Source: Adlercreutzia hattorii
Lineage (GTDB): Bacteria; Actinomycetota; Coriobacteriia; Coriobacteriales; Eggerthellaceae
Direction of reading: 5' to 3'
Assembly: GCF_011405655.1 (NCBI RefSeq)
Contig: NZ_AP022829.1
Span: 496,001-560,000 of the forward strand
DNA: 64,000 bases
In this document: one piece after another, positions 1 through 64,000 of the stretch
Numbering within the stretch: position 1 is the first letter of the stretch
Layout: each line of letters begins with the position of its first letter
Notes under the pieces: generated by a model
Seen by the model: only the letters and a program-made list of their open reading frames with translations
Told to the model about the DNA's origin: nothing
The model's database searches: none
Translations under genes and position numbers: made by a program

Positions 1-3357
<3,357 letters not shown>

Positions 3358-3361
3358 CCCC

Positions 3362-7783
<4,422 letters not shown>

Positions 7784-7848
7784 ATTGGTTTCGCCTGTCC
7801 TTGCGAAGCATCACTGACTTCCTTGGACGAACTCGGGAGTTTTCTATT

Positions 7849-7876
7849 GGGGCGACCTTCGGGCCGCCCCTTTTTT
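7849..7876 (+). terminator. Intrinsic terminator after rpoC
   Basis: GGGGCG-A-CC, loop TTCG, GG-C-CGCCCC, followed by six Ts. One internal A/C mismatch interrupts the stem. It lies 65 bases after the rpoC stop and would end the rpoBC transcript. Confidence 0.9.
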
Positions 7877-7896
7877 GTGCTTGCTGTTCCCGCGGG

Positions 7897-8137
7897 GCGC
7901 CAAATGGCCAAAAAGTAGCTGCCAGCTGGCAGCTAGGTACCTGTTTTTGACCATGGAGGCTATAGCGACGAAATCAGGCTGGCTGCTCGGAAAGTATTCC
8001 CAGGTCAGTGCGTCGACGAATATTGGTACAAAGCAAGCCGCCTTTTCGGTTTGCAGCTAACGACCGATAATTGACCAAAACGTCGCTTCAAGCTCTTCGA
8101 ACTTGCAGCTGGCATTCGGAATTTGGCCATTGAGCGC
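7897..8137. repeat. AT-rich intergenic inverted-repeat element
   Basis: This fills the gap between the rpoC terminator and the 3' end of the LysR gene. Its ends are imperfect inverted repeats: GCGCCAAATGGCCAAA at the left against the complement of TTTGGCCATTGAGCGC at the right, with a second shared block TGCCAGCT further in on both sides. A perfect 20-base palindrome, TAGCTGCCAGCTGGCAGCTA, sits at 7916-7935. No open frame with a ribosome site was seen inside. It could be a non-autonomous mobile element or a bidirectional terminator structure. Confidence 0.6.
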
Positions 8138-8156
8138 AGCTTTCCTTTGTGCGCGG

Positions 8157-9101
8157 CTACTCGCTGTCGACTAGGGTGCCGCCTTTGCCATGGTTGAGGA
8201 TGATCTTGCGGGCGCGGGTGTAAGCGTCCAGGGCCGGCCGCACGCGTTCGTAGTTGTCCTTCTTGTAGACGGCGTACAGCCGGAAGGCCGCATCGTCGTC
8301 GGTCACGGGAAGCACCGTCACGCGGGAGAAGTCCGACAGGTAGCGCAGCTGGGGCATGGATGCCTGCAGGATCATGACGTCTTCCACACCCAGCGGAATA
8401 GCGCAGTAGTTCATGTAGGTGCGCCCGAGTACCGCCCGGGTGCGGGGCGTGTAGCCGTGCTCTTGGCAGACGCGTTCGATGTTGGTCCAGCCCGACAAGG
8501 AATAGCCGTCGGCGAATTTCACGAAGCGGTAGCTGCGCAGATCGTCCATGGTCACCGACTTCATAGAGGCCAGGGGGCTGTCCATAGAGACCATGGCAAC
8601 GAAGGGCGAACGAATGAGCGGAATGTAGGCAAGTCCCAAATTATCGAGCTTGTCCAGTTCGGCATAGGCCAGCAAGATGTCGGCATCGCCTTCCACCAAT
8701 TGCTCCAGGTAGTTCGTATCGTTCAGGCTGTTGTAGCTGGCAGGAGCCTCGCCCTCGGTGTCGAGAAACGTTGCGGCAATAGAGGTGATGGAGGCGATGG
8801 CGCTATCAGACATGATGCCGTTCACCTTGAGCGGCGTGAGGGTCTGTATATCGTGGATGCGCTGCTTGGCGTCATCATAGGTATCCACCATCTGAAGGGC
8901 GGCAGCGGCGAACACGTTGCCTGATTCGGTGAGCTCGACCCGGCGTCGGTCGCGCTCTAAAAGCGAGCAGCCGAGCTCCTTTTCCATGGCGACGATATGC
9001 TTGGAAAGCGTCGGCTGTGTGAGGTGCAAGATCTCTGCCGCCTTGGTGTAGTTCAGCGTCTGAGACAGCACGATGAATTCGCGCAACAAGCTCAGCTCCA
9101 T
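8157..9101 (-). CDS. LysR-family transcriptional regulator
   Basis: 314 residues. The N-terminal winged helix-turn-helix is typical of the family: LLREFIVLSQTLNYTKAAE, then LTQPTLSKHIVAMEKELG, then LLERDRRRVELTESG. The remainder is the substrate-binding effector domain, responding to an unknown small molecule. Start is the ATG at 9101; an AAGGGGG stretch upstream is a modest ribosome site. The gene stands alone: the next minus-strand genes begin further right and are separated by about 316 bases of hairpin-rich DNA. LysR proteins usually control themselves and a neighbour, but no divergent gene is adjacent, so the target is unknown. Confidence 0.9.
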   Translation of the reverse strand: MELSLLREFIVLSQTLNYTKAAEILHLTQPTLSKHIVAMEKELGCSLLERDRRRVELTESGNVFAAAALQMVDTYDDAKQRIHDIQTLTPLKVNGIMSDSAIASITSIAATFLDTEGEAPASYNSLNDTNYLEQLVEGDADILLAYAELDKLDNLGLAYIPLIRSPFVAMVSMDSPLASMKSVTMDDLRSYRFVKFADGYSLSGWTNIERVCQEHGYTPRTRAVLGRTYMNYCAIPLGVEDVMILQASMPQLRYLSDFSRVTVLPVTDDDAAFRLYAVYKKDNYERVRPALDAYTRARKIILNHGKGGTLVDSE

Positions 9102-9255
9102 GGAAAGCCCCCTTCAAACCCCTTCTGCTTTTCGCGTTATTGACACCATACACCCTAATGGGCCGAAAGGGCACGGCATCTCCTGCCCAATTCCAAATGG
9201 AATAAGCATATTCGCAGCAGCTGATCAGCAAAGAAATGCCCTTCTGAGTATTGAG

Positions 9256-9386
9256 TAGCCCCAAATTGACGGTTCTTACGGAAAGAACGCCAATTCGGGG
9301 CTAGATATATCTCGAATAATCGAAATTCGTTAATAAGATAGTCACGAATTGACGGTTGTTACGTAAGAAGGGTCATTTTGTGACTA
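9256..9386. repeat. Two related tandem hairpins upstream of the LysR gene
   Basis: Hairpin 1 spans 9256-9303, closed by TAGCCCC and GGGGCTA. Hairpin 2 spans 9339-9386, closed by TAGTCAC and GTGACTA. The left arms share AATTGACGGTT followed by TTACG. They lie in the gap between the LysR start and the polyferredoxin stop (9102-9417), which otherwise shows AT-rich DNA without an open frame. They may serve as terminators for the operon on the right or as regulator sites. Confidence 0.6.
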
Positions 9387-9417
9387 GAAAAAATTCGGGG
9401 AAGTAGAGTGACATTCC

Positions 9418-11052
9418 TCACGAGCTGTGTTGCTCGCGGATTTCGCGGCGGCGGGCTTCGCGGGCTTGGGCGTATTCGCGGCGGGCGGCGGTGTCGAAGG
9501 ACTTCACCTTGGCCTGGGGTTCCTGCAGGTTGTCCACCTTGATGAAGCGGGCCATGCGGCTGGCGATGGAGTCCTCGGCGCCAGGGTTCCAGCCGATGGG
9601 CTGCATGGTGAAGCGGAACTTCTTGCCGCTTAGGAACTCGTCGGCGGAGACTTCCTCGGCTACGGTGATGGCTTGCTCCGGGCAGATGGTCTCGCAGAGG
9701 CGGCACTGCATGCACAAAGCGCTGCGATGCTCCACGCCGAAGGCGTCGTTGGCGGCGTCGAATCGGGTCAGGGCGCCGGTGGGGCAGAATACGGTGCACA
9801 TGCGGCAGGAGCGGCAGAGTTCCGTGTCGATGGTGATCTGGCCCCAGAGGCGCGTGGTCACGGTGGGGGCCGCGGGGGTGCCGAGGGCTTTCAGACTGTT
9901 GAAGAGGCGCAGGCGACGCTCGGGCACGAAGTGGGGGAGGGTACCGTCAGCCTGCACATGGGCGAACTGGGGCTCACGCGAATCAGCTTGGGACTCCTCG
10001 GGGGCGGGCTTCCGGGTAGTGCTCAGTCGCTCAGACAGTCCTCGCTCGGCGCGACAGCCCACTGGGCTGATCGCGTTCGCTGCGGAACTCGCTTGGTGAG
10101 CACCACCCGAAATCCCGCTGGCGTTTGCCATGGCTGCAGCTGCGGAACTCGCTCGGTCAGGGCACCCCGTGTCCCCGCTAGCGTCTGCCGTGGCTGTGGC
10201 GTTCGCTGCGGAACTCGCTTGGTGAGCACCACCCGAAATCCCGCTGGCGTTTGCCATGGCTGCAGCTGCGGAACTCGCTCGGTCAGAACGCCCCGTGCCC
10301 CCGCTGGCATCTGCCACGGTGGCGGCGTTCACGGCATTAGTGTCATCCTGAGCGGAGGCCGTAGGCCGGAGTCGAAGGATCTCTTGAGTGTCGGAGGCGT
10401 GCTGGAGGCGGATGCGGTCGATGGGGGAGGGGGTTCCCAGGGCGGCGAGGAGGGTTTCGGCGGAGACGATGATCTCATCGCTGAGGGCGCCGCCGCAGCG
10501 ATGAGGGCAACTCTCACAGGGGCCGCTGATGAGCTGGATGGAACGGGCGCCGCGGGCGGTGGCTTCCACGAGCAGCGACTCGTCCACGCGACCCAGACAG
10601 ACGACGCCGACAAGGGGCCGGCCGTCGGAGGTGGCACCTGCAATCTTCCCAGGGACGAAGGAGGGCGCGGTGGCATCGCAGGAGTCTCGCTTCATGCGAT
10701 TGCCGCTGGCCATTGCAAAGGCGCGCTCGCAGGCGATGGCCACTCGGCCCTCATTCTCGGCAAGAGCGGCTTCTACGGCGCCGAACAGTTCCTCGTCAGT
10801 GGGGTCGGCGGCGGTAAGGCAGCCGGTGGGGCAGGCCGAGGCGCAGGTTCCGCAACCAATGCACTTCTCAGGGGAGACGACAATGCCCTCTTCGCCCAAG
10901 GAGATGGCACCCGTGGTGCACACGGCGGCGCAGCGCAGGCAGTCCCCGTTGCGGTGGCGCACGAGTACGCAGCGCTGGGGCTCGACCGCAAGCAGCGGTG
11001 AATTCATCTCATCGATGAGGTTGATCATCTGTCCGTGGCGATAGTTAGTCAT
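9418..11052 (-). CDS. Polyferredoxin-like 4Fe-4S protein with in-frame repeat insertion
   Basis: 544 residues and probably cytoplasmic, since no signal peptide is visible. N-terminal half: CLRCAAVC and CIGCGTCASACPTGC ferredoxin motifs, then further cysteines (CESCPHRC near residue 190). C-terminal half: CRSCRMCTVFCPTG and CMQCRLCETICPEQA, two more [4Fe-4S] sites. Between the halves (about residues 220-350) lies an Ala/Ser/Gly-rich, cysteine-poor segment with two 42-residue tandem copies containing SSAAAAMANASGISGGAHQA. This segment is encoded by DNA repeats (listed separately). The start at 11052 overlaps the stop of the UvrD-like gene by 8 bases, so it is the last gene of the TorD operon. 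Likely an electron-transfer protein for molybdoenzyme maturation or redox supply; the partner is unknown. Confidence 0.8.
   Translation of the reverse strand: MTNYRHGQMINLIDEMNSPLLAVEPQRCVLVRHRNGDCLRCAAVCTTGAISLGEEGIVVSPEKCIGCGTCASACPTGCLTAADPTDEELFGAVEAALAENEGRVAIACERAFAMASGNRMKRDSCDATAPSFVPGKIAGATSDGRPLVGVVCLGRVDESLLVEATARGARSIQLISGPCESCPHRCGGALSDEIIVSAETLLAALGTPSPIDRIRLQHASDTQEILRLRPTASAQDDTNAVNAATVADASGGTGRSDRASSAAAAMANASGISGGAHQASSAANATATADASGDTGCPDRASSAAAAMANASGISGGAHQASSAANAISPVGCRAERGLSERLSTTRKPAPEESQADSREPQFAHVQADGTLPHFVPERRLRLFNSLKALGTPAAPTVTTRLWGQITIDTELCRSCRMCTVFCPTGALTRFDAANDAFGVEHRSALCMQCRLCETICPEQAITVAEEVSADEFLSGKKFRFTMQPIGWNPGAEDSIASRMARFIKVDNLQEPQAKVKSFDTAARREYAQAREARRREIREQHSS
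10020..10330. repeat. In-frame repeat island inside the polyferredoxin gene
   Basis: Two copies of a 126-base unit start at 10073 and 10199 and translate to 42-residue repeats. Each unit holds two variants of a core, GCTGCGGAACTCGC: one continuing TTGGTGAGC and one continuing TCGGTCAG. Upstream is CGCTCAGACAGTCCTCGCT. The same elements in the same order occur on the opposite strand in the intergenic island at 42723-42925. The segment is therefore likely genomic repeat DNA that has become coding. Confidence 0.85.
10339..10382. repeat. REP-like palindromic repeat within coding sequence
   Basis: Plus-strand GTCATCCTGAGC, a GC-rich GGCC-gta-GGCC centre, and CGAAGGATCTC form an imperfect palindrome. 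Dispersed repeats of this GTCATCCTGAGC/AAGGATC type are known from many bacterial genomes. Here it is translated in frame in the polyferredoxin gene, next to the other repeat island. Confidence 0.6.
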
Positions 11053-12925
11053 GATAGGACACCCCCGTAATGGCGCGGATGGTTTCGCTGGGGTGTACCT
11101 CGCACACGCGCTCGCCTTCCCGCAGCCGTACCCGATGGATCTTCAGTTGCAACGATTCGGCCTCCGCCAACGGGGCCTCGGTAAAGTACGTGAATAGGAG
11201 CGTTGATGCGGCCTTGCCGGCGCAAGCATAGGTCTTGGCCATTTCGGCAGCCAGCATGGCCGGACGCTTGTCGCGCTCCATCTGGGCGGGATCGAAATAG
11301 CGGCGCGGAAGAACGAGGCCGTTCACGAGCCCCGCCATGATCACGACACAGGCGGTCTGCCCCGCAAAATCCTCCGGCAGCCCCACGCGCACGCCGTCGC
11401 CGACGAAGCTGGGAGAGAGCACTCGGTCTTGAACGGCGCCGCACAGGGCTGACGCCGTGGCCTGCTCGCCCGCATCTTTCGCGGCGGCGCGGAGCAGCGC
11501 TGCTCCCTGATCGTCATCCGCGCCGACGGCAACGATAGCCGCATCGATCAGCGCGCTTCCCCTGAGGCCCGAAAGGCGGTCGACGATTTCGGCCGCTTCG
11601 GCCAAGGCGGTGGTGGCGCTTGCGGCCTGCTGGCGCAGCAGGGCGCTTTCAGGAGCATCGGCGAAGGCGACGCCCGCGCGGAGGCTTAAGGCTGCATCGC
11701 CCGAAGCGACGGCGTTTGCCAGGGCGCTTTGGGCCAAATAGTCGCCAAAACCGCACCAGCTGCGCAGGGCGAGCGGGTCTTCCGGATCGGCGGCAAGGCG
11801 CAAAAGCGTGAAAGCGCGAGCGGCTCGGCAGGTATCGGTATGGCGCATGTCGCCGCCGAGCGAGGGGCGGGATAGCGGGCTTGCGGCGATGCCCTCCGCC
11901 TGAAGCGCTTGGGCGATGCGCGCGGCCCATTGTCTGGTGGCGGCTGCCACGGCAATGCCTTGGGGCCGCGCCCCGCAAGAGAGGTGGTGGCTCACCAGCG
12001 AAACGACGCCCTTCAGTTCGCTCTCGGGGCGCTCGAAAGCCATCGCCTCGCAGCCTCCCTGATCGGTGCAGGCGCAGGGTATCGGTCGCGCATCGAGGGC
12101 CTCGTCGGCGGCCAGGAGGTTGACCGCGTCGGTCACCACGCGGCTGAGATGGCTGTAGGCCAGGGTTTCGCGAACGGCGTTGGGGTTGGCGGCAACGAGC
12201 TCTTCGATGCCCGAGAAATGCGGGTAATCTTCCGAGCCGTGCGTGCGGGCGCACGGCTCGCTCGCGACAAGGAGCGCCGTGCGCGCAAGAAGGCCCGCGA
12301 GGCATTGGGACGCGCGGCTGGCCATTTGGTAGTCGTCGACGAGAACGTAATCGCGGCGGAAGGCCTCCAGGTCATGGGCGAAGCGCTGGCCGTAATCGAA
12401 GGCGGCGCGGGGAAGCTCGCAGGCGAGGTAGGACTCCCGATGGCGCAAGGAACCGACGAGCAGGCGAAAGACGCGCTCTTCCTGCTCGTCGTAGAACCAA
12501 TCGCCGCTCATGGGCTCCAGATCGGCCCAGCTGCGGTAGAAGAATTTCAGCATTTCGCTGATGCGCCGCGGTGCAACCCCGGAGGTTTTCACATCTTCCA
12601 GAAGAAGGCGCTCCTCGAAGCCCATGAGGATGCGGCCCCGCCGACCCGTGCGGGCTTCGGCTTGCGGAGAGGACAGCACGTCGAGCGCGTACAGCGGCAG
12701 TGTCGTCACCAAGGGTAGGTCCTCAAGGGGCACGACCGCCTTAAGGCGCCGCTCGAGGGCGCAGACCGCAGCGGGGGTGGCGGCGAACAGGATGATTTCT
12801 CGCGGCGGCACGCCTTGGGCCAAAAGATCCAGGACGGCCTCCGCAAGCCGTTGGGTCTTGCCGCATCCGACGCGCCCCTCGACGGAGTGCACTTCGGCCG
12901 CAGTGGCGTAGGGCGACAGGTCCAT
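11045..12925 (-). CDS. UvrD/AddB-like P-loop protein in the TorD operon
   Basis: 626 residues. The N-terminus has a Walker A motif (VEGRVGCGKTQR, about residues 15-26) followed by a superfamily 1 helicase-like segment (IILFAATPAAV). A Walker B-like VLVDDYQ lies near residue 195, matching the VDEYQD box of UvrD/Rep/PcrA relatives with one substitution. The C-terminal helicase motifs are hard to recognise, so helicase activity is doubtful. The start at 12925 follows TorD by 21 bases and the stop overlaps the polyferredoxin start. A DNA-repair type protein is unexpected inside a molybdoenzyme-maturation operon. It might be an ATP-driven assembly factor, or co-transcription may be incidental. Confidence 0.7.
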   Translation of the reverse strand: MDLSPYATAAEVHSVEGRVGCGKTQRLAEAVLDLLAQGVPPREIILFAATPAAVCALERRLKAVVPLEDLPLVTTLPLYALDVLSSPQAEARTGRRGRILMGFEERLLLEDVKTSGVAPRRISEMLKFFYRSWADLEPMSGDWFYDEQEERVFRLLVGSLRHRESYLACELPRAAFDYGQRFAHDLEAFRRDYVLVDDYQMASRASQCLAGLLARTALLVASEPCARTHGSEDYPHFSGIEELVAANPNAVRETLAYSHLSRVVTDAVNLLAADEALDARPIPCACTDQGGCEAMAFERPESELKGVVSLVSHHLSCGARPQGIAVAAATRQWAARIAQALQAEGIAASPLSRPSLGGDMRHTDTCRAARAFTLLRLAADPEDPLALRSWCGFGDYLAQSALANAVASGDAALSLRAGVAFADAPESALLRQQAASATTALAEAAEIVDRLSGLRGSALIDAAIVAVGADDDQGAALLRAAAKDAGEQATASALCGAVQDRVLSPSFVGDGVRVGLPEDFAGQTACVVIMAGLVNGLVLPRRYFDPAQMERDKRPAMLAAEMAKTYACAGKAASTLLFTYFTEAPLAEAESLQLKIHRVRLREGERVCEVHPSETIRAITGVSYHD

Positions 12926-12946
12926 GGTCGCGTCCTCCCTTCAGGC

Positions 12947-13693
12947 TTAGGCCGCTACCAGATCGGCGAGCAGGGCGGCGTCCTCTTCCAAAAAGCCCTC
13001 GGTCACATTGGCAACGCCCTGGTAAAAGGTCGTGTCGGCGAACCGACGGGTATCGCTAAGGAACACCGGCACCCAGCTGGCGAGGTGGTCGTCCATGAAA
13101 TTGCGCTGGGTGTTGATGAGCGAGAAGGCGCGCTCTTCGTCGCCGGCGCGCAGGGCCTTCGCCGCCCGGTGAGCCAGAACGCCCATGAACTCCAGCTCCA
13201 CGGCCACGTGATCCTCGCCGACGGTCCAGGACTCGGACTTTTCCAGGCCGCAGGAGCGGTAAATGGCGAGCACCTCGTCGCGGGCATCGCTCATGAGCAG
13301 GCGCTTTTCCGAAGTGTAGACGGATTCGAAGGGATAGGCCGCCGAATAGGTGTCGATGCCCGAGCCCAGAAACGCGCGGGTGTAGTCCACCGACAGCTTC
13401 ATGAGGGGGTCGACCCAGGCGTTGGAGAGGTACTTGGCGATCTGGTAATAGCCCTCGTCCATGAGTCCGTTGCCCGAAGAGACGGGGTAATCGGTGTCGT
13501 TCAGCTGGGCGAGCAGCGCCTCGTCAACCTCTTCGCGGAACAGGCGGGCGAGAAAGCTGTAGGTCTCGCCGCGGCTTTCGCAGAGCGCGGCCAGATCTTC
13601 GGCGGTCATGACGCCCTCGTCGTTGGTATCGGTGCCGAGGGCAGCGTTCTCGGTGGTCTCGGCAGCGTCATCTTTGCGGGTCGCGATAGTCAT
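12947..13693 (-). CDS. TorD/DmsD-family molybdoenzyme chaperone
   Basis: 248 residues. TorD-family proteins bind the Tat signal peptide of DMSO-reductase-type enzymes and hold the apoenzyme in the cytoplasm until the molybdenum cofactor is inserted. The all-helical family pattern is visible: SFLARLFREE, a LSVDYTRAFLGSG segment, and AVELEFMGVLAHRA, matching the E-x-D/E-F-M signature of the family. The start chosen is the ATG at 13693 with AGGGAGG six bases upstream; an open frame extends further but overlaps the preceding gene. It lies 10 bases from the upstream gene. The probable client is the Tat molybdoenzyme at 15993 or a homologue elsewhere. Confidence 0.88.
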   Translation of the reverse strand: MTIATRKDDAAETTENAALGTDTNDEGVMTAEDLAALCESRGETYSFLARLFREEVDEALLAQLNDTDYPVSSGNGLMDEGYYQIAKYLSNAWVDPLMKLSVDYTRAFLGSGIDTYSAAYPFESVYTSEKRLLMSDARDEVLAIYRSCGLEKSESWTVGEDHVAVELEFMGVLAHRAAKALRAGDEERAFSLINTQRNFMDDHLASWVPVFLSDTRRFADTTFYQGVANVTEGFLEEDAALLADLVAA

Positions 13694-13703
13694 GGTTGCC
13701 TCC

Positions 13704-14531
13704 CTAGTTCTCGTTGTCGGCGTGCAGATACGCGCGGCCGTGCTCGGTGGCGGACCACTGGCCCGTCCATTCCACGGCGCCCGCATGCTCGAGTTTGTCG
13801 ATGAAGTACATGGCGTAGCGCTTGGGGTTCTGCAGCACCGGTTCGTCGTCCACCACGTCCCCGATCTCGCGTAGGCTGGCGCCTCCGTCGCGAGCGCACA
13901 GCTCAAGGCAGGTGGTGAAGATGGCGCCGTACTGCGGCTCTGCCTCGTACAGGGCGGCGATCATCTCCATCGGGCGATAGCTGTCCAGCTTGGCGGCCCC
14001 TGCCTCGGTCAGGCTCCAGAACACCTCCGGCGCCGGGGCGACGCGCCAGTACTCGACGCCTTCCACTTCCACGCGCAAGGGTTCCTGCTCCACCTCGGCC
14101 AGCGGGGTGCCGTTCTCGTCGGTCTGAGCGATGGCCCCGGCGCGTTCGAGCAAGTTGCACAAGGTCAGCGGCTCGTAGACCGAGTGGTGGTGGCGCTTCA
14201 TCTCGGCGATGACCTCCTCAAGGTCGGCCGTGGGGAGGGGGGATGCGCACGTGCCCATGATGGTGAAGAGCATTTTGTGGAAGGTGGGCATCTGGGCGAA
14301 CAGTGCGTCGATGCGCTCCTCGGCGGTCTCGCCGTTGTCGAAGGCGACCAGGTCGCGCTGGAACTGAGGGGCGGCTTCGGGGTTCGGCATATTGAAGGGG
14401 CCCTCGGCGAGAACCGAGGGGGCCTCATCGTCGGCGTCGGTGTCGTCGTCGAAGACGAAGGCCTGCAAGGGGTCGAAGTCGGCGGTCAGGTAGCCGTCGA
14501 GTATCTCATCGGTTTCGGTGCGGTCAGTCAT
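13704..14531 (-). CDS. Unknown acidic protein, first gene of the TorD operon
   Basis: 275 residues from the ATG at 14531, which has GAGGAGG just upstream. I do not recognise a named family. The first 70 residues are acidic (a DDDTDADDEAPS stretch). The rest looks like helical or winged-helix segments: MPTFHKMLFTIMGTC, EEVIAEMKRHHHS, PLTLCNLLERAGAI, and later a second LREIGDVVDDEPV to IDKLEHAGAVEW unit, suggesting two related wHTH-like modules. No signal peptide or metal motif is seen. Its position upstream of TorD suggests a role in molybdoenzyme assembly or its control, which is inference. Confidence 0.75.
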   Translation of the reverse strand: MTDRTETDEILDGYLTADFDPLQAFVFDDDTDADDEAPSVLAEGPFNMPNPEAAPQFQRDLVAFDNGETAEERIDALFAQMPTFHKMLFTIMGTCASPLPTADLEEVIAEMKRHHHSVYEPLTLCNLLERAGAIAQTDENGTPLAEVEQEPLRVEVEGVEYWRVAPAPEVFWSLTEAGAAKLDSYRPMEMIAALYEAEPQYGAIFTTCLELCARDGGASLREIGDVVDDEPVLQNPKRYAMYFIDKLEHAGAVEWTGQWSATEHGRAYLHADNEN

Positions 14532-14576
14532 GGGGCCTCCTCGGTGCGAGTTGTGCGATGCCACGATCTTAACGAG

Positions 14577-14590
14577 GCATAAATTTATGC
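14577..14590. promoter_or_regulatory. 14-base palindrome in the divergent control region
   Basis: GCATAAATTTATGC is a perfect palindrome, 45 bases upstream of the minus-strand operon start and about 200 bases upstream of the plus-strand gene at 14796. The half-site GCATAA recurs at 15803-15825 and as TTATGC near 15877, upstream of the molybdoenzyme operon. The rest of the 14532-14795 gap holds no recognisable gene. Confidence 0.5.
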
Positions 14591-14795
14591 GTCAAGCCTG
14601 TTCAGGAGCATGTTCTCATGACGATTTGGCTTGGATGATGCTTGCGCTCCATGAGCTTATTCCGATTCGACATGCTGTCAGATTTCCCGTTGACGGCGCC
14701 GCAGCGCGCCCCGATACTGGGCCTCGAAACGCTCCGTCTCGGGCTGGCCTTCGCGGTTGCGCTCGGGACGCATTTGCAGGATGAAGGAGGATGCC

Positions 14796-15647
14796 ATGCT
14801 GCCCAAACCGTCGCTCGTGCTTCAGGTGAGGCTTCGGCCCGAGGAGTACTCGGATACCGCTGCTGCCGAGATCAAGCGCAGCTACATGTACCTGGCCCAG
14901 TCCGTCGTGTCCGAGCTGGACGAAGGCGAACGTGCCGAGGGCAACCTCATGCGTCTGAACGTCCGCCTCATGAAGCCCTTTTGGGATGCGTCTGACCCTG
15001 CTGCTGAACAGCTGTGGCGCGCTTCGTTCATGCCCTGGCTTGTCAACGCCACGCGCAATATGTCCACAGCCATGCACAACTACAACACGGTGCTGCATCC
15101 CCTGGGCGCCGGCAACGTGACCTACCAGTGGGCCGACTTCGACTTCGCCCCCCATGCCGCGCTGCGCCTGAAGGTGGACGACGAAAACCGCATTCCGTCT
15201 GAAGCTCCGGCTCTCTGCGACAAGGTGCGCACGCTTGCCGCCGAGGGCGTCTTCGACGAGAACGTGGCCCGCATCCGCATCCCTTCCCGGGCGAGCCTCG
15301 CCGCTCAAGAGGCCGCCTTCGAAGAGGAACAGGCTCGCTACCGCGCCGCTCTGGCCGCCCAGGATGAAGATGCCGAAGATGAAGCGGCCGTTCCCGCTGA
15401 AACGGCGGCCGAAGGCGAAGGTTCGTTTGAGGCCGACGAGGCGGCTGTTGTTACTGAAGACATCGAAGAGCTTGGTATCGCTCAGCCCTCCGACTTGGCG
15501 GACGACGCCGCAGCTGACGCGACCACCGAGGCTCCCGAGGGTGCCAGCGAAGTTCTCGCCGAGCCGGTGTTCAGCCTCGATTATTCCATCTGGGGCATCG
15601 AATACACCGACGGCACCGTCGTTGAGTTCGATTCTCGCATTCACTAA
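14796..15647 (+). CDS. Unknown protein with acidic C-terminal half
   Basis: 283 residues. The start is the ATG at 14796, seven bases after AAGGAGG; two ATGs further upstream in frame lack such a site. I do not recognise the family. The N-terminal 150 residues are compact and mixed (SYMYLAQSVVSELDEGERA, LMKPFWDASDPA, then MPWLVNATRNMSTAMHNYN). Residues about 175-250 are Ala/Glu/Asp-rich and probably disordered. The end is again structured (DYSIWGIEYTDGTVVEFDS). No signal peptide, membrane segment or cysteine cluster is visible. It stands between two divergent respiratory units and has its own hairpins after the stop, so it may be monocistronic. Confidence 0.7.
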   Translation: MLPKPSLVLQVRLRPEEYSDTAAAEIKRSYMYLAQSVVSELDEGERAEGNLMRLNVRLMKPFWDASDPAAEQLWRASFMPWLVNATRNMSTAMHNYNTVLHPLGAGNVTYQWADFDFAPHAALRLKVDDENRIPSEAPALCDKVRTLAAEGVFDENVARIRIPSRASLAAQEAAFEEEQARYRAALAAQDEDAEDEAAVPAETAAEGEGSFEADEAAVVTEDIEELGIAQPSDLADDAAADATTEAPEGASEVLAEPVFSLDYSIWGIEYTDGTVVEFDSRIH

Positions 15648-15658
15648 GCTTACCCCGG

Positions 15659-15757
15659 CCCGGATCGCGCTTCCCCTCTTCCCTAACCTCACGATCCGGG
15701 CGTCTTTCCCCTCCCTTGAACGGGCAGGACGCCACCCCTCCGGCGCCCTGCCCGTTC
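15659..15757 (+). terminator. Two consecutive hairpins after the unknown gene
   Basis: Hairpin 1: CCCGGATCG at 15659-15667 pairs with CGATCCGGG at 15692-15700. Hairpin 2: GAACGGGCAGG at 15718-15728 pairs with CCTGCCCGTTC at 15747-15757, with an inner CGCC/GGCG. No strong T tract follows, so termination may be partial. Confidence 0.6.
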
Positions 15758-15802
15758 GCCATTTCGCTGTTCTCGGAGGCCTCGCTTTCAACGGCTGCCG
15801 CC

Positions 15803-15957
15803 GCTTATGCCGCTGACGCATAAGCAATGCCGAATGGGCATTGCCAGCCCGTCAACCCGGCATCTTCGGAAATTCCTTATGCCACCCCAAGCGCGTAACG
15901 TGTACGTCAGAAAAGCTTGTGAGATGTCTCCGCCCCAAGGGGACTTCCAAGCTTTCT
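15803..15957. promoter_or_regulatory. Inverted repeats upstream of the molybdoenzyme operon
   Basis: Within the 15648-15992 gap: GCTTATGC-N7-GCATAAGC (15803-15825), overlapping GCAATGCC-N5-GGCATTGC (15824-15844); a single CCTTATGCC near 15875; and a leader hairpin AGAAAAGCTTG (15909-15919) against CAAGCTTTCT (15948-15957) with CCCCAAGGGG at its centre. These are plausible operator and leader structures for the operon that starts at 15993. No -35/-10 pair was clear. Confidence 0.5.
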
Positions 15958-15992
15958 AAAGAGAGAACCCGAAAGAAGAGAAGGAGGATGAA

Positions 15993-18900
15993 ATGGGCAA
16001 GCTGAACATGACGCGCCGGTCTTTCGTCAAGACCGCCGCCGTGTCTGCCGCCGTGGCTGCCGTTGCCGGTGCCGCCAGCCCCACCGCTGCTCTCGCCGAG
16101 AACGAGAACGCCGCCGCCACCGAATCGGCGGTCACGCGCATCCGCTCCTGCTGCCGCGGCTGCGGCAAGGTGGAGTGCGGCGTATGGGTGTACGTGCAGG
16201 ACGGCAAGGTCATTCGCACCGAGGGCGACGCCGACTGCTTCCTCACCATGGGCAACCACTGCTCCAAGGGCCAAGCGTCCATTCAGGCGGCCTACCACCC
16301 CGACCGCATCAAGTACCCCATGAAGCGCACGAACCCCAAGGGCGACGACGATCCCGGCTGGGTGCGCATTTCCTGGGACGAGGCCTACCAGACCATCGCC
16401 GACAACATTCTGGAGATCACCGCGAAGTACGGCAACGAGTCCACCTTCACCTGGTGCGGCACGGGCCGTCAGTGGTGCATGCAGTCCGATGCCGGCATGG
16501 CGCTGCTTCTGTTCGGCACCCCGAACATCGTGGCCGCCTACCAGGTGTGCAAGGGCCCGCGCCACTTCGCCAGCCGCATCGACAATGTGCAGGCCTGGTC
16601 GTGGTCGGAGCTGATCAACCACTCCACGAAGTTCGTGCAGTGGGCCACCGAGCAGTCGCAGTCGAACTACGACGACGCAGCCCGTACCGTGGTGGACGTC
16701 GCCCGTTGCGCCGACGCCTTCATCTCGGTGGATCCGCGCCAGACGAACCTGGGACGTACCGCCAAGTACTGGCTGCCGCTGCGCCCCGGCACCGACAACG
16801 CGCTGGCGCTCGGCTGGTGCCACCTCATCCTGAAGAACGATCTGTGCGACTGGCAGTTCCTGAAGCGTTGGTCGAACTCGCCGTTCATCGTGGTGCCGGA
16901 CATGGACCCGACCGGCTACGAGGAGCATGTGCAGAACGGCGGCTACCCCTACGCCTACCAGACCCGCCTGCTCACCGAGGCCGACATCGACCCGACCATG
17001 GTGGACTGGGAGATCGAAGGCGACGGCGACCCGCAGCGCTACCTCGTGTTCGACCAGCTGAACAACCGTTGGACCTACTGGCAGGCACACCCGGAGGTGG
17101 GCGAGGCCCATTGGGAGGGCGAGGACTGGCAGAAGTCCACGAGCTACTTCGACCAGGATCTCTCCCGCCTGCGCGACGACGAGTCGAAGAAGCCCGGCAA
17201 GGTGTACGACCTCTCCGAGTTCAACCCGCTCATCGACCCGGCCATGTATGGCGAATTCGATGTGAAGCTGAAGGACGGCACCACCCATAAGGGCCGCCCC
17301 GTGTGGGACATCTGGGCCGAGTACCTGGAGGGCTTCACCCCCGAGAAAGTGAGCGAGATCACCGAGGTGGACGCGCAGCTGCTGACCGACGCCTGCCTGG
17401 AGTGGGCCACCCGCGACGATCCGCGCATCCCCAACGGCGGCATCAACTACGGCCTGGCCATCGAGCATCATGGCCAGTCTACTCAGAACTGCCGCGCCAT
17501 CATGGCCGCCTGCGCCATGGTGGGCGCCATCGACACCCCCGGCGGCCAGCGCGGCGCCACCAACGGCTGGACCACCCAGTCGGGCCCCACGGCCATGTAC
17601 CCTGGCGCCGACGGCGGCTCGAACCCCGCCTCCTTCGTGCGCGCGCCGTTCTTCGGGCTGTACAACCGCATCGCCGGCTACGAGAAGTTCCCCATGCTGT
17701 ACTGGTACGCCGTGTGGGCCGACTGCAACTCGGTCATGGAGTACATGCACCGCGACGCGAATGCCCCCTACGAGATTCACGCGGGCATGATCGGTTCCGG
17801 CGACCACATGAACATGGCCAACGCCAGCTACAACTGGGAGGCCCTGCTCATGCTGGACTTCCTCTTCGAGGCGAACCTGTGGCACTCGCCGACCTCGGGT
17901 GCGGCGGACATCCTTCTGCCGGTGTGCCACTGGACCGAGATGAACGCCCAGCGCATCGCCCAGGGTTCCGGCGGCTCCTTCAGCCTGTGCGTGCGCGCCG
18001 TCGACCCTCCGGGAGAGTGCAAGAGCGATCCTCTGTACTTCCTGGAGCTTGGCCCCTACTTCGGCGTGCCCTTCTCCACCGACCCGGACGATCCCTACTG
18101 GGAGAAGAAGTCGGCCGAGACCGGCAAGCCTGTGGACCTGCTCGCCCTGGAGTACGAGTGCCTCGATGCCGAGCACGGCGGCGGCTGCGCTCCCTATGAC
18201 TCCTGGGACGACTTCGTGGCCGCCTACCAGGAGCACGGCACCTGGAACATGAAGGAAGTGTTCCCGGACGACTGGGGCTCCTACCGCCGCTACGAGATCG
18301 GCCAGGCCTACCGCAAGGCGCCCCATCAGCAGCCGACGAAGCTGAACATCAACATTCCCGGCTTCCCCACGCCGACCATGAAGCACGAGCTGTGGGCCAC
18401 CACCATCGAGTCCCACTTCCCCGAGGGCTCCGACGGCCCCGAGGTGACGCCGGGCTTCCACACCGAGGCTCTGCCCTACTACGTGGAGGGCATCCACTCC
18501 CGGGTGCGCGACGCGGAAACCTACGAGGAGTACCCGATCCTCTGCATCACCGGCCGCCGCATCCCCGTGTACTTCCACAGCGAGCATCGCCAGCTGCCGT
18601 GGTGTCGCGAGCTGTGGCCGGTGCCCCGCATGGAGATCAACCCGGAAACAGCCGCCGAGCTCGGCCTGGAGCAGGGCGATTGGGCCTGGATCGAGAGCCC
18701 CTGGGGCAAGGTGCGCCAGACCGTGGACCTCTACTACGGCATCGCGCCTGGCACTATCAACTGCGAGCACCAGTGGTGGTACCCGGAGCTGGCCCAGGCC
18801 GACAAGGGCTTCAAACTGTCCTGCATCAACTGCATCGTCGACCGCACGGCCCAGGACAAGTACAACGGCTCGTCCACGGTGCGCGGCTATCCGGTGAAGG

Positions 18901-19052
18901 TGTACAAGGCCACGCCCGAGAACAGCCCCTTCGGCAACCCCGTGCCCTGCGGCAACGACGGCACCGAGATCATCCACGACTCGTCCGATCCGCGCCTGAA
19001 GCTGTGGGCCATTGGCGCCGAGGGCATTCACCCCGATAAGTTCGACGCGTAA
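15993..19052 (+). CDS. Tat-exported DMSO-reductase-family molybdoenzyme, catalytic subunit
   Basis: 1,019 residues. A Tat signal (TRRSFVK at 7-13, hydrophobic stretch, ALA at 33-35) directs the folded protein across the membrane. Cysteines 54, 57, 62 and 90 fit the N-terminal [4Fe-4S] site of this family, and the fold would bind bis-MGD. Cys186, in YQVCKGPRH, is a possible molybdenum ligand, but I cannot prove this. The CCRGCGKVECG start and the PGWVRISWDEA segment recall, from memory, the gut Eggerthellaceae branch that includes catechol dehydroxylases; the substrate cannot be read from sequence alone. AAGGAGG at 15981 precedes the start. It heads an operon with Fe-S, NrfD/DmsC-type, lipoprotein and NapGH-like genes. 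Confidence 0.9.
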   Translation: MGKLNMTRRSFVKTAAVSAAVAAVAGAASPTAALAENENAAATESAVTRIRSCCRGCGKVECGVWVYVQDGKVIRTEGDADCFLTMGNHCSKGQASIQAAYHPDRIKYPMKRTNPKGDDDPGWVRISWDEAYQTIADNILEITAKYGNESTFTWCGTGRQWCMQSDAGMALLLFGTPNIVAAYQVCKGPRHFASRIDNVQAWSWSELINHSTKFVQWATEQSQSNYDDAARTVVDVARCADAFISVDPRQTNLGRTAKYWLPLRPGTDNALALGWCHLILKNDLCDWQFLKRWSNSPFIVVPDMDPTGYEEHVQNGGYPYAYQTRLLTEADIDPTMVDWEIEGDGDPQRYLVFDQLNNRWTYWQAHPEVGEAHWEGEDWQKSTSYFDQDLSRLRDDESKKPGKVYDLSEFNPLIDPAMYGEFDVKLKDGTTHKGRPVWDIWAEYLEGFTPEKVSEITEVDAQLLTDACLEWATRDDPRIPNGGINYGLAIEHHGQSTQNCRAIMAACAMVGAIDTPGGQRGATNGWTTQSGPTAMYPGADGGSNPASFVRAPFFGLYNRIAGYEKFPMLYWYAVWADCNSVMEYMHRDANAPYEIHAGMIGSGDHMNMANASYNWEALLMLDFLFEANLWHSPTSGAADILLPVCHWTEMNAQRIAQGSGGSFSLCVRAVDPPGECKSDPLYFLELGPYFGVPFSTDPDDPYWEKKSAETGKPVDLLALEYECLDAEHGGGCAPYDSWDDFVAAYQEHGTWNMKEVFPDDWGSYRRYEIGQAYRKAPHQQPTKLNINIPGFPTPTMKHELWATTIESHFPEGSDGPEVTPGFHTEALPYYVEGIHSRVRDAETYEEYPILCITGRRIPVYFHSEHRQLPWCRELWPVPRMEINPETAAELGLEQGDWAWIESPWGKVRQTVDLYYGIAPGTINCEHQWWYPELAQADKGFKLSCINCIVDRTAQDKYNGSSTVRGYPVKVYKATPENSPFGNPVPCGNDGTEIIHDSSDPRLKLWAIGAEGIHPDKFDA

Positions 19053-19070
19053 GAGAAAGGAGTGGGAGAA

Positions 19071-19688
19071 ATGACACAGCTTGCTATTTGCACCGACCTC
19101 GACCGGTGTGTGGGATGCCTCGCTTGCAGCGTGTCCTGCAAAGTGGTCAACGGCGTGCCCATCGGCAATTTCTGGAACAAGACCCTGCGCGTGGGCCCCA
19201 CCCCCAAAGAGGGCGGTTCCGGCCAGTTTCCGGATGTCGAAACCTACTTTTTGAACGTGCAGTGCCAGCACTGCGAGAACCCCCAGTGCGTGTCGGTGTG
19301 TCCCACCGAGGCGTCGCACAAGTTGCCCGACGGCACCATTCAGATTGACAAGTCGAAGTGCATCGGCTGCCAGTTCTGCGTCATGAGCTGCCCCTACGGC
19401 GTGCGCTACCTCAACGAGGAAGAGGGCGTCGTGGAGAAGTGCACGCTGTGCCAGCAGCGCACGGCCCAGGGCGAGCTGCCCCAGTGCGTGAGCCAGTGCT
19501 GCGGCATGGCCCGCTGGTACGGCGATGCCGAAGCCGGCATCGAGTCCTTCGAGGGCCCGCGCGGCGAGAAGCTGGGCGACTTCGTGAACGATTTTACCGA
19601 GGACCAGGTGTATCAGCTCACCGATGTGGGCAACGGACCGAGCATGTTCTACATCATGCGCAATATCAAGTGGCAGGGGGTCGAGTAG
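19071..19688 (+). CDS. DmsB/PhsB-like four-cluster Fe-S electron-transfer subunit
   Basis: 205 residues. Four cysteine clusters are visible: C7 to C23 (CVGCLACSVSC), CQHCENPQCVSVCP, CIGCQFCVMSCP, and CTLCQQ with a later CVSQCC. This is the standard ferredoxin subunit that carries electrons from the membrane anchor to the molybdoenzyme. It has no signal peptide of its own, so it is expected to cross with the catalytic subunit. The start chosen is the ATG at 19071, eight bases after AAGGAG; a GTG nine bases earlier overlaps the ribosome site. It lies 18 bases after the catalytic gene and three bases before the anchor gene. Confidence 0.92.
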   Translation: MTQLAICTDLDRCVGCLACSVSCKVVNGVPIGNFWNKTLRVGPTPKEGGSGQFPDVETYFLNVQCQHCENPQCVSVCPTEASHKLPDGTIQIDKSKCIGCQFCVMSCPYGVRYLNEEEGVVEKCTLCQQRTAQGELPQCVSQCCGMARWYGDAEAGIESFEGPRGEKLGDFVNDFTEDQVYQLTDVGNGPSMFYIMRNIKWQGVE

Positions 19689-19691
19689 CCC

Positions 19692-20561
19692 ATGGAGATT
19701 CAAATCCCGCTCGTTATCTTCACGAGCTTTCTGGCCTGGGCCGCAGGTATCTTCGGCACCCAGTGCATTCTCGCGCTGCAGAAGCGCGGTGGTGCGGTGC
19801 AGCTGCCGGCGCTCATTTGCTCGGCCGCGGTGCTCGTGGTGGGCGGCATCGCCGTCGTGTTCCATCTGACCCATCCGTTCAACCTGTTCAATGGGTTCGG
19901 GCATATCACTTCGGGTATCACCCAGGAGCTCATCGCCATTGTGCTTCTGGCGGTGGCTATGGTGCTGTTCTTCCTGATGCTGCGCCGCTCCGAGGACAAC
20001 ACGGTGCCGCAGTGGCTCGCCGTGGTGGGTATCGTGCTCGTGCTCGTGCTCATCGTGGCCATGGGCCACAGCTACATGATGCCGTCGCTGCCCGCTTGGG
20101 ACACAGTGCTGCAGCTGCTATCGCTTCTGGGCGCTGCCTGCGTCATGGGCCCGGCCACCGTGGCCTTCATCGGCGCCGCGCGTGGCATTGAAATCGAGGG
20201 TATCGGGCTTCTCGCGGTCATCGGCGCAGCGGTAAACGCCGTGCTCTCGGCGGCCTACATGTTCGCCATGGAGGCCTCGAGCGCCACCTTCCAGTCCTTC
20301 CAGTACTACTTCGATCCGACGCACCCGAACGTGGCTATGGCCAACCCGGCCAATGTGTCGCTGTTCACGGGCGACTCGCTGGCGGCCCTTGTGGTGGCGG
20401 TCATCGCCCTGGTGGTCGCCCTCGTCGGCGCGCTTTTGGGCAAGAAGCAGGGCGCGTGGAAGGTGTGGGGCGCGGTGGTCGCCATCGCCGGTTTGGTGTG
20501 TGCCGTGGCTTTGCGCATCATGATGTACACCATGGGCGAGACCCTGTTCATGCTGTACTAG
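19692..20561 (+). CDS. DmsC-like membrane anchor and quinol-binding subunit
   Basis: 289 residues with about eight hydrophobic segments (for example PLVIFTSFLAWAAGIFG, ALICSAAVLVVGGIAVVF, LIAIVLLAVAMVLFFLM). The pattern and the conserved FHLTHPFNLFNGFGH segment match the DmsC family, which anchors the enzyme and takes electrons from menaquinol. Only three bases separate it from the Fe-S gene, so the two are very probably translated together. A GC-rich hairpin (20570-20577 with 20591-20598) follows the stop and may lower expression of the downstream genes. Confidence 0.9.
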   Translation: MEIQIPLVIFTSFLAWAAGIFGTQCILALQKRGGAVQLPALICSAAVLVVGGIAVVFHLTHPFNLFNGFGHITSGITQELIAIVLLAVAMVLFFLMLRRSEDNTVPQWLAVVGIVLVLVLIVAMGHSYMMPSLPAWDTVLQLLSLLGAACVMGPATVAFIGAARGIEIEGIGLLAVIGAAVNAVLSAAYMFAMEASSATFQSFQYYFDPTHPNVAMANPANVSLFTGDSLAALVVAVIALVVALVGALLGKKQGAWKVWGAVVAIAGLVCAVALRIMMYTMGETLFMLY

Positions 20562-20629
20562 CGGGCTTCGGGGAGGCCGCGTGCGCGTGCGCCTCCCCGC
20601 CCTTCGAGAAATGAGACAAGGAGGTTCTC

Positions 20630-21496
20630 ATGCGAGGAATATACAAGCGGGCTGGCCTGGCGCTTGCCGCCGGAGCGCTCGCACTTGGCCTCGCCGGGTG
20701 CGCTACGGAAAGCGCGCCGGTGAGCGACCCTTCCAAGGGCGACAACACCCAACTGGCCTATACCGGTGCCGAGTCCGCCGACGAGCAGAGCTTCGATACG
20801 GTCACTTTCGGCAGCTACCAGGGTCAGGACATCACGTGGCTTGCGCTTGCCGAGGAGAACGGCAAGACGCTGCTCATCAGCGAGTCGGTGCTGGATGCCG
20901 TGCCCTACGACAACACGGCCGAGCCGTACCAGTGGTCGGTGCAGTCGCCGCGCCCCCAGAAGGACGTGGAATGGGCGACGAGCTCGATTCGCACGTGGCT
21001 GAACGGCGAGTTTTTGAATGCGGCCTTCAGCGCCGATGAGAAGGGCGCCATCGCCGCCACGACACTCGCCGATACGAAGAACAACGTGTCCCATACGGCG
21101 GCCACGGCGGCGGACCCTTCGGTGCATGCGGCCGAAGAGACGACTGACCAGGTCTTCCTGCTGAGCCTGGCCGAGGCGAAACAGTACTTCGCCAACAACG
21201 CGGCTCGCGTGGCCCATCCCACCGACTATGCCGTGAAGCAGGGCGTCTACGTGGGCGTGGCGAGCAACGACGAGCAGCCTGACGGCGCGGCGGCCTGGTG
21301 GCTGCGCTCCAACGGCTACTACGCCGGCTACGCCTCGGTGGTGACCGACGACGGCTACGTGCACGGCGACGGCTACCGCATGGCCGGCGAGCTGCACGAC
21401 GGCTTCGACGACCACGGAAGCGAGCTTAAGAGCACGCTCGGCGGCAACATTGGCGTGCGTCCCGCCATCTGGGTGGAGACGAGCGCGCTTTCCTAG
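20630..21496 (+). CDS. DUF6273-like lipoprotein in the molybdoenzyme operon
   Basis: 288 residues. Signal peptide with lipobox LAGC (Cys24), so it is expected to be anchored on the outer face of the membrane. The mature part has the DUF6273 pattern: TFGSYQGQDITWLAL, a SSIRTWLNGEFLNAAFS segment, AAWWLRSNGYYAGYA and a terminal GVRPAIWVE. The function of this domain is not known to me. It starts 68 bases after the anchor gene with AAGGAGG upstream. A hairpin (GGAATGGG at 21505, CCCATTCC at 21535) follows. Its place between anchor and NapG-like gene suggests a substrate- or cell-surface-related role for the respiratory complex, which is inference. Confidence 0.8.
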   Translation: MRGIYKRAGLALAAGALALGLAGCATESAPVSDPSKGDNTQLAYTGAESADEQSFDTVTFGSYQGQDITWLALAEENGKTLLISESVLDAVPYDNTAEPYQWSVQSPRPQKDVEWATSSIRTWLNGEFLNAAFSADEKGAIAATTLADTKNNVSHTAATAADPSVHAAEETTDQVFLLSLAEAKQYFANNAARVAHPTDYAVKQGVYVGVASNDEQPDGAAAWWLRSNGYYAGYASVVTDDGYVHGDGYRMAGELHDGFDDHGSELKSTLGGNIGVRPAIWVETSALS

Positions 21497-21572
21497 AAGC
21501 GCCGGGAATGGGGGCGGCTGGTTGATCGGTCGCTCCCATTCCTGTTGATAAGTCCGAGAGAGGAGGATGAGC

Positions 21573-22256
21573 ATGGCTGGTGGAAATCCGTTGACGCGGC
21601 GGACGTTGTGTATTGGCGTGGGCGCTACCGTGGCCATGGCCGGGCTGGGGGCGCTGCGCTATGTGGGCAGCGAGCCGCTCGTGCGACCGCCGGGAGGACA
21701 GGACGAGGAGAACCTGGTGTCCCGCTGCGTGCACTGCTACCGCTGCATCGAGGCGTGCCCCGAGAAGGTGATCGTGGCTGCCTCTCTTGATGCGGGCGTG
21801 CTGAATACGCGCACGCCGCGCATGGAGTTCTCCGACTGCTACCCTGGTCAGCTGGACGATTTCCGCTACTGTGATTTCTGCGCCGAGCGCAACGGAGGCG
21901 TGCCCCTCTGCGCGGCTGTGTGCCCTTCCGGGGCTTTGCAGCTGCCGGTCGATTACGCACCCGAAACCGAGGTCATTGGCGTGGCGGTGCTGAATACCGA
22001 AACGTGCATCGCCTACCGCAGCAGCTTCTGCGCTTTCTGCCACGACGTGTGCATCCAGGTGCGTGGCGAGGAGAATGCGGCCATCTACTACCAGAACGCC
22101 GATGCGGCGGATGCCCTGGACACGCGGCTGCCCGTGGTGGATGCCGAGAAGTGCAACGGTTGCGGCGCCTGCGAGGCCGTGTGCGTGTCGGCCCAGGCCG
22201 GCTCCACCATGAACGCCTCGGAGCGTGCCATTGTCGTGAAGCCGCTGGAAGGGTAG
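21573..22256 (+). CDS. NapG-like periplasmic-side ferredoxin with Tat-type N-terminus
   Basis: 227 residues. The N-terminus LTRRTLCIGVGATVAMAG resembles a Tat signal. Cysteine motifs: CVHCYRCIEACPEKV, CDFCAERNGGVPLCAAVCPSG, CIAYRSSFCAFCHDVC and CNGCGACEAVCVS, four [4Fe-4S] sites as in NapG/MauM proteins. The start is the ATG at 21573, six bases after AGGAGG; the ATG at 21567 is too close to that site. Together with the NapH-like protein that follows after nine bases, it probably forms a quinol-oxidising module that feeds the molybdoenzyme. Confidence 0.88.
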   Translation: MAGGNPLTRRTLCIGVGATVAMAGLGALRYVGSEPLVRPPGGQDEENLVSRCVHCYRCIEACPEKVIVAASLDAGVLNTRTPRMEFSDCYPGQLDDFRYCDFCAERNGGVPLCAAVCPSGALQLPVDYAPETEVIGVAVLNTETCIAYRSSFCAFCHDVCIQVRGEENAAIYYQNADAADALDTRLPVVDAEKCNGCGACEAVCVSAQAGSTMNASERAIVVKPLEG

Positions 22257-22265
22257 GGGGTCGTC

Positions 22266-23276
22266 ATGAAGTTCAAGAATGCGCGCACTGCGGTGGCCGC
22301 TGTGGCTTTTGCGGCGCTGGCCGTCTGCCTTATTGCCGGCGTGGCCACGGGAACCTGGTGCGGATTCGGGGCGAACGACATCGCGGTTCTGTGCCCGGTG
22401 GGCGCGCTGCTATCCATGGTGGCGGCCAAGACCCTCATCCCGCGTGCGGTGCTGAGCATCGTGGTGGCCATCGCCCTCGTGCTGCTTTTGGGCCGCCTGT
22501 TCTGCGGCTGGATCTGCCCCGTGACCCTGTGGCGCCGAGTGAAGGAGTTCTTCAAGCCCGTGAAAACGCGCGAGCAGGAGGCGGAGGCCCTCTCTCAAGC
22601 GAACCAGGCCCTCGCCGCCGAGGAGATCGCAGCGCTGAAAGAGGCGTCGGCGACTCACGACTGCGCCGCCTGCGGAGCCTGCCACGCCAAGCGCAACGCG
22701 CCTTTCGACTCGCGCCATGCGGTGCTCGGCGGTGCGCTGCTGACGACGGCTGTGTTCGGGTTCCCCGTGTTCTGCCTCGTGTGCCCCGTGGGCCTCACTT
22801 TCGCAGCGGTGGCCTTGCTGGTGAGCCTGTTCGGCGCGGGCGACTTGAATTGGTCGCTTCTGTTCGTGCCGGCCATGCTTGTCATTGAGCTGGTATTCTT
22901 GCGCAAATGGTGCGGCCGGTTCTGCCCCATCTCGGCGTTCATGAGCCTCATCTCCCGCTTCAGCCGCACGGGCATGCCGGTCATCGACAACGAGCGCTGC
23001 CTGGAGACGGCCAAGGGTACGGCCTGCAGCCGCTGCGCCACGGCCTGCACCTTCGACGTGAACCTGCGTCACCCCGACTTGGGCGAGCTGCCCCTGCACG
23101 ACTGCGCCCGCTGCGGCGACTGCATCGACGCCTGCCCCACGAGTGCCATCTCCTTCCGCGTCGTCAGCGGCAAGCCCGTTCCCTTCGCCGATGCCCTCTC
23201 CACGGTGCGCTCCGGTGGCAAGGCGAAAACGTCTGCCGCACCGGCTTTGGACGATTTGGAACCCGAAGAAGCGTAA
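22266..23276 (+). CDS. NapH-like membrane 4Fe-4S protein
   Basis: 336 residues. Several transmembrane segments at both ends of the first 230 residues, the paired FCGWICPVTLW and KWCGRFCPISAF motifs (CxxxCP, typical of NapH/CcoG-type membrane ferredoxins), and two C-terminal ferredoxin sites (CSRCATAC and CARCGDCIDACPTSA). NapH oxidises quinol and passes electrons to NapG. A cytoplasmic loop near residues 95-140 carries extra cysteines (HDCAACGACHAK). It is the last gene of the operon and is followed by three hairpins. Confidence 0.9.
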   Translation: MKFKNARTAVAAVAFAALAVCLIAGVATGTWCGFGANDIAVLCPVGALLSMVAAKTLIPRAVLSIVVAIALVLLLGRLFCGWICPVTLWRRVKEFFKPVKTREQEAEALSQANQALAAEEIAALKEASATHDCAACGACHAKRNAPFDSRHAVLGGALLTTAVFGFPVFCLVCPVGLTFAAVALLVSLFGAGDLNWSLLFVPAMLVIELVFLRKWCGRFCPISAFMSLISRFSRTGMPVIDNERCLETAKGTACSRCATACTFDVNLRHPDLGELPLHDCARCGDCIDACPTSAISFRVVSGKPVPFADALSTVRSGGKAKTSAAPALDDLEPEEA

Positions 23277-23332
23277 GGGCGCTTTCGCCTGCGGGCATCT
23301 TCTCCGAGCGATCGTACCGGTCGATCCCGTAG

Positions 23333-23478
23333 GGGCAGACCTTGGTCTGCCCTCCAAAGACGGCATCATGCCCGAGACCTAGGGGCGACCAAGTTCGCCC
23401 CCTGCGAGGAGCGCGCATAGGGTATTTTCAAAACCTGTGATTTTTATCAGGGGCGGCTTTCGGGCCGCCCTTGCTTTT
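23333..23478 (+). terminator. Three hairpins ending the molybdoenzyme operon
   Basis: GGGCAGACC-TT-GGTCTGCCC (23333-23352, perfect), then GGGGCGA/TTCGCCCC (about 23382-23401), then GGGCGGC-N6-GCCGCCC (23451-23470) followed by TTGCTTTT. Only the last has a T-rich tail. The first two resemble common dispersed GGGGCAGACC/GGGGCGACC hairpins. Confidence 0.7.
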
Positions 23479-23539
23479 GCAGGCGGGTATCATAGAACGA
23501 AACATCATGGTGGCTGGTCGAGAGAAAGTGCTGCATTCA

Positions 23540-24070
23540 ATGGTCAACAAGACGTTCATCCCCGAAGGCGAGGCGGCCCCGGCCTCGCAGATTGGCGCGA
23601 CGTTGGAGGCGCTCGCTGCCACTATCGCCGCGCGTCGCGACGCCGATGAGGCGAGCTACACCTACCGGCTTCTGACTGGCAACGTCGACGGCGTGCTGAA
23701 GAAGGTCATGGAAGAGTCCGGGGAGGTGGCTCTGGCCGCCAAGGACGTAGAGGGCTGGGCGACGTCCTCGCTCGCGGCGGCTGTGGCGTTGGAGGCGACT
23801 GAGGCTGGCGGGACGACTACCGGTGCGGAGACGGCTGACGGCGGCGCCGACTTCCCCCTTTCCGTCCAGCTGCCCCCGGAGTACGGCGAGGCGGTCGATC
23901 ATCTGCGCTACGAGGCCGCCGATGTGGTGTATCATCTTCTCGTCGTGCTGGAGCGCTACGGCATCACGCTCGACGAGTTTGCTGCCGAGCTGAACAATCG
24001 CATGACCGAAGGAGAGCGGCCGCACGGCGCCGTTCGCTTGCACGACGAGTTCGTACGACGCGGAAAGTAG
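23540..24070 (+). CDS. hisE: Phosphoribosyl-ATP pyrophosphohydrolase with internal insertion
   Basis: 176 residues. HisE hydrolyses phosphoribosyl-ATP to phosphoribosyl-AMP in histidine synthesis. The MazG-like metal site is visible: EESGE at 58-62 with Asp69, then YEAADVVYHLL near 129-139. Between these lies an Ala/Thr/Gly-rich insertion of about 45 residues absent from typical HisE proteins of 90-110 residues. The start is uncertain: ATG 23540 (GAGAAAG 11 bases upstream), GTG 23528 and ATG 23507 share the frame. No other his gene is nearby; glmM follows. Confidence 0.82.
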   Translation: MVNKTFIPEGEAAPASQIGATLEALAATIAARRDADEASYTYRLLTGNVDGVLKKVMEESGEVALAAKDVEGWATSSLAAAVALEATEAGGTTTGAETADGGADFPLSVQLPPEYGEAVDHLRYEAADVVYHLLVVLERYGITLDEFAAELNNRMTEGERPHGAVRLHDEFVRRGK

Positions 24071-24185
24071 CGTTCAGCTGCAGGTCTTGTGCGGGGAAGA
24101 GACGGGAATCTCGCGGCAGCCTGAGCGAGCGAAACGGTATGAAGAACTTCGGGGGAGCCCCCGAGTTGAAGGAAAGAAGGATTTC

Positions 24186-25613
24186 ATGGCCCGACTGTTT
24201 GGAACTGATGGCGTGCGCGGTATCGCAAATGTGGAGCTGACCTGCGAGATGGCCTATCGTCTCGGCCAGGCCGCCGCCATCTATCTCGGCAAGACTATCG
24301 TTGTGGGTCGCGACACGCGCCGCTCCGGCGACATGCTGGGCGCCGCCCTTTCCGCGGGCATCATGAGTGCCGGTGGTACCGTGCTCGAGGCAGGCATCAT
24401 CCCCACGCCGGGCGTGGCCCTGCTCGTGCGCGAAATGCGCGCGGCGGGCGGCGCGGTCATCTCCGCCTCTCACAATCCGCCGGAGTACAACGGCATCAAG
24501 TTCTTCGACGCCCAGGGTTTCAAGCTGCCCGACGCCGTGGAAGACGAGATCGAGGCCTTCATCGTCAACGGTGGATTGGAAGGCGAGGTCGCTGCCGCCG
24601 AGGAGGCTGCCTGGAGCGCCGCTCAAGCCGCTGCGCCCGATGCTCCCGCCGATGCGACGAGCTATCTGGCTTCCGAAATCAAGATGCCTGCTGGTGCCGA
24701 GGTGGGCGTGGTCATTCCGCTGGAAAACGCTTGCGACATTTACATCGATCATGCAGCCCGTTCCATCGAGGAGCAGGGCATTTCCTTCAAGGGCCTGCGC
24801 ATCGCTTTGGATACGGGTCACGGTGCTTCCTCGCTCACGTCCCCGGAGGCTCTGCGGCGGTTGGGCGCCGAGGTGAGCGTCATCAACGATGATTTCGACG
24901 GCATGGACATCAACGTGCGGTGCGGCTCCACTCATCTCGAGCCCCTGCGCGCGCTTATGGCCGAGACGGGTGCCGATGTGGGTATTGCGCATGATGGCGA
25001 TGCTGACCGCGTCATGCTCATGGCGCCCGATGGCACCGAGATCGACGGCGATATGGTGGAAGCGGTCTGCGCGCTCGATATGCGCGAACGCGGCGTGCTG
25101 GCCGGCGACACGGTTGTGTCCACGGTGATGTGCAACTTCGGTTTCGTGCGCGCCATGAAAGAGATGGGCATCAACGTGGTGCAGACCAAGGTAGGCGACC
25201 GCTACGTTCTGGAGGCCATGCGCGAGCACGGCTACTCCATCGGCGGCGAGCAGTCCGGCCACATGATTCTGCTCGATCACAACTCCACGGGCGACGGCCT
25301 CATGACGGCCTGCCAGTTCTTGGCGGCGGTCATCCGTTCCGGCAAGCCCGTGGCCGAGGCCATCCAGGTCATGGAGAAGATGCCGCAGACCCTGATTAAC
25401 GTGCGTGTGAACGACAAGCATGCTGTGGAGGACAGCGCCGAGGTGGCCGCTGCCGTGGCCTCCGCTGAGGAGGCACTCGGCGAGGACGGCCGCGTGCTTC
25501 TGCGCCCGAGTGGCACCGAGCCGGTGGTGCGCGTGATGGTGGAGGCGGTTGATCCGGCCGCCGCGCAAGCGCACGCCGAGGCCATCGCCGCCGTGGTGGA
25601 AGCCTGCGTGTAA
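24186..25613 (+). CDS. glmM: Phosphoglucosamine mutase
   Basis: 475 residues. Converts glucosamine-6-phosphate to glucosamine-1-phosphate for peptidoglycan precursors. It starts ARLFGTDGVRGIAN. The phosphoserine loop SASHNPPEYNG puts the catalytic serine at 95, metal-loop DGDADR is at about 275, and the phosphate-binding RPSGTEPVVRVM is near the C-terminus. It is some 25-30 residues longer than usual because of an Ala-rich insertion around residues 135-165. The start at 24186 has GAAGGAAAGAAGG upstream; an upstream in-frame ATG is less well supported. A short TTCCG/CGGAA hairpin lies 20 bases after the stop. Confidence 0.96.
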   Translation: MARLFGTDGVRGIANVELTCEMAYRLGQAAAIYLGKTIVVGRDTRRSGDMLGAALSAGIMSAGGTVLEAGIIPTPGVALLVREMRAAGGAVISASHNPPEYNGIKFFDAQGFKLPDAVEDEIEAFIVNGGLEGEVAAAEEAAWSAAQAAAPDAPADATSYLASEIKMPAGAEVGVVIPLENACDIYIDHAARSIEEQGISFKGLRIALDTGHGASSLTSPEALRRLGAEVSVINDDFDGMDINVRCGSTHLEPLRALMAETGADVGIAHDGDADRVMLMAPDGTEIDGDMVEAVCALDMRERGVLAGDTVVSTVMCNFGFVRAMKEMGINVVQTKVGDRYVLEAMREHGYSIGGEQSGHMILLDHNSTGDGLMTACQFLAAVIRSGKPVAEAIQVMEKMPQTLINVRVNDKHAVEDSAEVAAAVASAEEALGEDGRVLLRPSGTEPVVRVMVEAVDPAAAQAHAEAIAAVVEACV

Positions 25614-25658
25614 GGCGAAGGCGACCGACAGGTTCCGTTTTTCGGAAACAATGCAGTA

Positions 25659-25782
25659 AATGCCAGTTCGACCCCGAAATGGTAAGAGCTTCGGCGCTGT
25701 TTCTTACCAAAGCAGGGCTAAACTGGCATTTTCACCCCTCAGCCGCCTCCCCTTCTTGCCAAAGCGGGATCGAACTGGCATT
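25659..25782. repeat. Three-arm inverted-repeat element, copy 1
   Basis: Three copies of a 28-base motif: the reverse orientation at 25659-25686 (AATGCCAGTTCGACCCC...) and forward copies at 25703-25730 and 25755-25782 (CTTRCCAAAGCRGG then an ACTGGCATT end). The left arm can pair with either right arm. The same layout recurs at 58814-58937. The rest of the 25614-26020 gap is AT-rich and holds a possible short frame (25802-25957) and a GCTCGCT/AGCGAGC hairpin near 25830-25862. Confidence 0.8.
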
Positions 25783-25801
25783 TTCTTGGGAGATTTCGAA
25801 A

Positions 25802-25957
25802 ATGACTTTGCTCGTCGGAATCGTAAGGCTCGCTCGATTGTGTTCTTCTATAAGCGAGCAGCTCATTGATTTCGCTTTGGCAACAGAACATGACATCGCT
25901 GTTAACCTGGGGTTATTTACAAGGAGTCACCGTTACACTGTCGTTATTTCTTGGTAG
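25802..25957 (+). CDS. Possible 51-residue small ORF upstream of the PqqD-like gene
   Basis: Begins MTLLVGIVRLARLCSS and ends YTVVISW. A GGGAG site lies nine bases before the ATG. It ends 63 bases before the PqqD-like gene. No homology is recognised and codon use is less GC-biased than in neighbouring genes, so it may be chance coding in an AT-rich stretch. It is listed because a PqqD-like RiPP recognition element follows. Confidence 0.25.
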   Translation: MTLLVGIVRLARLCSSISEQLIDFALATEHDIAVNLGLFTRSHRYTVVISW

Positions 25958-26020
25958 TGATCGGCGCAAGAGCTTTCTGTCCTCGGTCCTGCTTTATCTG
26001 CTGCCGAAAGGACGGGCGAC

Positions 26021-26278
26021 ATGAAAACGCGAACCCTTGCTCCCGGGGCCTATCTGGCAAGAAGCGGCCAGGGCGTTTCCCTGTACGATGCCGAGGGCAA
26101 GTGCTTCGCCATGAACAAGATGGGAGGCTCCATTCTCGCGCTGGCTCTCACGGGGCTTTCCGCCGAGGGCATCGCCGATGCGTTGCGCCATTATTTCAAC
26201 GGCACTCCCGCTCAGTCCCGCGATGAGGTGGCCGCCTGGCTCGACGAAATGGAAGCGAGCGGTTTCCTGCATTCCTAG
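26021..26278 (+). CDS. PqqD-like (RiPP recognition element) small protein
   Basis: 85 residues. The layout fits the PqqD winged-helix fold: an N-terminal beta hairpin (ARSGQGVSLYDAEGKCFAMN), then MGGSILALALTGLSAEGIADAL and a final helix pair with DEVAAWLDEMEASGFL. In RiPP pathways such domains bind the leader of a precursor peptide and present it to a modifying enzyme. No radical SAM, YcaO or cyclase gene is in the window, so it is an orphan. CCGAAAGGAC lies upstream of the start. An NSS transporter follows after 133 bases and appears to have its own promoter. The fold call is moderately sure; the function is open. Confidence 0.7.
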   Translation: MKTRTLAPGAYLARSGQGVSLYDAEGKCFAMNKMGGSILALALTGLSAEGIADALRHYFNGTPAQSRDEVAAWLDEMEASGFLHS

Positions 26279-26354
26279 CATCCCGCTGGCGTTGCTGCCC
26301 CTTGTTGAACGCGCCGGAAAAGTGTGCAGGATTCTCCCTCTGGCCAGAACTTGC

Positions 26355-26382
26355 TTGTTCGTTTCGTGCCTTTCGCTATGAT
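26355..26382 (+). promoter_or_regulatory. Candidate promoter for the NSS transporter
   Basis: TTGTTC (26355-26360), 16-base spacer, TATGAT (26377-26382), ending 29 bases before the GTG start of the transporter gene. Confidence 0.5.
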
Positions 26383-26411
26383 GGAAGTCACAGAAATTCA
26401 AGGAGGATGCT

Positions 26412-27839
26412 GTGGCGACAAGAGACGACAACATCATTGCGGAGGAGGCGCGGGCCATCGAGGTCGGAGAGGAGACGGCCGTCGGTGCGCCGAACCCATC
26501 GGGCGGTTCGGGTCGCGGGCGTCGCGACACCTGGGCCACCCACACCGGGTTCATCCTCGCCTGCGTGGGCAGTGCGGTGGGCATGGCCAATATCTGGTTG
26601 TTCCCCTACCGTGTGGCCCAGCTGGGCGGCGCGGCCTTCCTCATTCCGTACCTCATCTTCGTGGCCCTGCTCGGCTTCACTGGCGTGATCGGGGAGATGG
26701 CCTTCGGCCGCGCCATGGGCACCGGCCCCATGGGCGCTTTCGGGCGCGCCATGGAGATGCGCGGCGTGCGGCATGGCGAGCGCATCGGCAAGATCATCGG
26801 GCTAATTCCCACGCTGGGGTCGCTCGCCTTGGCCATCGGGTATGCCGTGGTGCTGGGCTGGGCTTGCCATTACCTGTTCTCGGCGATGACCGGCGAGCTT
26901 ATGGCCCAAACCGATACGGGCGCCTTCTTCGGAGCCATGGCGTCGGACTTCGGTAACGTGGGTTTCCACTTGCTGGGGCTGGCCATCACCTTCGGCATCA
27001 TGATCCTCGGCGTGTCCCGGGGCATCGAGAAGGCGAACAAGGTGCTCATGCCCACCTTCTTCGTGCTGTTCGTCATCATCGCCATCCGCGTGGCCACGCT
27101 GCCGGGGGCGGAAGCGGGCTATCTGTACCTGCTCGTGCCCCGCTGGGAGGCGCTGCTGAATCCCACTACCTGGGTGTACGCGCTCGGCCAGGCATTCTTC
27201 AGCCTGTCGTTGGCCGGCTGCGGCACGCTGGTGTACGGCAGCTACCTGAAGCGAGACGTGGACGTGGTGGACGCGGCGAAGAACGTCGCCATCTTCGACA
27301 CCATCGCGGGGCTCGTGTCCGCGTGCGTGGTGGTGCCGGCGGTGTTCGCCTTCGGGTTGGACGTGTCCTCTGGGCCGCCGCTTCTGTTCATCACGCTGGC
27401 CCAGGTGTTTCAGGAGATGCCTTTCGGCGGCGTTTTCGCGGTCATCCTGTTCGTGGCCGTGGTGTTCGCCGCCATCACGAGCCTCATGAATTTGTTCGAG
27501 GCACCGGTGGAGGCGCTTCAGAAACAGCTGGGACTGTCGCGGTTGGCGTCGGTGGGCATTATCGCCGTGGCTGCCGTGGCCGTGGGCCTGTTTATCGAAG
27601 GCGGCAGCTCGGTGAGCGACTGGATGGACGTCATCTCCATCTACGTCATCCCTGTGGGCGCGTTCCTGGCGGCCATCATGTTCTTCTGGGTGTGCCCGGC
27701 GGGCTTCGCGAAGAGCCAGGCGGAGCTGGGGCGCAAGAAGCCTTTGGGAGCGTGGTTCAACGTGTTCACCCGCTACGTGTTCGTGGGCATCACCGCGCTG
27801 GTCATCGTGCTCGGCATCTTCTACGGCGGCATCGGGTAG
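26412..27839 (+). CDS. Neurotransmitter:sodium symporter (NSS/SNF) family transporter
   Basis: 475 residues, about 11-12 membrane segments. The family signature is clear in the first segments: FILACVGSAVGMANIWLFPY (the unwound TM1 substrate and sodium site), then GGAAFLIPYLIFVALLG. Bacterial members such as LeuT and MhsT take up amino acids with sodium; the substrate here is unknown. GTG start at 26412, five bases after AAGGAGG; an overlapping ATG at 26407 is out of frame. The N-terminal tail of about 35 hydrophilic residues is longer than in LeuT. It appears monocistronic. Confidence 0.93.
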   Translation: MATRDDNIIAEEARAIEVGEETAVGAPNPSGGSGRGRRDTWATHTGFILACVGSAVGMANIWLFPYRVAQLGGAAFLIPYLIFVALLGFTGVIGEMAFGRAMGTGPMGAFGRAMEMRGVRHGERIGKIIGLIPTLGSLALAIGYAVVLGWACHYLFSAMTGELMAQTDTGAFFGAMASDFGNVGFHLLGLAITFGIMILGVSRGIEKANKVLMPTFFVLFVIIAIRVATLPGAEAGYLYLLVPRWEALLNPTTWVYALGQAFFSLSLAGCGTLVYGSYLKRDVDVVDAAKNVAIFDTIAGLVSACVVVPAVFAFGLDVSSGPPLLFITLAQVFQEMPFGGVFAVILFVAVVFAAITSLMNLFEAPVEALQKQLGLSRLASVGIIAVAAVAVGLFIEGGSSVSDWMDVISIYVIPVGAFLAAIMFFWVCPAGFAKSQAELGRKKPLGAWFNVFTRYVFVGITALVIVLGIFYGGIG

Positions 27840-27969
27840 AAGATGCGACTCTAGTGCGACTCCGTTGCGGTTGGCGCGAGGAATAGAACGGGACTTTCCC
27901 GCGTCATTGCTACGGTCGTGCTCTGGCAGAATGTCCCTCCATCGACTTGTCGCTGATCGAAGGGGGTTC

Positions 27970-28821
27970 ATGATGACAAAGAGAAAACTGGGGTTCCAGG
28001 ACCGCTGGATGTTTAATCGAGTACTATGCGAGAAGGATGTTTGCCGCAAGATTCTGCGCGCCGCGCTTGGGATAGAGGCGGGCGAGATATCCTACTTGAA
28101 CGCCGAGCAGTGCTTCGAGCCGCTGACGTCAGGGCGGGGCGTGCGCCTGGATGTGTTCGCCAGAGGGGACGGGCGGGTCTATGACATCGAGATGCAAGTC
28201 GCAAAGGAACGCGACCTAGGGCGTCGCATGCGCTACTACCAGGCCGCCATGGACGTGGGCGAGCTGGGCGCGGGGGCGGACTTCGGTGATCTGCCTGAGA
28301 GCTACGTGATGTTCGTCTGCACCTTCGACGCCTATGGCAAAGGCTCCCCATTGTACGTGATTGAGCGGCAGTGCATTGATTATCGAGATCTTGATGTAGG
28401 GGACGGCTCTCCCTGGGTGGTGCTCAATGCCACAGCGTGGGAGACAGCTGCTGATCCCGGCTTGCGGGATGTGCTACGATACCTCCAGACTGGAGAGGCC
28501 TTGGGGCCGTTGTCGGAAGAGATCGACGCTCTGGTCGATGCGTTCAACGAAGATCGAGAGTGGGTGAATCGCGTGCTGACCTATGAGCAGGAGACCGAGA
28601 TGCGCTGTCGCCGGGCCAGGGAAGAGGCTCTGGAGCAGGGCATCGAGCAGGGCATCGAGCAGGGTATCGAGCAGGGTATCGAGCAGGGTATCGAGCAGGG
28701 CATGGATCGCTTAGGAGCTCTCGTCGGTCGTCTTATTGACGCGGGCCGCCTCGACGACGCAAAGCGCGTCTCCGAGGACGCTGCCTACCGCGAAGCGCTG
28801 CTCGTGGAGTTCGGTCTCTGA
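27970..28821 (+). CDS. Rpn/YhgA-type PD-(D/E)XK nuclease family protein
   Basis: 283 residues. It matches the Rpn family (annotated as PD-(D/E)XK transposase or recombination-promoting nuclease): KLGFQDRWMFNRVLCEK, FEPLTSGRGVRLDVFARGD and YDIEMQVAKE, where D..ExQ forms the nuclease core. The C-terminal part carries six 12-base repeats encoding EQGI five times and EQGM, a variable-length linker common in this family, then a helical tail. The start is ATG 27970 or 27973 after AAGGGGG; an open frame extends upstream without a ribosome site. No transposon ends were found. Confidence 0.85.
   Translation: MMTKRKLGFQDRWMFNRVLCEKDVCRKILRAALGIEAGEISYLNAEQCFEPLTSGRGVRLDVFARGDGRVYDIEMQVAKERDLGRRMRYYQAAMDVGELGAGADFGDLPESYVMFVCTFDAYGKGSPLYVIERQCIDYRDLDVGDGSPWVVLNATAWETAADPGLRDVLRYLQTGEALGPLSEEIDALVDAFNEDREWVNRVLTYEQETEMRCRRAREEALEQGIEQGIEQGIEQGIEQGIEQGMDRLGALVGRLIDAGRLDDAKRVSEDAAYREALLVEFGL
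28633..28704 (+). repeat. Six 12-base tandem repeats in the Rpn gene
   Basis: GAGCAGGGYATC repeated six times, the last unit ending ATG, encodes EQGI x5 and EQGM. The repeat length is a multiple of three, so copy-number change would not break the frame. Confidence 0.95.
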
Positions 28822-28868
28822 AAATGCCAAACTGGATATAGCCGCTGCCATCGTGCTATCATGGAGCC

Positions 28869-29048
28869 AGCTTAAAGCACATAGCCTGCCGCCGGGTAGG
28901 CACGAAGCGCTCGCAGCGCGGACATCGTTAGGCCTTTGAAGATGTTCGCCCCGCGGGCGCTTTTTCGTTGGAGAAGGTCGTCGCGTTTGTGCTGGCACGC
29001 GAAGCTGAGGGCTTTGCGGGCGCGACGGCCGTCGAGAAAGGAAGACCT
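28869..29048 (+). ncRNA. Candidate structured leader with attenuator ahead of B3/B4-gdx
   Basis: Downstream of a TATCAT box (28857-28862) come a stem GCCTGCC/GGTAGGC, a stem GCGCT/AGCGC, a stem ACATC/GATGT, and a terminator-like CGCCC-CGC-GGGCG followed by TTTTT (28947-28965). The coding region begins 84 bases after that. Three stems before an intrinsic terminator in a leader suggest attenuation. I could not match it to guanidine-I, -II or -III riboswitches or a T-box by eye. Confidence 0.4.
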
Positions 29049-29774
29049 ATGAAGCAGTTCGTGACGGAAGAGTCGTTTTGGGAGCTGTTCCCCGAGGCTC
29101 AGATCGGCATCGTCGTGGCTCACAACATGAAGCCGACTGAAGAGGTGGCGCCCGAAGACGCCGCCGCCATCGCGCGCGCTCTGGCCGAGGCCAACGGAAA
29201 GGCCGATCAGCACCTGGAGAGCAACACCATCTCGCAGAACGAGGTGGTGGCCGTATGGCGCGACGCCTACCAGAAGTTCAAGACGAAGAAGGGAGTGCGC
29301 TGTTCCATCGAGAACCTGCTGAAGCGCGTGCTGAAGGGCAATCCCGTGGGCTCCATCACGCCGTCGGTGGACATCTACAACACGGTGTCGCTTACGCACG
29401 CGCTGCCCGTGGGCGGTGAGGACATCGATGCCATGGCCGGTGACATTCGCCTCGGCATTACCGAGGGCGGCGATGCGTTCCGTCCGCTCGGCGAGGAGGA
29501 GGACGCGCCCACGTTGGAAGGCGAGCTGTGCTATCGCGACGATGCCGGTGCCATCTGCCGCTGCTGGAACTGGCGCGACGGCGAGCGCACGGCCCTGACC
29601 GACGATTCGAAGAAGGCCTTCCTCATCATCGAGTCCGTGGATCCGGCCCGCGCCGACGATCTGGCGGCTGCCACCGACCAGCTGGCCGCCATGGTGCAGC
29701 AGTACCTGGGTGCCGACATCTTCGCCAAGCAGATCGTCACCCGCGACAATCCGACCATGGTGATCGACGAATAA
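29049..29774 (+). CDS. B3/B4 tRNA-binding domain protein
   Basis: 241 residues. The B3/B4 fold is known from the editing region of phenylalanyl-tRNA synthetase beta and from stand-alone proteins. Visible family features: VDIYNTVSLTHALPVGGEDID, then GDIRLGITEGGDAFRPLG. In stand-alone members the role is poorly defined; tRNA quality control is one idea. The start at 29049 has AAAGGAAG upstream; an in-frame ATG at 28968 lies directly after the leader terminator and lacks a good site. The stop overlaps the start of the SMR gene by one base, so they are co-translated. Confidence 0.85.
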   Translation: MKQFVTEESFWELFPEAQIGIVVAHNMKPTEEVAPEDAAAIARALAEANGKADQHLESNTISQNEVVAVWRDAYQKFKTKKGVRCSIENLLKRVLKGNPVGSITPSVDIYNTVSLTHALPVGGEDIDAMAGDIRLGITEGGDAFRPLGEEEDAPTLEGELCYRDDAGAICRCWNWRDGERTALTDDSKKAFLIIESVDPARADDLAAATDQLAAMVQQYLGADIFAKQIVTRDNPTMVIDE

Positions 29775-30100
29775 TGAGTTGGCTTGTGCTTGTGGCCTCG
29801 GGCTGCATGGAATCGGTGTGGGCCATAGCCCTCGGCAAGTCCGAGGGCTTCACCCATGTCGGCCCCACCATTGTGTTCGTCGTGGCCCTGGTGCTTTCCA
29901 TGCTGGGGCTTTCCTTCGCTGTGAAGACGCTGCCGACGGGGACGGCCTACGCCGTGTGGGTGGGCATCGGCGCGGCCCTCACGGTCATCTACGGTATGGC
30001 CACAGGGTCGGAGCCCGCAAACCTCGCCCGCATCCTGCTCATCGCCGGCCTCGTCGGTTGCGTCATCGGCCTCAAGCTCGTCGACGGCGCAGCTGATTGA
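29774..30100 (+). CDS. Gdx/SugE-type small multidrug resistance family exporter
   Basis: 108 residues with four membrane helices. Gly10, Glu13 and Trp16 in SGCMESVWAIALGKSEGF match the Gdx (guanidinium exporter, formerly SugE) signature. TGTAYAVWVGIGA is the conserved third-helix segment. Gdx proteins exchange guanidinium for protons as antiparallel dimers. Only one SMR gene is present, as expected for a homodimer. It is translationally coupled to the B3/B4 gene (ATG shares an A with its stop). The guanidinium role is inferred from residues. Confidence 0.87.
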   Translation: MSWLVLVASGCMESVWAIALGKSEGFTHVGPTIVFVVALVLSMLGLSFAVKTLPTGTAYAVWVGIGAALTVIYGMATGSEPANLARILLIAGLVGCVIGLKLVDGAAD

Positions 30101-30103
30101 TCT

Positions 30104-30200
30104 TTACACCCCCTGCATCAGATCCTCCACGGAGCAGCCGAGGACGCGGGCCAGGGCGATCGCCACGGTGACCCCGTTCTGACTATCGGTAGAACGATAG
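30104..30200 (-). pseudogene. Remnant of an XRE-type helix-turn-helix gene (3' end)
   Basis: The minus strand reads SQNGVTVAIALARVLGCSVE then DLMQGV and a stop, the typical end of an HTH_3 domain. A stop codon lies just upstream in frame and no start or first half of the domain is present. It overlaps one arm of the 17-base inverted repeat at 30172-30211. Confidence 0.6.
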
Positions 30201-30211
30201 TCAGAACGGGG
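30172..30211. repeat. Perfect 17-base inverted repeat
   Basis: CCCCGTTCTGACTATCG, a six-base loop GTAGAA, then the exact complement. It sits between the HTH remnant and the toxin-antitoxin promoter and has no T tract. It could mark a recombination end or an insulating hairpin. Confidence 0.85.
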
Positions 30212-30226
30212 ATTGCACTAGGCCGC

Positions 30227-30266
30227 TTGTATATGCATGTAAAAGTAGGTATAATGCATGCAATGA
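30227..30266 (+). promoter_or_regulatory. Promoter and operator of the toxin-antitoxin pair
   Basis: TTGTAT (30227-30232), 17-base spacer, TATAAT (30250-30255). ATGCAT palindromes occur in the spacer and directly after the -10 box (TATGCATG and AATGCATGCA), suitable sites for an autoregulating ribbon-helix-helix antitoxin. Confidence 0.7.
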
Positions 30267-30290
30267 TTGCTCCGGAAGAGAGGACAAGAG

Positions 30291-30755
30291 ATGCCTGCGC
30301 TTCAGGTAAGGGATTTTCCGGCGACGCTTTACGATGAGCTGAAGGAATACGCGGCGCGCAACCATCGCTCTATTGCCCAGCAGACGATCATCGCCGTGGA
30401 GGAGATGCTGGCCGAGGCATCGGCGCTGCGGCAGGAGTCCTTCCCGTTCGATGCAGATCGTCTGTCACGCCCCGCGCCGCGCAATGGTGATATTCAGCTC
30501 GCTTCAGCGGGGGTCGCAAAGGGAAGCTTCTGGCAGGAAAGAGGGGCAATCGAGGAGTCCCGAGCGCAGAGGCGTCAGCAGATTTTCGCCAATTTCGATG
30601 AACTGAACTGGAAGTGCAAGACGCTGACGACTGATGAGATCGTTGCATTGGTAAGAGAGGGAAGGGAAGAGCGCACCGATCGCATTATGGCATCCCTTGA
30701 TCCTTTTGCCGACATCGAAGACGAGGGGGGTGTCAATGATCGTTCTGGATGCTAA
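30291..30755 (+). CDS. Ribbon-helix-helix-type antitoxin
   Basis: 154 residues. The N-terminus MPALQVRDFPATLYDELKEY then NHRSIAQQTIIAVEEML is the FitA/VapB-like ribbon-helix-helix: a beta strand for DNA contact and two helices. The longer C-terminal half, ending near LDPFADIED, would wrap the toxin. The start at 30291 follows AGAGAGG; the ORF could extend to 30267 but that overlaps promoter sequence. It overlaps the toxin gene by 20 bases. Confidence 0.8.
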   Translation: MPALQVRDFPATLYDELKEYAARNHRSIAQQTIIAVEEMLAEASALRQESFPFDADRLSRPAPRNGDIQLASAGVAKGSFWQERGAIEESRAQRRQQIFANFDELNWKCKTLTTDEIVALVREGREERTDRIMASLDPFADIEDEGGVNDRSGC

Positions 30756-31143
30756 TGCCGCCGTGGCGATGGCCCAAGGCGGAGAAGCGGGGCAGGCGCT
30801 CAGAATGCTTGTGGGCAATGGGGAGGCGATCATCGCTCCGCGATGCTTCGTAACCGAAATGGGCAATGTGGCTTGGAAGTACATACGGATAGGGGGTCTT
30901 TCCGAGGAGGAAGGCATCGAGCTCTTCCAGAATGCGCTTGATTTGATAGACGGTTATGCGGATGACGAATCGCTTCTGCTGGAGGCGCTTCATGAGGCTG
31001 CGCGGAACAACCACCCTGTTTACGATATGCTTTATCTCGTCCTCGCTCGGCGCAATGCTGCTACGCTCTTCACGTTTGACAAGAAGCTGAGAGCCATCTG
31101 CGAGGCCAATGGGGTGAACTGTCTCGGGGCGGCGAGCTTGTAG
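30736..31143 (+). CDS. PIN-domain (VapC-like) toxin
   Basis: 135 residues. PIN-domain ribonucleases use a cluster of acidic residues with Mg. Here Asp5 in MIVLDANAAV, the Glu in CFVTEMGN, Asp in HPVYDMLYLVLARR and Asp in TLFTFDKKL fit those four positions. VapC toxins cleave tRNA or rRNA and are held inactive by the partner antitoxin. GAGGGGGG lies just before the ATG at 30736, which is inside the antitoxin gene, so translation is coupled. Confidence 0.88.
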   Translation: MIVLDANAAVAMAQGGEAGQALRMLVGNGEAIIAPRCFVTEMGNVAWKYIRIGGLSEEEGIELFQNALDLIDGYADDESLLLEALHEAARNNHPVYDMLYLVLARRNAATLFTFDKKLRAICEANGVNCLGAASL

Positions 31144-31207
31144 GGTGGGCGTTTTGGCGAGGATCTTAGGAGCGGCCTGACGCATCGGACTGCTTTTTCC
31201 AGGGCCG

Positions 31208-31237
31208 TTGACATCCCGTTGCCAAATTTCGGCTAAT
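31208..31237 (+). promoter_or_regulatory. Candidate promoter for ppk1
   Basis: TTGACA (31208-31213), 18-base spacer, GCTAAT (31232-31237), about 100 bases before the ppk1 start. The -35 box is perfect; the -10 box is weak. Confidence 0.4.
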
Positions 31238-31334
31238 CGTCCAAAGAATGGTAAAATACATAGGTCGCGCGCGTTCCGGTGCGCGGCTTGATTTTTTCGG
31301 CCAGCGACTATACAAGAGGGAGAAGGCTAGGCCC

Positions 31335-34199
31335 ATGAACGCACAGGCATCGAAGGATACCGCGGCAACGACGACGATTGTGAAGCCGCCTTATATGCAG
31401 AACCGTGAGCTCTCGTGGCTCGATTTCAACAAGCGCGTGCTCGACCAGGGCGCCGATCCCACGGTGCCGCTGCTTGAGCGTTTGAACTTCATCTCCATCT
31501 TCTGGAGCAACTTGCAGGAGTTCTTCATGGTGCGCGTCGGCTCGCTCACCGACCTGTCGCTTTTGAAGAAGTCCATCATCGACCCGAAGTCCGGCATGAC
31601 GCCGGCCCAGCAGCTGGACGCCATCTACGCCCGCTGCCACGAGCTGTACCCCTACTACGAGGAAACCTATAAAACGGTCCGCAGCCTCCTCGCCGAACAG
31701 GGCATTCGCGGTTTGCACAAGGAAGACCTCACGGCCGAGCAGCGCGATTATCTGCGCGGCTACATGGAAGACAACGTGCTGCCCTTCCTCTCGCCGCAGA
31801 TCATCAACGCGCGGCACCCTTTCCCGCACCTGGAAAACGGCGGCCTGTACATCGTCGTGCGCCTCGATGAGGAGGCGCGTCCCAAGGCGAAGAAGTCGAA
31901 GGAGGAGCGCGCCCGCGACAAGGCCGAGGCGAAGGCCACGAAGAATCTGGGAGCCGAGGGCGTGACGCTGGGCATCATCCCGCTACCGCGCCAGACGAGC
32001 CGCGTCATCGAACTGCCCGGCGACGGGCTGCAGTTCATCCTGGTGGAGCGCGCCATCGAGATGTTCGCTGCCGAGGTCTTCTCGATGTACACCGTCAAGC
32101 ACACCAACATCATCTGCGTGACCCGCAACGCCGATTTGGATGCCACGGAAGGCGCCGAAGAGCAGGGCGAGGACTACCGCGAGCACATGAAGCGCATCCT
32201 GAAGAAGCGCAGCCGCCTGGCGCCGGTGCGCCTGGAAAGCGAGCGGCCGCTCTCGCGCACGGTGAAGGGGCTTCTGCTGGAGAAGTTGGGCCTGGCCGAG
32301 CACCAGCTGTTCGTCACCCGCGTGCCGCTGAACATGGGCTACACCTGGGGGTTGGGCAGTCGTCTGTCCGCCGAGGCGCGCGCCGCGCTCACCCAGGCGC
32401 CGTTCACGCCTCAGTGGCCCGCCTGCCTCGATCGCAAGCGCTCCATCATCGAGCAGGTGAGCGAGCGCGAGGTGCTGTTGTCGTACCCCTACCAGTCCAT
32501 GGACGCTTTCGTGCAGCTTCTGCGCGAGGCCTCGGTGGACCCGGCCGTCGTTTCCATCAAAATCACGCTGTACCGCCTGGCGAGCCAGTCGCATCTGGCC
32601 GAGGCGCTCATCAACGCCGCCGAGAACGGCAAGGAGGTCACGGCGCTGTTCGAGCTGCGCGCCCGCTTCGACGAGTCCAACAACATCGAGTGGTCCCAGC
32701 GCTTCGAGGCCGCCGGCTGCCACGTCATCTACGGCTTCCGCAACTTCAAGGTGCACTCGAAGATCTGCACTATCACGCGTCAGACGGAAAACGGCCTGCA
32801 GCACATCACCCAGCTGGGTACGGGCAACTACAACGAGAAGACGGCGAAGCTCTACACCGACTTCTCGTTCATCACCTGCGATTCCCAAATCGGTCACGAC
32901 GCTGCCGACTTCTTCCGCAACATGGCGCTGGAGAACACCTCGGACAACTACGACATCCTGTGGGTCGCGCCGCTCATGATCAAGCAGAACATCTTGCGCA
33001 ACATCGACGAGCAGATCGAGCGCGCGCGCCGCGGCGAGAAGTGTGGGCTGTTCTTCAAGACGAACTCCATCACCGATAAGGAGGTCATCGACAAGCTGGT
33101 GGAGGCCTCCCAGGCGGGGGTGCCCATCGACCTGTTCGTGCGCGGCATCTCCTGCATCCTGCCGGGCGTGGAAGGCTACACCGACCGCGTGCGCGAGGTG
33201 TCCATCGTCGGCCAGCTGCTCGAGCACAGCCGCATCTACGGCTTCGGCCCGCGCGACGATTGCAAGCTGTATTTGTCCAGCGCCGACCTCATGACCCGCA
33301 ACATGGACAAGCGCATCGAGATCGCCTGGCCCATTCTGAACGACACGCTGCGCAACCAGGTGCTGGGGTATTTGGGCATCTGCTACTCCGACACCGCCAA
33401 GCTGCGCGAGCTTCTGCCCGACGGCTCCTACACGGCGCTCGGCGCCTTCGCTGAGCGCGACGAGAACGGGGAGGTAGAGCTGTTCGATTCCCAGAAGTAC
33501 CTCATTGCCGAAGCTCAGCGCATGAAGCTCGTGTCGGCCGAGCTGGCCGCCCGTCAGGAGGCCAACAACGGCGGCAGTGCGCGCATGGTGTTTCCGCTCG
33601 GGGAGGTGGCGACCGCAGGGAGCGCCCCGGCCGGCGCCGACGAGGTGGTGACGGAAGAGGAGTCGGAGTTTATCGCCCATCGCTCGCCGGAGTTGGAGGC
33701 GGCCGAGGCCAAGGCCGTGCGCGATGCGGCCGATGCCATGGCCGCGGCTGCGACGGCTACGGCGGCGTCGGTTTTGGAGGCGGTGACCAAGGGCGTGGCC
33801 CAGGAGGTGGCCGCTCTGCAGGCCCGTGAGGCCCAAGGGGCGACGGCGTCCTCGGAAGATGCCCCTGCTGCCGGTTCTGATCCGGTTGCGACCGATCCGG
33901 CCGAGGCGGCTGATCCGGCTGCGACAGCCCCGACCGCCGAGGGCCCCGTGGCCGAACGCGCGGAGTTGGATGCCGCGGCGGCAACGGCCGTGGAAGAGGG
34001 GCGCCCGCTGCCCGATACCGCGCCGAGCGCTGCTGCGGCACCGGCCCCTGCTCCGGCCCCCGCTCCGGCCCCCGCAACCGAGGTCATCGATGCCGCTCGC
34101 ACCGATGACGGCCGCGCCATCGTGCCGGCCGCCGTGGTGGAACCGGCGCCTGAGGGCAATGCCATCGCGCGGTTCTTTCGCCGCCTGTTCGGCAAATAG
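31335..34199 (+). CDS. ppk1: Polyphosphate kinase 1 with long Ala/Pro-rich C-terminal extension
   Basis: 954 residues, about 220 more than usual. PPK1 makes and reverses inorganic polyphosphate through a phosphohistidine. Core motifs: MQNRELSWLDFNKRVL at the start, NLQEFFMVRVGSL, NFKVHSKICTI (with the likely phosphorylated histidine), and GTGNYNEKTAKLYTDFS. After about residue 735 a low-complexity tail begins, rich in Ala, Glu and Pro (an APAPAPAPAPAPA run), ending in a basic amphipathic AIARFFRRLFGK. The start at 31335 has GAGGGAGAAGG upstream; an earlier in-frame ATG at 31248 lies in the promoter region. It is followed 64 bases later by the two-domain ppk2. Confidence 0.95.
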   Translation: MNAQASKDTAATTTIVKPPYMQNRELSWLDFNKRVLDQGADPTVPLLERLNFISIFWSNLQEFFMVRVGSLTDLSLLKKSIIDPKSGMTPAQQLDAIYARCHELYPYYEETYKTVRSLLAEQGIRGLHKEDLTAEQRDYLRGYMEDNVLPFLSPQIINARHPFPHLENGGLYIVVRLDEEARPKAKKSKEERARDKAEAKATKNLGAEGVTLGIIPLPRQTSRVIELPGDGLQFILVERAIEMFAAEVFSMYTVKHTNIICVTRNADLDATEGAEEQGEDYREHMKRILKKRSRLAPVRLESERPLSRTVKGLLLEKLGLAEHQLFVTRVPLNMGYTWGLGSRLSAEARAALTQAPFTPQWPACLDRKRSIIEQVSEREVLLSYPYQSMDAFVQLLREASVDPAVVSIKITLYRLASQSHLAEALINAAENGKEVTALFELRARFDESNNIEWSQRFEAAGCHVIYGFRNFKVHSKICTITRQTENGLQHITQLGTGNYNEKTAKLYTDFSFITCDSQIGHDAADFFRNMALENTSDNYDILWVAPLMIKQNILRNIDEQIERARRGEKCGLFFKTNSITDKEVIDKLVEASQAGVPIDLFVRGISCILPGVEGYTDRVREVSIVGQLLEHSRIYGFGPRDDCKLYLSSADLMTRNMDKRIEIAWPILNDTLRNQVLGYLGICYSDTAKLRELLPDGSYTALGAFAERDENGEVELFDSQKYLIAEAQRMKLVSAELAARQEANNGGSARMVFPLGEVATAGSAPAGADEVVTEEESEFIAHRSPELEAAEAKAVRDAADAMAAAATATAASVLEAVTKGVAQEVAALQAREAQGATASSEDAPAAGSDPVATDPAEAADPAATAPTAEGPVAERAELDAAAATAVEEGRPLPDTAPSAAAAPAPAPAPAPAPATEVIDAARTDDGRAIVPAAVVEPAPEGNAIARFFRRLFGK

Positions 34200-34263
34200 G
34201 CCGGCGTCGCAGCGCCCGGTTCTCACAGAAGACGAACGCCCAAAGATAGGGGAAAGGAAAGCC

Positions 34264-35997
34264 ATGCTCGAGAAGGTCACGTTCAACAAGAAGCCCATGA
34301 AGAAGGCCGTCTACAAGGAGCAGTGGGACGAACTTCTGGCCAAGCTCGTGGTGCTCCAGCAGCAGGCTCATAACGAGGGCGTGGGGCTCGTGGTACTGTT
34401 CGAGGGCTGGAACGGCGCCGGCAAGGGCAGTCGTATCTCCGATCTCATGTATCACTTAGACGCCCGCTCCACCGGGGTTTACGTGGGGCTCGACCTCGAT
34501 CCGGACACCGAGCGCGAGTTCGTCGGCCGCGAGTGCGGCGTGACGGGCTTCTACCCCATTATGCAGCCCTTCTGGAAGGCCTTAGGCGAGCGGAACTCCA
34601 TCACGTTCTACGATCGCGGTTGGTATACGGCGGTCATTCAGCATATGCTCTACAACGCGCCGGCCAAACTGCTGCTTCCCAAGAAGGAGGAGCGCCACTA
34701 CTTGGATTCCGTTCACGACTTCGAGCAGCAGCTTGTGGCCGATGGCTACGTGGTGGTGAAGTTCTTCGTGCATATGACCAAGAAAGCCCAAGTCGAACGC
34801 TTGCAGCGGCTGCACGACGATCCCGTGACCCGTTGGCGCGTGACCGAGAAGAAGCTCGAGAGCCATCACGGCTACGAGACCGCCTACGAGCTGTACGACC
34901 GTCTGCTCGAGCGCAGCGACTACGACTTCGCTCCCTGGGTGCTGCTCAACGGCGAGGACAAGCGCCGCACGAACCTCACCATCGCCAGCACGCTGGTGGA
35001 CGCCCTGGAGCGCGCACTCGCCCGCAAGGAGGCCGACGACGTGCTGAAGGCGTCGCTGGCGGCCCGCGAGAAGGCCGATGCGCTTCTCGCGGAAGAGCGC
35101 GCCGTGGAAGAGGCCGCCGCTGCCGAGGCAGCCGGTGCGGTGCCAGCGCCGGCGACCCAGCCTGGACGCGGCATGTTAACCGGCGTGGCTTTGGCCCGCG
35201 CCGAGGCCCAGGCGGCCGCGGCCCACGATTTGGCCCCCAAGAAGTCCCGCTTCGACATCGTGAAGCACTACCCCCAGGTGGACACGATCGACCACAGCCT
35301 GGTGCTCACCTTGGAGGAATACAAAACCGAGCGCAAGCGCCTGCAGGATCGCCTGTTCCGCCTGGAGAACATCATGTTCCAGCGCCGGGTCCCCCTCATT
35401 CTCATGTACGAGGGGTGGGACGCGGCCGGCAAGGGCGGCAACATCAAGCGTGTCGCCCAGGCCCTCGACGCTCGCGCCTACACCATCTTCCCGTCGCCGG
35501 CGCCCACCAAGCCCGAGCTCGCCCATCCGTTCCTCTGGCGCTACTGGACGCGCCTGCCCAAGGCGGGGCACGTGGGCATGTACGATCGCAGCTGGTACGG
35601 GCGCGTGCTGGTGGAGCGCGTGGAGAGTTTCGCCACGCCGGCCGAGTGGTCGCGGGCCTACGACGAAATCAACGAGTTCGAGCACGATCTGGTCGATTGG
35701 GGCGCCATCTTGCTGAAGTTCTGGGTCGATGTGAGCCCCGAGGAGCAGCTGCGCCGCTTCCAGGACCGCGAGGACGACCCGGCCAAGCAGTGGAAGATCA
35801 CCGAGGACGATTGGCGCAATCGCGAGAAGTACCCCCAGTACAAGGCCGCCATCGACGATATGTTCCGCTTGACGTCGACCACGTTCGCTCCCTGGGTGGT
35901 GCTGGAGTCCGATGACAAGCGCTACGCCCGCATCAAGGCCCTGCGCATCATCGTGGAAGCCCTGGAGAAGCGCTTGGGCGAGTGCCCCGCCTCGTGA
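34264..35997 (+). CDS. Two-domain polyphosphate kinase 2 (polyphosphate:AMP phosphotransferase type)
   Basis: 577 residues with two fused PPK2 domains. Walker A-like motifs EGWNGAGKGSRI (about 46-57) and EGWDAAGKGGNI (about 383-394), and paired FYDRGWYTAV and MYDRSWYGRVLVERV lid or Walker B segments. Two-domain PPK2 proteins usually phosphorylate AMP to ADP with polyphosphate (class II, PAP). An Ala-rich linker separates the domains near 265-310. ATG 34264 follows AAAGGAAAG; longer upstream frames run into ppk1. With ppk1 it forms a unit that can both store and use polyphosphate. Confidence 0.92.
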   Translation: MLEKVTFNKKPMKKAVYKEQWDELLAKLVVLQQQAHNEGVGLVVLFEGWNGAGKGSRISDLMYHLDARSTGVYVGLDLDPDTEREFVGRECGVTGFYPIMQPFWKALGERNSITFYDRGWYTAVIQHMLYNAPAKLLLPKKEERHYLDSVHDFEQQLVADGYVVVKFFVHMTKKAQVERLQRLHDDPVTRWRVTEKKLESHHGYETAYELYDRLLERSDYDFAPWVLLNGEDKRRTNLTIASTLVDALERALARKEADDVLKASLAAREKADALLAEERAVEEAAAAEAAGAVPAPATQPGRGMLTGVALARAEAQAAAAHDLAPKKSRFDIVKHYPQVDTIDHSLVLTLEEYKTERKRLQDRLFRLENIMFQRRVPLILMYEGWDAAGKGGNIKRVAQALDARAYTIFPSPAPTKPELAHPFLWRYWTRLPKAGHVGMYDRSWYGRVLVERVESFATPAEWSRAYDEINEFEHDLVDWGAILLKFWVDVSPEEQLRRFQDREDDPAKQWKITEDDWRNREKYPQYKAAIDDMFRLTSTTFAPWVVLESDDKRYARIKALRIIVEALEKRLGECPAS

Positions 35998-36040
35998 TGC
36001 CCTCCAAGAGGACAGTTCGCCGTCGTCGCGGGGTTTTTCC

Positions 36041-36075
36041 TTGCGCCAACCCGGGGTTCAGGGTACTATGAACCC
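36041..36075 (+). promoter_or_regulatory. Promoter with inverted repeat ahead of the small membrane protein
   Basis: TTGCGC (36041-36046), 17-base spacer, TACTAT (36064-36069). GGGTTCA (36054-36060) and TGAACCC (36069-36075) flank the -10 box as an inverted repeat, a possible repressor site. Confidence 0.5.
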
Positions 36076-36134
36076 AACATCAGCAAGTTGGCGGGTGCGC
36101 AGAGGATGGCCCCGTTGCATAGAAGGAGTCCGCT

Positions 36135-36251
36135 ATGTCTTTGTTCGGTTTCGAAGTGCCCATGGAGGCCATCTGGGTCGTTGTGGCCATCATCGTGCTC
36201 GTCATCGTGGTGTTCATCGCCAAGGGCTTCATGGACGAGATGAAGAAGTAG
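36135..36251 (+). CDS. 38-residue single-span membrane protein
   Basis: MSLFGFEVPMEAIWVVVAI begins the product, followed by a strongly hydrophobic stretch (IVLVIVVFIA) and a charged end KGFMDEMKK. One transmembrane helix is predicted by eye, residues about 12-30, with a positively charged tail. AGAAGGAGT lies six bases before the ATG, a promoter lies 65 bases before, and a strong terminator follows. So it looks like a real monocistronic small gene. The family is not recognised. Confidence 0.7.
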   Translation: MSLFGFEVPMEAIWVVVAIIVLVIVVFIAKGFMDEMKK

Positions 36252-36280
36252 CAGCTCGCCCGCTCGACGGGGTGAGCTCA

Positions 36281-36306
36281 GGGCCCCTGCGGGGGCCCTT
36301 TTGTTT
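36281..36306 (+). terminator. Intrinsic terminator after the small membrane protein gene
   Basis: GGGCCCC (36281-36287) pairs with GGGGCCC (36292-36298), followed by TTTTTGTTTT. Confidence 0.9.
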
Positions 36307-36439
36307 TCCGCCGGCGCAGGGCCGGGGAAGGCGAGAGCGCCGGCACGGGACCGGCGAGGACGTCGTGGGCGGCGCGGCCGAGGGCCGTCCCTGCGGTCCG
36401 GCACTACGCAGAGAGATCGATATCGAAGGGGGACGCCTC

Positions 36440-37351
36440 ATGGCTACCGCAGAGAATACCGATACGAGGAAGAAAAAGAAGAAGCGCGGGTGCTTCTGGC
36501 GCATCGTGTTCTGGCTGGCGCTCATCGTGTTCATCGGCTCGGTGGGCACGCTGGGCTATCTGTTCTACACCTATTGGCAGGGCCAAAACGAGTACGAGGA
36601 GATTGCCAGCCGTGTCGTTGAAGTGCCCGAGGACGGCCATGTCGCGAACTTGGCTGATCTGGTGGTCGATTGGGACGCCCTGCGCGAGATCAATCCGGAC
36701 ATCGTCGCCTGGGTGTATATGCCCGGCACCGTCATCAACTACCCGGTGGCTCACAAAGACGGCGACTCGGAGTACTACCTGCACCACAACTTCAGCCTGG
36801 GCGAGGGCTCTTTCGGCGCCGAGTTCGGCTCCATCATGCTGTCGGGCGAGAACGCCGGCGACTTCTCCGACGAGGTGAACATCCTTTACGGCCATCATAT
36901 GCGCAATGGGTCCATGTTCGCCCTGTTCGCCGAGTTCCGCGATTCGGCCATTTTCAATGAGCACCGCACCATTTACCTGCTCACCCCCGAGGGCAACTAC
37001 CGCTTGCAGACCTTCGCCGTGGAGCACGTGCCCATGACCCATTCCTCCATCGCCACGCCGAACTACCCGACCGACGAGGAATTCACGGCCTTCAAGGACT
37101 GGCTCGTGGAGGAGTCCGTGGTCACGCCCGACCCCGATACCACCGACACCCTCGCCGATGCGACGAAGCTCTTTGGGTTCTGTACGTGCGATGGAGCCGA
37201 CAACACCTGGCGCTATATCACCTTCGCCGATGTTGCTGAATTCGTGCCCATCAGCTATGTTGGCACCGACACCTACCAAGGCGACACGGCGGTGGAAGAC
37301 GATGCGGCCGGCGAGATTGCCGCCGACGCGCAAGAGCGAGTGGAGGGCTAG
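36440..37351 (+). CDS. Class B-type sortase
   Basis: 303 residues. Sortases join surface proteins to the cell wall or to each other. A basic N-terminus (TRKKKKKRG) is followed by one membrane helix (about residues 18-43), so the catalytic domain faces outward. Catalytic residues: His152 or His153 in LYGHHMRNG, Cys248 or Cys250 in FGFCTCDG (the TC pattern favours 250), and Arg258 in NTWRYI. The class B pattern PDIVAWVYMPGTVINYPV is clear. The start at 36440 has GAAGGGGG upstream. No substrate with a sorting motif is in the window. The stop overlaps the purF start. Confidence 0.9.
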   Translation: MATAENTDTRKKKKKRGCFWRIVFWLALIVFIGSVGTLGYLFYTYWQGQNEYEEIASRVVEVPEDGHVANLADLVVDWDALREINPDIVAWVYMPGTVINYPVAHKDGDSEYYLHHNFSLGEGSFGAEFGSIMLSGENAGDFSDEVNILYGHHMRNGSMFALFAEFRDSAIFNEHRTIYLLTPEGNYRLQTFAVEHVPMTHSSIATPNYPTDEEFTAFKDWLVEESVVTPDPDTTDTLADATKLFGFCTCDGADNTWRYITFADVAEFVPISYVGTDTYQGDTAVEDDAAGEIAADAQERVEG

Positions 37352-38832
37352 TGGCCGATAGCATATTTCCCGGCGAGCAGCCGGATCGATTGGAAGAGGA
37401 GTGCGGCGTCTTCGGCGTCTACGCGCCGGGGGAGGACGTGGCGCGCCTGACCTGCTACGGGCTGCAGGCCCTGCAGCATCGCGGCCAGGAGAGCGCGGGC
37501 ATCGCCGTGGGCGACGGTTCCACGGTCATCGAGGCGAAGGACTTGGGGCTTGTGACCCAGGTCTTCGACGAGGCAACGCTGGCGGGCCTTGGCGAGGGCG
37601 TGGTGGCCATCGGGCACGTGCGCTACTCCACCAGCGGCGGGAAGGCCTCCTGGGAGGCGGCGCAGCCGCACATCTCCGCTATCGACGACACGCTCATCGC
37701 GCTCGCCCACAACGGCACGCTGGTGAACACGAACCACCTGCGGGCGCAGCTTATCGACGAGGGGGAGCACCTGCGCGCCGGCACCGATTCCGAGGTGGCG
37801 GCCAAGGCCATCGGCCACCTCACGCGCCAGACCCATCATCTGCGCGAGGGCATCCGCTACGCCATGGAGAACCTGGAGGGCGCCTATGCCATGGTGCTCG
37901 CGAGCCCCGAGGCGCTCTACGCCTTCCGCGATCCCCACGGCATCCGACCCCTGTGCATCGGGCAGCTGCCCGAGGGCCGCGGGTGGGTCGTGTCCTCGGA
38001 AACCTGCGGACTCGACATCGTCGGCGCCGAGTACGTGCGCGATGTGGAGCCTGGCGAGATGGTGCGCTTCACCGCCGAGGGCATGGTGAGCGAGCAGGCC
38101 GTGCCGCCGCGCCCGCGGGCCTCTTGCATCTTCGAATACGTATACTTCGCCCGGCCCGATTCCGTGCTCGACGGGCAGTCGGTCTACCAGGCGCGTCGCG
38201 CCATGGGCCGCATTCTGGCCGAGGAGGCGCCCGTGGAGGCCGACCTCGTGCTTGGCGTGCCCGACTCTGGCGTGCCCGCGGCCCTGGGCTATTCGGAGGC
38301 CTCGGGCGTTCCGTTCACCGACGGCATTGTGAAGAACCGCTACGTGGGCCGCACGTTCATCCAGCCCACCCAAGCCATGCGCCAGCTGGGCATTCGCCTA
38401 AAGCTGAACCCGCTGCCGAGCGTGATTTCCGGCAAGCGCCTCGTGGTCATCGATGATTCCATCGTGCGTGGCAACACCTCCAAGAAGCTCGTGCAGATGC
38501 TGCGCGATGCCGGTGCGGCCGAGGTGCACCTGCGCATCGTGAGCCCCGAGGTGCTCTGGCCCTGCTTCTACGGCATCGACACCGATACCCGCGAGCAGCT
38601 CATCGCCGCGAACATGACGTTGGAGGAGATGAACGATTGGATCGGCTCCGATTCGCTCGCGTTCATCAGCCTGGACGGCCTGCGCGCCTCGCTCGCCGAT
38701 GCGGGCCACGACGGCTTCTGCACGGCTTGCTTCACCGGCGACTACCCGGTGCCCATTCCCGACGATGTGGCAAAGAAGAGCTTTCTTACCCGCAAGGACT
38801 TCGAGGCGGTGTACGCCGGCGAGGTTTCATAG
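37351..38832 (+). CDS. purF: Amidophosphoribosyltransferase
   Basis: 493 residues. First step of purine synthesis: PRPP plus glutamine gives phosphoribosylamine. The N-terminal nucleophile Cys lies in EECGVFGVY after an 18-residue propeptide that is removed in mature enzymes of this type. LQHRGQESAGIA and the PRPP-binding VVIDDSIVRGNTS are present. GTG start shares a base with the sortase stop. It is followed by purM after 17 bases and purN after a further 28, so the three are co-transcribed, possibly together with the sortase gene. Confidence 0.97.
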   Translation: MADSIFPGEQPDRLEEECGVFGVYAPGEDVARLTCYGLQALQHRGQESAGIAVGDGSTVIEAKDLGLVTQVFDEATLAGLGEGVVAIGHVRYSTSGGKASWEAAQPHISAIDDTLIALAHNGTLVNTNHLRAQLIDEGEHLRAGTDSEVAAKAIGHLTRQTHHLREGIRYAMENLEGAYAMVLASPEALYAFRDPHGIRPLCIGQLPEGRGWVVSSETCGLDIVGAEYVRDVEPGEMVRFTAEGMVSEQAVPPRPRASCIFEYVYFARPDSVLDGQSVYQARRAMGRILAEEAPVEADLVLGVPDSGVPAALGYSEASGVPFTDGIVKNRYVGRTFIQPTQAMRQLGIRLKLNPLPSVISGKRLVVIDDSIVRGNTSKKLVQMLRDAGAAEVHLRIVSPEVLWPCFYGIDTDTREQLIAANMTLEEMNDWIGSDSLAFISLDGLRASLADAGHDGFCTACFTGDYPVPIPDDVAKKSFLTRKDFEAVYAGEVS

Positions 38833-38849
38833 ACACTGAAAGGAACCCC

Positions 38850-39926
38850 ATGGAAAACCAGAACAGCGTGACCTATGCCGAGGCCGGCGTCGATATCGTG
38901 GAGGGCGCCCGTGCCGTGGACGCCATCAAGGACACGGTGCATTCCACCTATCGCCCCGAAGTGGTGGGCGACATCGGCGGCTTCGGCGGCCTGTTCTCCA
39001 TCGCGGTGGCCAAGGACATGGTCGATCCGCTTTTGGTGTCGGGCACCGATGGCGTGGGCACGAAGCTCAAGGTCGCTCAGCGTCTTGGCGTGCACGATAC
39101 GGTGGGCATCGATCTGGTGGCCATGTGCGTGAACGACATTCTTGCCACCGGCGCGGAGCCTTTGTTCTTCCTCGACTACGTGGCCGTGGGCAAGCTGGAT
39201 GCCGAGGCCATGGCCAAGATCGTCGGCGGCATCGGCGAAGGCTGCCGCCAGTCTGGCTGCGCGCTCATCGGCGGCGAGATGGCCGAGCATCCCGGCGTGA
39301 TGGACCCGGACGACTACGATCTGTCCGGTTTCTGCGTGGGCCTGGTCGATCGCCCGCGCATGCTCGATCCCGAAAGCGTGCGCGAAGGCGACGTGCTCAT
39401 CGGCCTCGCCTCGTCTGGCCTGCATTCCAACGGCTACTCGCTGGCCCGCAAGGTGTGTATCGAGGGCCGTACCGAGGAGGAGCTGCGCGAGGCTCGCGAG
39501 GACTTGGGTGGCCAGAGCATTCTGGAAGCCCTGCTCACGCCGACGCGCATTTACGTGAAGCCGGTGCGCGCGGTCATGGAGCAGGTGCCCGGCGGCACCC
39601 GCGCTCTGGCTCATATCACTGGCGGCGGCATCACCGAGAACCTGAACCGCGCCTTGCCCGCAGGCGTGAACGCCGAGGTCGATTTGGGCACCTGGCCCAT
39701 TCCACCGGTGGTGCGCTTTGCCTGCGAGCAGGCGAATCTCTCGGAGGAGGAGGCCCTCAAGACCTTCAACATGGGCCTCGGCATGATTCTCATCGTGAAT
39801 CCGGACGAGGCTGAGGCCGTGGAGGCCGCCCTGGCCGATGCCGGCGAGCAGGCCTTCCGCGTCGGCCGCATCGTCGCTGGCGGGGGCGAGGTCCAGTACG
39901 CCAACGAGGGCGGCTTGTTCGCGTAG
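38850..39926 (+). CDS. purM: Phosphoribosylformylglycinamidine cyclo-ligase (AIR synthetase)
   Basis: 358 residues. Closes the imidazole ring to form AIR, using ATP. The family pattern is visible: YAEAGVDIVEG, the GFGGLFSI segment, LVSGTDGVGTKLKVA (nucleotide site), VAMCVNDILATGAEPLFFLDY, and HITGGGITENLNRALP. The start at 38850 has GAAAGGAAC upstream. The second gene of the purFMN run. Confidence 0.97.
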   Translation: MENQNSVTYAEAGVDIVEGARAVDAIKDTVHSTYRPEVVGDIGGFGGLFSIAVAKDMVDPLLVSGTDGVGTKLKVAQRLGVHDTVGIDLVAMCVNDILATGAEPLFFLDYVAVGKLDAEAMAKIVGGIGEGCRQSGCALIGGEMAEHPGVMDPDDYDLSGFCVGLVDRPRMLDPESVREGDVLIGLASSGLHSNGYSLARKVCIEGRTEEELREAREDLGGQSILEALLTPTRIYVKPVRAVMEQVPGGTRALAHITGGGITENLNRALPAGVNAEVDLGTWPIPPVVRFACEQANLSEEEALKTFNMGLGMILIVNPDEAEAVEAALADAGEQAFRVGRIVAGGGEVQYANEGGLFA

Positions 39927-39954
39927 TCCCTGCGACCGAGAGAAGGGAAATGAG

Positions 39955-40572
39955 ATGGAGAAGCTGAAGATCGGCGTGCTGCTCTCCGGTAGCGGAACGA
40001 ACTTGCAGGCCATCATCGACGAGATTGCCGAGGATCTGCCGGTTGAGATCGTGCATGTGCTGTCCTCGCGCCCCGATGCCTACGGCATCGAACGCGCTCG
40101 GGCGGCCGGCATTCCCGTGACGGTGTTCGACCGCTCCTGCTACGAGGATCCCACGGCCGCCGACGGGCGCATTGCCGCCATCATGGATAAGGCTGGGGCT
40201 GAGTACCTGGTCATGGCCGGCTATATGCGCAAGCTCACCCCGGTAGTGCTCGACGCCTTCCCCGATCGCGTGCTGAATCTGCACCCGGCGCTATTGCCCT
40301 CCTTCAAGGGCGCCCATGCTATTCAAGATGCATGGGATGCCGGTGTGAAGGTGACGGGCGTAACGGTGCATCTGGCCAACGAGGACTACGACAAGGGGCC
40401 CATCGTGGCTCAGCGCGCGGTGCCGGTGCTGGAAGGTGACGATATCGACGCTTTGGAGGCGCGCATCCACGAGACCGAGCACGTCATTTACCCCGAGGTG
40501 CTGCGCGCCATCGCCGAGGGCCGCATGACCCTGGATGCCGACCGCAAGATTCATATTCAACCGCTCGGTTAA
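39955..40572 (+). CDS. purN: Phosphoribosylglycinamide formyltransferase 1
   Basis: 205 residues. Transfers a formyl group from 10-formyl-tetrahydrofolate to GAR. Visible: GVLLSGSGTNLQAIID, RILNLHPALLPSFKG-like segment (VLNLHPALLPSFKGAHA), the catalytic His/Asp region and TVHLANEDYDKGPIVAQ. The ATG at 39955 follows GAGAAGGG; a nearer ATG at 39950 is out of frame. Last of the purFMN group; an inverted-repeat element follows. Confidence 0.97.
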   Translation: MEKLKIGVLLSGSGTNLQAIIDEIAEDLPVEIVHVLSSRPDAYGIERARAAGIPVTVFDRSCYEDPTAADGRIAAIMDKAGAEYLVMAGYMRKLTPVVLDAFPDRVLNLHPALLPSFKGAHAIQDAWDAGVKVTGVTVHLANEDYDKGPIVAQRAVPVLEGDDIDALEARIHETEHVIYPEVLRAIAEGRMTLDADRKIHIQPLG

Positions 40573-40605
40573 AAGCGCGCTCGGTGACACAAATTTTGGA
40601 TTTTT

Positions 40606-40746
40606 TGGTCAAAAACCTGAGAAGTGAGTCTTGCGACGTTGGTTTTGGGCTCGAAACAATCGAAAATGTGTCCCGTTGCGCATCATTTTGGCGTGAATAG
40701 CGTCTTGTTGGTCAAAATATAGACTCATTTCTCGACTTTTTGACCA
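40606..40746. repeat. AT-rich inverted-repeat element between purN and the XdhC-like gene
   Basis: 25-base arms at 40606-40630 and 40722-40746 match at 21 of 25 positions: TGGTCAAAAA, then GAGAA and TGAGTC are shared. A second nested pair uses GACACAAATTTT near 40586 and AAAATGTGTC near 40664. The 203-base gap is far more AT-rich than flanking genes. No open frame is supported. Confidence 0.7.
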
Positions 40747-40775
40747 TTTTTGAGAAAAATATTGCGGAGGAACCC

Positions 40776-41768
40776 ATGAAACGAGAGACCATCGAAACCA
40801 TTGTCGCTGATTTGCGAGCCGGTCGTGTGCCCGAGCTGGCCGTCGAGGATTTCCCGGCGTTCTCGGAAGAGGCGACGGCGGGCGATGCGCACATCGGCCC
40901 CGCGACGCTGGAGGCTATCGCCGCCACGCTAACTGAGGCCGATATCCCCACGTTCGAGCGCGCCTTGCGCGCTATGGACGAGGGCGATTTGGCGTGGCTC
41001 GGCTTCAAGGTCGTCTACGACGGGGCTGCTGCCCAGGGCAATGTGGACAATGAGGTCACGAAGAAGTACGGCGAGCAGGGTTCCGCCGACAGAGAGCTGC
41101 TTGTGTTCTTCTGCAACGATGCCAAGGAAATTGTCGCCTCCCGCGAGCTGTCGCCCCGCGATATCTTCCAGGCGAAGGACGTCACCCGCGGCCCCTCGAT
41201 GCACAACGATCAGTTCGACGGTCTCACTTGGGCCAGCGAGCCTTTATTCGGGAAGGTGCGCGTCTGGCTGCTTGGAGCGTCCGATGCTGCCGTGGAGGTG
41301 GCGCAGCTGGCCGACCACGTGGGCTTCCATGTGGTGGCCGTCGATTACGACCCGGCGTTTTTGAACGAGGAACGTTTCCCGACTGCCGAGCGCATCATGC
41401 TGCATGGGGGCAACTTCGACGAGCTGGCTAACATGCCGGGGCGCCCTGAGGACTATGTGTGCGTGCTGACTCGCGGGCATATGTTCGACCCGGAAAGCTG
41501 CGTCTGGGCGCTGCAGAACGGCGTGCACTATGTGGGCATGATGGGGTGCGCGGGCAAGAACTCCACGGTGCACGACCTCGTCATCAATGCGGGCATTTCC
41601 GAGTCCGATTGGGATCGCGTGAAGCGGCCCATCGGTCTTAGCTTCGGCGCGAAGACCCCGGCGGAGCTGGCCATCGCCATTGTCGGCGAGCTGGTGGACG
41701 TGCGCTACAAGCAGCGCTACAGCGAAGAGGCGCAGGCCCGCCACGAGAAGAGCCTGGGGCGGGAATAG
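40776..41768 (+). CDS. XdhC/CoxI-family protein
   Basis: 330 residues. XdhC-like proteins bind and sulfurate or insert the molybdenum cofactor into hydroxylases of the xanthine dehydrogenase family. Recognisable parts: the N-terminal XdhC_CoxI segment, VWLLGASDAAVEVAQLADHV with a Rossmann-like nucleotide site, VVAVDYDPAFLNEERFP, and YVGMMGCAGKNSTVHDLV. The usual GSR-type turn is AGK here. GCGGAGGAAC precedes the start. No molybdenum hydroxylase gene is nearby, so its client lies elsewhere. Confidence 0.85.
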   Translation: MKRETIETIVADLRAGRVPELAVEDFPAFSEEATAGDAHIGPATLEAIAATLTEADIPTFERALRAMDEGDLAWLGFKVVYDGAAAQGNVDNEVTKKYGEQGSADRELLVFFCNDAKEIVASRELSPRDIFQAKDVTRGPSMHNDQFDGLTWASEPLFGKVRVWLLGASDAAVEVAQLADHVGFHVVAVDYDPAFLNEERFPTAERIMLHGGNFDELANMPGRPEDYVCVLTRGHMFDPESCVWALQNGVHYVGMMGCAGKNSTVHDLVINAGISESDWDRVKRPIGLSFGAKTPAELAIAIVGELVDVRYKQRYSEEAQARHEKSLGRE

Positions 41769-41867
41769 CCGCTCTGGCCGCGCTTGCGCCGCCGACGGAA
41801 AAGCCGTGGGAAAACGAGGAGCGCTCTTTCGCAGACGGCTCCTTCCGTGATAACCTGCTTTTCGAAG

Positions 41868-41975
41868 CGAACGCGCTGTGACTGACGGGTACGCGTGGGG
41901 AACCACGGGGGAGCAGCGCGCATATCCTGCCGACCGTCTGGGCAAGCCTTCTCGCAGGAGGGGCTTGCCCTTTTT
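41868..41975 (+). ncRNA. ZTP (pfl) riboswitch with terminator
   Basis: The aptamer shows the pfl hallmarks: TGACTGACGGG near 41879, GGAACCACGGGGGAGC around 41899-41914, and CCGACCGTCTGGGC at 41930-41943. The expression platform is GGGCAAGCC (41940-41948) against GGCTTGCCC (41962-41970) followed by five Ts; its left arm overlaps the aptamer 3' end, so ligand binding would open the terminator. ZMP/ZTP is the AICAR substrate pool, fitting the downstream genes. It occupies most of the 41769-42074 gap. Confidence 0.92.
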
Positions 41976-42074
41976 AGTTGGGTGGGGCGCGGAAGATGCC
42001 GACGCGTCGAGAGCCGATGCGGAAAGCGCACCGGTCGCGGCAACGTCGGAGAGCCGAAGAGAAAGGGAACGCCC

Positions 42075-42710
42075 GTGCAAGACCTCGTCGAACTGCTGGA
42101 AAACAATCCCTACCCGGGCCGCGGTATCGTGGTGGGCAAGGACACCGTGTACTACTTCATCATGGGCCGCTCGGTGAACAGCCGCAATCGCATCTTCGCC
42201 GCAGAACCCGACGGCATCCGCACCGAGGCCCACGATCCCGCGCTTCTGGAAGATCCGAGCCTCATCATCTACCACCCCGTGCGCACGATGGGCGACGCGC
42301 TCGTGGTCACCAACGGCGATCAAACCGACACTATCGTGGAGGCGGGCGATTTCCGCGCTGGCTGCATGCAGCGCGAGTACGAGCCCGACGCGCCGAACTT
42401 CACGCCGCGCATCTCGGCCATTGTGAACCCCGACGGCTCGTTTGAGATGTCCATCTTGAAGCACGCCGATGGCGACCGCTGTATCCGCGAGTTCTTCGCC
42501 TACGAAGGTGCCGACGAGGGGCAAGGCTACTTCATCAGCACCTATCAGGGCGACGGCAATCCGCTGCCTACCTTCGCCGGCGAGCCCATCCCGGTGACGC
42601 TGCCGACTCCCGATGAGCTGTGGGCCGCGCTGAACGATGACAACAAGGTGAGCCTCTACGCCAATGTCGGCGGCGAAGTGACCCTCTACAACAAGAACCT
42701 CGGGGATTAA
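42075..42710 (+). CDS. IMP cyclohydrolase, stand-alone (PurO-like family)
   Basis: 211 residues. Closes FAICAR to IMP, the last step of purine synthesis. In most bacteria this is the N-terminal half of PurH; here it is a separate protein of the PF07826-like family first known in archaea (NPYPGRGIVVGKDTVYYFIM, SRNRIFAAEPDG, TNGDQTDTIVEA). GTG start at 42075, seven bases after GAAAGGG; an ATG upstream in frame lies within the riboswitch. Controlled by the ZTP riboswitch. It is followed by a repeat island and the AICAR formyltransferase gene. Confidence 0.9.
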   Translation: MQDLVELLENNPYPGRGIVVGKDTVYYFIMGRSVNSRNRIFAAEPDGIRTEAHDPALLEDPSLIIYHPVRTMGDALVVTNGDQTDTIVEAGDFRAGCMQREYEPDAPNFTPRISAIVNPDGSFEMSILKHADGDRCIREFFAYEGADEGQGYFISTYQGDGNPLPTFAGEPIPVTLPTPDELWAALNDDNKVSLYANVGGEVTLYNKNLGD

Positions 42711-42722
42711 TCGCGCCCATCT

Positions 42723-42925
42723 TCAACTACGGTTGAGCTTGGCGGGATGCGGGGCGCCGCTCACCAATCGAGTTCCGCAGCGAGCGCAACTGCGCACTCT
42801 CAACTACGGCTGAGCTTAGCGAAGATACGGGGTGTTCTGACCGAGCGAGTTCCGCAGCGACTGGAAATGCCCAGTGGGCATTTCCACAAAGCGAGGACTG
42901 TCTGAGCGAATCAGAATACCGCGTA
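42723..42925. repeat. Intergenic repeat island related to the polyferredoxin insertion
   Basis: Two units start near 42723 and 42800. Each begins CTCAACTACGG or TTCAACTACGG, then TGAGCTT, and later contains CGAGTTCCGCAGCGA (preceded by GCTCACCAAT or TTCTGACCGAG). A perfect hairpin GGAAATGCCCA/TGGGCATTTCC lies at 42863-42885, then AGCGAGGACTGTCTGAGCGA and CGCCCCCGAGGA. The opposite strand matches the coding repeats at 10020-10330 in the same order. Confidence 0.85.
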
Positions 42926-42968
42926 GCTTCGCCCCCGAGGACCCAGAAACATCATAGATAGGAGAATC

Positions 42969-44150
42969 ATGAACGAACTGGAACTCAAGTACGGCTGCAA
43001 TCCGAACCAGAAGCCGTCGCGCATCTTCATGAAGGACGGCAGCGACCTGCCCATTCAGGTGCTGAACGGCAAGCCCGGCTTCATCAACTTCCTCGACGCT
43101 TTCAACTCCTGGCAGCTTGTGAAGGAGCTGAAGGAGGCCACGGGGCTGCCGGCGGCCGCTTCCTTCAAGCACGTGTCCCCGGCCGGCGCCGCCGTGGGCC
43201 ATCCCCTCACCGAGACCGACCGCGCCATGTACTTCGTGGAAGACGCGGGCGAGCTTTCTCCCATCGCTTGTGCCTACATCCGCGCCCGCGGTGCCGACCG
43301 TCTGTGCTCTTATGGCGACTGGGCGGCGCTGTCTGATGTGTGCGATGCCGATGTGGCCCGCTATCTGGCGCGTGAGGTGTCCGACGGCATCATCGCGCCG
43401 GGCTACACCGACGAGGCGCTGGAGATTCTGAAGACCAAGCGCAAGGGCTCCTACAACGTGGTGCAGATCGATCCGGACTACGTGCCGGCCGAGACCGAGC
43501 TGAAGGACGTCTTCGGCATCACCTTCGAGCAGGGCCACAACAACTTCGAGATCAACGAGGCGCTGCTGGAAAACGTGGTGACCGAGAACAAGGAAATTCC
43601 GGAATCGGCAAAGATCGATATGATCGTCGCGCTCATCACGCTGAAGTACACCCAGTCCAATTCCGTGTGCTATGTGAAGGACGGCCAGGCCATCGGTGTG
43701 GGCGCCGGCCAGCAAAGCCGCATCCACTGCACGCGCCTGGCGGGCAACAAGGCCGATCAGTGGTGGCTGCGCCAGATGTCCGAGGTGCTGAACCTCCCCT
43801 TCAAGGCCGACATTCGTCGCCCTGACCGCGACAATGCCATCGACGTGTACCTGTCCGACGACGAGTGCGACGACGTGCTGCGCGACGGCGAGTGGCAGCG
43901 CGTGTTCACCGAGCAGCCCAAGGCCCTGACCCGCGAGCAGAAGAAGGCCTGGATCGCGCAGATGAGCGGCGTGACCGTGGGGTCGGACGCCTTCTTCCCC
44001 TTCGGCGACAACGTGGAGCGCGCCCGCAAGTCCGGCGTGGACTACATCGCCGAGCCCGGCGGCTCCATCCGCGACGACAACGTCATCGAGGTGGCCAACA
44101 AGTACGGCATCGCCATGGCCTTCACCGGCATGCGCCTGTTCCATCACTAA
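42969..44150 (+). CDS. AICAR formyltransferase, stand-alone (PurH C-terminal domain only)
   Basis: 393 residues. Transfers a formyl group to AICAR, making FAICAR. It corresponds to the transformylase part of PurH without the IMP cyclohydrolase domain: LKYGCNPNQKPSRIF at the start, the ASFKHVSPAGAAVG site with its Lys-His pair, LKYTQSNSVCYVKDGQ, GVGAGQQSRIHCTRLAG and the final AFTGMRLFHH. TAGGAGAATC precedes the ATG. Together with the gene before it, it replaces PurH. Confidence 0.94.
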   Translation: MNELELKYGCNPNQKPSRIFMKDGSDLPIQVLNGKPGFINFLDAFNSWQLVKELKEATGLPAAASFKHVSPAGAAVGHPLTETDRAMYFVEDAGELSPIACAYIRARGADRLCSYGDWAALSDVCDADVARYLAREVSDGIIAPGYTDEALEILKTKRKGSYNVVQIDPDYVPAETELKDVFGITFEQGHNNFEINEALLENVVTENKEIPESAKIDMIVALITLKYTQSNSVCYVKDGQAIGVGAGQQSRIHCTRLAGNKADQWWLRQMSEVLNLPFKADIRRPDRDNAIDVYLSDDECDDVLRDGEWQRVFTEQPKALTREQKKAWIAQMSGVTVGSDAFFPFGDNVERARKSGVDYIAEPGGSIRDDNVIEVANKYGIAMAFTGMRLFHH

Positions 44151-44204
44151 TCGGACGATTGGGGCCTTGCTTGGGGCCTAAAGTGTCGGTTGTCGAACCC
44201 TTTG

Positions 44205-44232
44205 CGGCCGCTCTTTCGAGGGCGGCCGTTTT
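44205..44232 (+). terminator. Intrinsic terminator after AICAR formyltransferase
   Basis: CGGCCGC (44205-44211) pairs with GCGGCCG (44222-44228), followed by four Ts. Confidence 0.75.
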
Positions 44233-44259
44233 GCGCCATAATGGGTAGGTCAATGGCCC

Positions 44260-44430
44260 GTCGGGCCGCGCGTGGGAGCGCGGTGCGCGCCGTGGATGAG
44301 AATGCGGCAATGCGCGTCTCGGGAAATGTGGGTGGAAAGCCCGCGCTATGCCAGTAACCGTAAGGTTCGCCGTTGCGCCGAAGGGCGCGGCGGTGGCGAA
44401 GTCGGAACACCGAGCCGAACAACAGGGCCC
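44260..44430 (+). ncRNA. Cobalamin riboswitch
   Basis: Core elements in order: GGGAA at about 44319, GGGTGGAAAGCCCGCGC, GCCAGTAACCGTAAG near 44350-44364, and a B12-box-like AGTCGGAACACCGAGCC at about 44400-44416. A GC-rich P1/P2 region lies before. The ribosome site AGGATAAGG follows within 40 bases, so control may be translational. It fills the 44151-44451 gap together with the terminator. The exact 5' boundary is uncertain. Confidence 0.8.
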
Positions 44431-44451
44431 TGGAAGAAAGGATAAGGAACT

Positions 44452-44955
44452 ATGAACAAATTCGATATCACGGAGCTTCCCAAACAGTGGCTCGTGGCCT
44501 TGGTGGCCCTGGCCTTCACCTTCTTGCTGGTGGTGCCGGGCTGCGCCGGGGAGGCGGCCGATAACGGCGGCAACGGCGAGAACGCGGCCGAGCAGGCGGC
44601 CCAAGTGGCCGAGGAGGAAGGCCCCATCGAGGCCGGCCAGGCGGCGGAGGACATCGTTGTTCCCGTCTCCATCACGATGCCGGAAAGCGCCGGCGCCGAG
44701 CCCAAGACCATCGAGGTGACGGTGCCCGATGGCGCCACGGTGCTGCAGGCGACCGAGGCTGCGGGCTGGGATGTGCAGGTGGAGGACAGCGACTACGGCA
44801 AGTTCGTCACCTCCATCAACGGCATCGCCAACGGCTCTGAAGGCGAGGCCTCCGGCTGGGTGTACACGGTGAACGACGAGACGGTCATGGAAGCCTGCGA
44901 CGTGCGCCAGCTGGCCGCCGGCGACTCCGTGCAGTGGTCGTTCTACGCCGGCTAG
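44452..44955 (+). CDS. DUF4430-domain lipoprotein under cobalamin riboswitch
   Basis: 167 residues. Hydrophobic signal and lipobox VPGC place the lipidated cysteine at 31. An acidic, Ala-rich linker follows, then a DUF4430 domain from about residue 80: TIEVTVPDGATVLQATEAA, FVTSINGIANG, and ASGWVYTVNDE. DUF4430 is related to the C-terminal domain of transcobalamin-like proteins, so an outward-facing corrinoid-binding role is plausible and agrees with the riboswitch. No ECF or ABC transporter gene is adjacent. Confidence 0.85.
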   Translation: MNKFDITELPKQWLVALVALAFTFLLVVPGCAGEAADNGGNGENAAEQAAQVAEEEGPIEAGQAAEDIVVPVSITMPESAGAEPKTIEVTVPDGATVLQATEAAGWDVQVEDSDYGKFVTSINGIANGSEGEASGWVYTVNDETVMEACDVRQLAAGDSVQWSFYAG

Positions 44956-44985
44956 CCACCCCTCCGCGCCAAGCGCGCAATCCGG

Positions 44986-45014
44986 CGGGCTCCTCCAAGC
45001 GAGGGGCCCGTTTT
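44986..45014 (+). terminator. Intrinsic terminator after the DUF4430 gene
   Basis: CGGGCTCCTC (44986-44995) pairs with GAGGGGCCCG (45001-45010), one G-T pair, followed by TTTT. Confidence 0.8.
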
Positions 45015-45042
45015 GCAAGTCCCCTATGCGAAGGAGCTTTCC

Positions 45043-46209
45043 ATGATCATTCTCGATGAACCCTACGCCTCCGTTCCGCTGCTCGACTGGATGGAGGCCT
45101 CGGCGCATCCCGTGCTCGCCAACGGGTTCACCGAGAAGCTCGTGGCGGGCGGCCGCACGTTGAACCTGGTGGACGCCGACGAGTGCGCCCGGCGCCTGGA
45201 GGCGGGGGAGCGCATTTACACAAACTCCGAGAACGCTCTGGCCTGGATTCTCGACCACGTGGACAACCCCACGCTCACCGATGCCATTCGCCTGTTCAAG
45301 GACAAGGCGGCCATGCGCGAGAAGCTCGCGCCTCTAAGCCCTGGCCTGTTCCATAAGACCGTCGATCGTGCGGGATTGGAAGCGGTAAACGTCGCCGATC
45401 TGCCGTTGCCGGTGGTGCTTAAGCCGGCGGTGGGCTTCTGTTCCATGGGCGTCTACGTCATCGAAGAGCCCGAGGATTGGGCGGCGGCCGTGGCCGACAT
45501 CGCCCGGCGCGAGGACGGCTGGCATGAGCGCTATCCGGAAAGCGTCGTCGGCGGCAGCGAATACCTTATCGAAGGCTACCTCGCTGGTACGGAATACGCC
45601 CTGGACGCCTACTTCGACGAGGATGGCGCTCCCCATATCCTGAACATCCTGCGTCACGATTTCGCCGGGCCCGAGGATACCTCCGACAGGATGTATCTCA
45701 CCGACGGAACCATTGTGGATGCGTGGAATGACCGCTTCACGGCGTGGCTGGCGGCTGTGAACGAGGTGGTGGGCGCCCGTAACATTCCCGTGCATGTGGA
45801 GCTGCGCGTCGATGGCGACTTTATCGCGCCCATCGAGTTCAACCCCTTGCGCTTCGCGGGCCTCGGCGGCACGGACGTGGCCTTCTACGGGGTGGGCCTG
45901 CGCACCTACGAGGCGTTCCTGGAAGACGAGCCGGTCGATCTGGCGGCGCTGTACGCGGCGCACCCGGGCAAGGTTTACTCCATGTCGCTTCTGAATCCGG
46001 CGCCGGAGGCCGATCTGGCGCGTCCCTTCGACGGCGCGGCGCTCTGCGAGCGGTTCAGCCATGTGCTCGCCTACCATGTTTTCGATCCGGTGACGGTGGG
46101 CTTCTACGGGTTCCTGTTCCTGGAAACCGATGCGGAAGGCACGGGGGCTGACGAGCGCGATTGGCTTTTGCGCAGCGATCTCATGGAGTTTGTGGGCGGC
46201 GCGTTATAA
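45043..46209 (+). CDS. ATP-grasp family enzyme of unknown substrate
   Basis: 388 residues. ATP-grasp enzymes join a carboxylate to an amine or thiol through an acyl phosphate. Here: LFKDKAAMREKLAPLSPG, PLPVVLKPAVGFCSMGVYVIE (the ATP-binding beta strands with Lys), EYLIEGYLAGTEYALDAYF, and HVELRVDGDFIAPIEFNPLRF with the metal-binding Glu and Asn. The specific substrate cannot be named. AAGGAG lies seven bases before the ATG at 45043; an upstream ATG at 45013 overlaps the terminator. The flippase-like gene follows 43 bases later. Confidence 0.85.
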   Translation: MIILDEPYASVPLLDWMEASAHPVLANGFTEKLVAGGRTLNLVDADECARRLEAGERIYTNSENALAWILDHVDNPTLTDAIRLFKDKAAMREKLAPLSPGLFHKTVDRAGLEAVNVADLPLPVVLKPAVGFCSMGVYVIEEPEDWAAAVADIARREDGWHERYPESVVGGSEYLIEGYLAGTEYALDAYFDEDGAPHILNILRHDFAGPEDTSDRMYLTDGTIVDAWNDRFTAWLAAVNEVVGARNIPVHVELRVDGDFIAPIEFNPLRFAGLGGTDVAFYGVGLRTYEAFLEDEPVDLAALYAAHPGKVYSMSLLNPAPEADLARPFDGAALCERFSHVLAYHVFDPVTVGFYGFLFLETDAEGTGADERDWLLRSDLMEFVGGAL

Positions 46210-46252
46210 TGATGCACCTACCCCTGTCTCCTACCACGACGGAGGTGCGCTG

Positions 46253-47446
46253 ATGCGCGGCAATTTGCAGAAGATCATGATCGGCCTGGTGGTCGTTATC
46301 GTGCTCGCATTCATATTCTTTTCCGGCGACTCGCTGGTGAAGCTTGTCGACACCATCAAGCAGGGCACGCCCTTTTTCATCATTGCGGCGGTAGTGGCCC
46401 AACTGTGCAAGTACCTGGCCCAGGGCCGCGGCTTTCAGGCCTGCTTCAACACGGTGAACGGGCACATCAGCTACCGCACGGGGCTTTCGCTCGTGTTCGG
46501 CACCTTCTTTATGAACACGGTGGCGCCCTCTATGAACCTGGCCGGCACGTCGCTCGTCATGGCCACGGCCACGCGCAACGGCATGCAGGCGGGCAAGGGC
46601 ACCACGGCGGCGCTGCTCATGCAGCTATCCATCGATTCCGGTTTCGTCATCATCATGCTCACCACCTTCGGCGTGCTCACCTTCACGGTGGGGCTGCAAC
46701 CGGGGTGGCTGGCGCTCGGGCTGGTGGCCGTGGCGCTCGTGGGCGGCCTCGTGTTCGTCATCGCTGTGGGCGGGCTGAAGCCCCAGCTGGTGCTGAAGGT
46801 GCTGCGTCCGTTCGTGAAGCTCGCCGACAAGATCCTCGCGAAGTTCAAGAAGCCGGCCATTGACGAGTCCGTGGAGCGCACGATCCACAACTTCTCCAGC
46901 GCTGCGCATCTCATCACGAAGAACCCGCGCAAGACGGTGCAATCGTTTTTGTGGACGACCCTTTCCAGCATCTGCGAGATGAGCTGCTTTGTGCTCGTTG
47001 GCTTCGCGTTCGGCGTGCACCACCCAGAAGCGCTCATTTGCGGGTATGTTGTGGCCACGCTGTTCGCTATGATTTCCTTTGTGCCCCAGGGCGTCGGTGT
47101 CGTGGAGGCGGCGGTGACCGTGGCCTTCGCGCTGTTCGGCATCGGCTCGGCCACGGGTCTTGCCGTGGTCATCGTCTATCGCGGCATCGTGTTCTGGCTG
47201 CCGTTCCTCGTGGGCGCAGTGGTCATCCAGCGCATAAAGGCGTTTATGCCGCTGGGAAAGCGCGATTTGAAGGGCAAGGCCGAAGCCATGGAGCACGAGC
47301 TGCCCGACAAGGTGGAGGCCGTGAAGCAGGTGGAGGCCGACGAGGTCGCCAAGTGGGACTCCGCCGAGGCCAAGGCCGAGAAGGTGTCGGTGTCTGCGAA
47401 GGTTTCGCAGTCCGGGTCGGGGAAGGCTCCGAAGAAAACGAAATAG
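46253..47446 (+). CDS. Lysylphosphatidylglycerol synthase TM-region/flippase-like protein
   Basis: 397 residues with about eight membrane segments. The UPF0104/LPG_synthase_TM pattern is visible: GRGFQACFNTV, FFMNTVAPSMNLAGTSLV, and FVPQGVGVVEAAVTVAFALFG. Such proteins flip lipids, with or without a synthase domain; no catalytic domain is attached here, only a charged C-terminal tail (about 340-397) of Lys, Glu and Ala. The start at 46253 has GGAGGT six bases upstream; the longer open frame begins inside the ATP-grasp gene. Confidence 0.85.
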   Translation: MRGNLQKIMIGLVVVIVLAFIFFSGDSLVKLVDTIKQGTPFFIIAAVVAQLCKYLAQGRGFQACFNTVNGHISYRTGLSLVFGTFFMNTVAPSMNLAGTSLVMATATRNGMQAGKGTTAALLMQLSIDSGFVIIMLTTFGVLTFTVGLQPGWLALGLVAVALVGGLVFVIAVGGLKPQLVLKVLRPFVKLADKILAKFKKPAIDESVERTIHNFSSAAHLITKNPRKTVQSFLWTTLSSICEMSCFVLVGFAFGVHHPEALICGYVVATLFAMISFVPQGVGVVEAAVTVAFALFGIGSATGLAVVIVYRGIVFWLPFLVGAVVIQRIKAFMPLGKRDLKGKAEAMEHELPDKVEAVKQVEADEVAKWDSAEAKAEKVSVSAKVSQSGSGKAPKKTK

Positions 47447-47489
47447 ACGGGCACCGCGAAGGCGTCCGGCGCGAAAGGAAACGAGAGTG

Positions 47490-47972
47490 ATGACGGGAAC
47501 GAATCTGGCGGGCGCTGCTTTGGAAGTAGCGCAGAAGCGCGAGACGCAGGGGCTCAACCACACGCTGGGCGTTCACTTCACCAAGGTGGAACCGGGCCTC
47601 GTCGAGGCAGAGATGCCCATCACTCCGGCGCTTTTGCAGCCTTTCGGTTTTCTGCACGGAGGCGCCACTATCGCGCTTCTGGAATCGGTCGCTTCGGCCG
47701 GCGGCGAGCTGGCATGCGACTTGGAGACCGAGCAGCCCTTCGGCGTGGAGGTGACCATCCGTCACAAGAAGAGCGGTCGGGAAGGCGATGTGGCTCGCGG
47801 CGTGGCGAAACTCGCCGAGCGCAAACCGTCGTCGAAGGCCGGCTACAAGCTGTACTGGGACGTGGCCGCCTACGACGGGGACGGCGACGTCATCAGCGAC
47901 GGCGTCATCGTGGTGAAGGTGGTGCCGAAAGACTACCTCGCCCAAAAGCTCGCCGAGCGCGGGCAGGCGTAA
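47490..47972 (+). CDS. Hotdog-fold thioesterase (PaaI/MenI-like)
   Basis: 160 residues. The hotdog signature is LLQPFGFLHGGATIALLESVAS, written here in two parts: LLQPFGFLHGG and ATIALLESVAS, with Glu as the probable catalytic residue. This HGG..E pattern is shared by PaaI and 1,4-dihydroxy-2-naphthoyl-CoA thioesterases. A role in menaquinone synthesis would fit a respiring anaerobe, but is inference. A GTG directly precedes the ATG; AAAGGAAAC is upstream. It is the last gene before the tRNA. Confidence 0.85.
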   Translation: MTGTNLAGAALEVAQKRETQGLNHTLGVHFTKVEPGLVEAEMPITPALLQPFGFLHGGATIALLESVASAGGELACDLETEQPFGVEVTIRHKKSGREGDVARGVAKLAERKPSSKAGYKLYWDVAAYDGDGDVISDGVIVVKVVPKDYLAQKLAERGQA

Positions 47973-47991
47973 AATTCCCCTGACTTCCCCC

Positions 47992-48019
47992 TTGCACTGT
48001 GCGTGCTCTGTGGTATCAT
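47992..48019 (+). promoter_or_regulatory. Promoter of tRNA-Pro
   Basis: TTGCAC (47992-47997), 16-base spacer, TATCAT (48014-48019), placing the transcription start shortly before the tRNA at 48049. Confidence 0.65.
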
Positions 48020-48048
48020 AGCGTTCGCTGTCCGCAAGGACGCACTTT

Positions 48049-48125
48049 CGGGTTGTGGCTCAGTTTGGTAGAGCGCTGCGTTCGGGACGCAGAGGCCGCA
48101 GGTTCAAATCCTGTCAACCCGACCA
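48049..48125 (+). tRNA. tRNA-Pro (anticodon CGG)
   Basis: Acceptor CGGGTTG/CAACCCG, D stem GCTC/GAGC, anticodon stem CTGCG/CGCAG around loop TTCGGGA (anticodon CGG), five-base variable loop, T arm GCAGG-TTCAAAT-CCTGT, and an encoded CCA end. 77 bases. A terminator hairpin follows nine bases later. Confidence 0.97.
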
Positions 48126-48133
48126 TCGAATTC

Positions 48134-48163
48134 AAGAGCCGGCCCCGCGCCGGCTCTTCTTGT
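48134..48163 (+). terminator. Terminator between tRNA-Pro and ackA
   Basis: AAGAGCCGG (48134-48142), seven-base loop, CCGGCTCTT (48150-48158), then CTTGT. The T tract is short. It lies just upstream of the ackA ribosome site. Confidence 0.7.
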
Positions 48164-48180
48164 ATGGAAGGGAAATGCTC

Positions 48181-49395
48181 ATGCGCATACTGGTCGTGAA
48201 TGCGGGTTCGTCGTCGCTGAAGAGCCAGCTTATCGAGACTGACGGCAAGGTTTCGCTCATGAAGTGCCTGGCCGAGAAGGTGGGAACCCCCGACGCTTAC
48301 ATGAACGTGGCCTTTGCGCCCGATTTCCAGAAGGTCACCTATCATGTGGCGGATATGACGGTAGCCGAGTGCCTGAAGAAACTTTTGGAAGCGCTGGTGG
48401 ACGATCCGGAGAGTCCCATCAGCGACCTTTCGCAAATTGACGCCATCGGCAACCGCATCGTGGCCGGCGGCGAGTACTTCACCAAGTCCGTCATCATCGA
48501 CGGGCCGGCCCGCGAGAAACTTGAGCTGTGTGAGGAGCTGGCGCCGCTGCACAACCCGCCGGCTGACGCCTGCATCGATATGATGGCCGCGCTCATGCCA
48601 AGCACGCCCCAGGTCGCCGTCTTTGACACGGCCTTTCACGCCACCATGCCCGCGAAGGCCTACATGTACCCGCTGCCGGCTCGCTACTACGACGATTATC
48701 GTATCCGCCGCTACGGCGCTCACGGCACGAGCCACCGCTACGCGGCCCAGCAGGCGGCGAACCTGCTCGGCCGTCCGCTGCGCGACTTGGGCCTCATCAC
48801 GTGCCACCTTGGCAACGGCGGCTCCATTACGGCGGTCAACCATGGGAAGTCCATCGATACCACCATGGGCTTCACGCCGCTGGAGGGTCTCATGATGGGC
48901 ACGCGTTCCGGCTCCATCGACCCGGCCATCCTCACCTACATCATGCGCCGCGAGGGCATCTCCTTCGACGAGATGGATGCCGTGCTGAACCGCGAGAGCG
49001 GCGTGCTCGGCGTGTCGGGGCTGTCGGCCGACATGCGCGACGTGCTGGCGGCGGCCGATGCGGGCAACGAGCAGGCGCGGCTGGCCATCGACATGTACGT
49101 GTACCGGGTGCAGAAGGCCATCGGCGGCTTCTACGCGGCCATGACCCGCACCGACGCCGTGGTGATGACCGCCGGCATCGGCGAGAACTCCGCTGAGCTG
49201 CGCGAGCTTATTTTCGACGGGCTGGCCCACATGGGCATGATCCTCGACCGCGAGCGCAATCACGTGGTGGGCCAGATCGGCGTGAACCGCATCATCTCCA
49301 TCGACGACAGCCCCATCAAAATCTGCGTGGTCACCACCGACGAGGAGATGCGCATCGCCCGCGAAACCGACAACCTCGTAAGCCAGCTGGGGTAA
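48181..49395 (+). CDS. ackA: Acetate kinase
   Basis: 404 residues. Makes ATP from acetyl phosphate, giving acetate. Signatures: ILVVNAGSSSLKSQLIE, ARFYGAHGTSH-like RRYGAHGTSHRYAA with the catalytic His, ITCHLGNGGSITAV (nucleotide site), GTRSGSIDPAIL and VMTAGIGENSAELRE. The start ATG 48181 lies eight bases after AAGGGA; an ATG at 48175 is too close to it. The usual partner, phosphotransacetylase, is not in the window. Confidence 0.97.
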   Translation: MRILVVNAGSSSLKSQLIETDGKVSLMKCLAEKVGTPDAYMNVAFAPDFQKVTYHVADMTVAECLKKLLEALVDDPESPISDLSQIDAIGNRIVAGGEYFTKSVIIDGPAREKLELCEELAPLHNPPADACIDMMAALMPSTPQVAVFDTAFHATMPAKAYMYPLPARYYDDYRIRRYGAHGTSHRYAAQQAANLLGRPLRDLGLITCHLGNGGSITAVNHGKSIDTTMGFTPLEGLMMGTRSGSIDPAILTYIMRREGISFDEMDAVLNRESGVLGVSGLSADMRDVLAAADAGNEQARLAIDMYVYRVQKAIGGFYAAMTRTDAVVMTAGIGENSAELRELIFDGLAHMGMILDRERNHVVGQIGVNRIISIDDSPIKICVVTTDEEMRIARETDNLVSQLG

Positions 49396-49463
49396 AGCAT
49401 TTTCCGAAATCTTCCGACAAAACACCTTCCCCAATCGTGTTAGAGGAAAGGGAAGGAGAAACC

Positions 49464-49744
49464 GTGGCCTCGCAAACCGAGATGGAAGCTGTGTACCGCC
49501 TCCACATTGGGGCGGTGTACCGGCTGTGCTACTCCTATTTGGGAAGCGCCGCCAAGGCCGAGGATGCCGCCCAGGCAGTGTTTCTCTCGCTGGTAGAGCA
49601 TCCCCGCACGTTCAACGACGCCGAGCATGAGAAGGCGTGGCTGATCGTCTGCGCCCAAAACCGCTGCCGCGATGTGATGAGAAGCGCTCGCTGGGGTGGC
49701 TGAGCCCCGACGAGTACCGCCGCAGCGAGGGCTGGGCGGTGTAG
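49464..49744 (+). pseudogene. Truncated ECF-type sigma factor gene
   Basis: GTG start with AAGGAG upstream. The product begins ASQTEMEAVYRLHIG and includes a sigma region 2-like segment (YSYLGSAAKAEDAAQAVF, then CRDVM). The frame stops at 49703 after about 79 residues; a neighbouring frame continues as SLGWLSPDEYRRSEGWAV to a stop at 49744, suggesting a frameshift. Region 4, the promoter -35 recognition part, is missing. Directly after, the sequence is an alcohol dehydrogenase gene on the opposite strand, also truncated. Confidence 0.75.
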
Positions 49745-49772
49745 GAAGGTACGAAAAAACGTCCGCACCCCC

Positions 49773-50262
49773 GGCCCTTCACCTTGGTGGCTTCGTTAGT
49801 GATGACGCCGCCGTTGTTCTGCTCGGCGCCGGTGCCGGAGAGCGTGACCACGCACCCCAGCGGGATGAAGGCGGTCGGCGTCTTGTCCTGCACGTGCTCG
49901 AAATCGTCGATGTCCTCGTCGAGCAGCACCTGAGCGGAGACGATCTTGCAGCAATCGAACACCGAGCCGCCGCCCACGGCGAGGATGAAGTCGACCCCTT
50001 CCTCACGGGCGATGCGGGCCCCTTCCTGCACCTTCTCGTAGGTGGGGTTAGGCATGATGCCCGGGAATTCCACGACGGTCTTCCCCGCATCTTGAAGCGC
50101 CGCCACGATTTCGTCATAGAGGCCCGTGCGCTTGATGGAGCCTCCGCCGTAAGCGAGCATGACCTTCTCGCCCATGGCGGGCAGCTCGGCGGCGAGCGCG
50201 GTGTGCAGAGCGCCTTCGCCGAAGTAGTTCTTGACGGGGTACTGGTAAGTGAACGAGTTCAT
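49773..50262 (-). pseudogene. Truncated iron-containing alcohol dehydrogenase
   Basis: The first 163 residues are a normal group III (iron-type) dehydrogenase: YQYPVKNYFGEGAL, LAYGGGSIKRTGLYDEIV, FILAVGGGSVFDCCK and GTGAEQNNGGVITNEATKVK. After that the frame runs to 49612 as non-homologous Arg/Ser-rich sequence, because the DNA is now the complement of the sigma gene. The metal-binding histidines of the C-terminal domain are absent, so the product should be inactive. The start at 50262 has AAAGGA upstream, and the divergent MerR gene was probably its regulator. Confidence 0.85.
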
Positions 50263-50317
50263 GGGAATCCTTTCTTGTCAGGATGTCTTTCAGCTGCTAA
50301 AGTGCGACTCTATCAAT

Positions 50318-50332
50318 CGGTAGTTACTACCG
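50318..50332. promoter_or_regulatory. MerR-type operator palindrome
   Basis: CGGTAGT-T-ACTACCG, a perfect inverted repeat, lies between the divergent merR-type gene (50374) and the dehydrogenase start (50262). MerR-family dimers bind such sites. Confidence 0.65.
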
Positions 50333-50373
50333 CAAAAGGGCAGTGGCAGCGAAAGCAAGGAGCATTCACAAAC

Positions 50374-50775
50374 ATGACGCAGCTTTACTCCATGAAGCAG
50401 GTGTGCGAGACGACGGGCCTCACCTACGAGACGCTGAAGTTCTACTGCAACCAGGGGCTCGTGCCCAATGTGAAGCGAGGCGCGAACAACCGCCGCGTTT
50501 TCGACGAGCGCGATGTCGAGTGGGTCAAAAGTCTGACGTGCCTTAAGCGCTGCGATATGAGCATCCAGGAAATGAAGGAGTACCTAGCGCTGTGCTTGCA
50601 GGGGGCCGCCAGCATTCCCGAGCGCAAAACGATGCTCGAGGCCAAGCGCGCGCGACTTGCGGAGCTACTCGTCGAGGTGCAAAAGAGCATCGACTATATC
50701 GATTGGAAACAGGGCTTCTACGACGATGTTCTGGCGGGAAGGACGGAGTACGCAAGCAACCTGCTGCCTCGATAG
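50374..50775 (+). CDS. MerR-family transcriptional regulator
   Basis: 133 residues. N-terminal winged helix with YSMKQVCETTGLTYETLKFY and VPNVKRGANNRRVFDERDV, then the dimer helix with MSIQEMKEYLAL and a coiled-coil end (ERKTMLEAKRARLAELLVEV). It resembles the MerR proteins paired with aldehyde-responsive alcohol dehydrogenases, consistent with the divergent truncated dehydrogenase. The start is ATG 50374 with AAGGAG about 12 bases upstream. Since its neighbour is broken, it may now only control itself or other loci. Confidence 0.88.
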   Translation: MTQLYSMKQVCETTGLTYETLKFYCNQGLVPNVKRGANNRRVFDERDVEWVKSLTCLKRCDMSIQEMKEYLALCLQGAASIPERKTMLEAKRARLAELLVEVQKSIDYIDWKQGFYDDVLAGRTEYASNLLPR

Positions 50776-50836
50776 GGCCGCACGCTCTCTTTCGCTCAAG
50801 GGGTTGCATGGCTCGGCGCGGGGCTATCCTGCCCCC

Positions 50837-51343
50837 TTACTCGTAGCCCATGGCGGCCAGCTGGTCCTCGTTAAGGCCGAAGTAGTGGCCCAGCTCATGG
50901 ATGATGGTCTTGCCGACCTCTTCCACGATTTCCTCGCGGCTGTTGAAGCAGCGCTCGTGTGGGCCTTTGAAGATGGTGATGACGTCGGGGATGTCGTCGT
51001 CGTAGCCGTTGGCCCGTTCCACGATGGACAGCCCGTCGAACAGCCCGAGAAGGTCGTCGAATTCGTCCTCGTCGTCCTCCGCCTCGTATTCGCCGCCTGC
51101 GTCTTCCGCTGCTGCGTCGTCTTTTGCATCGCGTTCCGCAGGCGTATACGATTCGGGGCCATCTTCGTCTTCGACAAACGCTGGTTCGATGTCCCATTCC
51201 TCGTCATAGCCCACATGGTAGGCGCTTGGCTCTTCTTCCCATACGATGGCCACGTTGTTCAGCGCTTCCATGAACTGCTCGGGCATCGCATCAAGGGCCT
51301 CGGCGATGGCGGTTTCGAATTCCTCATCGGTCATGCGGTACAT
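50837..51343 (-). CDS. Zincin-type metallopeptidase-family protein with acidic insertion
   Basis: 168 residues. The HELGHYFGLNEDQL segment near the C-terminus holds the HExxH zinc site of the metallopeptidase family known as zincin_1 (PF06262-like). The N-terminus TDEEFETAIAEALDAMPEQF and VITIFKGP also fit. Between them, about residues 45-110, is a strongly acidic insertion (runs such as EAEDDEDEFDDL). The start is ATG 51343 with AAGGAG seven bases upstream; a longer frame exists but lacks a site. The physiological role of the family is unclear. Confidence 0.85.
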   Translation of the reverse strand: MYRMTDEEFETAIAEALDAMPEQFMEALNNVAIVWEEEPSAYHVGYDEEWDIEPAFVEDEDGPESYTPAERDAKDDAAAEDAGGEYEAEDDEDEFDDLLGLFDGLSIVERANGYDDDIPDVITIFKGPHERCFNSREEIVEEVGKTIIHELGHYFGLNEDQLAAMGYE

Positions 51344-51403
51344 AGCTGCTCCTTCTGGATGCGAATGCTGAACACCCATTCTATCCCATCGAGGTTGCGG
51401 CGA

Positions 51404-51623
51404 ACCGTAGCCCGAGGCGTGTTTTTGTCACGACGCAGCAAGCATCGCGTCATTATCCTGCCCCAGGCTACGGTGTATCGTGTGGATAACATATCGATTT
51501 CTGGCATATCGCCTGGTCGTAGCCCCGGGGCGATTTGTTGTATCAGGATAACACCGTAGCCAGACAAGGAAAAATGCCTGGCTCTTCGAACCGGGGTGGC
51601 AAAAATTTGTTTCTGGCTACGGT
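51404..51623. repeat. Five copies of a GTAGCC motif in both orientations
   Basis: ACCGTAGCC at 51404-51412 and 51553-51561, TCGTAGCC at 51517-51524, and its complement GGCTACGGT at 51466-51474 and 51615-51623. Copies 1 and 2 pair (extended by a G-GGC block), and copies 4 and 5 pair over 26 bases with a GGCAAAAATTT-type extension. They lie in the 505-base gap between the divergent metallopeptidase and tatA genes. The rest of the gap (51624-51848) has no clear frame and ends with a GGCAAGG/CCTTGCC hairpin at 51811-51829. Confidence 0.75.
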
Positions 51624-51848
51624 CGCCGCTTTTCTTTCGCGCCTTTTGCGAGAGGTGGAGGCTGAACGGCGGACGTCGTTGAAGTATTTGTGCGAAACAC
51701 GGCGCGGTGAGGGGGTTTGTGTTACCATTGCCCGCGCATTCAAAGGCGCGCGGAGGGTCCGGGCGCACTGCTCGTCGGAAACGAGACGACGGCGGGCGAT
51801 TACCGATAAGGCAAGGCGACCCCTTGCCCGACCTTATGGAGGAAATGC

Positions 51849-52118
51849 ATGAAGATTCTGGGCATGGGAGTTCCCGAGCTCCTCATCATCCTGGTCGTTA
51901 TCCTGCTCATCTTCGGCCCGAAGAACCTGCCCAAACTCGGCAGCGCGCTCGGCAAGACGGTGAAGAACCTGCGCGAGGGCATGGGCGCCGGCGAGAAGGA
52001 CGTCGAGGAAGCCGCCGACGACGAGGAAGTCGTCGAAGTGGTGGAAGAGGTCGTGGAAGAGCCTGCAGCCGCCCCGAAGAAGACGGTGAAGAAGGTCGTC
52101 AAGAAGAAGGCCGAGTAG
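51849..52118 (+). CDS. tatA: Twin-arginine translocase subunit TatA/E
   Basis: 89 residues. Begins MKILGMGVPELLIILVVILL, with the short membrane helix then FGPKNLPKLGSALGKTVKNLREG, the hinge and amphipathic helix of TatA. The tail is acidic, then Lys-rich (PKKTVKKVVKKKAE). TatA oligomers form the Tat passage for folded proteins such as the molybdoenzyme and oxidoreductase in this window. GGAGG lies seven bases upstream. No tatC is nearby. Confidence 0.93.
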   Translation: MKILGMGVPELLIILVVILLIFGPKNLPKLGSALGKTVKNLREGMGAGEKDVEEAADDEEVVEVVEEVVEEPAAAPKKTVKKVVKKKAE

Positions 52119-52150
52119 CCCGCATTCTTCGGCAACAATTAGGTAAGAAC

Positions 52151-52186
52151 GGTGGTGCGCCCGCTGCATTGCGCGGGCGCACCACC
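52151..52186 (+). terminator. Perfect 14-base hairpin between tatA and greA
   Basis: GGTGGTGCGCCCGC (52151-52164), eight-base loop, and the exact complement at 52173-52186. No T tract follows, and greA starts 29 bases later, so it may be a transcript-end stabiliser rather than a terminator. Confidence 0.6.
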
Positions 52187-52215
52187 GATGTATAAGAGAG
52201 AAATTAGGAACTACC

Positions 52216-52686
52216 ATGGCTAACGACAACTACGTGCTGACTGAAGAAGGCAAGAAGAAGCTCGAGGAGGAGCTGCACTACCTCGAGAACGAGAAGCGTG
52301 CCGAGATCGGCGAGCGCATCAAGGTCGCCCGCGAGTTCGGCGACATCTCCGAGAACTCCGAGTACGACGATGCCAAGAACGAGCAGGGCATGATGGAGGC
52401 GCGCATCGCCGAGATCAGCCGCATCCTCTCCGAGGCCACCGTTGTGAACGCGCCGAAGCGCTCGAGCAAGGTGAACATCGGCTCCACGGTGACCGTGGAC
52501 ATGAACGGCCGTGAGCGCGTGTTCACCATCGTCGGCGGCGCCGAGTCCGATGCCCACGAGGGCAAGATCTCCAACGAGTCGCCGGTGGGTCAGGCGCTGC
52601 TCGGCTGCAAGAAGGGCGACGAGGTGACGACGACCGGCCCCACTGGTCGCGACATCAAGCTGACCGTTATCAAGATCGAGCACTAG
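52216..52686 (+). CDS. greA: Transcription elongation factor GreA
   Basis: 156 residues. GreA rescues backtracked RNA polymerase by activating its RNA cleavage. N-terminal coiled coil (LTEEGKKKLEEELHYLENEK) with the DISENSEYDDAKNEQ tip including the acidic residues that reach the active site; C-terminal FKBP-like domain ending with SPVGQALLGCKKGDEV. It is followed by lysS after nine bases, an association also seen in other Gram-positives. Confidence 0.97.
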   Translation: MANDNYVLTEEGKKKLEEELHYLENEKRAEIGERIKVAREFGDISENSEYDDAKNEQGMMEARIAEISRILSEATVVNAPKRSSKVNIGSTVTVDMNGRERVFTIVGGAESDAHEGKISNESPVGQALLGCKKGDEVTTTGPTGRDIKLTVIKIEH

Positions 52687-52695
52687 GAGACCGGA

Positions 52696-54672
52696 ATGGC
52701 CGAAGCGGTAGAAATCATCGAAGACGATCCCATCGAGGTGCGCCGCGCCAAGCGCGAGGCGCTGATTGCCGCGGGCATCGATCCCTATGGGCACTCGGTC
52801 AAGCGCAGTCATTCGGTAGGCGAGCTGAACGAGAAGTACGCGCACTTGGAAGACGGCGAGTCCACCGAGGATGAGGTGCTCATCGCCGGCCGTGTCATGG
52901 CCAAGCGCGTCCAGGGCAAGATCGCGTTTCTGGAGCTGCGCGAGTCCGGCTGCGACATTCAGCTGTTCTGCCGCATCAACGCGCTCGGCGAGGAGGCCTT
53001 CGCGGCCCTGTGCGATTTGGATGTGGGCGACTGGATTGCTGTGCATGGCGCCATGATGCGCACGAAGCGCGGTCAGCTGTCCGTAGCGGTGGACTCCTTC
53101 GAGCTGATGAGCAAGTCGCTGCGTCCTCTGCCCGAGAAGTTCCACGGCCTGACGGACAAGGAGACTCGTTATCGTCAACGCTACGTGGACTTGGTCATGA
53201 ACCCCGAGGTGCGCACCACCTTCGAGCGCCGCTTCAAGATCGTCTCGGCCATCCGCCGCTACATGGAGGATGCGGGCTACTACGAGGTGGAGACGCCGTT
53301 TCTGCACGCCATCATCGGCGGGGCGAACGCGAAGCCCTTCATCACGCACTTCAACGCGCTCGACCGCGACTACTACCTGCGCATCGCCACGGAGCTGCCG
53401 CTGAAGCGCTTGCTCGTGGGCGGTTTCGAGAAGGTGTTCGAGATTGGCCGTCAGTTCCGCAACGAGGGCATGGATCCGTACCACAATCCCGAGTTCACCA
53501 CCATGGAGGCCTATGAGGCCTTCGGCGATCTCGACTCCATGATGGACCTCACCGAGGGCTGCATCAAGGCCGCGGCCGAGGCGGCCTGCGGTACCCTGAA
53601 GATCGAGTACCAGGGAACGCCGGTGGATCTGTCCGGCGACTGGCGCCGCGCCTCCATGATGGAGCTGGCCAGCGAGCACGCCGGCGAGGAGGTGTCCTTC
53701 GACCGCAGCCGCGAGGAGCTGGTGGCCATCCTGGAGAAAAACGGCGGCCATGCCGAGGCGGCTTGGGGCAAGGGCAAGCTCATCTCCGAGATCTTCGAGG
53801 CCGTGGCGGAGGAGAAGCTCATCCAGCCCACCTTCGTCATCGACCACCCGCTGGAGATCTCGCCCCTGGCGAAGAAGCACCCGGAGAACCCCGAGCTCAC
53901 CCAGCGCTTCGAGTTGTTCATCCTGGGCCACGAGTACGGCAACGCCTTCACCGAGCTGAACGACCCGGTGGATCAGGCCGAGCGCTTCCGCGCCCAGGTG
54001 GCGGCCAAGGACATGGGCGACGACGAGGCCATGGGCTTCGACGCCGACTACATCCGCGCGTTGGAGTACGGCATGCCGCCAGCCGGTGGCGTGGGCATCG
54101 GTATCGACCGCTTGGTCATGCTGCTCACCGATGCGCCGTCCATTCGCGACGTGCTGCTGTTCCCCCACATGAAGGACGAGGTGCTCGGGGACGGGAGGCC
54201 GGTGTGCGCGACTGAGAAGGCGCCGGCCGAAGCTGCCGGCAGCGCCGACGCCGACGCTGCGGCCCCCGCGTCCGAGCCCATCGATTTCTCCAACGTCGTC
54301 ATCGAGCCCCTCTTCGAAGACGAGGTGGATTTCGACACGTTCAGCAAGTCGGACTTCCGCGCCGTGAAGGTGAAGGAGTGCGTCGCGGTGCCGAAGTCGA
54401 AGAAGCTTTTGCAGTTCACCCTGGACGATGGCACGGGCACCGACCGCACCATCCTGTCGGGCATCCATGCCTACTACGAGCCGGAGGAACTTGTGGGGCG
54501 TACGCTCATCGCCATCACCAACCTGCCGCCGCGCAAGATGATGGGCGTGGCCTCCGAGGGCATGCTCATGTCGGCCATCCACGAGGTGCCCGGCGACGAC
54601 GGCGAGCCCGAGGAGCGCCTGAACCTCCTCATGGTAGACGACCACATCCCCGCCGGTGCCAAGCTGTACTAG
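52696..54672 (+). CDS. lysS: Lysyl-tRNA synthetase with fused C-terminal tRNA-binding domain
   Basis: 658 residues. The class II LysRS core spans about 1-505: an N-terminal anticodon OB-fold (VLIAGRVMAKRVQGKIAFLE), motif 2 IGRQFRNEGMDPYHNPEFTT and motif 3 GGVGIGIDRLVMLLTDAPS. After an Ala-rich linker near 510-530 comes an extra domain (about 540-658): FSKSDFRAVKVKECVAVPKS, LVGRTLIAITNLPPRKMMGV and SEGMLMSAI, which match the EMAPII/Trbp111-like OB-fold found at the end of bacterial MetRS. It would help bind tRNA. ATG start with a TAGGAGACC ribosome site. Confidence 0.95.
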   Translation: MAEAVEIIEDDPIEVRRAKREALIAAGIDPYGHSVKRSHSVGELNEKYAHLEDGESTEDEVLIAGRVMAKRVQGKIAFLELRESGCDIQLFCRINALGEEAFAALCDLDVGDWIAVHGAMMRTKRGQLSVAVDSFELMSKSLRPLPEKFHGLTDKETRYRQRYVDLVMNPEVRTTFERRFKIVSAIRRYMEDAGYYEVETPFLHAIIGGANAKPFITHFNALDRDYYLRIATELPLKRLLVGGFEKVFEIGRQFRNEGMDPYHNPEFTTMEAYEAFGDLDSMMDLTEGCIKAAAEAACGTLKIEYQGTPVDLSGDWRRASMMELASEHAGEEVSFDRSREELVAILEKNGGHAEAAWGKGKLISEIFEAVAEEKLIQPTFVIDHPLEISPLAKKHPENPELTQRFELFILGHEYGNAFTELNDPVDQAERFRAQVAAKDMGDDEAMGFDADYIRALEYGMPPAGGVGIGIDRLVMLLTDAPSIRDVLLFPHMKDEVLGDGRPVCATEKAPAEAAGSADADAAAPASEPIDFSNVVIEPLFEDEVDFDTFSKSDFRAVKVKECVAVPKSKKLLQFTLDDGTGTDRTILSGIHAYYEPEELVGRTLIAITNLPPRKMMGVASEGMLMSAIHEVPGDDGEPEERLNLLMVDDHIPAGAKLY

Positions 54673-54693
54673 GCGCTTGCGCTGACGACTCCA

Positions 54694-54735
54694 GGACGGC
54701 CCCCTTCGCAACTGCGGCGAAGGGGGCCGTCCTTT
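54694..54735 (+). terminator. Strong terminator after lysS
   Basis: GGACGGCCCCCTTCGC (54694-54709) pairs perfectly with GCGAAGGGGGCCGTCC (54717-54732), then TTT. Confidence 0.85.
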
Positions 54736-54819
54736 GTATCCAGCTTCTTGACGGCTGGTGGATGGCGACGCGTTGTGGGGCGTCCTCTGCTTAGAATGGG
54801 AGGGGAGAGGAGGTGCCCC

Positions 54820-55881
54820 ATGAGCGCCACAGATGACGAACGGCAACGCGACGAAGACGACGAGCGCGCTGCCCGCGAGCGGCGGGAGCGCCGCGAGGAG
54901 CGCCGGCGGCGCAAGGAGCGCACGCGCCGCGAGAGCCTGCGTCGGCGCTTGGGCGACTCCTCCACGTTCAAACGGGAAACCTTCTACGCTTTGGAGAACC
55001 TGAATCGGGCGAACTGGCCGGCGAAGATCGTCGGAGGTGCGCTGTTCGCGCTCATCCTCCTGAATGCCGTGGTAGTGTTCGTCTCCGCTCAGCCGGGGCT
55101 CGATCCGGTGGCGGCCAATATCATCCAGGGCTTCTACCGATTCTCCACGGTGTGCTTTTTCGTGGAATATATCGCTCGTATCTGGATTGCCGATTTGGCC
55201 TACGGTAACTGCACTCTGGCTCGTGCTCGGCTGCGCTATATCTTCTCGCCGTGGGGTATCATTGACCTCTTGTCCTTCGGGCCGAATATGGCGGCATGGT
55301 TTTTGCCCGTCACGCCCGCGCTGCAGAACGTCATTAGCGTGGTGCGGTTGGTGCGCCTGATAAAGATCTCCCGCTATATGCGCGGGCTGCGCACGATCGG
55401 TCGCGTCATTTCGAAACACTACCATGAAATCGTGGCGTCGTTTCTGGTCATTGCCATGCTCGTGGTGGTGGCCAGTGTGGTGATGTACGAGATTGAGCAT
55501 CCGGCTCAGCCCGACAAGTTCAACAACCTTTTGTCCGGCATCTACTGGGCCGTGACCACTGTCACAAGCACCGGCTATGGCGACTTGGTGCCCATCACGC
55601 CGGCGGGGCGCATCGTGGGCTCGGTCATCATGTTCCTCTCGGTGGCGCTCGTGGCCATTCCCGGCGGCATCTTCTCGGCCGGCTTCGTGGCCGAGTTCCA
55701 AAACGCCAACCTCCGCAAGATCGAGCGCGACGTCCGCCGCGAGGACGCTCGTCAAGACAACCGCGACGAGGAGGAGCGCGCCGCCGACGAGGAGGTCGAA
55801 CGCGCAGTTGGCGAAGAGCCTGAAAAGGAAGCTCCCTCGCGGAATTCTTCTGCGGATCCCTCACAACGTGCCCACAAATAG
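54820..55881 (+). CDS. Voltage-gated-type potassium channel subunit
   Basis: 353 residues. A charged N-terminal tail (Arg/Glu-rich to residue 45) precedes six membrane segments. The S4-like helix has spaced Arg residues (VVRLVRLIKISRYMRGLR). The pore loop and filter read WAVTTVTSTGYGDLVPITP, the TxGYGD potassium filter. The cytoplasmic C-terminus is acidic and Arg-rich, probably coiled. The start is ATG 54820 with GAGAGGAGGT upstream; the frame could run back to 54748 but that crosses the promoter region. Confidence 0.92.
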   Translation: MSATDDERQRDEDDERAARERRERREERRRRKERTRRESLRRRLGDSSTFKRETFYALENLNRANWPAKIVGGALFALILLNAVVVFVSAQPGLDPVAANIIQGFYRFSTVCFFVEYIARIWIADLAYGNCTLARARLRYIFSPWGIIDLLSFGPNMAAWFLPVTPALQNVISVVRLVRLIKISRYMRGLRTIGRVISKHYHEIVASFLVIAMLVVVASVVMYEIEHPAQPDKFNNLLSGIYWAVTTVTSTGYGDLVPITPAGRIVGSVIMFLSVALVAIPGGIFSAGFVAEFQNANLRKIERDVRREDARQDNRDEEERAADEEVERAVGEEPEKEAPSRNSSADPSQRAHK

Positions 55882-55901
55882 GGGGTTTCCAAGACCCAGG
55901 T

Positions 55902-55928
55902 TTAGCAATTCAAGATAGGGAGTGCTAA
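55902..55928. promoter_or_regulatory. CIRCE-like operator ahead of clpC
   Basis: TTAGCAATT-N9-GAGTGCTAA. The spacing is that of the CIRCE element (TTAGCACTC-N9-GAGTGCTAA) bound by the HrcA heat-shock repressor. The right half is perfect; the left half differs at three positions. It lies 94 bases before the clpC start. Confidence 0.75.
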
Positions 55929-56021
55929 ACTGCACGGGAACTATTTGCCGTGCCCGACGTGTCAGTTTTACCAGAGAGAAAGCATTCGCAGAAGGGCACC
56001 AACCCAAGGAACGAGGCAACC

Positions 56022-58607
56022 ATGTCATTCGAGAAATTCACGGACAAGGCGCGCAAAGTGCTTGTCCTGGCTCAGGATGAGGCGCGCTCGCTTCACCAGC
56101 CCTACGTGGGCACCGAGCACATCCTGCTCGGCCTCATCCAGGAGAAGGACGGTCTCGCCGCCCAGGCACTCAACCGCTTGAACGTCAGCTACGACGGAGT
56201 GGTGCAGGCCATCCGCCAGGTGGTCACTATTGATGAGGACACCGATGTCTCGGGGCACCTCTCCTTCACGCCGCGCGTCAAGCGCGTGCTGGAGAACTCG
56301 CTGCGCGAGGCCATGCAGATGGGGCAGTCCTACATCTCCACGGAGCACTTGCTGCTCGGCATCGTGCGCGAGGGCGAGGGCACGGCGCTCGAGGTGCTGG
56401 GCCGCCTGAACGTCTCCGGCGACGACGTGCGCGGGGCGCTGAACGATCTTGTGGGCCAATCGCCGGTCTACGCCGGGCGCGCGGGCTTCGATGGCCCGGC
56501 GAGCTCGTCGGATTCCATGCTCACCGAGTTCGGCACCGATCTCACCAAGAAGGCCCGCGAGGGCAAGCTGGATCCGGTCATCGGCCGCGCTTCGGAAATC
56601 GAGCGCGTCATGCAGATCCTCTCGCGGCGCCAGAAGAACAACCCGCTCATCTTGGGCGAGCCCGGCGTGGGCAAAACCGCCATCGCCGAGGGCCTGGCCC
56701 AGCTCATCGTGGCCAACCAGGTGCCCGACATCCTGCGCAACAAGCGCCTCATCACGCTGGACGTCTCCGCGCTCGTGGCCGGCTCGAAGTACCGCGGCGA
56801 GTTCGAGGAGCGCCTGAAGAAGGTCATCAAGGAGGTCATGGACGCCGGCGATGTGCTGCTGTTCATCGACGAGATCCACACCATCATCGGCGCCGGCTCC
56901 GCCGAGGGCTCCATCGACGCGGCGGCCATTCTGAAGCCCCCGCTGTCGCGCGGCGAGATCCAGATCATCGGCGCCACCACCCTGGAGGAGTTCCGCAAGC
57001 ACCTGGAGAAGGACTCTGCGCTGGAGCGCCGCTTCCAACCGCTTACCATCAACGAGCCCAACGAGGAGCAGGCCGTGCGCATCATGGAGGGCCTGCGCGA
57101 CAAGTACGAGGCGCACCATGGCGTGCACTTCACCGACGAGGCGCTGACCGCCGCGGTGCAGCTGGCCAACCGCTACATCCAGGATCGCTACCTGCCCGAC
57201 AAGGCCATCGACGTCATGGACGAGGCCGGCGCCCGCATGCGCATCCGCAACATGACGCTGCCCAAGGAGCTGCGCGATTTGGACGAGAAGCTGCGGAAGT
57301 GCCGCGCCGAGAAGGACCGCGCCATCGGCGACCAGAACTTCGAGCGCGCCGCCGAGCTGCGCGACGAGGAAGAGGCTCTGAAGAAGGAGCGCGAAGAGGC
57401 CGAGAAGCAATGGGAAGAGGACACCTCTAAGACGGTGCAGAACGTCACGGTTGAGGACATCGCCGACGTGGTGTCCATGTCCACCGGCGTGCCCGTCAGC
57501 AACCTCACCGAGGCCGAGACTGAGAAGCTGCTGCGCATGGAAGGCGTGCTGCACGAGCGCATCATCGGCCAGGACGAGGCCGTCACCGCGCTTTCCAAGG
57601 CTATCCGTCGTTCCCGTTCGGGCTTGAAGGATCCGAAGCGCCCCGCGGGTTCGTTCATCTTCCTGGGCCCCTCGGGTGTGGGCAAGACCGAGCTTTCCAA
57701 GGCGCTGGCCGAGTTCCTGTTCAACTCCGAGGATGCGCTTCTGTCTTTCGACATGTCCGAGTACATGGAGAAGCACACGGTGTCGCGCCTGGTGGGTTCG
57801 CCTCCGGGCTATGTGGGCTTCGACGAGGGCGGCCAGCTCACCAAGGCCGTGCGGCAGCGCCCGTACTCGGTGGTGCTCTTCGACGAGATTGAGAAGGCGC
57901 ATCCGGATGTGTTCAACATCCTGCTGCAAATTCTGGAGGAGGGGCGCCTCACGGACGCCCAGGGCCGCACCGTGGACTTCCGCAACACCGTCATCATCAT
58001 GACCTCGAACGTGGGCGCCCGCGACATCACCACCACGACCACGCTGGGCTTCTCGAACTCGGGGCAGAACGGGCTTTCCGACAAGGAAATCAAGAGCCGC
58101 GTCATGCACGAGCTGAAGAACGCCTTCCGTCCGGAATTCTTGAACCGCATCGACGAGATCATCGTGTTCAAGAGCCTGACCGAGGACGAGATCGTGCAGA
58201 TCGTCGACCTCATGGTGGCCGAGCTGCGCGAGCGCATGATCGCCCAGAACATGACCATCAACCTGGACGACGCCGCCAAACGCCTCGTGGCCAAAGAGGG
58301 CACTGACACCGCCTTCGGTGCCCGGCCCTTGCGTCGCGCCATCCAGCGCATGCTGGAGGATCCGCTGTCCGAGCAGATCCTTGAGGGCCGCTGGACAAGC
58401 GGTTCGGTGGTGGACGTCACCGTGTCCGAGGACGGCGAGGAGCTGGTGTTCTCCGAGGGAACCGGTTCCATCCCGGCGCCTCGCAAGCGCGACTCCATCG
58501 CCCGTGACGCCGAGCTGCTGCTGACGAACTACGACCTGGGCCACGCTGGCGTGGGAAGCGGCCGTGGCGCCGGCACCCCCGCTGGTTCTCTGGCGGGAGG
58601 GGAGTAG
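56022..58607 (+). CDS. clpC: ATP-dependent Clp protease ATPase subunit ClpC
   Basis: 861 residues. Unfoldase that feeds ClpP. Order: two N-terminal Clp_N repeats ([16 protein letters not shown], then [15 protein letters not shown]), first AAA module with GEPGVGKT near 212, a UVR-like middle segment ([20 protein letters not shown]), second AAA module with [12 protein letters not shown] near 549, and the C-terminal D2 small domain. The middle UVR domain distinguishes ClpC from ClpB and ClpA. The tail is Gly/Ala-rich. ATG 56022 is chosen for its conserved [11 protein letters not shown] start. A CIRCE-like site suggests heat-shock control by HrcA. Confidence 0.96.
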
Positions 58608-58741
58608 GGGCGGCCTTTCGGCGCTAGCGGGGCTGTCCTTCGGTTCCGCCCCGGCTGCGTTTCGGTGCCAACTGAGGCCGCGCCTCGGCTCCGACGCAGC
58701 TGCGCCCAGTCGTAATTCGAGCGTATTCTAACCGCGTCTAC

Positions 58742-58770
58742 AAGGAGGCTCCCCGGAGCCTCCTTCTTCA
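58742..58770 (+). terminator. Terminator after clpC
   Basis: AAGGAGGCTCC, two-base loop, GGAGCCTCCTT (58742-58765), followed by CTTCA. Upstream, from 58608, the gap holds GC-rich hairpins (for example GCTGCGT/ACGCAGC near 58655-58703) and no frame. Confidence 0.75.
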
Positions 58771-58813
58771 TGTCTGAACCGCGATTGGGGACGATTTCGA
58801 TTTTCCCTTCCCG

Positions 58814-58937
58814 AATGCCAGTTCGACCCCGGAATGGTAAGGGCGCAAGACCTCTGGAGCTCGAAATCTTACCAAAGCGGGCTTCAACTGGCATTTTTCG
58901 TCCTCGCGCCTTACCAAAGCGGGCCTGAAGTGGCATT
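58814..58937. repeat. Three-arm inverted-repeat element, copy 2
   Basis: The 28-base motif occurs in reverse at 58814-58841 and forward at 58868-58895 and 58910-58937 (CTTACCAAAGCGGG followed by an ACTGGCATT-like end). Layout and sequence match the element at 25659-25782. Flanks TTTTCCCTTCCC (left) and GGAAGAAAACCG (right) extend the outer stem. Located between clpC and ispD. Confidence 0.85.
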
Positions 58938-59012
58938 TGCGGAAGAAAACCGAAAATGCGCGCGATGGCTTATACTATGTCCCAACATTCCACGAGCCCT
59001 CAGGGGGTACTT

Positions 59013-59855
59013 ATGCCGAACATCATCGATCCCGTCACCGAGCCCTCGGTTCTTCGCGAGCCGTCCTTTTGCATGGATGAGCTCGATTTCGATGCCCTGA
59101 GCTCGCCGCTTCTGCAGCTGCAGGGCAAAGTGGACAAAAAGCCCCAGACGGCGGCCATCATTCTGGCCGGTGGCACAGGGGAGCGCTTCGGCAAAGAAGG
59201 TGGCAAGCAGCTGGTGGAGATTGCCGGCAAGCCCATCCTTACGTGGTCGGCCGAGGCCTTCGACGCGGTAGGAGATGTGGGGCTCATCGTCATCGTGTGC
59301 CCCGAGGAGCGCATGCACGAGTACTTGTCCCGCGCCATCGACCCGTTCCCCTTCGTCACGCCCGTGGTGCTCGCGCCCTCGGGGGCCATTCGCCAGGAGT
59401 CGGCGTTTTCGGGGCTCGAGATGGTGGGCGACGAGTACGAATACGTGGTGCTGCACGATGGCGCCCGACCGCTCGTGTCGCCGGATCTCATCGAGCACAC
59501 CATCAACATGGTCAAGGGCAACTTCGATGCCGACGGCGCCATTGTGGCACATCCGGCGGTGGATACGCTGAAGGTCGTGGAAGACGGCGTGGTGGTGGGC
59601 ACCCCCGACCGTTCGGTCTTCTGGAATGCCCAGACGCCCCAGGTCTTCCGCGCGGGCATCTACCGCCGCGCCCATGCGAGCGCGCTGTCCGACGGCTTCG
59701 TGGGAACCGACGACTCGTCGCTCATCGAGCGGCTTGGCGGCAAAGTGCTGATCGTGGAAGGGAAGCGCGACAACATTAAGCTTACGGTGCCCGAGGACTA
59801 TGTGCTTCTCGCCAGTGCCGTTCGGACTATGCTTTTGAACTCCGAGCATCGATGA
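59013..59855 (+). CDS. ispD: 2-C-methyl-D-erythritol 4-phosphate cytidylyltransferase
   Basis: 280 residues. Third step of the MEP isoprenoid pathway: CTP plus MEP gives CDP-ME. An unusual N-terminal extension of about 45 residues precedes the core AAIILAGGTGERFGKEGGKQ nucleotide site. VLHDGARPLVSPDLI and TPQVFRAGIYRRAH are family motifs. The start at 59013 has AGGGGGT upstream; a TATACT box lies near 58972. ispF follows after 261 bases that contain a large inverted repeat. Confidence 0.94.
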   Translation: MPNIIDPVTEPSVLREPSFCMDELDFDALSSPLLQLQGKVDKKPQTAAIILAGGTGERFGKEGGKQLVEIAGKPILTWSAEAFDAVGDVGLIVIVCPEERMHEYLSRAIDPFPFVTPVVLAPSGAIRQESAFSGLEMVGDEYEYVVLHDGARPLVSPDLIEHTINMVKGNFDADGAIVAHPAVDTLKVVEDGVVVGTPDRSVFWNAQTPQVFRAGIYRRAHASALSDGFVGTDDSSLIERLGGKVLIVEGKRDNIKLTVPEDYVLLASAVRTMLLNSEHR

Positions 59856-59874
59856 CGGTTAACGAAGAGGCCAC

Positions 59875-60033
59875 TTTCTGCAGCAAATCGCGAGTTATAA
59901 GCGTCTGGAGCTTGCTTCGTTCGAGACATTCAAAAGCTGCGAATTTCTGACCTGGGGTTTTGCTGGGCGGAAAACCTGGAATGCGGTGAAGCGCATCGCT
60001 CAGACGCTTATAACTCGCGATTTGCTGCAGAAA
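59875..60033. repeat. Perfect 33-base inverted repeat between ispD and ispF
   Basis: Left arm 59875-59907 (TTTCTGCAGCAAATCGCGAG...) and right arm 60001-60033 are exact complements. The 93-base spacer holds a smaller hairpin, GGTTTT against AAAACC. There is no obvious target duplication at the ends. It may be a miniature inverted-repeat element or a strong terminator-like stem. Confidence 0.92.
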
Positions 60034-60116
60034 CGAGCCTTTTCGATGACCGAGAAGGAAATGAGAAGGGTTTTCAGAGGCGATATGCGTGATGGAAGAA
60101 GGCGGAAGGAGCCGGT

Positions 60117-60608
60117 ATGAACGACCTGCGCAATCTTCGGACGGGGCTGGGAATGGATGTGCATGCTTTTGCTCCGGGCCGCAAGCTCATCTTGGGCGGG
60201 GTGGACATTCCGCACCATCAGGGGCTCGACGGGCACTCCGATGCCGACGTGCTGGCCCACGCTATCTCCGACGCGCTTTTGGGCGCCGTGCGCGGGGGCG
60301 ACATCGGGAAGCTGTTTCCCGACACCGACCCGGCCTACAAGGATGCCGACTCGCTTAGGCTGCTCGCCGAGGTGGCCCGCTTCGTGCGCGAGCGCGGTTT
60401 CGAGATCATCGACGTGGATAGCGTCATTGCCGCCCAGGCCCCGAAGCTCTCTCCCTACCGCGAGCAGATGCGCGAGAACCTGGCCCGTGCCATGGGGCTG
60501 CCGGTGGAAAACGTCGGCGTGAAGGCCACCACCACCGAGCACTTGGGTCCCGAAGGCCGCGAAGAGGGCATCACCGCCTACGCCACCTGTCTTGTGTGCC
60601 GCATTTAA
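60117..60608 (+). CDS. ispF: 2-C-methyl-D-erythritol 2,4-cyclodiphosphate synthase
   Basis: 163 residues. Forms the cyclodiphosphate in the MEP pathway; zinc ligands are visible in GLGMDVHAF (Asp, His) and HSDADVLAHAISDALLGA. FPDTDPAYKDADSL and KATTTEHLGPEGREEGI complete the family pattern. GGAAGGAG lies upstream of the ATG. The stop codon is overlapped in another frame by a remnant of an unrelated gene. Confidence 0.96.
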   Translation: MNDLRNLRTGLGMDVHAFAPGRKLILGGVDIPHHQGLDGHSDADVLAHAISDALLGAVRGGDIGKLFPDTDPAYKDADSLRLLAEVARFVRERGFEIIDVDSVIAAQAPKLSPYREQMRENLARAMGLPVENVGVKATTTEHLGPEGREEGITAYATCLVCRI

Positions 60609-60747
60609 CGACAACCAGAACCCCATCTGGACCTTCGGTTATACCCCGGCGAAGGCGGGCTTCTACGTGCTGCGCGTGCGCTCGGTGAACGATGCCGGCG
60701 AGCACAGCCCCGAGAGCGCCTTCGCCGAGCTGCAGGTGGACGATTAG
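60601..60747 (+). pseudogene. C-terminal remnant of a fibronectin-III-like protein
   Basis: In a frame different from ispF, the sequence reads NQNPIWTFGYTPAKAGFYVL, then RVRSVNDAGEHSPESAFAEL, ending QVDD and stop. This looks like the last strands of an FN3-like or related surface-protein domain. No start codon or ribosome site exists. It probably marks a deletion or past insertion event next to ispF. Confidence 0.55.
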
Positions 60748-60840
60748 GGAGACCCACCTGCTCGGCCGACTCGCTGCCGAGCTGGATGACGCGGCGTGCG
60801 CCGTTGTAGGGGGAGTGCTGGCCTCAATGAGGCTGCTTCC

Positions 60841-62457
60841 TCAGTCTTCCGGGTGCGACTGCAGGAGGTCGATCAGGGCCTGGCGGGAGGAGACCTCGCA
60901 CTTCTCGTAGATGTGGCGGATGTGGGTCTTCACGGTGCTCTTGGAAAGCACGAGCTCCTGCTCGATGTAGGGAACGTCGCGGCCCTTCGAGATGAGCCCT
61001 AGGATCTCCCGTTCGCGGGGCGAGAGGCGGTGGGTGCTGGCGAAGGCGTCCAGGTGCGCTTCGGCCAGCTCCTCGCGTTGAAGGGAAACCGCCGCCGCGC
61101 TTTCGGCTCCTTCGTCGGTATTTTCGGCATTGTTCCCTGCGGCTTCCGAGCGGCATGCCCCCCGGCGCACGACCTCGTAGACATGGGGCATGGGCCCCAG
61201 CAGCAGTGCCACCAGAACCAGGACGCCAACGCCGCCGAAGATGGTGCGGTTGGTGAAGTCGAACAGGTCGAGGGCCGGGTTCAGGTACAGCGTCATGACA
61301 AGCACGTCGGCCACGGCCATGGCCAGGGCGCACAGGCACGCGAGCCGGGCGAGGGGGACAAGCCACGCGCGCGGCGGACAGTCCTGGTAGTAGCGCAGCA
61401 GCGCCATGATGATGAAGACGAGAATGATGACGCGCCCGGCCTCGGCGACGCCGATGGGCGCTCCGCCAGGGAAGTGGTAGGGAAAGGTGACGAACCCCAC
61501 GGCCACGGCGAAAAATCCCACGGAGCACACGAGCGGAAGCTTGAGGCGTTCGCGTTCTTCAAGCAGAAGGGCGATGCCCGAGAACAGAGCGATAAGCAGC
61601 GCGGCGATAAACGCCGGCTCGGTGAGATTGCCGAGGGTCGCAGCGGCCGGGTCGCCGGTCAGCGGCGCGAAAAGCGGGCTGGCCTCCGAGAAGAGCGATA
61701 CGGGGAACAAGCTGAGCAGAAGATCCGCCACGAATACCGAGATGACGATAGAAAGTTGGAGTACGCGGGGCAAGGGCGCGGTTTCAGGCGCGGGGCGGGT
61801 GGTCTCTGTTGTGTCGGCGGAGGCTTCGGGGCGTTCGTCGCGGGCGCCGTCGCAAGGAGAGTCGTCCGCGTCCGCCTGTGGTTCGGCAAGCTGCATTGCC
61901 AGCCCCAGACCTATGGCGACGGGCGACACCAGGCAGGCGCCGAGCAACAGAATGCCGCGCGGCGCCAGGCTAAGCACAACAAAGGCGATACTGGCCCCAA
62001 GCAGCGCTCGCACGACTCGAAGAAGCGCGACGTGCGGCGACTCTCCGGAAAAGGCAAGCCACCAGAGGTATCCGGCCGCAGCCAAGGAGGCGCCGAGCAG
62101 CACGTCGCCAGCGATCATGGGCACTGTCGCCTCTTCGAAAAGCATCCCCGTCCGCAGCAGGATAGCAACGCTTGTGGTGAAGGCCGGCAAAAGCGGCAGC
62201 ATGGTTGCTGCGAAGGTGCGGCCGGCCCCCGCAAGGAGCGGCATCCCGAAGGCGCGCCCGCCGCGTTTCGCCACCGCAAGGCATCCTGCAAAGCCTAAAA
62301 GAAGCCCTGCGTCGCACGACAGTGTCAGCGGTATCTGACAAGCGGTGCCCACCTCCAGCGCGGGGTACAGCGCGCCCGACAGCAGCGTGCACAGCGCCAG
62401 CCAGAAATAGCAGCCAAGGCCGATTTCCACCACCAGCGGTTTCGCGGAATCGAATGT
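60841..62457 (-). CDS. Membrane-bound LuxR-type transcriptional regulator
   Basis: 538 residues. About ten to twelve hydrophobic segments fill residues 1-430, an arrangement common among Eggerthellaceae regulators beside oxidoreductase genes. The C-terminal GerE/LuxR helix-turn-helix is clear: HRLSPREREILGLISKG, then ELVLSKSTVKTHIRHIYEK. The GTG at 62457 is chosen: AAAGGAGGGG lies five bases upstream, whereas the longer start at 62496 covers a TATAAT box (minus strand, 62482-62487 region). It is divergent from the Tat oxidoreductase, its most likely target. Confidence 0.9.
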   Translation of the reverse strand, partial: TFDSAKPLVVEIGLGCYFWLALCTLLSGALYPALEVGTACQIPLTLSCDAGLLLGFAGCLAVAKRGGRAFGMPLLAGAGRTFAATMLPLLPAFTTSVAILLRTGMLFEEATVPMIAGDVLLGASLAAAGYLWWLAFSGESPHVALLRVVRALLGASIAFVVLSLAPRGILLLGACLVSPVAIGLGLAMQLAEPQADADDSPCDGARDERPEASADTTETTRPAPETAPLPRVLQLSIVISVFVADLLLSLFPVSLFSEASPLFAPLTGDPAAATLGNLTEPAFIAALLIALFSGIALLLEERERLKLPLVCSVGFFAVAVGFVTFPYHFPGGAPIGVAEAGRVIILVFIIMALLRYYQDCPPRAWLVPLARLACLCALAMAVADVLVMTLYLNPALDLFDFTNRTIFGGVGVLVLVALLLGPMPHVYEVVRRGACRSEAAGNNAENTDEGAESAAAVSLQREELAEAHLDAFASTHRLSPREREILGLISKGRDVPYIEQELVLSKSTVKTHIRHIYEKCEVSSRQALIDLLQSHPED

Positions 62458-62736
62458 CACGGGCCCCTCCTTTCTTTCTAGATTATAGACGCTCACCCCG
62501 CCTCGTTCCTATCGTACTAACGGGTCGATGCTGGAAATATTTTCGCAATTACCTCCATCGGGTCGATGCGTTGAACTGGGCTTCCGTCCTACAGTGCCCT
62601 CATCCCCGCCGTGAGAGCCCACGGGATCCTTCGCCAAAGCGGCGAGAAGCGCCGGCAAGTGCGCTGATCCCAATGGCATCGGGTGGGGCGGCAAAACGGA
62701 ACGGAAACGTGCCGAAGGAGAGAAAGGGAGGCTCGC
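62458..62736. promoter_or_regulatory. Divergent control region with an 11-base direct repeat
   Basis: Contains a minus-strand TATAAT box for the LuxR gene just upstream of its ribosome site, and two copies of CGGGTCGATGC at 62521-62531 and 62559-62569 (38 bases start to start), candidate regulator sites. The remaining leader to 62736 has no clear frame; AAAGGGAGG is the ribosome site of the gene on the right. Confidence 0.5.
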
Positions 62737-64000
62737 ATGAGCACGATGGAAGAGACGAAAACAGCAGCAACGGTAAGCCGCCGCGGGTTTTTGGGCGGCA
62801 TAGGCGCGGCGGCCCTGGGTGCAAGCGCGCTCGGGCTTGGGCTTCTGGGCGGGTGCGCCCCGCAGCCTCGTGCGGCTGAGGCCGGCGGCGAGGCAGCGGC
62901 GTCCGGTGATGCGACGTCCCCGGCGTTGTCGCAGACGGGAAGCGCCGCTTCGCCCTACGCGCAGATCAATCCCCAGGACTGGGACTTTACGACCAACAGC
63001 ATCGAGGACTTCGCCAACACCACTATGTTCTCCGAGCTGAAGATCGGTTCGCTCACGCTGAAGAACCGCCTCATCAAGTCGGCGGCCAGCTCCATGGTGC
63101 CCAACGAGGAGCAGAAGGCCGTGGCCTATCACGGCCGCATCGCCGCCGGCGGCATGGGCGCGGTGCTCGTCGAGGGCAGCTATATCATGCTCGAGCGGCT
63201 GGACAAGCGCGTGAATGTGGCCGACAACGATATGCGCATGACCATCGAGGAAAGCCCGCTTGCGGCTATCTGCGCCGAAGTGCACAGCTATGACGTGCCT
63301 TGCCTCGTCCAGATGAAGACGGCCACTCCCGGCATCGTGTATTTGTGGGAGAACATGGGAGAGGAGGGGGAGACTCACAAGGCGAGCTTGCTTTCCGATG
63401 CCGATATTCAGATGTACATCGAGGACACCATCGACGGCGCCGCCCGCCTGCAGGCCATCGGCTTCGACGGCATCGACCTGAACGCCGCCGGCGACAACCT
63501 GCCCGCACGGTTCTTCTCGCGCTTCGGCAACGACCGCGCCGCCGATGACCCCTACGGCCCGGCCACCATCGAGAACCGCACGCGCATTGCCTGCGAGATT
63601 ATCCGCGGCATCAAGGAGCGCTGCGGTGCGGACTTCGTGGTGCAGGTGCTCGTGAACGGCGCCGAGGAGAACGACGGCGCTCTCGGCGACAACGCGCTGG
63701 TGAACACTCCCGAGGAAACCGTGGCTATCTGTCAAGCCCTCGAGGCCGCTGGCGCCGATGCCCTGGAGCTGCGCCTGGGTACCTTCGCCTTCCACGAGGC
63801 CCAGTTTGTCAACGACGGCGTCTTCGCCGGCTACGGCTACGACGGCGCCACCAGCTTCGGCACCTTCTTCGACTTCGACAGCCACTTCAGCGGCTTGCTC
63901 GACGGCTCCCATTCCGGCTGCGGCCTCATCATGGGCGCCTGCCGCTACGTGAAGCAGCACGTGAGCATCCCCGTGGGCGGCGTGGTGTTCATGGATCCGG
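62737..64000 (+). CDS. Tat-exported OYE-family flavin oxidoreductase, 3' end outside window
   Basis: 421 residues visible, frame open to the window edge. N-terminal VSRRGFLGG (residues 13-21) is a Tat motif; LLGGC with Cys40 forms a lipobox, so it may be a Tat-exported lipoprotein. From residue 98 the old-yellow-enzyme/NADH:flavin oxidoreductase barrel begins: TMFSELKIGSLTLKNRLIKS, then YHGRIAAGGMGAVLVEGSY and GFDGIDLNAAGDNLPARFFS. Members often carry an FAD/NAD and Fe-S part after the barrel, which would be outside. Extracytoplasmic flavin reductases of this clade reduce dietary or host compounds, with unknown substrate here. GGGAGG lies seven bases upstream of the ATG. Confidence 0.88.
   Translation, partial: MSTMEETKTAATVSRRGFLGGIGAAALGASALGLGLLGGCAPQPRAAEAGGEAAASGDATSPALSQTGSAASPYAQINPQDWDFTTNSIEDFANTTMFSELKIGSLTLKNRLIKSAASSMVPNEEQKAVAYHGRIAAGGMGAVLVEGSYIMLERLDKRVNVADNDMRMTIEESPLAAICAEVHSYDVPCLVQMKTATPGIVYLWENMGEEGETHKASLLSDADIQMYIEDTIDGAARLQAIGFDGIDLNAAGDNLPARFFSRFGNDRAADDPYGPATIENRTRIACEIIRGIKERCGADFVVQVLVNGAEENDGALGDNALVNTPEETVAICQALEAAGADALELRLGTFAFHEAQFVNDGVFAGYGYDGATSFGTFFDFDSHFSGLLDGSHSGCGLIMGACRYVKQHVSIPVGGVVFMDP

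Follow-up and report, generated by a model that had tools for sequence, protein, structure and literature searches.

RESULTS

A repeat-derived linker in a polyferredoxin gene

The window analyzed here, a stretch of 64,000 nucleotides from Adlercreutzia hattorii, comprises positions 496001-560000 of one 2.908-Mb contig, and positions given below are those of the window unless stated otherwise. A polyferredoxin-like gene of 544 amino acids lies on the minus strand at 9418-11052, as identified by its open reading frame and by matches to the Pfam Fer4 family. Pfam places its 4Fe-4S domains near residues 57-80 and 406-463, and a repeat-derived linker (10002-10324) lies in between. The linker contains a complete hairpin element of a 119-nt apical variant at 10002-10120(-), which is read through in frame and folds into one long hairpin. 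It matches the covariance model described below at G000:C1:506002-506120 (115.8 bits, E = 9.9e-24), this copy being among the 25 in the model. Three further 5' half-elements, each composed of an outer-stem arm and GAGTTCCGCAGC, occupy 10139-10324(-), also in frame, with their GAGTTCCGCAGC motifs at 10139-10150, 10205-10216, and 10265-10276. They lie within a 126-nt tandem duplication, a direct repeat of 10073-10198 and 10199-10324 (91% identity) that covers the three half-elements and part of the complete element. The original prediction, made from the sequence alone, had described both this duplication and a frame that stays open throughout, and both were confirmed. It had placed the repeat segment at 10020-10330, but the complete element extends slightly outside that range.

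A second, unrelated short repeat, CCTGAGCG...GTCGAAGGATCTC, is present in the linker at 10340-10390(+). Its sequence GAGTCGAAGGATCTC (GTCGAAGGATCTC type) was found at six places in the genome at ≤1 mismatch, 10340-10390 included (control, 0), and its peptide SAQDDT recurs in the protein alignment with the polyferredoxin orthologue of a related species, G006. An AlphaFold model of the polyferredoxin, computed from a three-sequence alignment, has a mean pLDDT of 37.8, with residues 211-370 at 20 to 28 per block and without secondary structure; since the N terminus scores nearly as low as the linker, the model is too poor to use.

The linker had been reported to match the opposite strand of a noncoding island in the same window, and BLASTN bore this out, with 77% identity over 116 nt and 74% over 117 nt (island 42723 to about 42945). 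Linker and island have the exact blocks TCGCTCAGACAGTCCTCGCT, GCCCACTGGGC, and TCCTCGGGGGCG in common, together with both variants of GAGTTCCGCAGC. The last motif occurs six times in the window at ≤1 mismatch, every time exactly (four in the polyferredoxin gene and two in the island), and none of 100 shuffles reached six (mean, 0.71). The island consists of a complete intergenic element at 42817-42934(+), of the same family as the polyferredoxin linker (G000:C1:538817-538934, 132.6 bits, E = 9.3e-28; also among the 25 copies in the model), and an extra 5' half-element at 42723-42800(+), delimited by overlapping BLAST pieces. From the sequence, the extra arm appears to be single in a second species, G001. 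The complete element is 99.2% identical to its G001 counterpart, with about 1 of 118 sites differing, and coding windows of 60 nt nearby are mostly 80 to 95% identical; function or recent conversion could explain the near-identity. Riboswitch matches, ZMP/ZTP and AdoCbl-II, were seen on either side of the island region, at 41868-41950 and 44302-44420.

A dispersed family of hairpin elements

A first BLAST search with the island gave 59 matching stretches in the genome at E up to 1, self-matches included. A covariance model was then built from 25 aligned copies of this genome, so that training copies match by construction and E values are rough. The model gave 52 matches here, of which five with E values of 0.0014 to 0.0076 were left out, three of them lying opposite counted copies. 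The copies counted in this genome thus number 47, of one element family (46 at E = 1.1e-11 or better and one at 1.7e-6). In G001, the corresponding number is 56, with a limit of E = 1e-6. Each of the nine genus genomes searched carries the element (24 to 61 matches per genome at E = 0.001), and at least one match was present in 31 of 60 genomes of the order, this genome included. Across the phylum, 296 genomes were sampled, and scoring was limited to 12 candidates in each. Matches at E = 1e-5 turned up in 16 of them; 14 of these belong to the order, one lies elsewhere in the class, and one comes from another family of the phylum (68% complete). The GC content of the matches is 54 to 74%.

The element is a long imperfect palindrome that forms a hairpin of mostly 116 to 142 nt, with about 150 nt inserted. 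In the 25 aligned copies, the core is conserved and asymmetric (GAGCGAGTTCCGCAGCGA / AGCGAGGACTGTCTGAGCGA), and both the outer stem and the tip vary. When 69 distinct copies were aligned, 98.5% of the cells were paired, compared with 33 to 53% in slid controls, and 26 of the 33 pairs had changed on both sides. There were 486 double-changed cells versus 116 expected, and none of 500 shuffles reached any of five measures. As this alignment was fitted to the model, it favors pairing; an arm-swap test is free of alignment. Among the 88 copies scored (15 of 103 were left out since their anchors were not found), pairing of the 5' arm with its own 3' arm averaged -45.3 kcal/mol versus -24.3 with the arms of other copies, and the own partner was better than all 30 swapped partners in 67. 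The arms differ greatly between copies yet stay complementary.

Two subtypes were noticed. Thirteen own copies, among them L016, L019, and L105-L114, have a large tip (139- to 142-nt hairpin), several of them with CTCAACnAnGGTTGAG-like mini-palindromes upstream. Eleven own copies, among them L093-L100 and L102-L104, have the core GCGCAGGTTGCGCAGCGA / AGCGAGCCATTGCTTGAGC, and some of these lie just upstream of a start codon. Elements also often occur in close pairs of opposite orientation, 20 to 89 nt apart, such as 803387(-)/803533(+), 1391698(-)/1391907(+), 1464808(-)/1464948(+), 1752592(-)/1752732(+), and 2807703(-)/2807829(+) in G001 and 1377111(-)/1377258(+) in this genome.

In-frame copies within protein genes

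The insertion into the polyferredoxin gene had been regarded as an unusual event; it is not unique. Six of the 47 copies here are in frame within genes, namely, those for polyferredoxin, TrmD, KsgA/RsmA, IorA, a DUF512 radical-SAM protein, and a protein without a Pfam match, as are six of the 56 in G001 (TrmD, the DUF512 protein, the unknown protein, IorA, an MsbA-type ABC transporter, and Mfd). The in-gene assignments were made from open frames, codon use, and profile matches, and several of the relatives are fragmented assemblies. The TrmD and KsgA hosts here match PF01746 and PF00398 as well as NCBIfam trmD and ksgA above cutoff, the DUF512 protein matches PF04459, and IorA matches PF01855/PF02775; in G001, NCBIfam recognizes the DUF512 protein, IorA, the transporter, and Mfd with strong scores that fall short of the curated cutoffs. 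The DUF512 copy of this genome is of the large-tip subtype, and those in the same gene of G001, G005, and G007 have a short tip; the IorA copy here is of the GCGCAGGTTGCGCAGCGA / AGCGAGCCATTGCTTGAGC subtype.

Seven of the eight families use the sense strand of the element and share one frame at its 5' core (ASSAA/ADSA), with IorA being antisense. Sense reading accounts for 10 of the 12 copies. A strand classifier agreed with the called sense of all 12, its own validation being limited to rpoC pieces that had been used to train it and a single further gene; an earlier codon model had separated sense from antisense poorly. In the 119-nt variant, the 3' core is read in another frame, giving GLSERLS rather than SEDCLSE (polyferredoxin and TrmD here, TrmD of G001 and G004). 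Two antisense frames are stop free in 32 and 34 of the 47 copies here, versus 18 for the sense frame, and in 43 and 46 of the 56 in G001, versus 30. Open frames alone therefore do not account for the sense bias within genes, the antisense frames being the more often open.

Copies near a start codon that were ambiguous (394041, 1232583, and 2704837) were counted as intergenic. Open reading frames through copies 2075358, 2191305, 1483742, and 1916540 and through G001 134599 were judged to be antisense shadows; for each of the five, the strand classifier mentioned above assigns the neighboring genes to the opposite strand. Among 18 further open-frame loci in other species, six had an open reading frame by set criteria; L234 and L239 are the DUF512 gene again, and L235, L236, L241, and L243 were taken for shadows or left unclassified.

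The hairpin often changes in a mirrored fashion inside genes

Eighteen in-gene copies from five families were compared (TrmD, 8; DUF512, 4; KsgA, 2; polyferredoxin, 2; unknown protein, 2). In these, 99.2% of the cells were paired, 19 of 33 pairs had changed on both sides, and 97 double-changed cells were counted versus 24 expected; none of 500 shuffles reached four of the five measures, and one reached the fifth. Changes between orthologous copies were then scored as double, single with pairing kept, or broken. The counts were 2/0/0 for KsgA (here/G006); 4/0/0, 4/0/1, 2/0/1, and 5/0/2 for TrmD (G007/G008, G002/G003, G007/G003, and G005/G007); 5/2/0, 13/1/0, and 12/1/0 for DUF512 (G005/G007, G001/G005, and G001/G007); and 5/1/1 for the unknown protein (here/G001). 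Three TrmD comparisons are exceptions (here/G004, 1/1/1; here/G001, 0/3/1; G004/G001, 1/4/0), so the mirrored pattern is frequent rather than universal. Template switching between the arms, a known route (PMC8794818), is one possible origin of the mirrored changes; replacement of the element by another copy and selection are others.

Silent divergence is lower in the element than in the leading codons, 0.136 versus 0.457 for KsgA and 0.046 to 0.119 versus 0.183 to 0.305 for three TrmD pairs, and amino acid divergence in the same four comparisons is higher, 0.063 to 0.096 versus 0.000 to 0.038. Across nine comparisons, element pN/pS ranged from 0.33 to 1.63, while the KsgA flank had a pN of 0.038 and a pS of 0.457; flanks were computed for four of the nine, and in the remaining five element pS was 0.10 to 0.50. 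With fewer silent and more amino acid changes than its flank, the in-gene element seems to be conserved as a nucleic acid structure rather than as a peptide.

Such constraint at silent sites would also be expected of a structured cis-acting RNA with a role in processing, stability, or regulation of many transcripts, whose in-gene copies would be regulatory and only incidentally translated. The strong covariation, the conserved asymmetric core, the near-identity of the island element with its G001 counterpart, and the mostly sense orientation of the in-gene copies all fit this explanation. A regulator should, however, be co-oriented with the genes around it, and the intergenic copies are not: both flanking genes are sense to 18 and antisense to 16 of the 41 here, and the corresponding numbers are 16 and 18 of 50 in G001. 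This lack of strand preference speaks for a DNA element rather than for a regulatory RNA transcribed together with its neighbors. Moreover, in-gene positions differ among species, and no Rfam 15 family matched the element, whether in the window (gathering scores) or in six own-genome loci (E up to 1). We therefore regard the RNA explanation as unlikely and favor a DNA element.

Alleles with and without the element

TrmD carries the element in every genus genome except G006 (eight of nine) and also in one from another genus, G012. At the TrmD loci of the other 16 of 25 genomes searched, no covariance model match was found at E up to 1; the model does recover the G012 copy. Read directly, the loop is short in 15 of these 16 proteins; in G013 it is long and rich in Ser/Ala (L126), and would be either a lengthening by other means or an eroded element. 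The TrmD gene of G007 exceeds that of G006 by 153 nt, and if G006 (79% complete) is the nearest sister of the present species, loss of the insert there must be assumed. KsgA has a complete element in two of the nine genus genomes, this one and G006, and the KsgA loci of the other seven gave no match at E up to 1. The KsgA insert measures 150 nt when set against the shortest element-free allele of the genus, which has 78 nt. Element-free KsgA loops vary as well, from 78 to 156 nt among the seven genomes; the longest, in G007, may hold a half-element remnant.

These alleles bear on the possibility that fossil repeats are merely reshuffled by homologous recombination or gene conversion, with no active mobility. 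Left-arm duplications and the shared apical variant are what such exchange would leave behind, and no transposase was tied to the element in a comparison with four of six Y1 loci. At one and the same stretch of codons in two genes, TrmD and KsgA, however, some close species have the element and others lack it, which requires insertion or precise loss and not conversion alone. Recombination as the whole account is thus improbable, and insertion of an element remains our preferred reading.

The complete polyferredoxin copy is closest to the one in trmD. The two are 97.5% identical, differing at 3 of 119 positions, and form the closest of 1,081 pairs (median identity, 68%). The 119-nt apical variant occurs in 3 of the 103 copies of the two genomes, those in polyferredoxin and TrmD here and in TrmD of G001, and G004 TrmD has it as well. 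That the polyferredoxin copy is a trmD variant indicated recent copying between the two genes, and as the variant is common to TrmD of three species, passage from trmD to polyferredoxin is the simpler direction by parsimony. The polyferredoxin copy is therefore probably derived from trmD, as judged from sequence likeness, although another copy at 2087851, with 91.6% identity, makes a lost intermediate possible. The original prediction, that the island itself had become coding, holds insofar as a mostly intergenic repeat is now in-frame coding sequence; with about 77% identity to the island versus 97.5% to the trmD copy, the island was rejected as the direct source.

The only close polyferredoxin orthologue, that of G006, has a similar linker with a complete element of another variant and one half-element, the element copies differing in 29 columns. 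In another genus, the G024 orthologue is 47 to 60% identical in three pieces and has a short, unrelated hinge, in which no covariance model match was found at E up to 1; other parts of the G024 genome contain 21 copies. The Ala/Ser/Gly-rich composition and the similar linker in G006 might suggest an old protein feature, a conserved functional spacer whose DNA likeness comes from convergent low-complexity coding. Against this stand the same DNA in intergenic regions and in unrelated proteins, the element pN/pS values set against those of the KsgA flank, and the G024 orthologue, whose short hinge indicates that the linker is not old. We consider this explanation extremely improbable.

DISCUSSION

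Taken together, we infer with a probability of about 0.86 that the polyferredoxin linker is a copy of a dispersed, probably nonautonomous mobile hairpin element that is tolerated in frame. The element, abundant in Adlercreutzia and rarer in its order, would insert about 150 nt, and many of its copies have one stop-free sense frame. A copy whose length is a multiple of three and that enters a loop or hinge would be read as an Ala/Ser/Gly/Asp-rich spacer and tolerated, while selection would clear other in-gene insertions. In the polyferredoxin gene, the element presumably entered a preexisting variable hinge between the two ferredoxin halves, 5' half-elements were added, and the 126-nt block was duplicated; the complete copy would now be of trmD type after recent copying between genes, probably from trmD. 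Flank alignments around the inserts were too diverged to resolve a target site duplication or an exact end, and searches of phage, plasmid, and viral collections found no element at the sensitivities used.

More tentatively, and at somewhat less than even odds, the in-gene copies could be live hairpins, whose arms are renewed in mirror image, through template switching or replacement by another copy, while the peptide drifts and which can pass in frame from gene to gene, as from trmD to polyferredoxin. If so, these proteins would have been lengthened by a self-maintaining DNA structure and not by selection on the protein.

NCBIfam holds models of Rickettsia palindromic elements (RPEs). At E up to 0.1, none of these appeared for TrmD (two families, complete list), among the best 25 of 37 KsgA matches, or among the best 25 of 87 polyferredoxin matches. 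By analogy, the arrangement is nevertheless that of RPEs and in-frame MITEs (PMC2229807, PMC10969869, PMC3767692, PMC2635572). RPEs and Wolbachia palindromic elements resemble the present element in being dispersed, about 100 to 150 bp long, and able to form a long stem-loop. RPEs also occur both between genes and in frame in genes for conserved proteins, here TrmD and KsgA with uninterrupted orthologues; their inserts sit in solvent-exposed places, as the present ones probably do; and they form several subfamilies, with different elements near the same site in orthologues. Nearly half of the R. conorii RPEs lie in genes (PMC10969869), unlike the minority found here (6 of 47 and 6 of 56), and an RPE insert in Rickettsia gmk is described as translated, with an active protein (PMC2229807). 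The present element further differs in coming from another phylum, in being GC rich, and in the repeated addition of 5' half-elements.

The inverted-repeat structure, the many copies, and the lack of a transposase of its own recall MITEs, a likeness of structure and copy number. Bacterial MITEs with open frames include ERIC/IRU, YPAL, and the 107-bp Correia element (PMC2229807); they differ from the present element, which lies inside TrmD, KsgA, and Mfd and has element-free alleles for TrmD and KsgA. The combination of a stringent hairpin and coding in one sequence is shared with the coding palindromes of Nematomorpha mitochondria (PMC6649704), in which both arms encode conserved protein regions, whereas the hairpin here is an added spacer whose peptide drifts. 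In the literature on repeats of Adlercreutzia, Eggerthella, and Coriobacteri, with most subscription journals outside the search, we found no description of the element.

The best-documented cases of in-frame invasion by palindromes come from the intracellular Rickettsia and Wolbachia, in which they could be put down to genome decay. Gut bacteria that are GC rich and belong to another phylum show the same outcome here, in TrmD, KsgA, and Mfd. trmD is essential in other bacteria. Related species that have or lack the element in TrmD and KsgA form natural pairs for studying the cost of the insert, mobilization, and renewal by template switching. For annotation, inserts of ~50 amino acids in core enzymes can be element derived.

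REP/BIME elements are dispersed intergenic palindromes with RAYT transposases. The present element resembles them as a dispersed palindrome in intergenic regions; it is unlike them in being much longer and in lying in frame in genes. A RAYT/REP relation found no support in the four of six Y1_Tnp loci compared, with which no ends were shared, the only match being one of 16 nt at E = 0.14. The compared loci are near-identical elements of about 720 to 790 bp. Separately, two near-identical IS200-like Y1 transposase genes were seen in tandem at G000:C1:2132178-2133320, with six matches in the genome.
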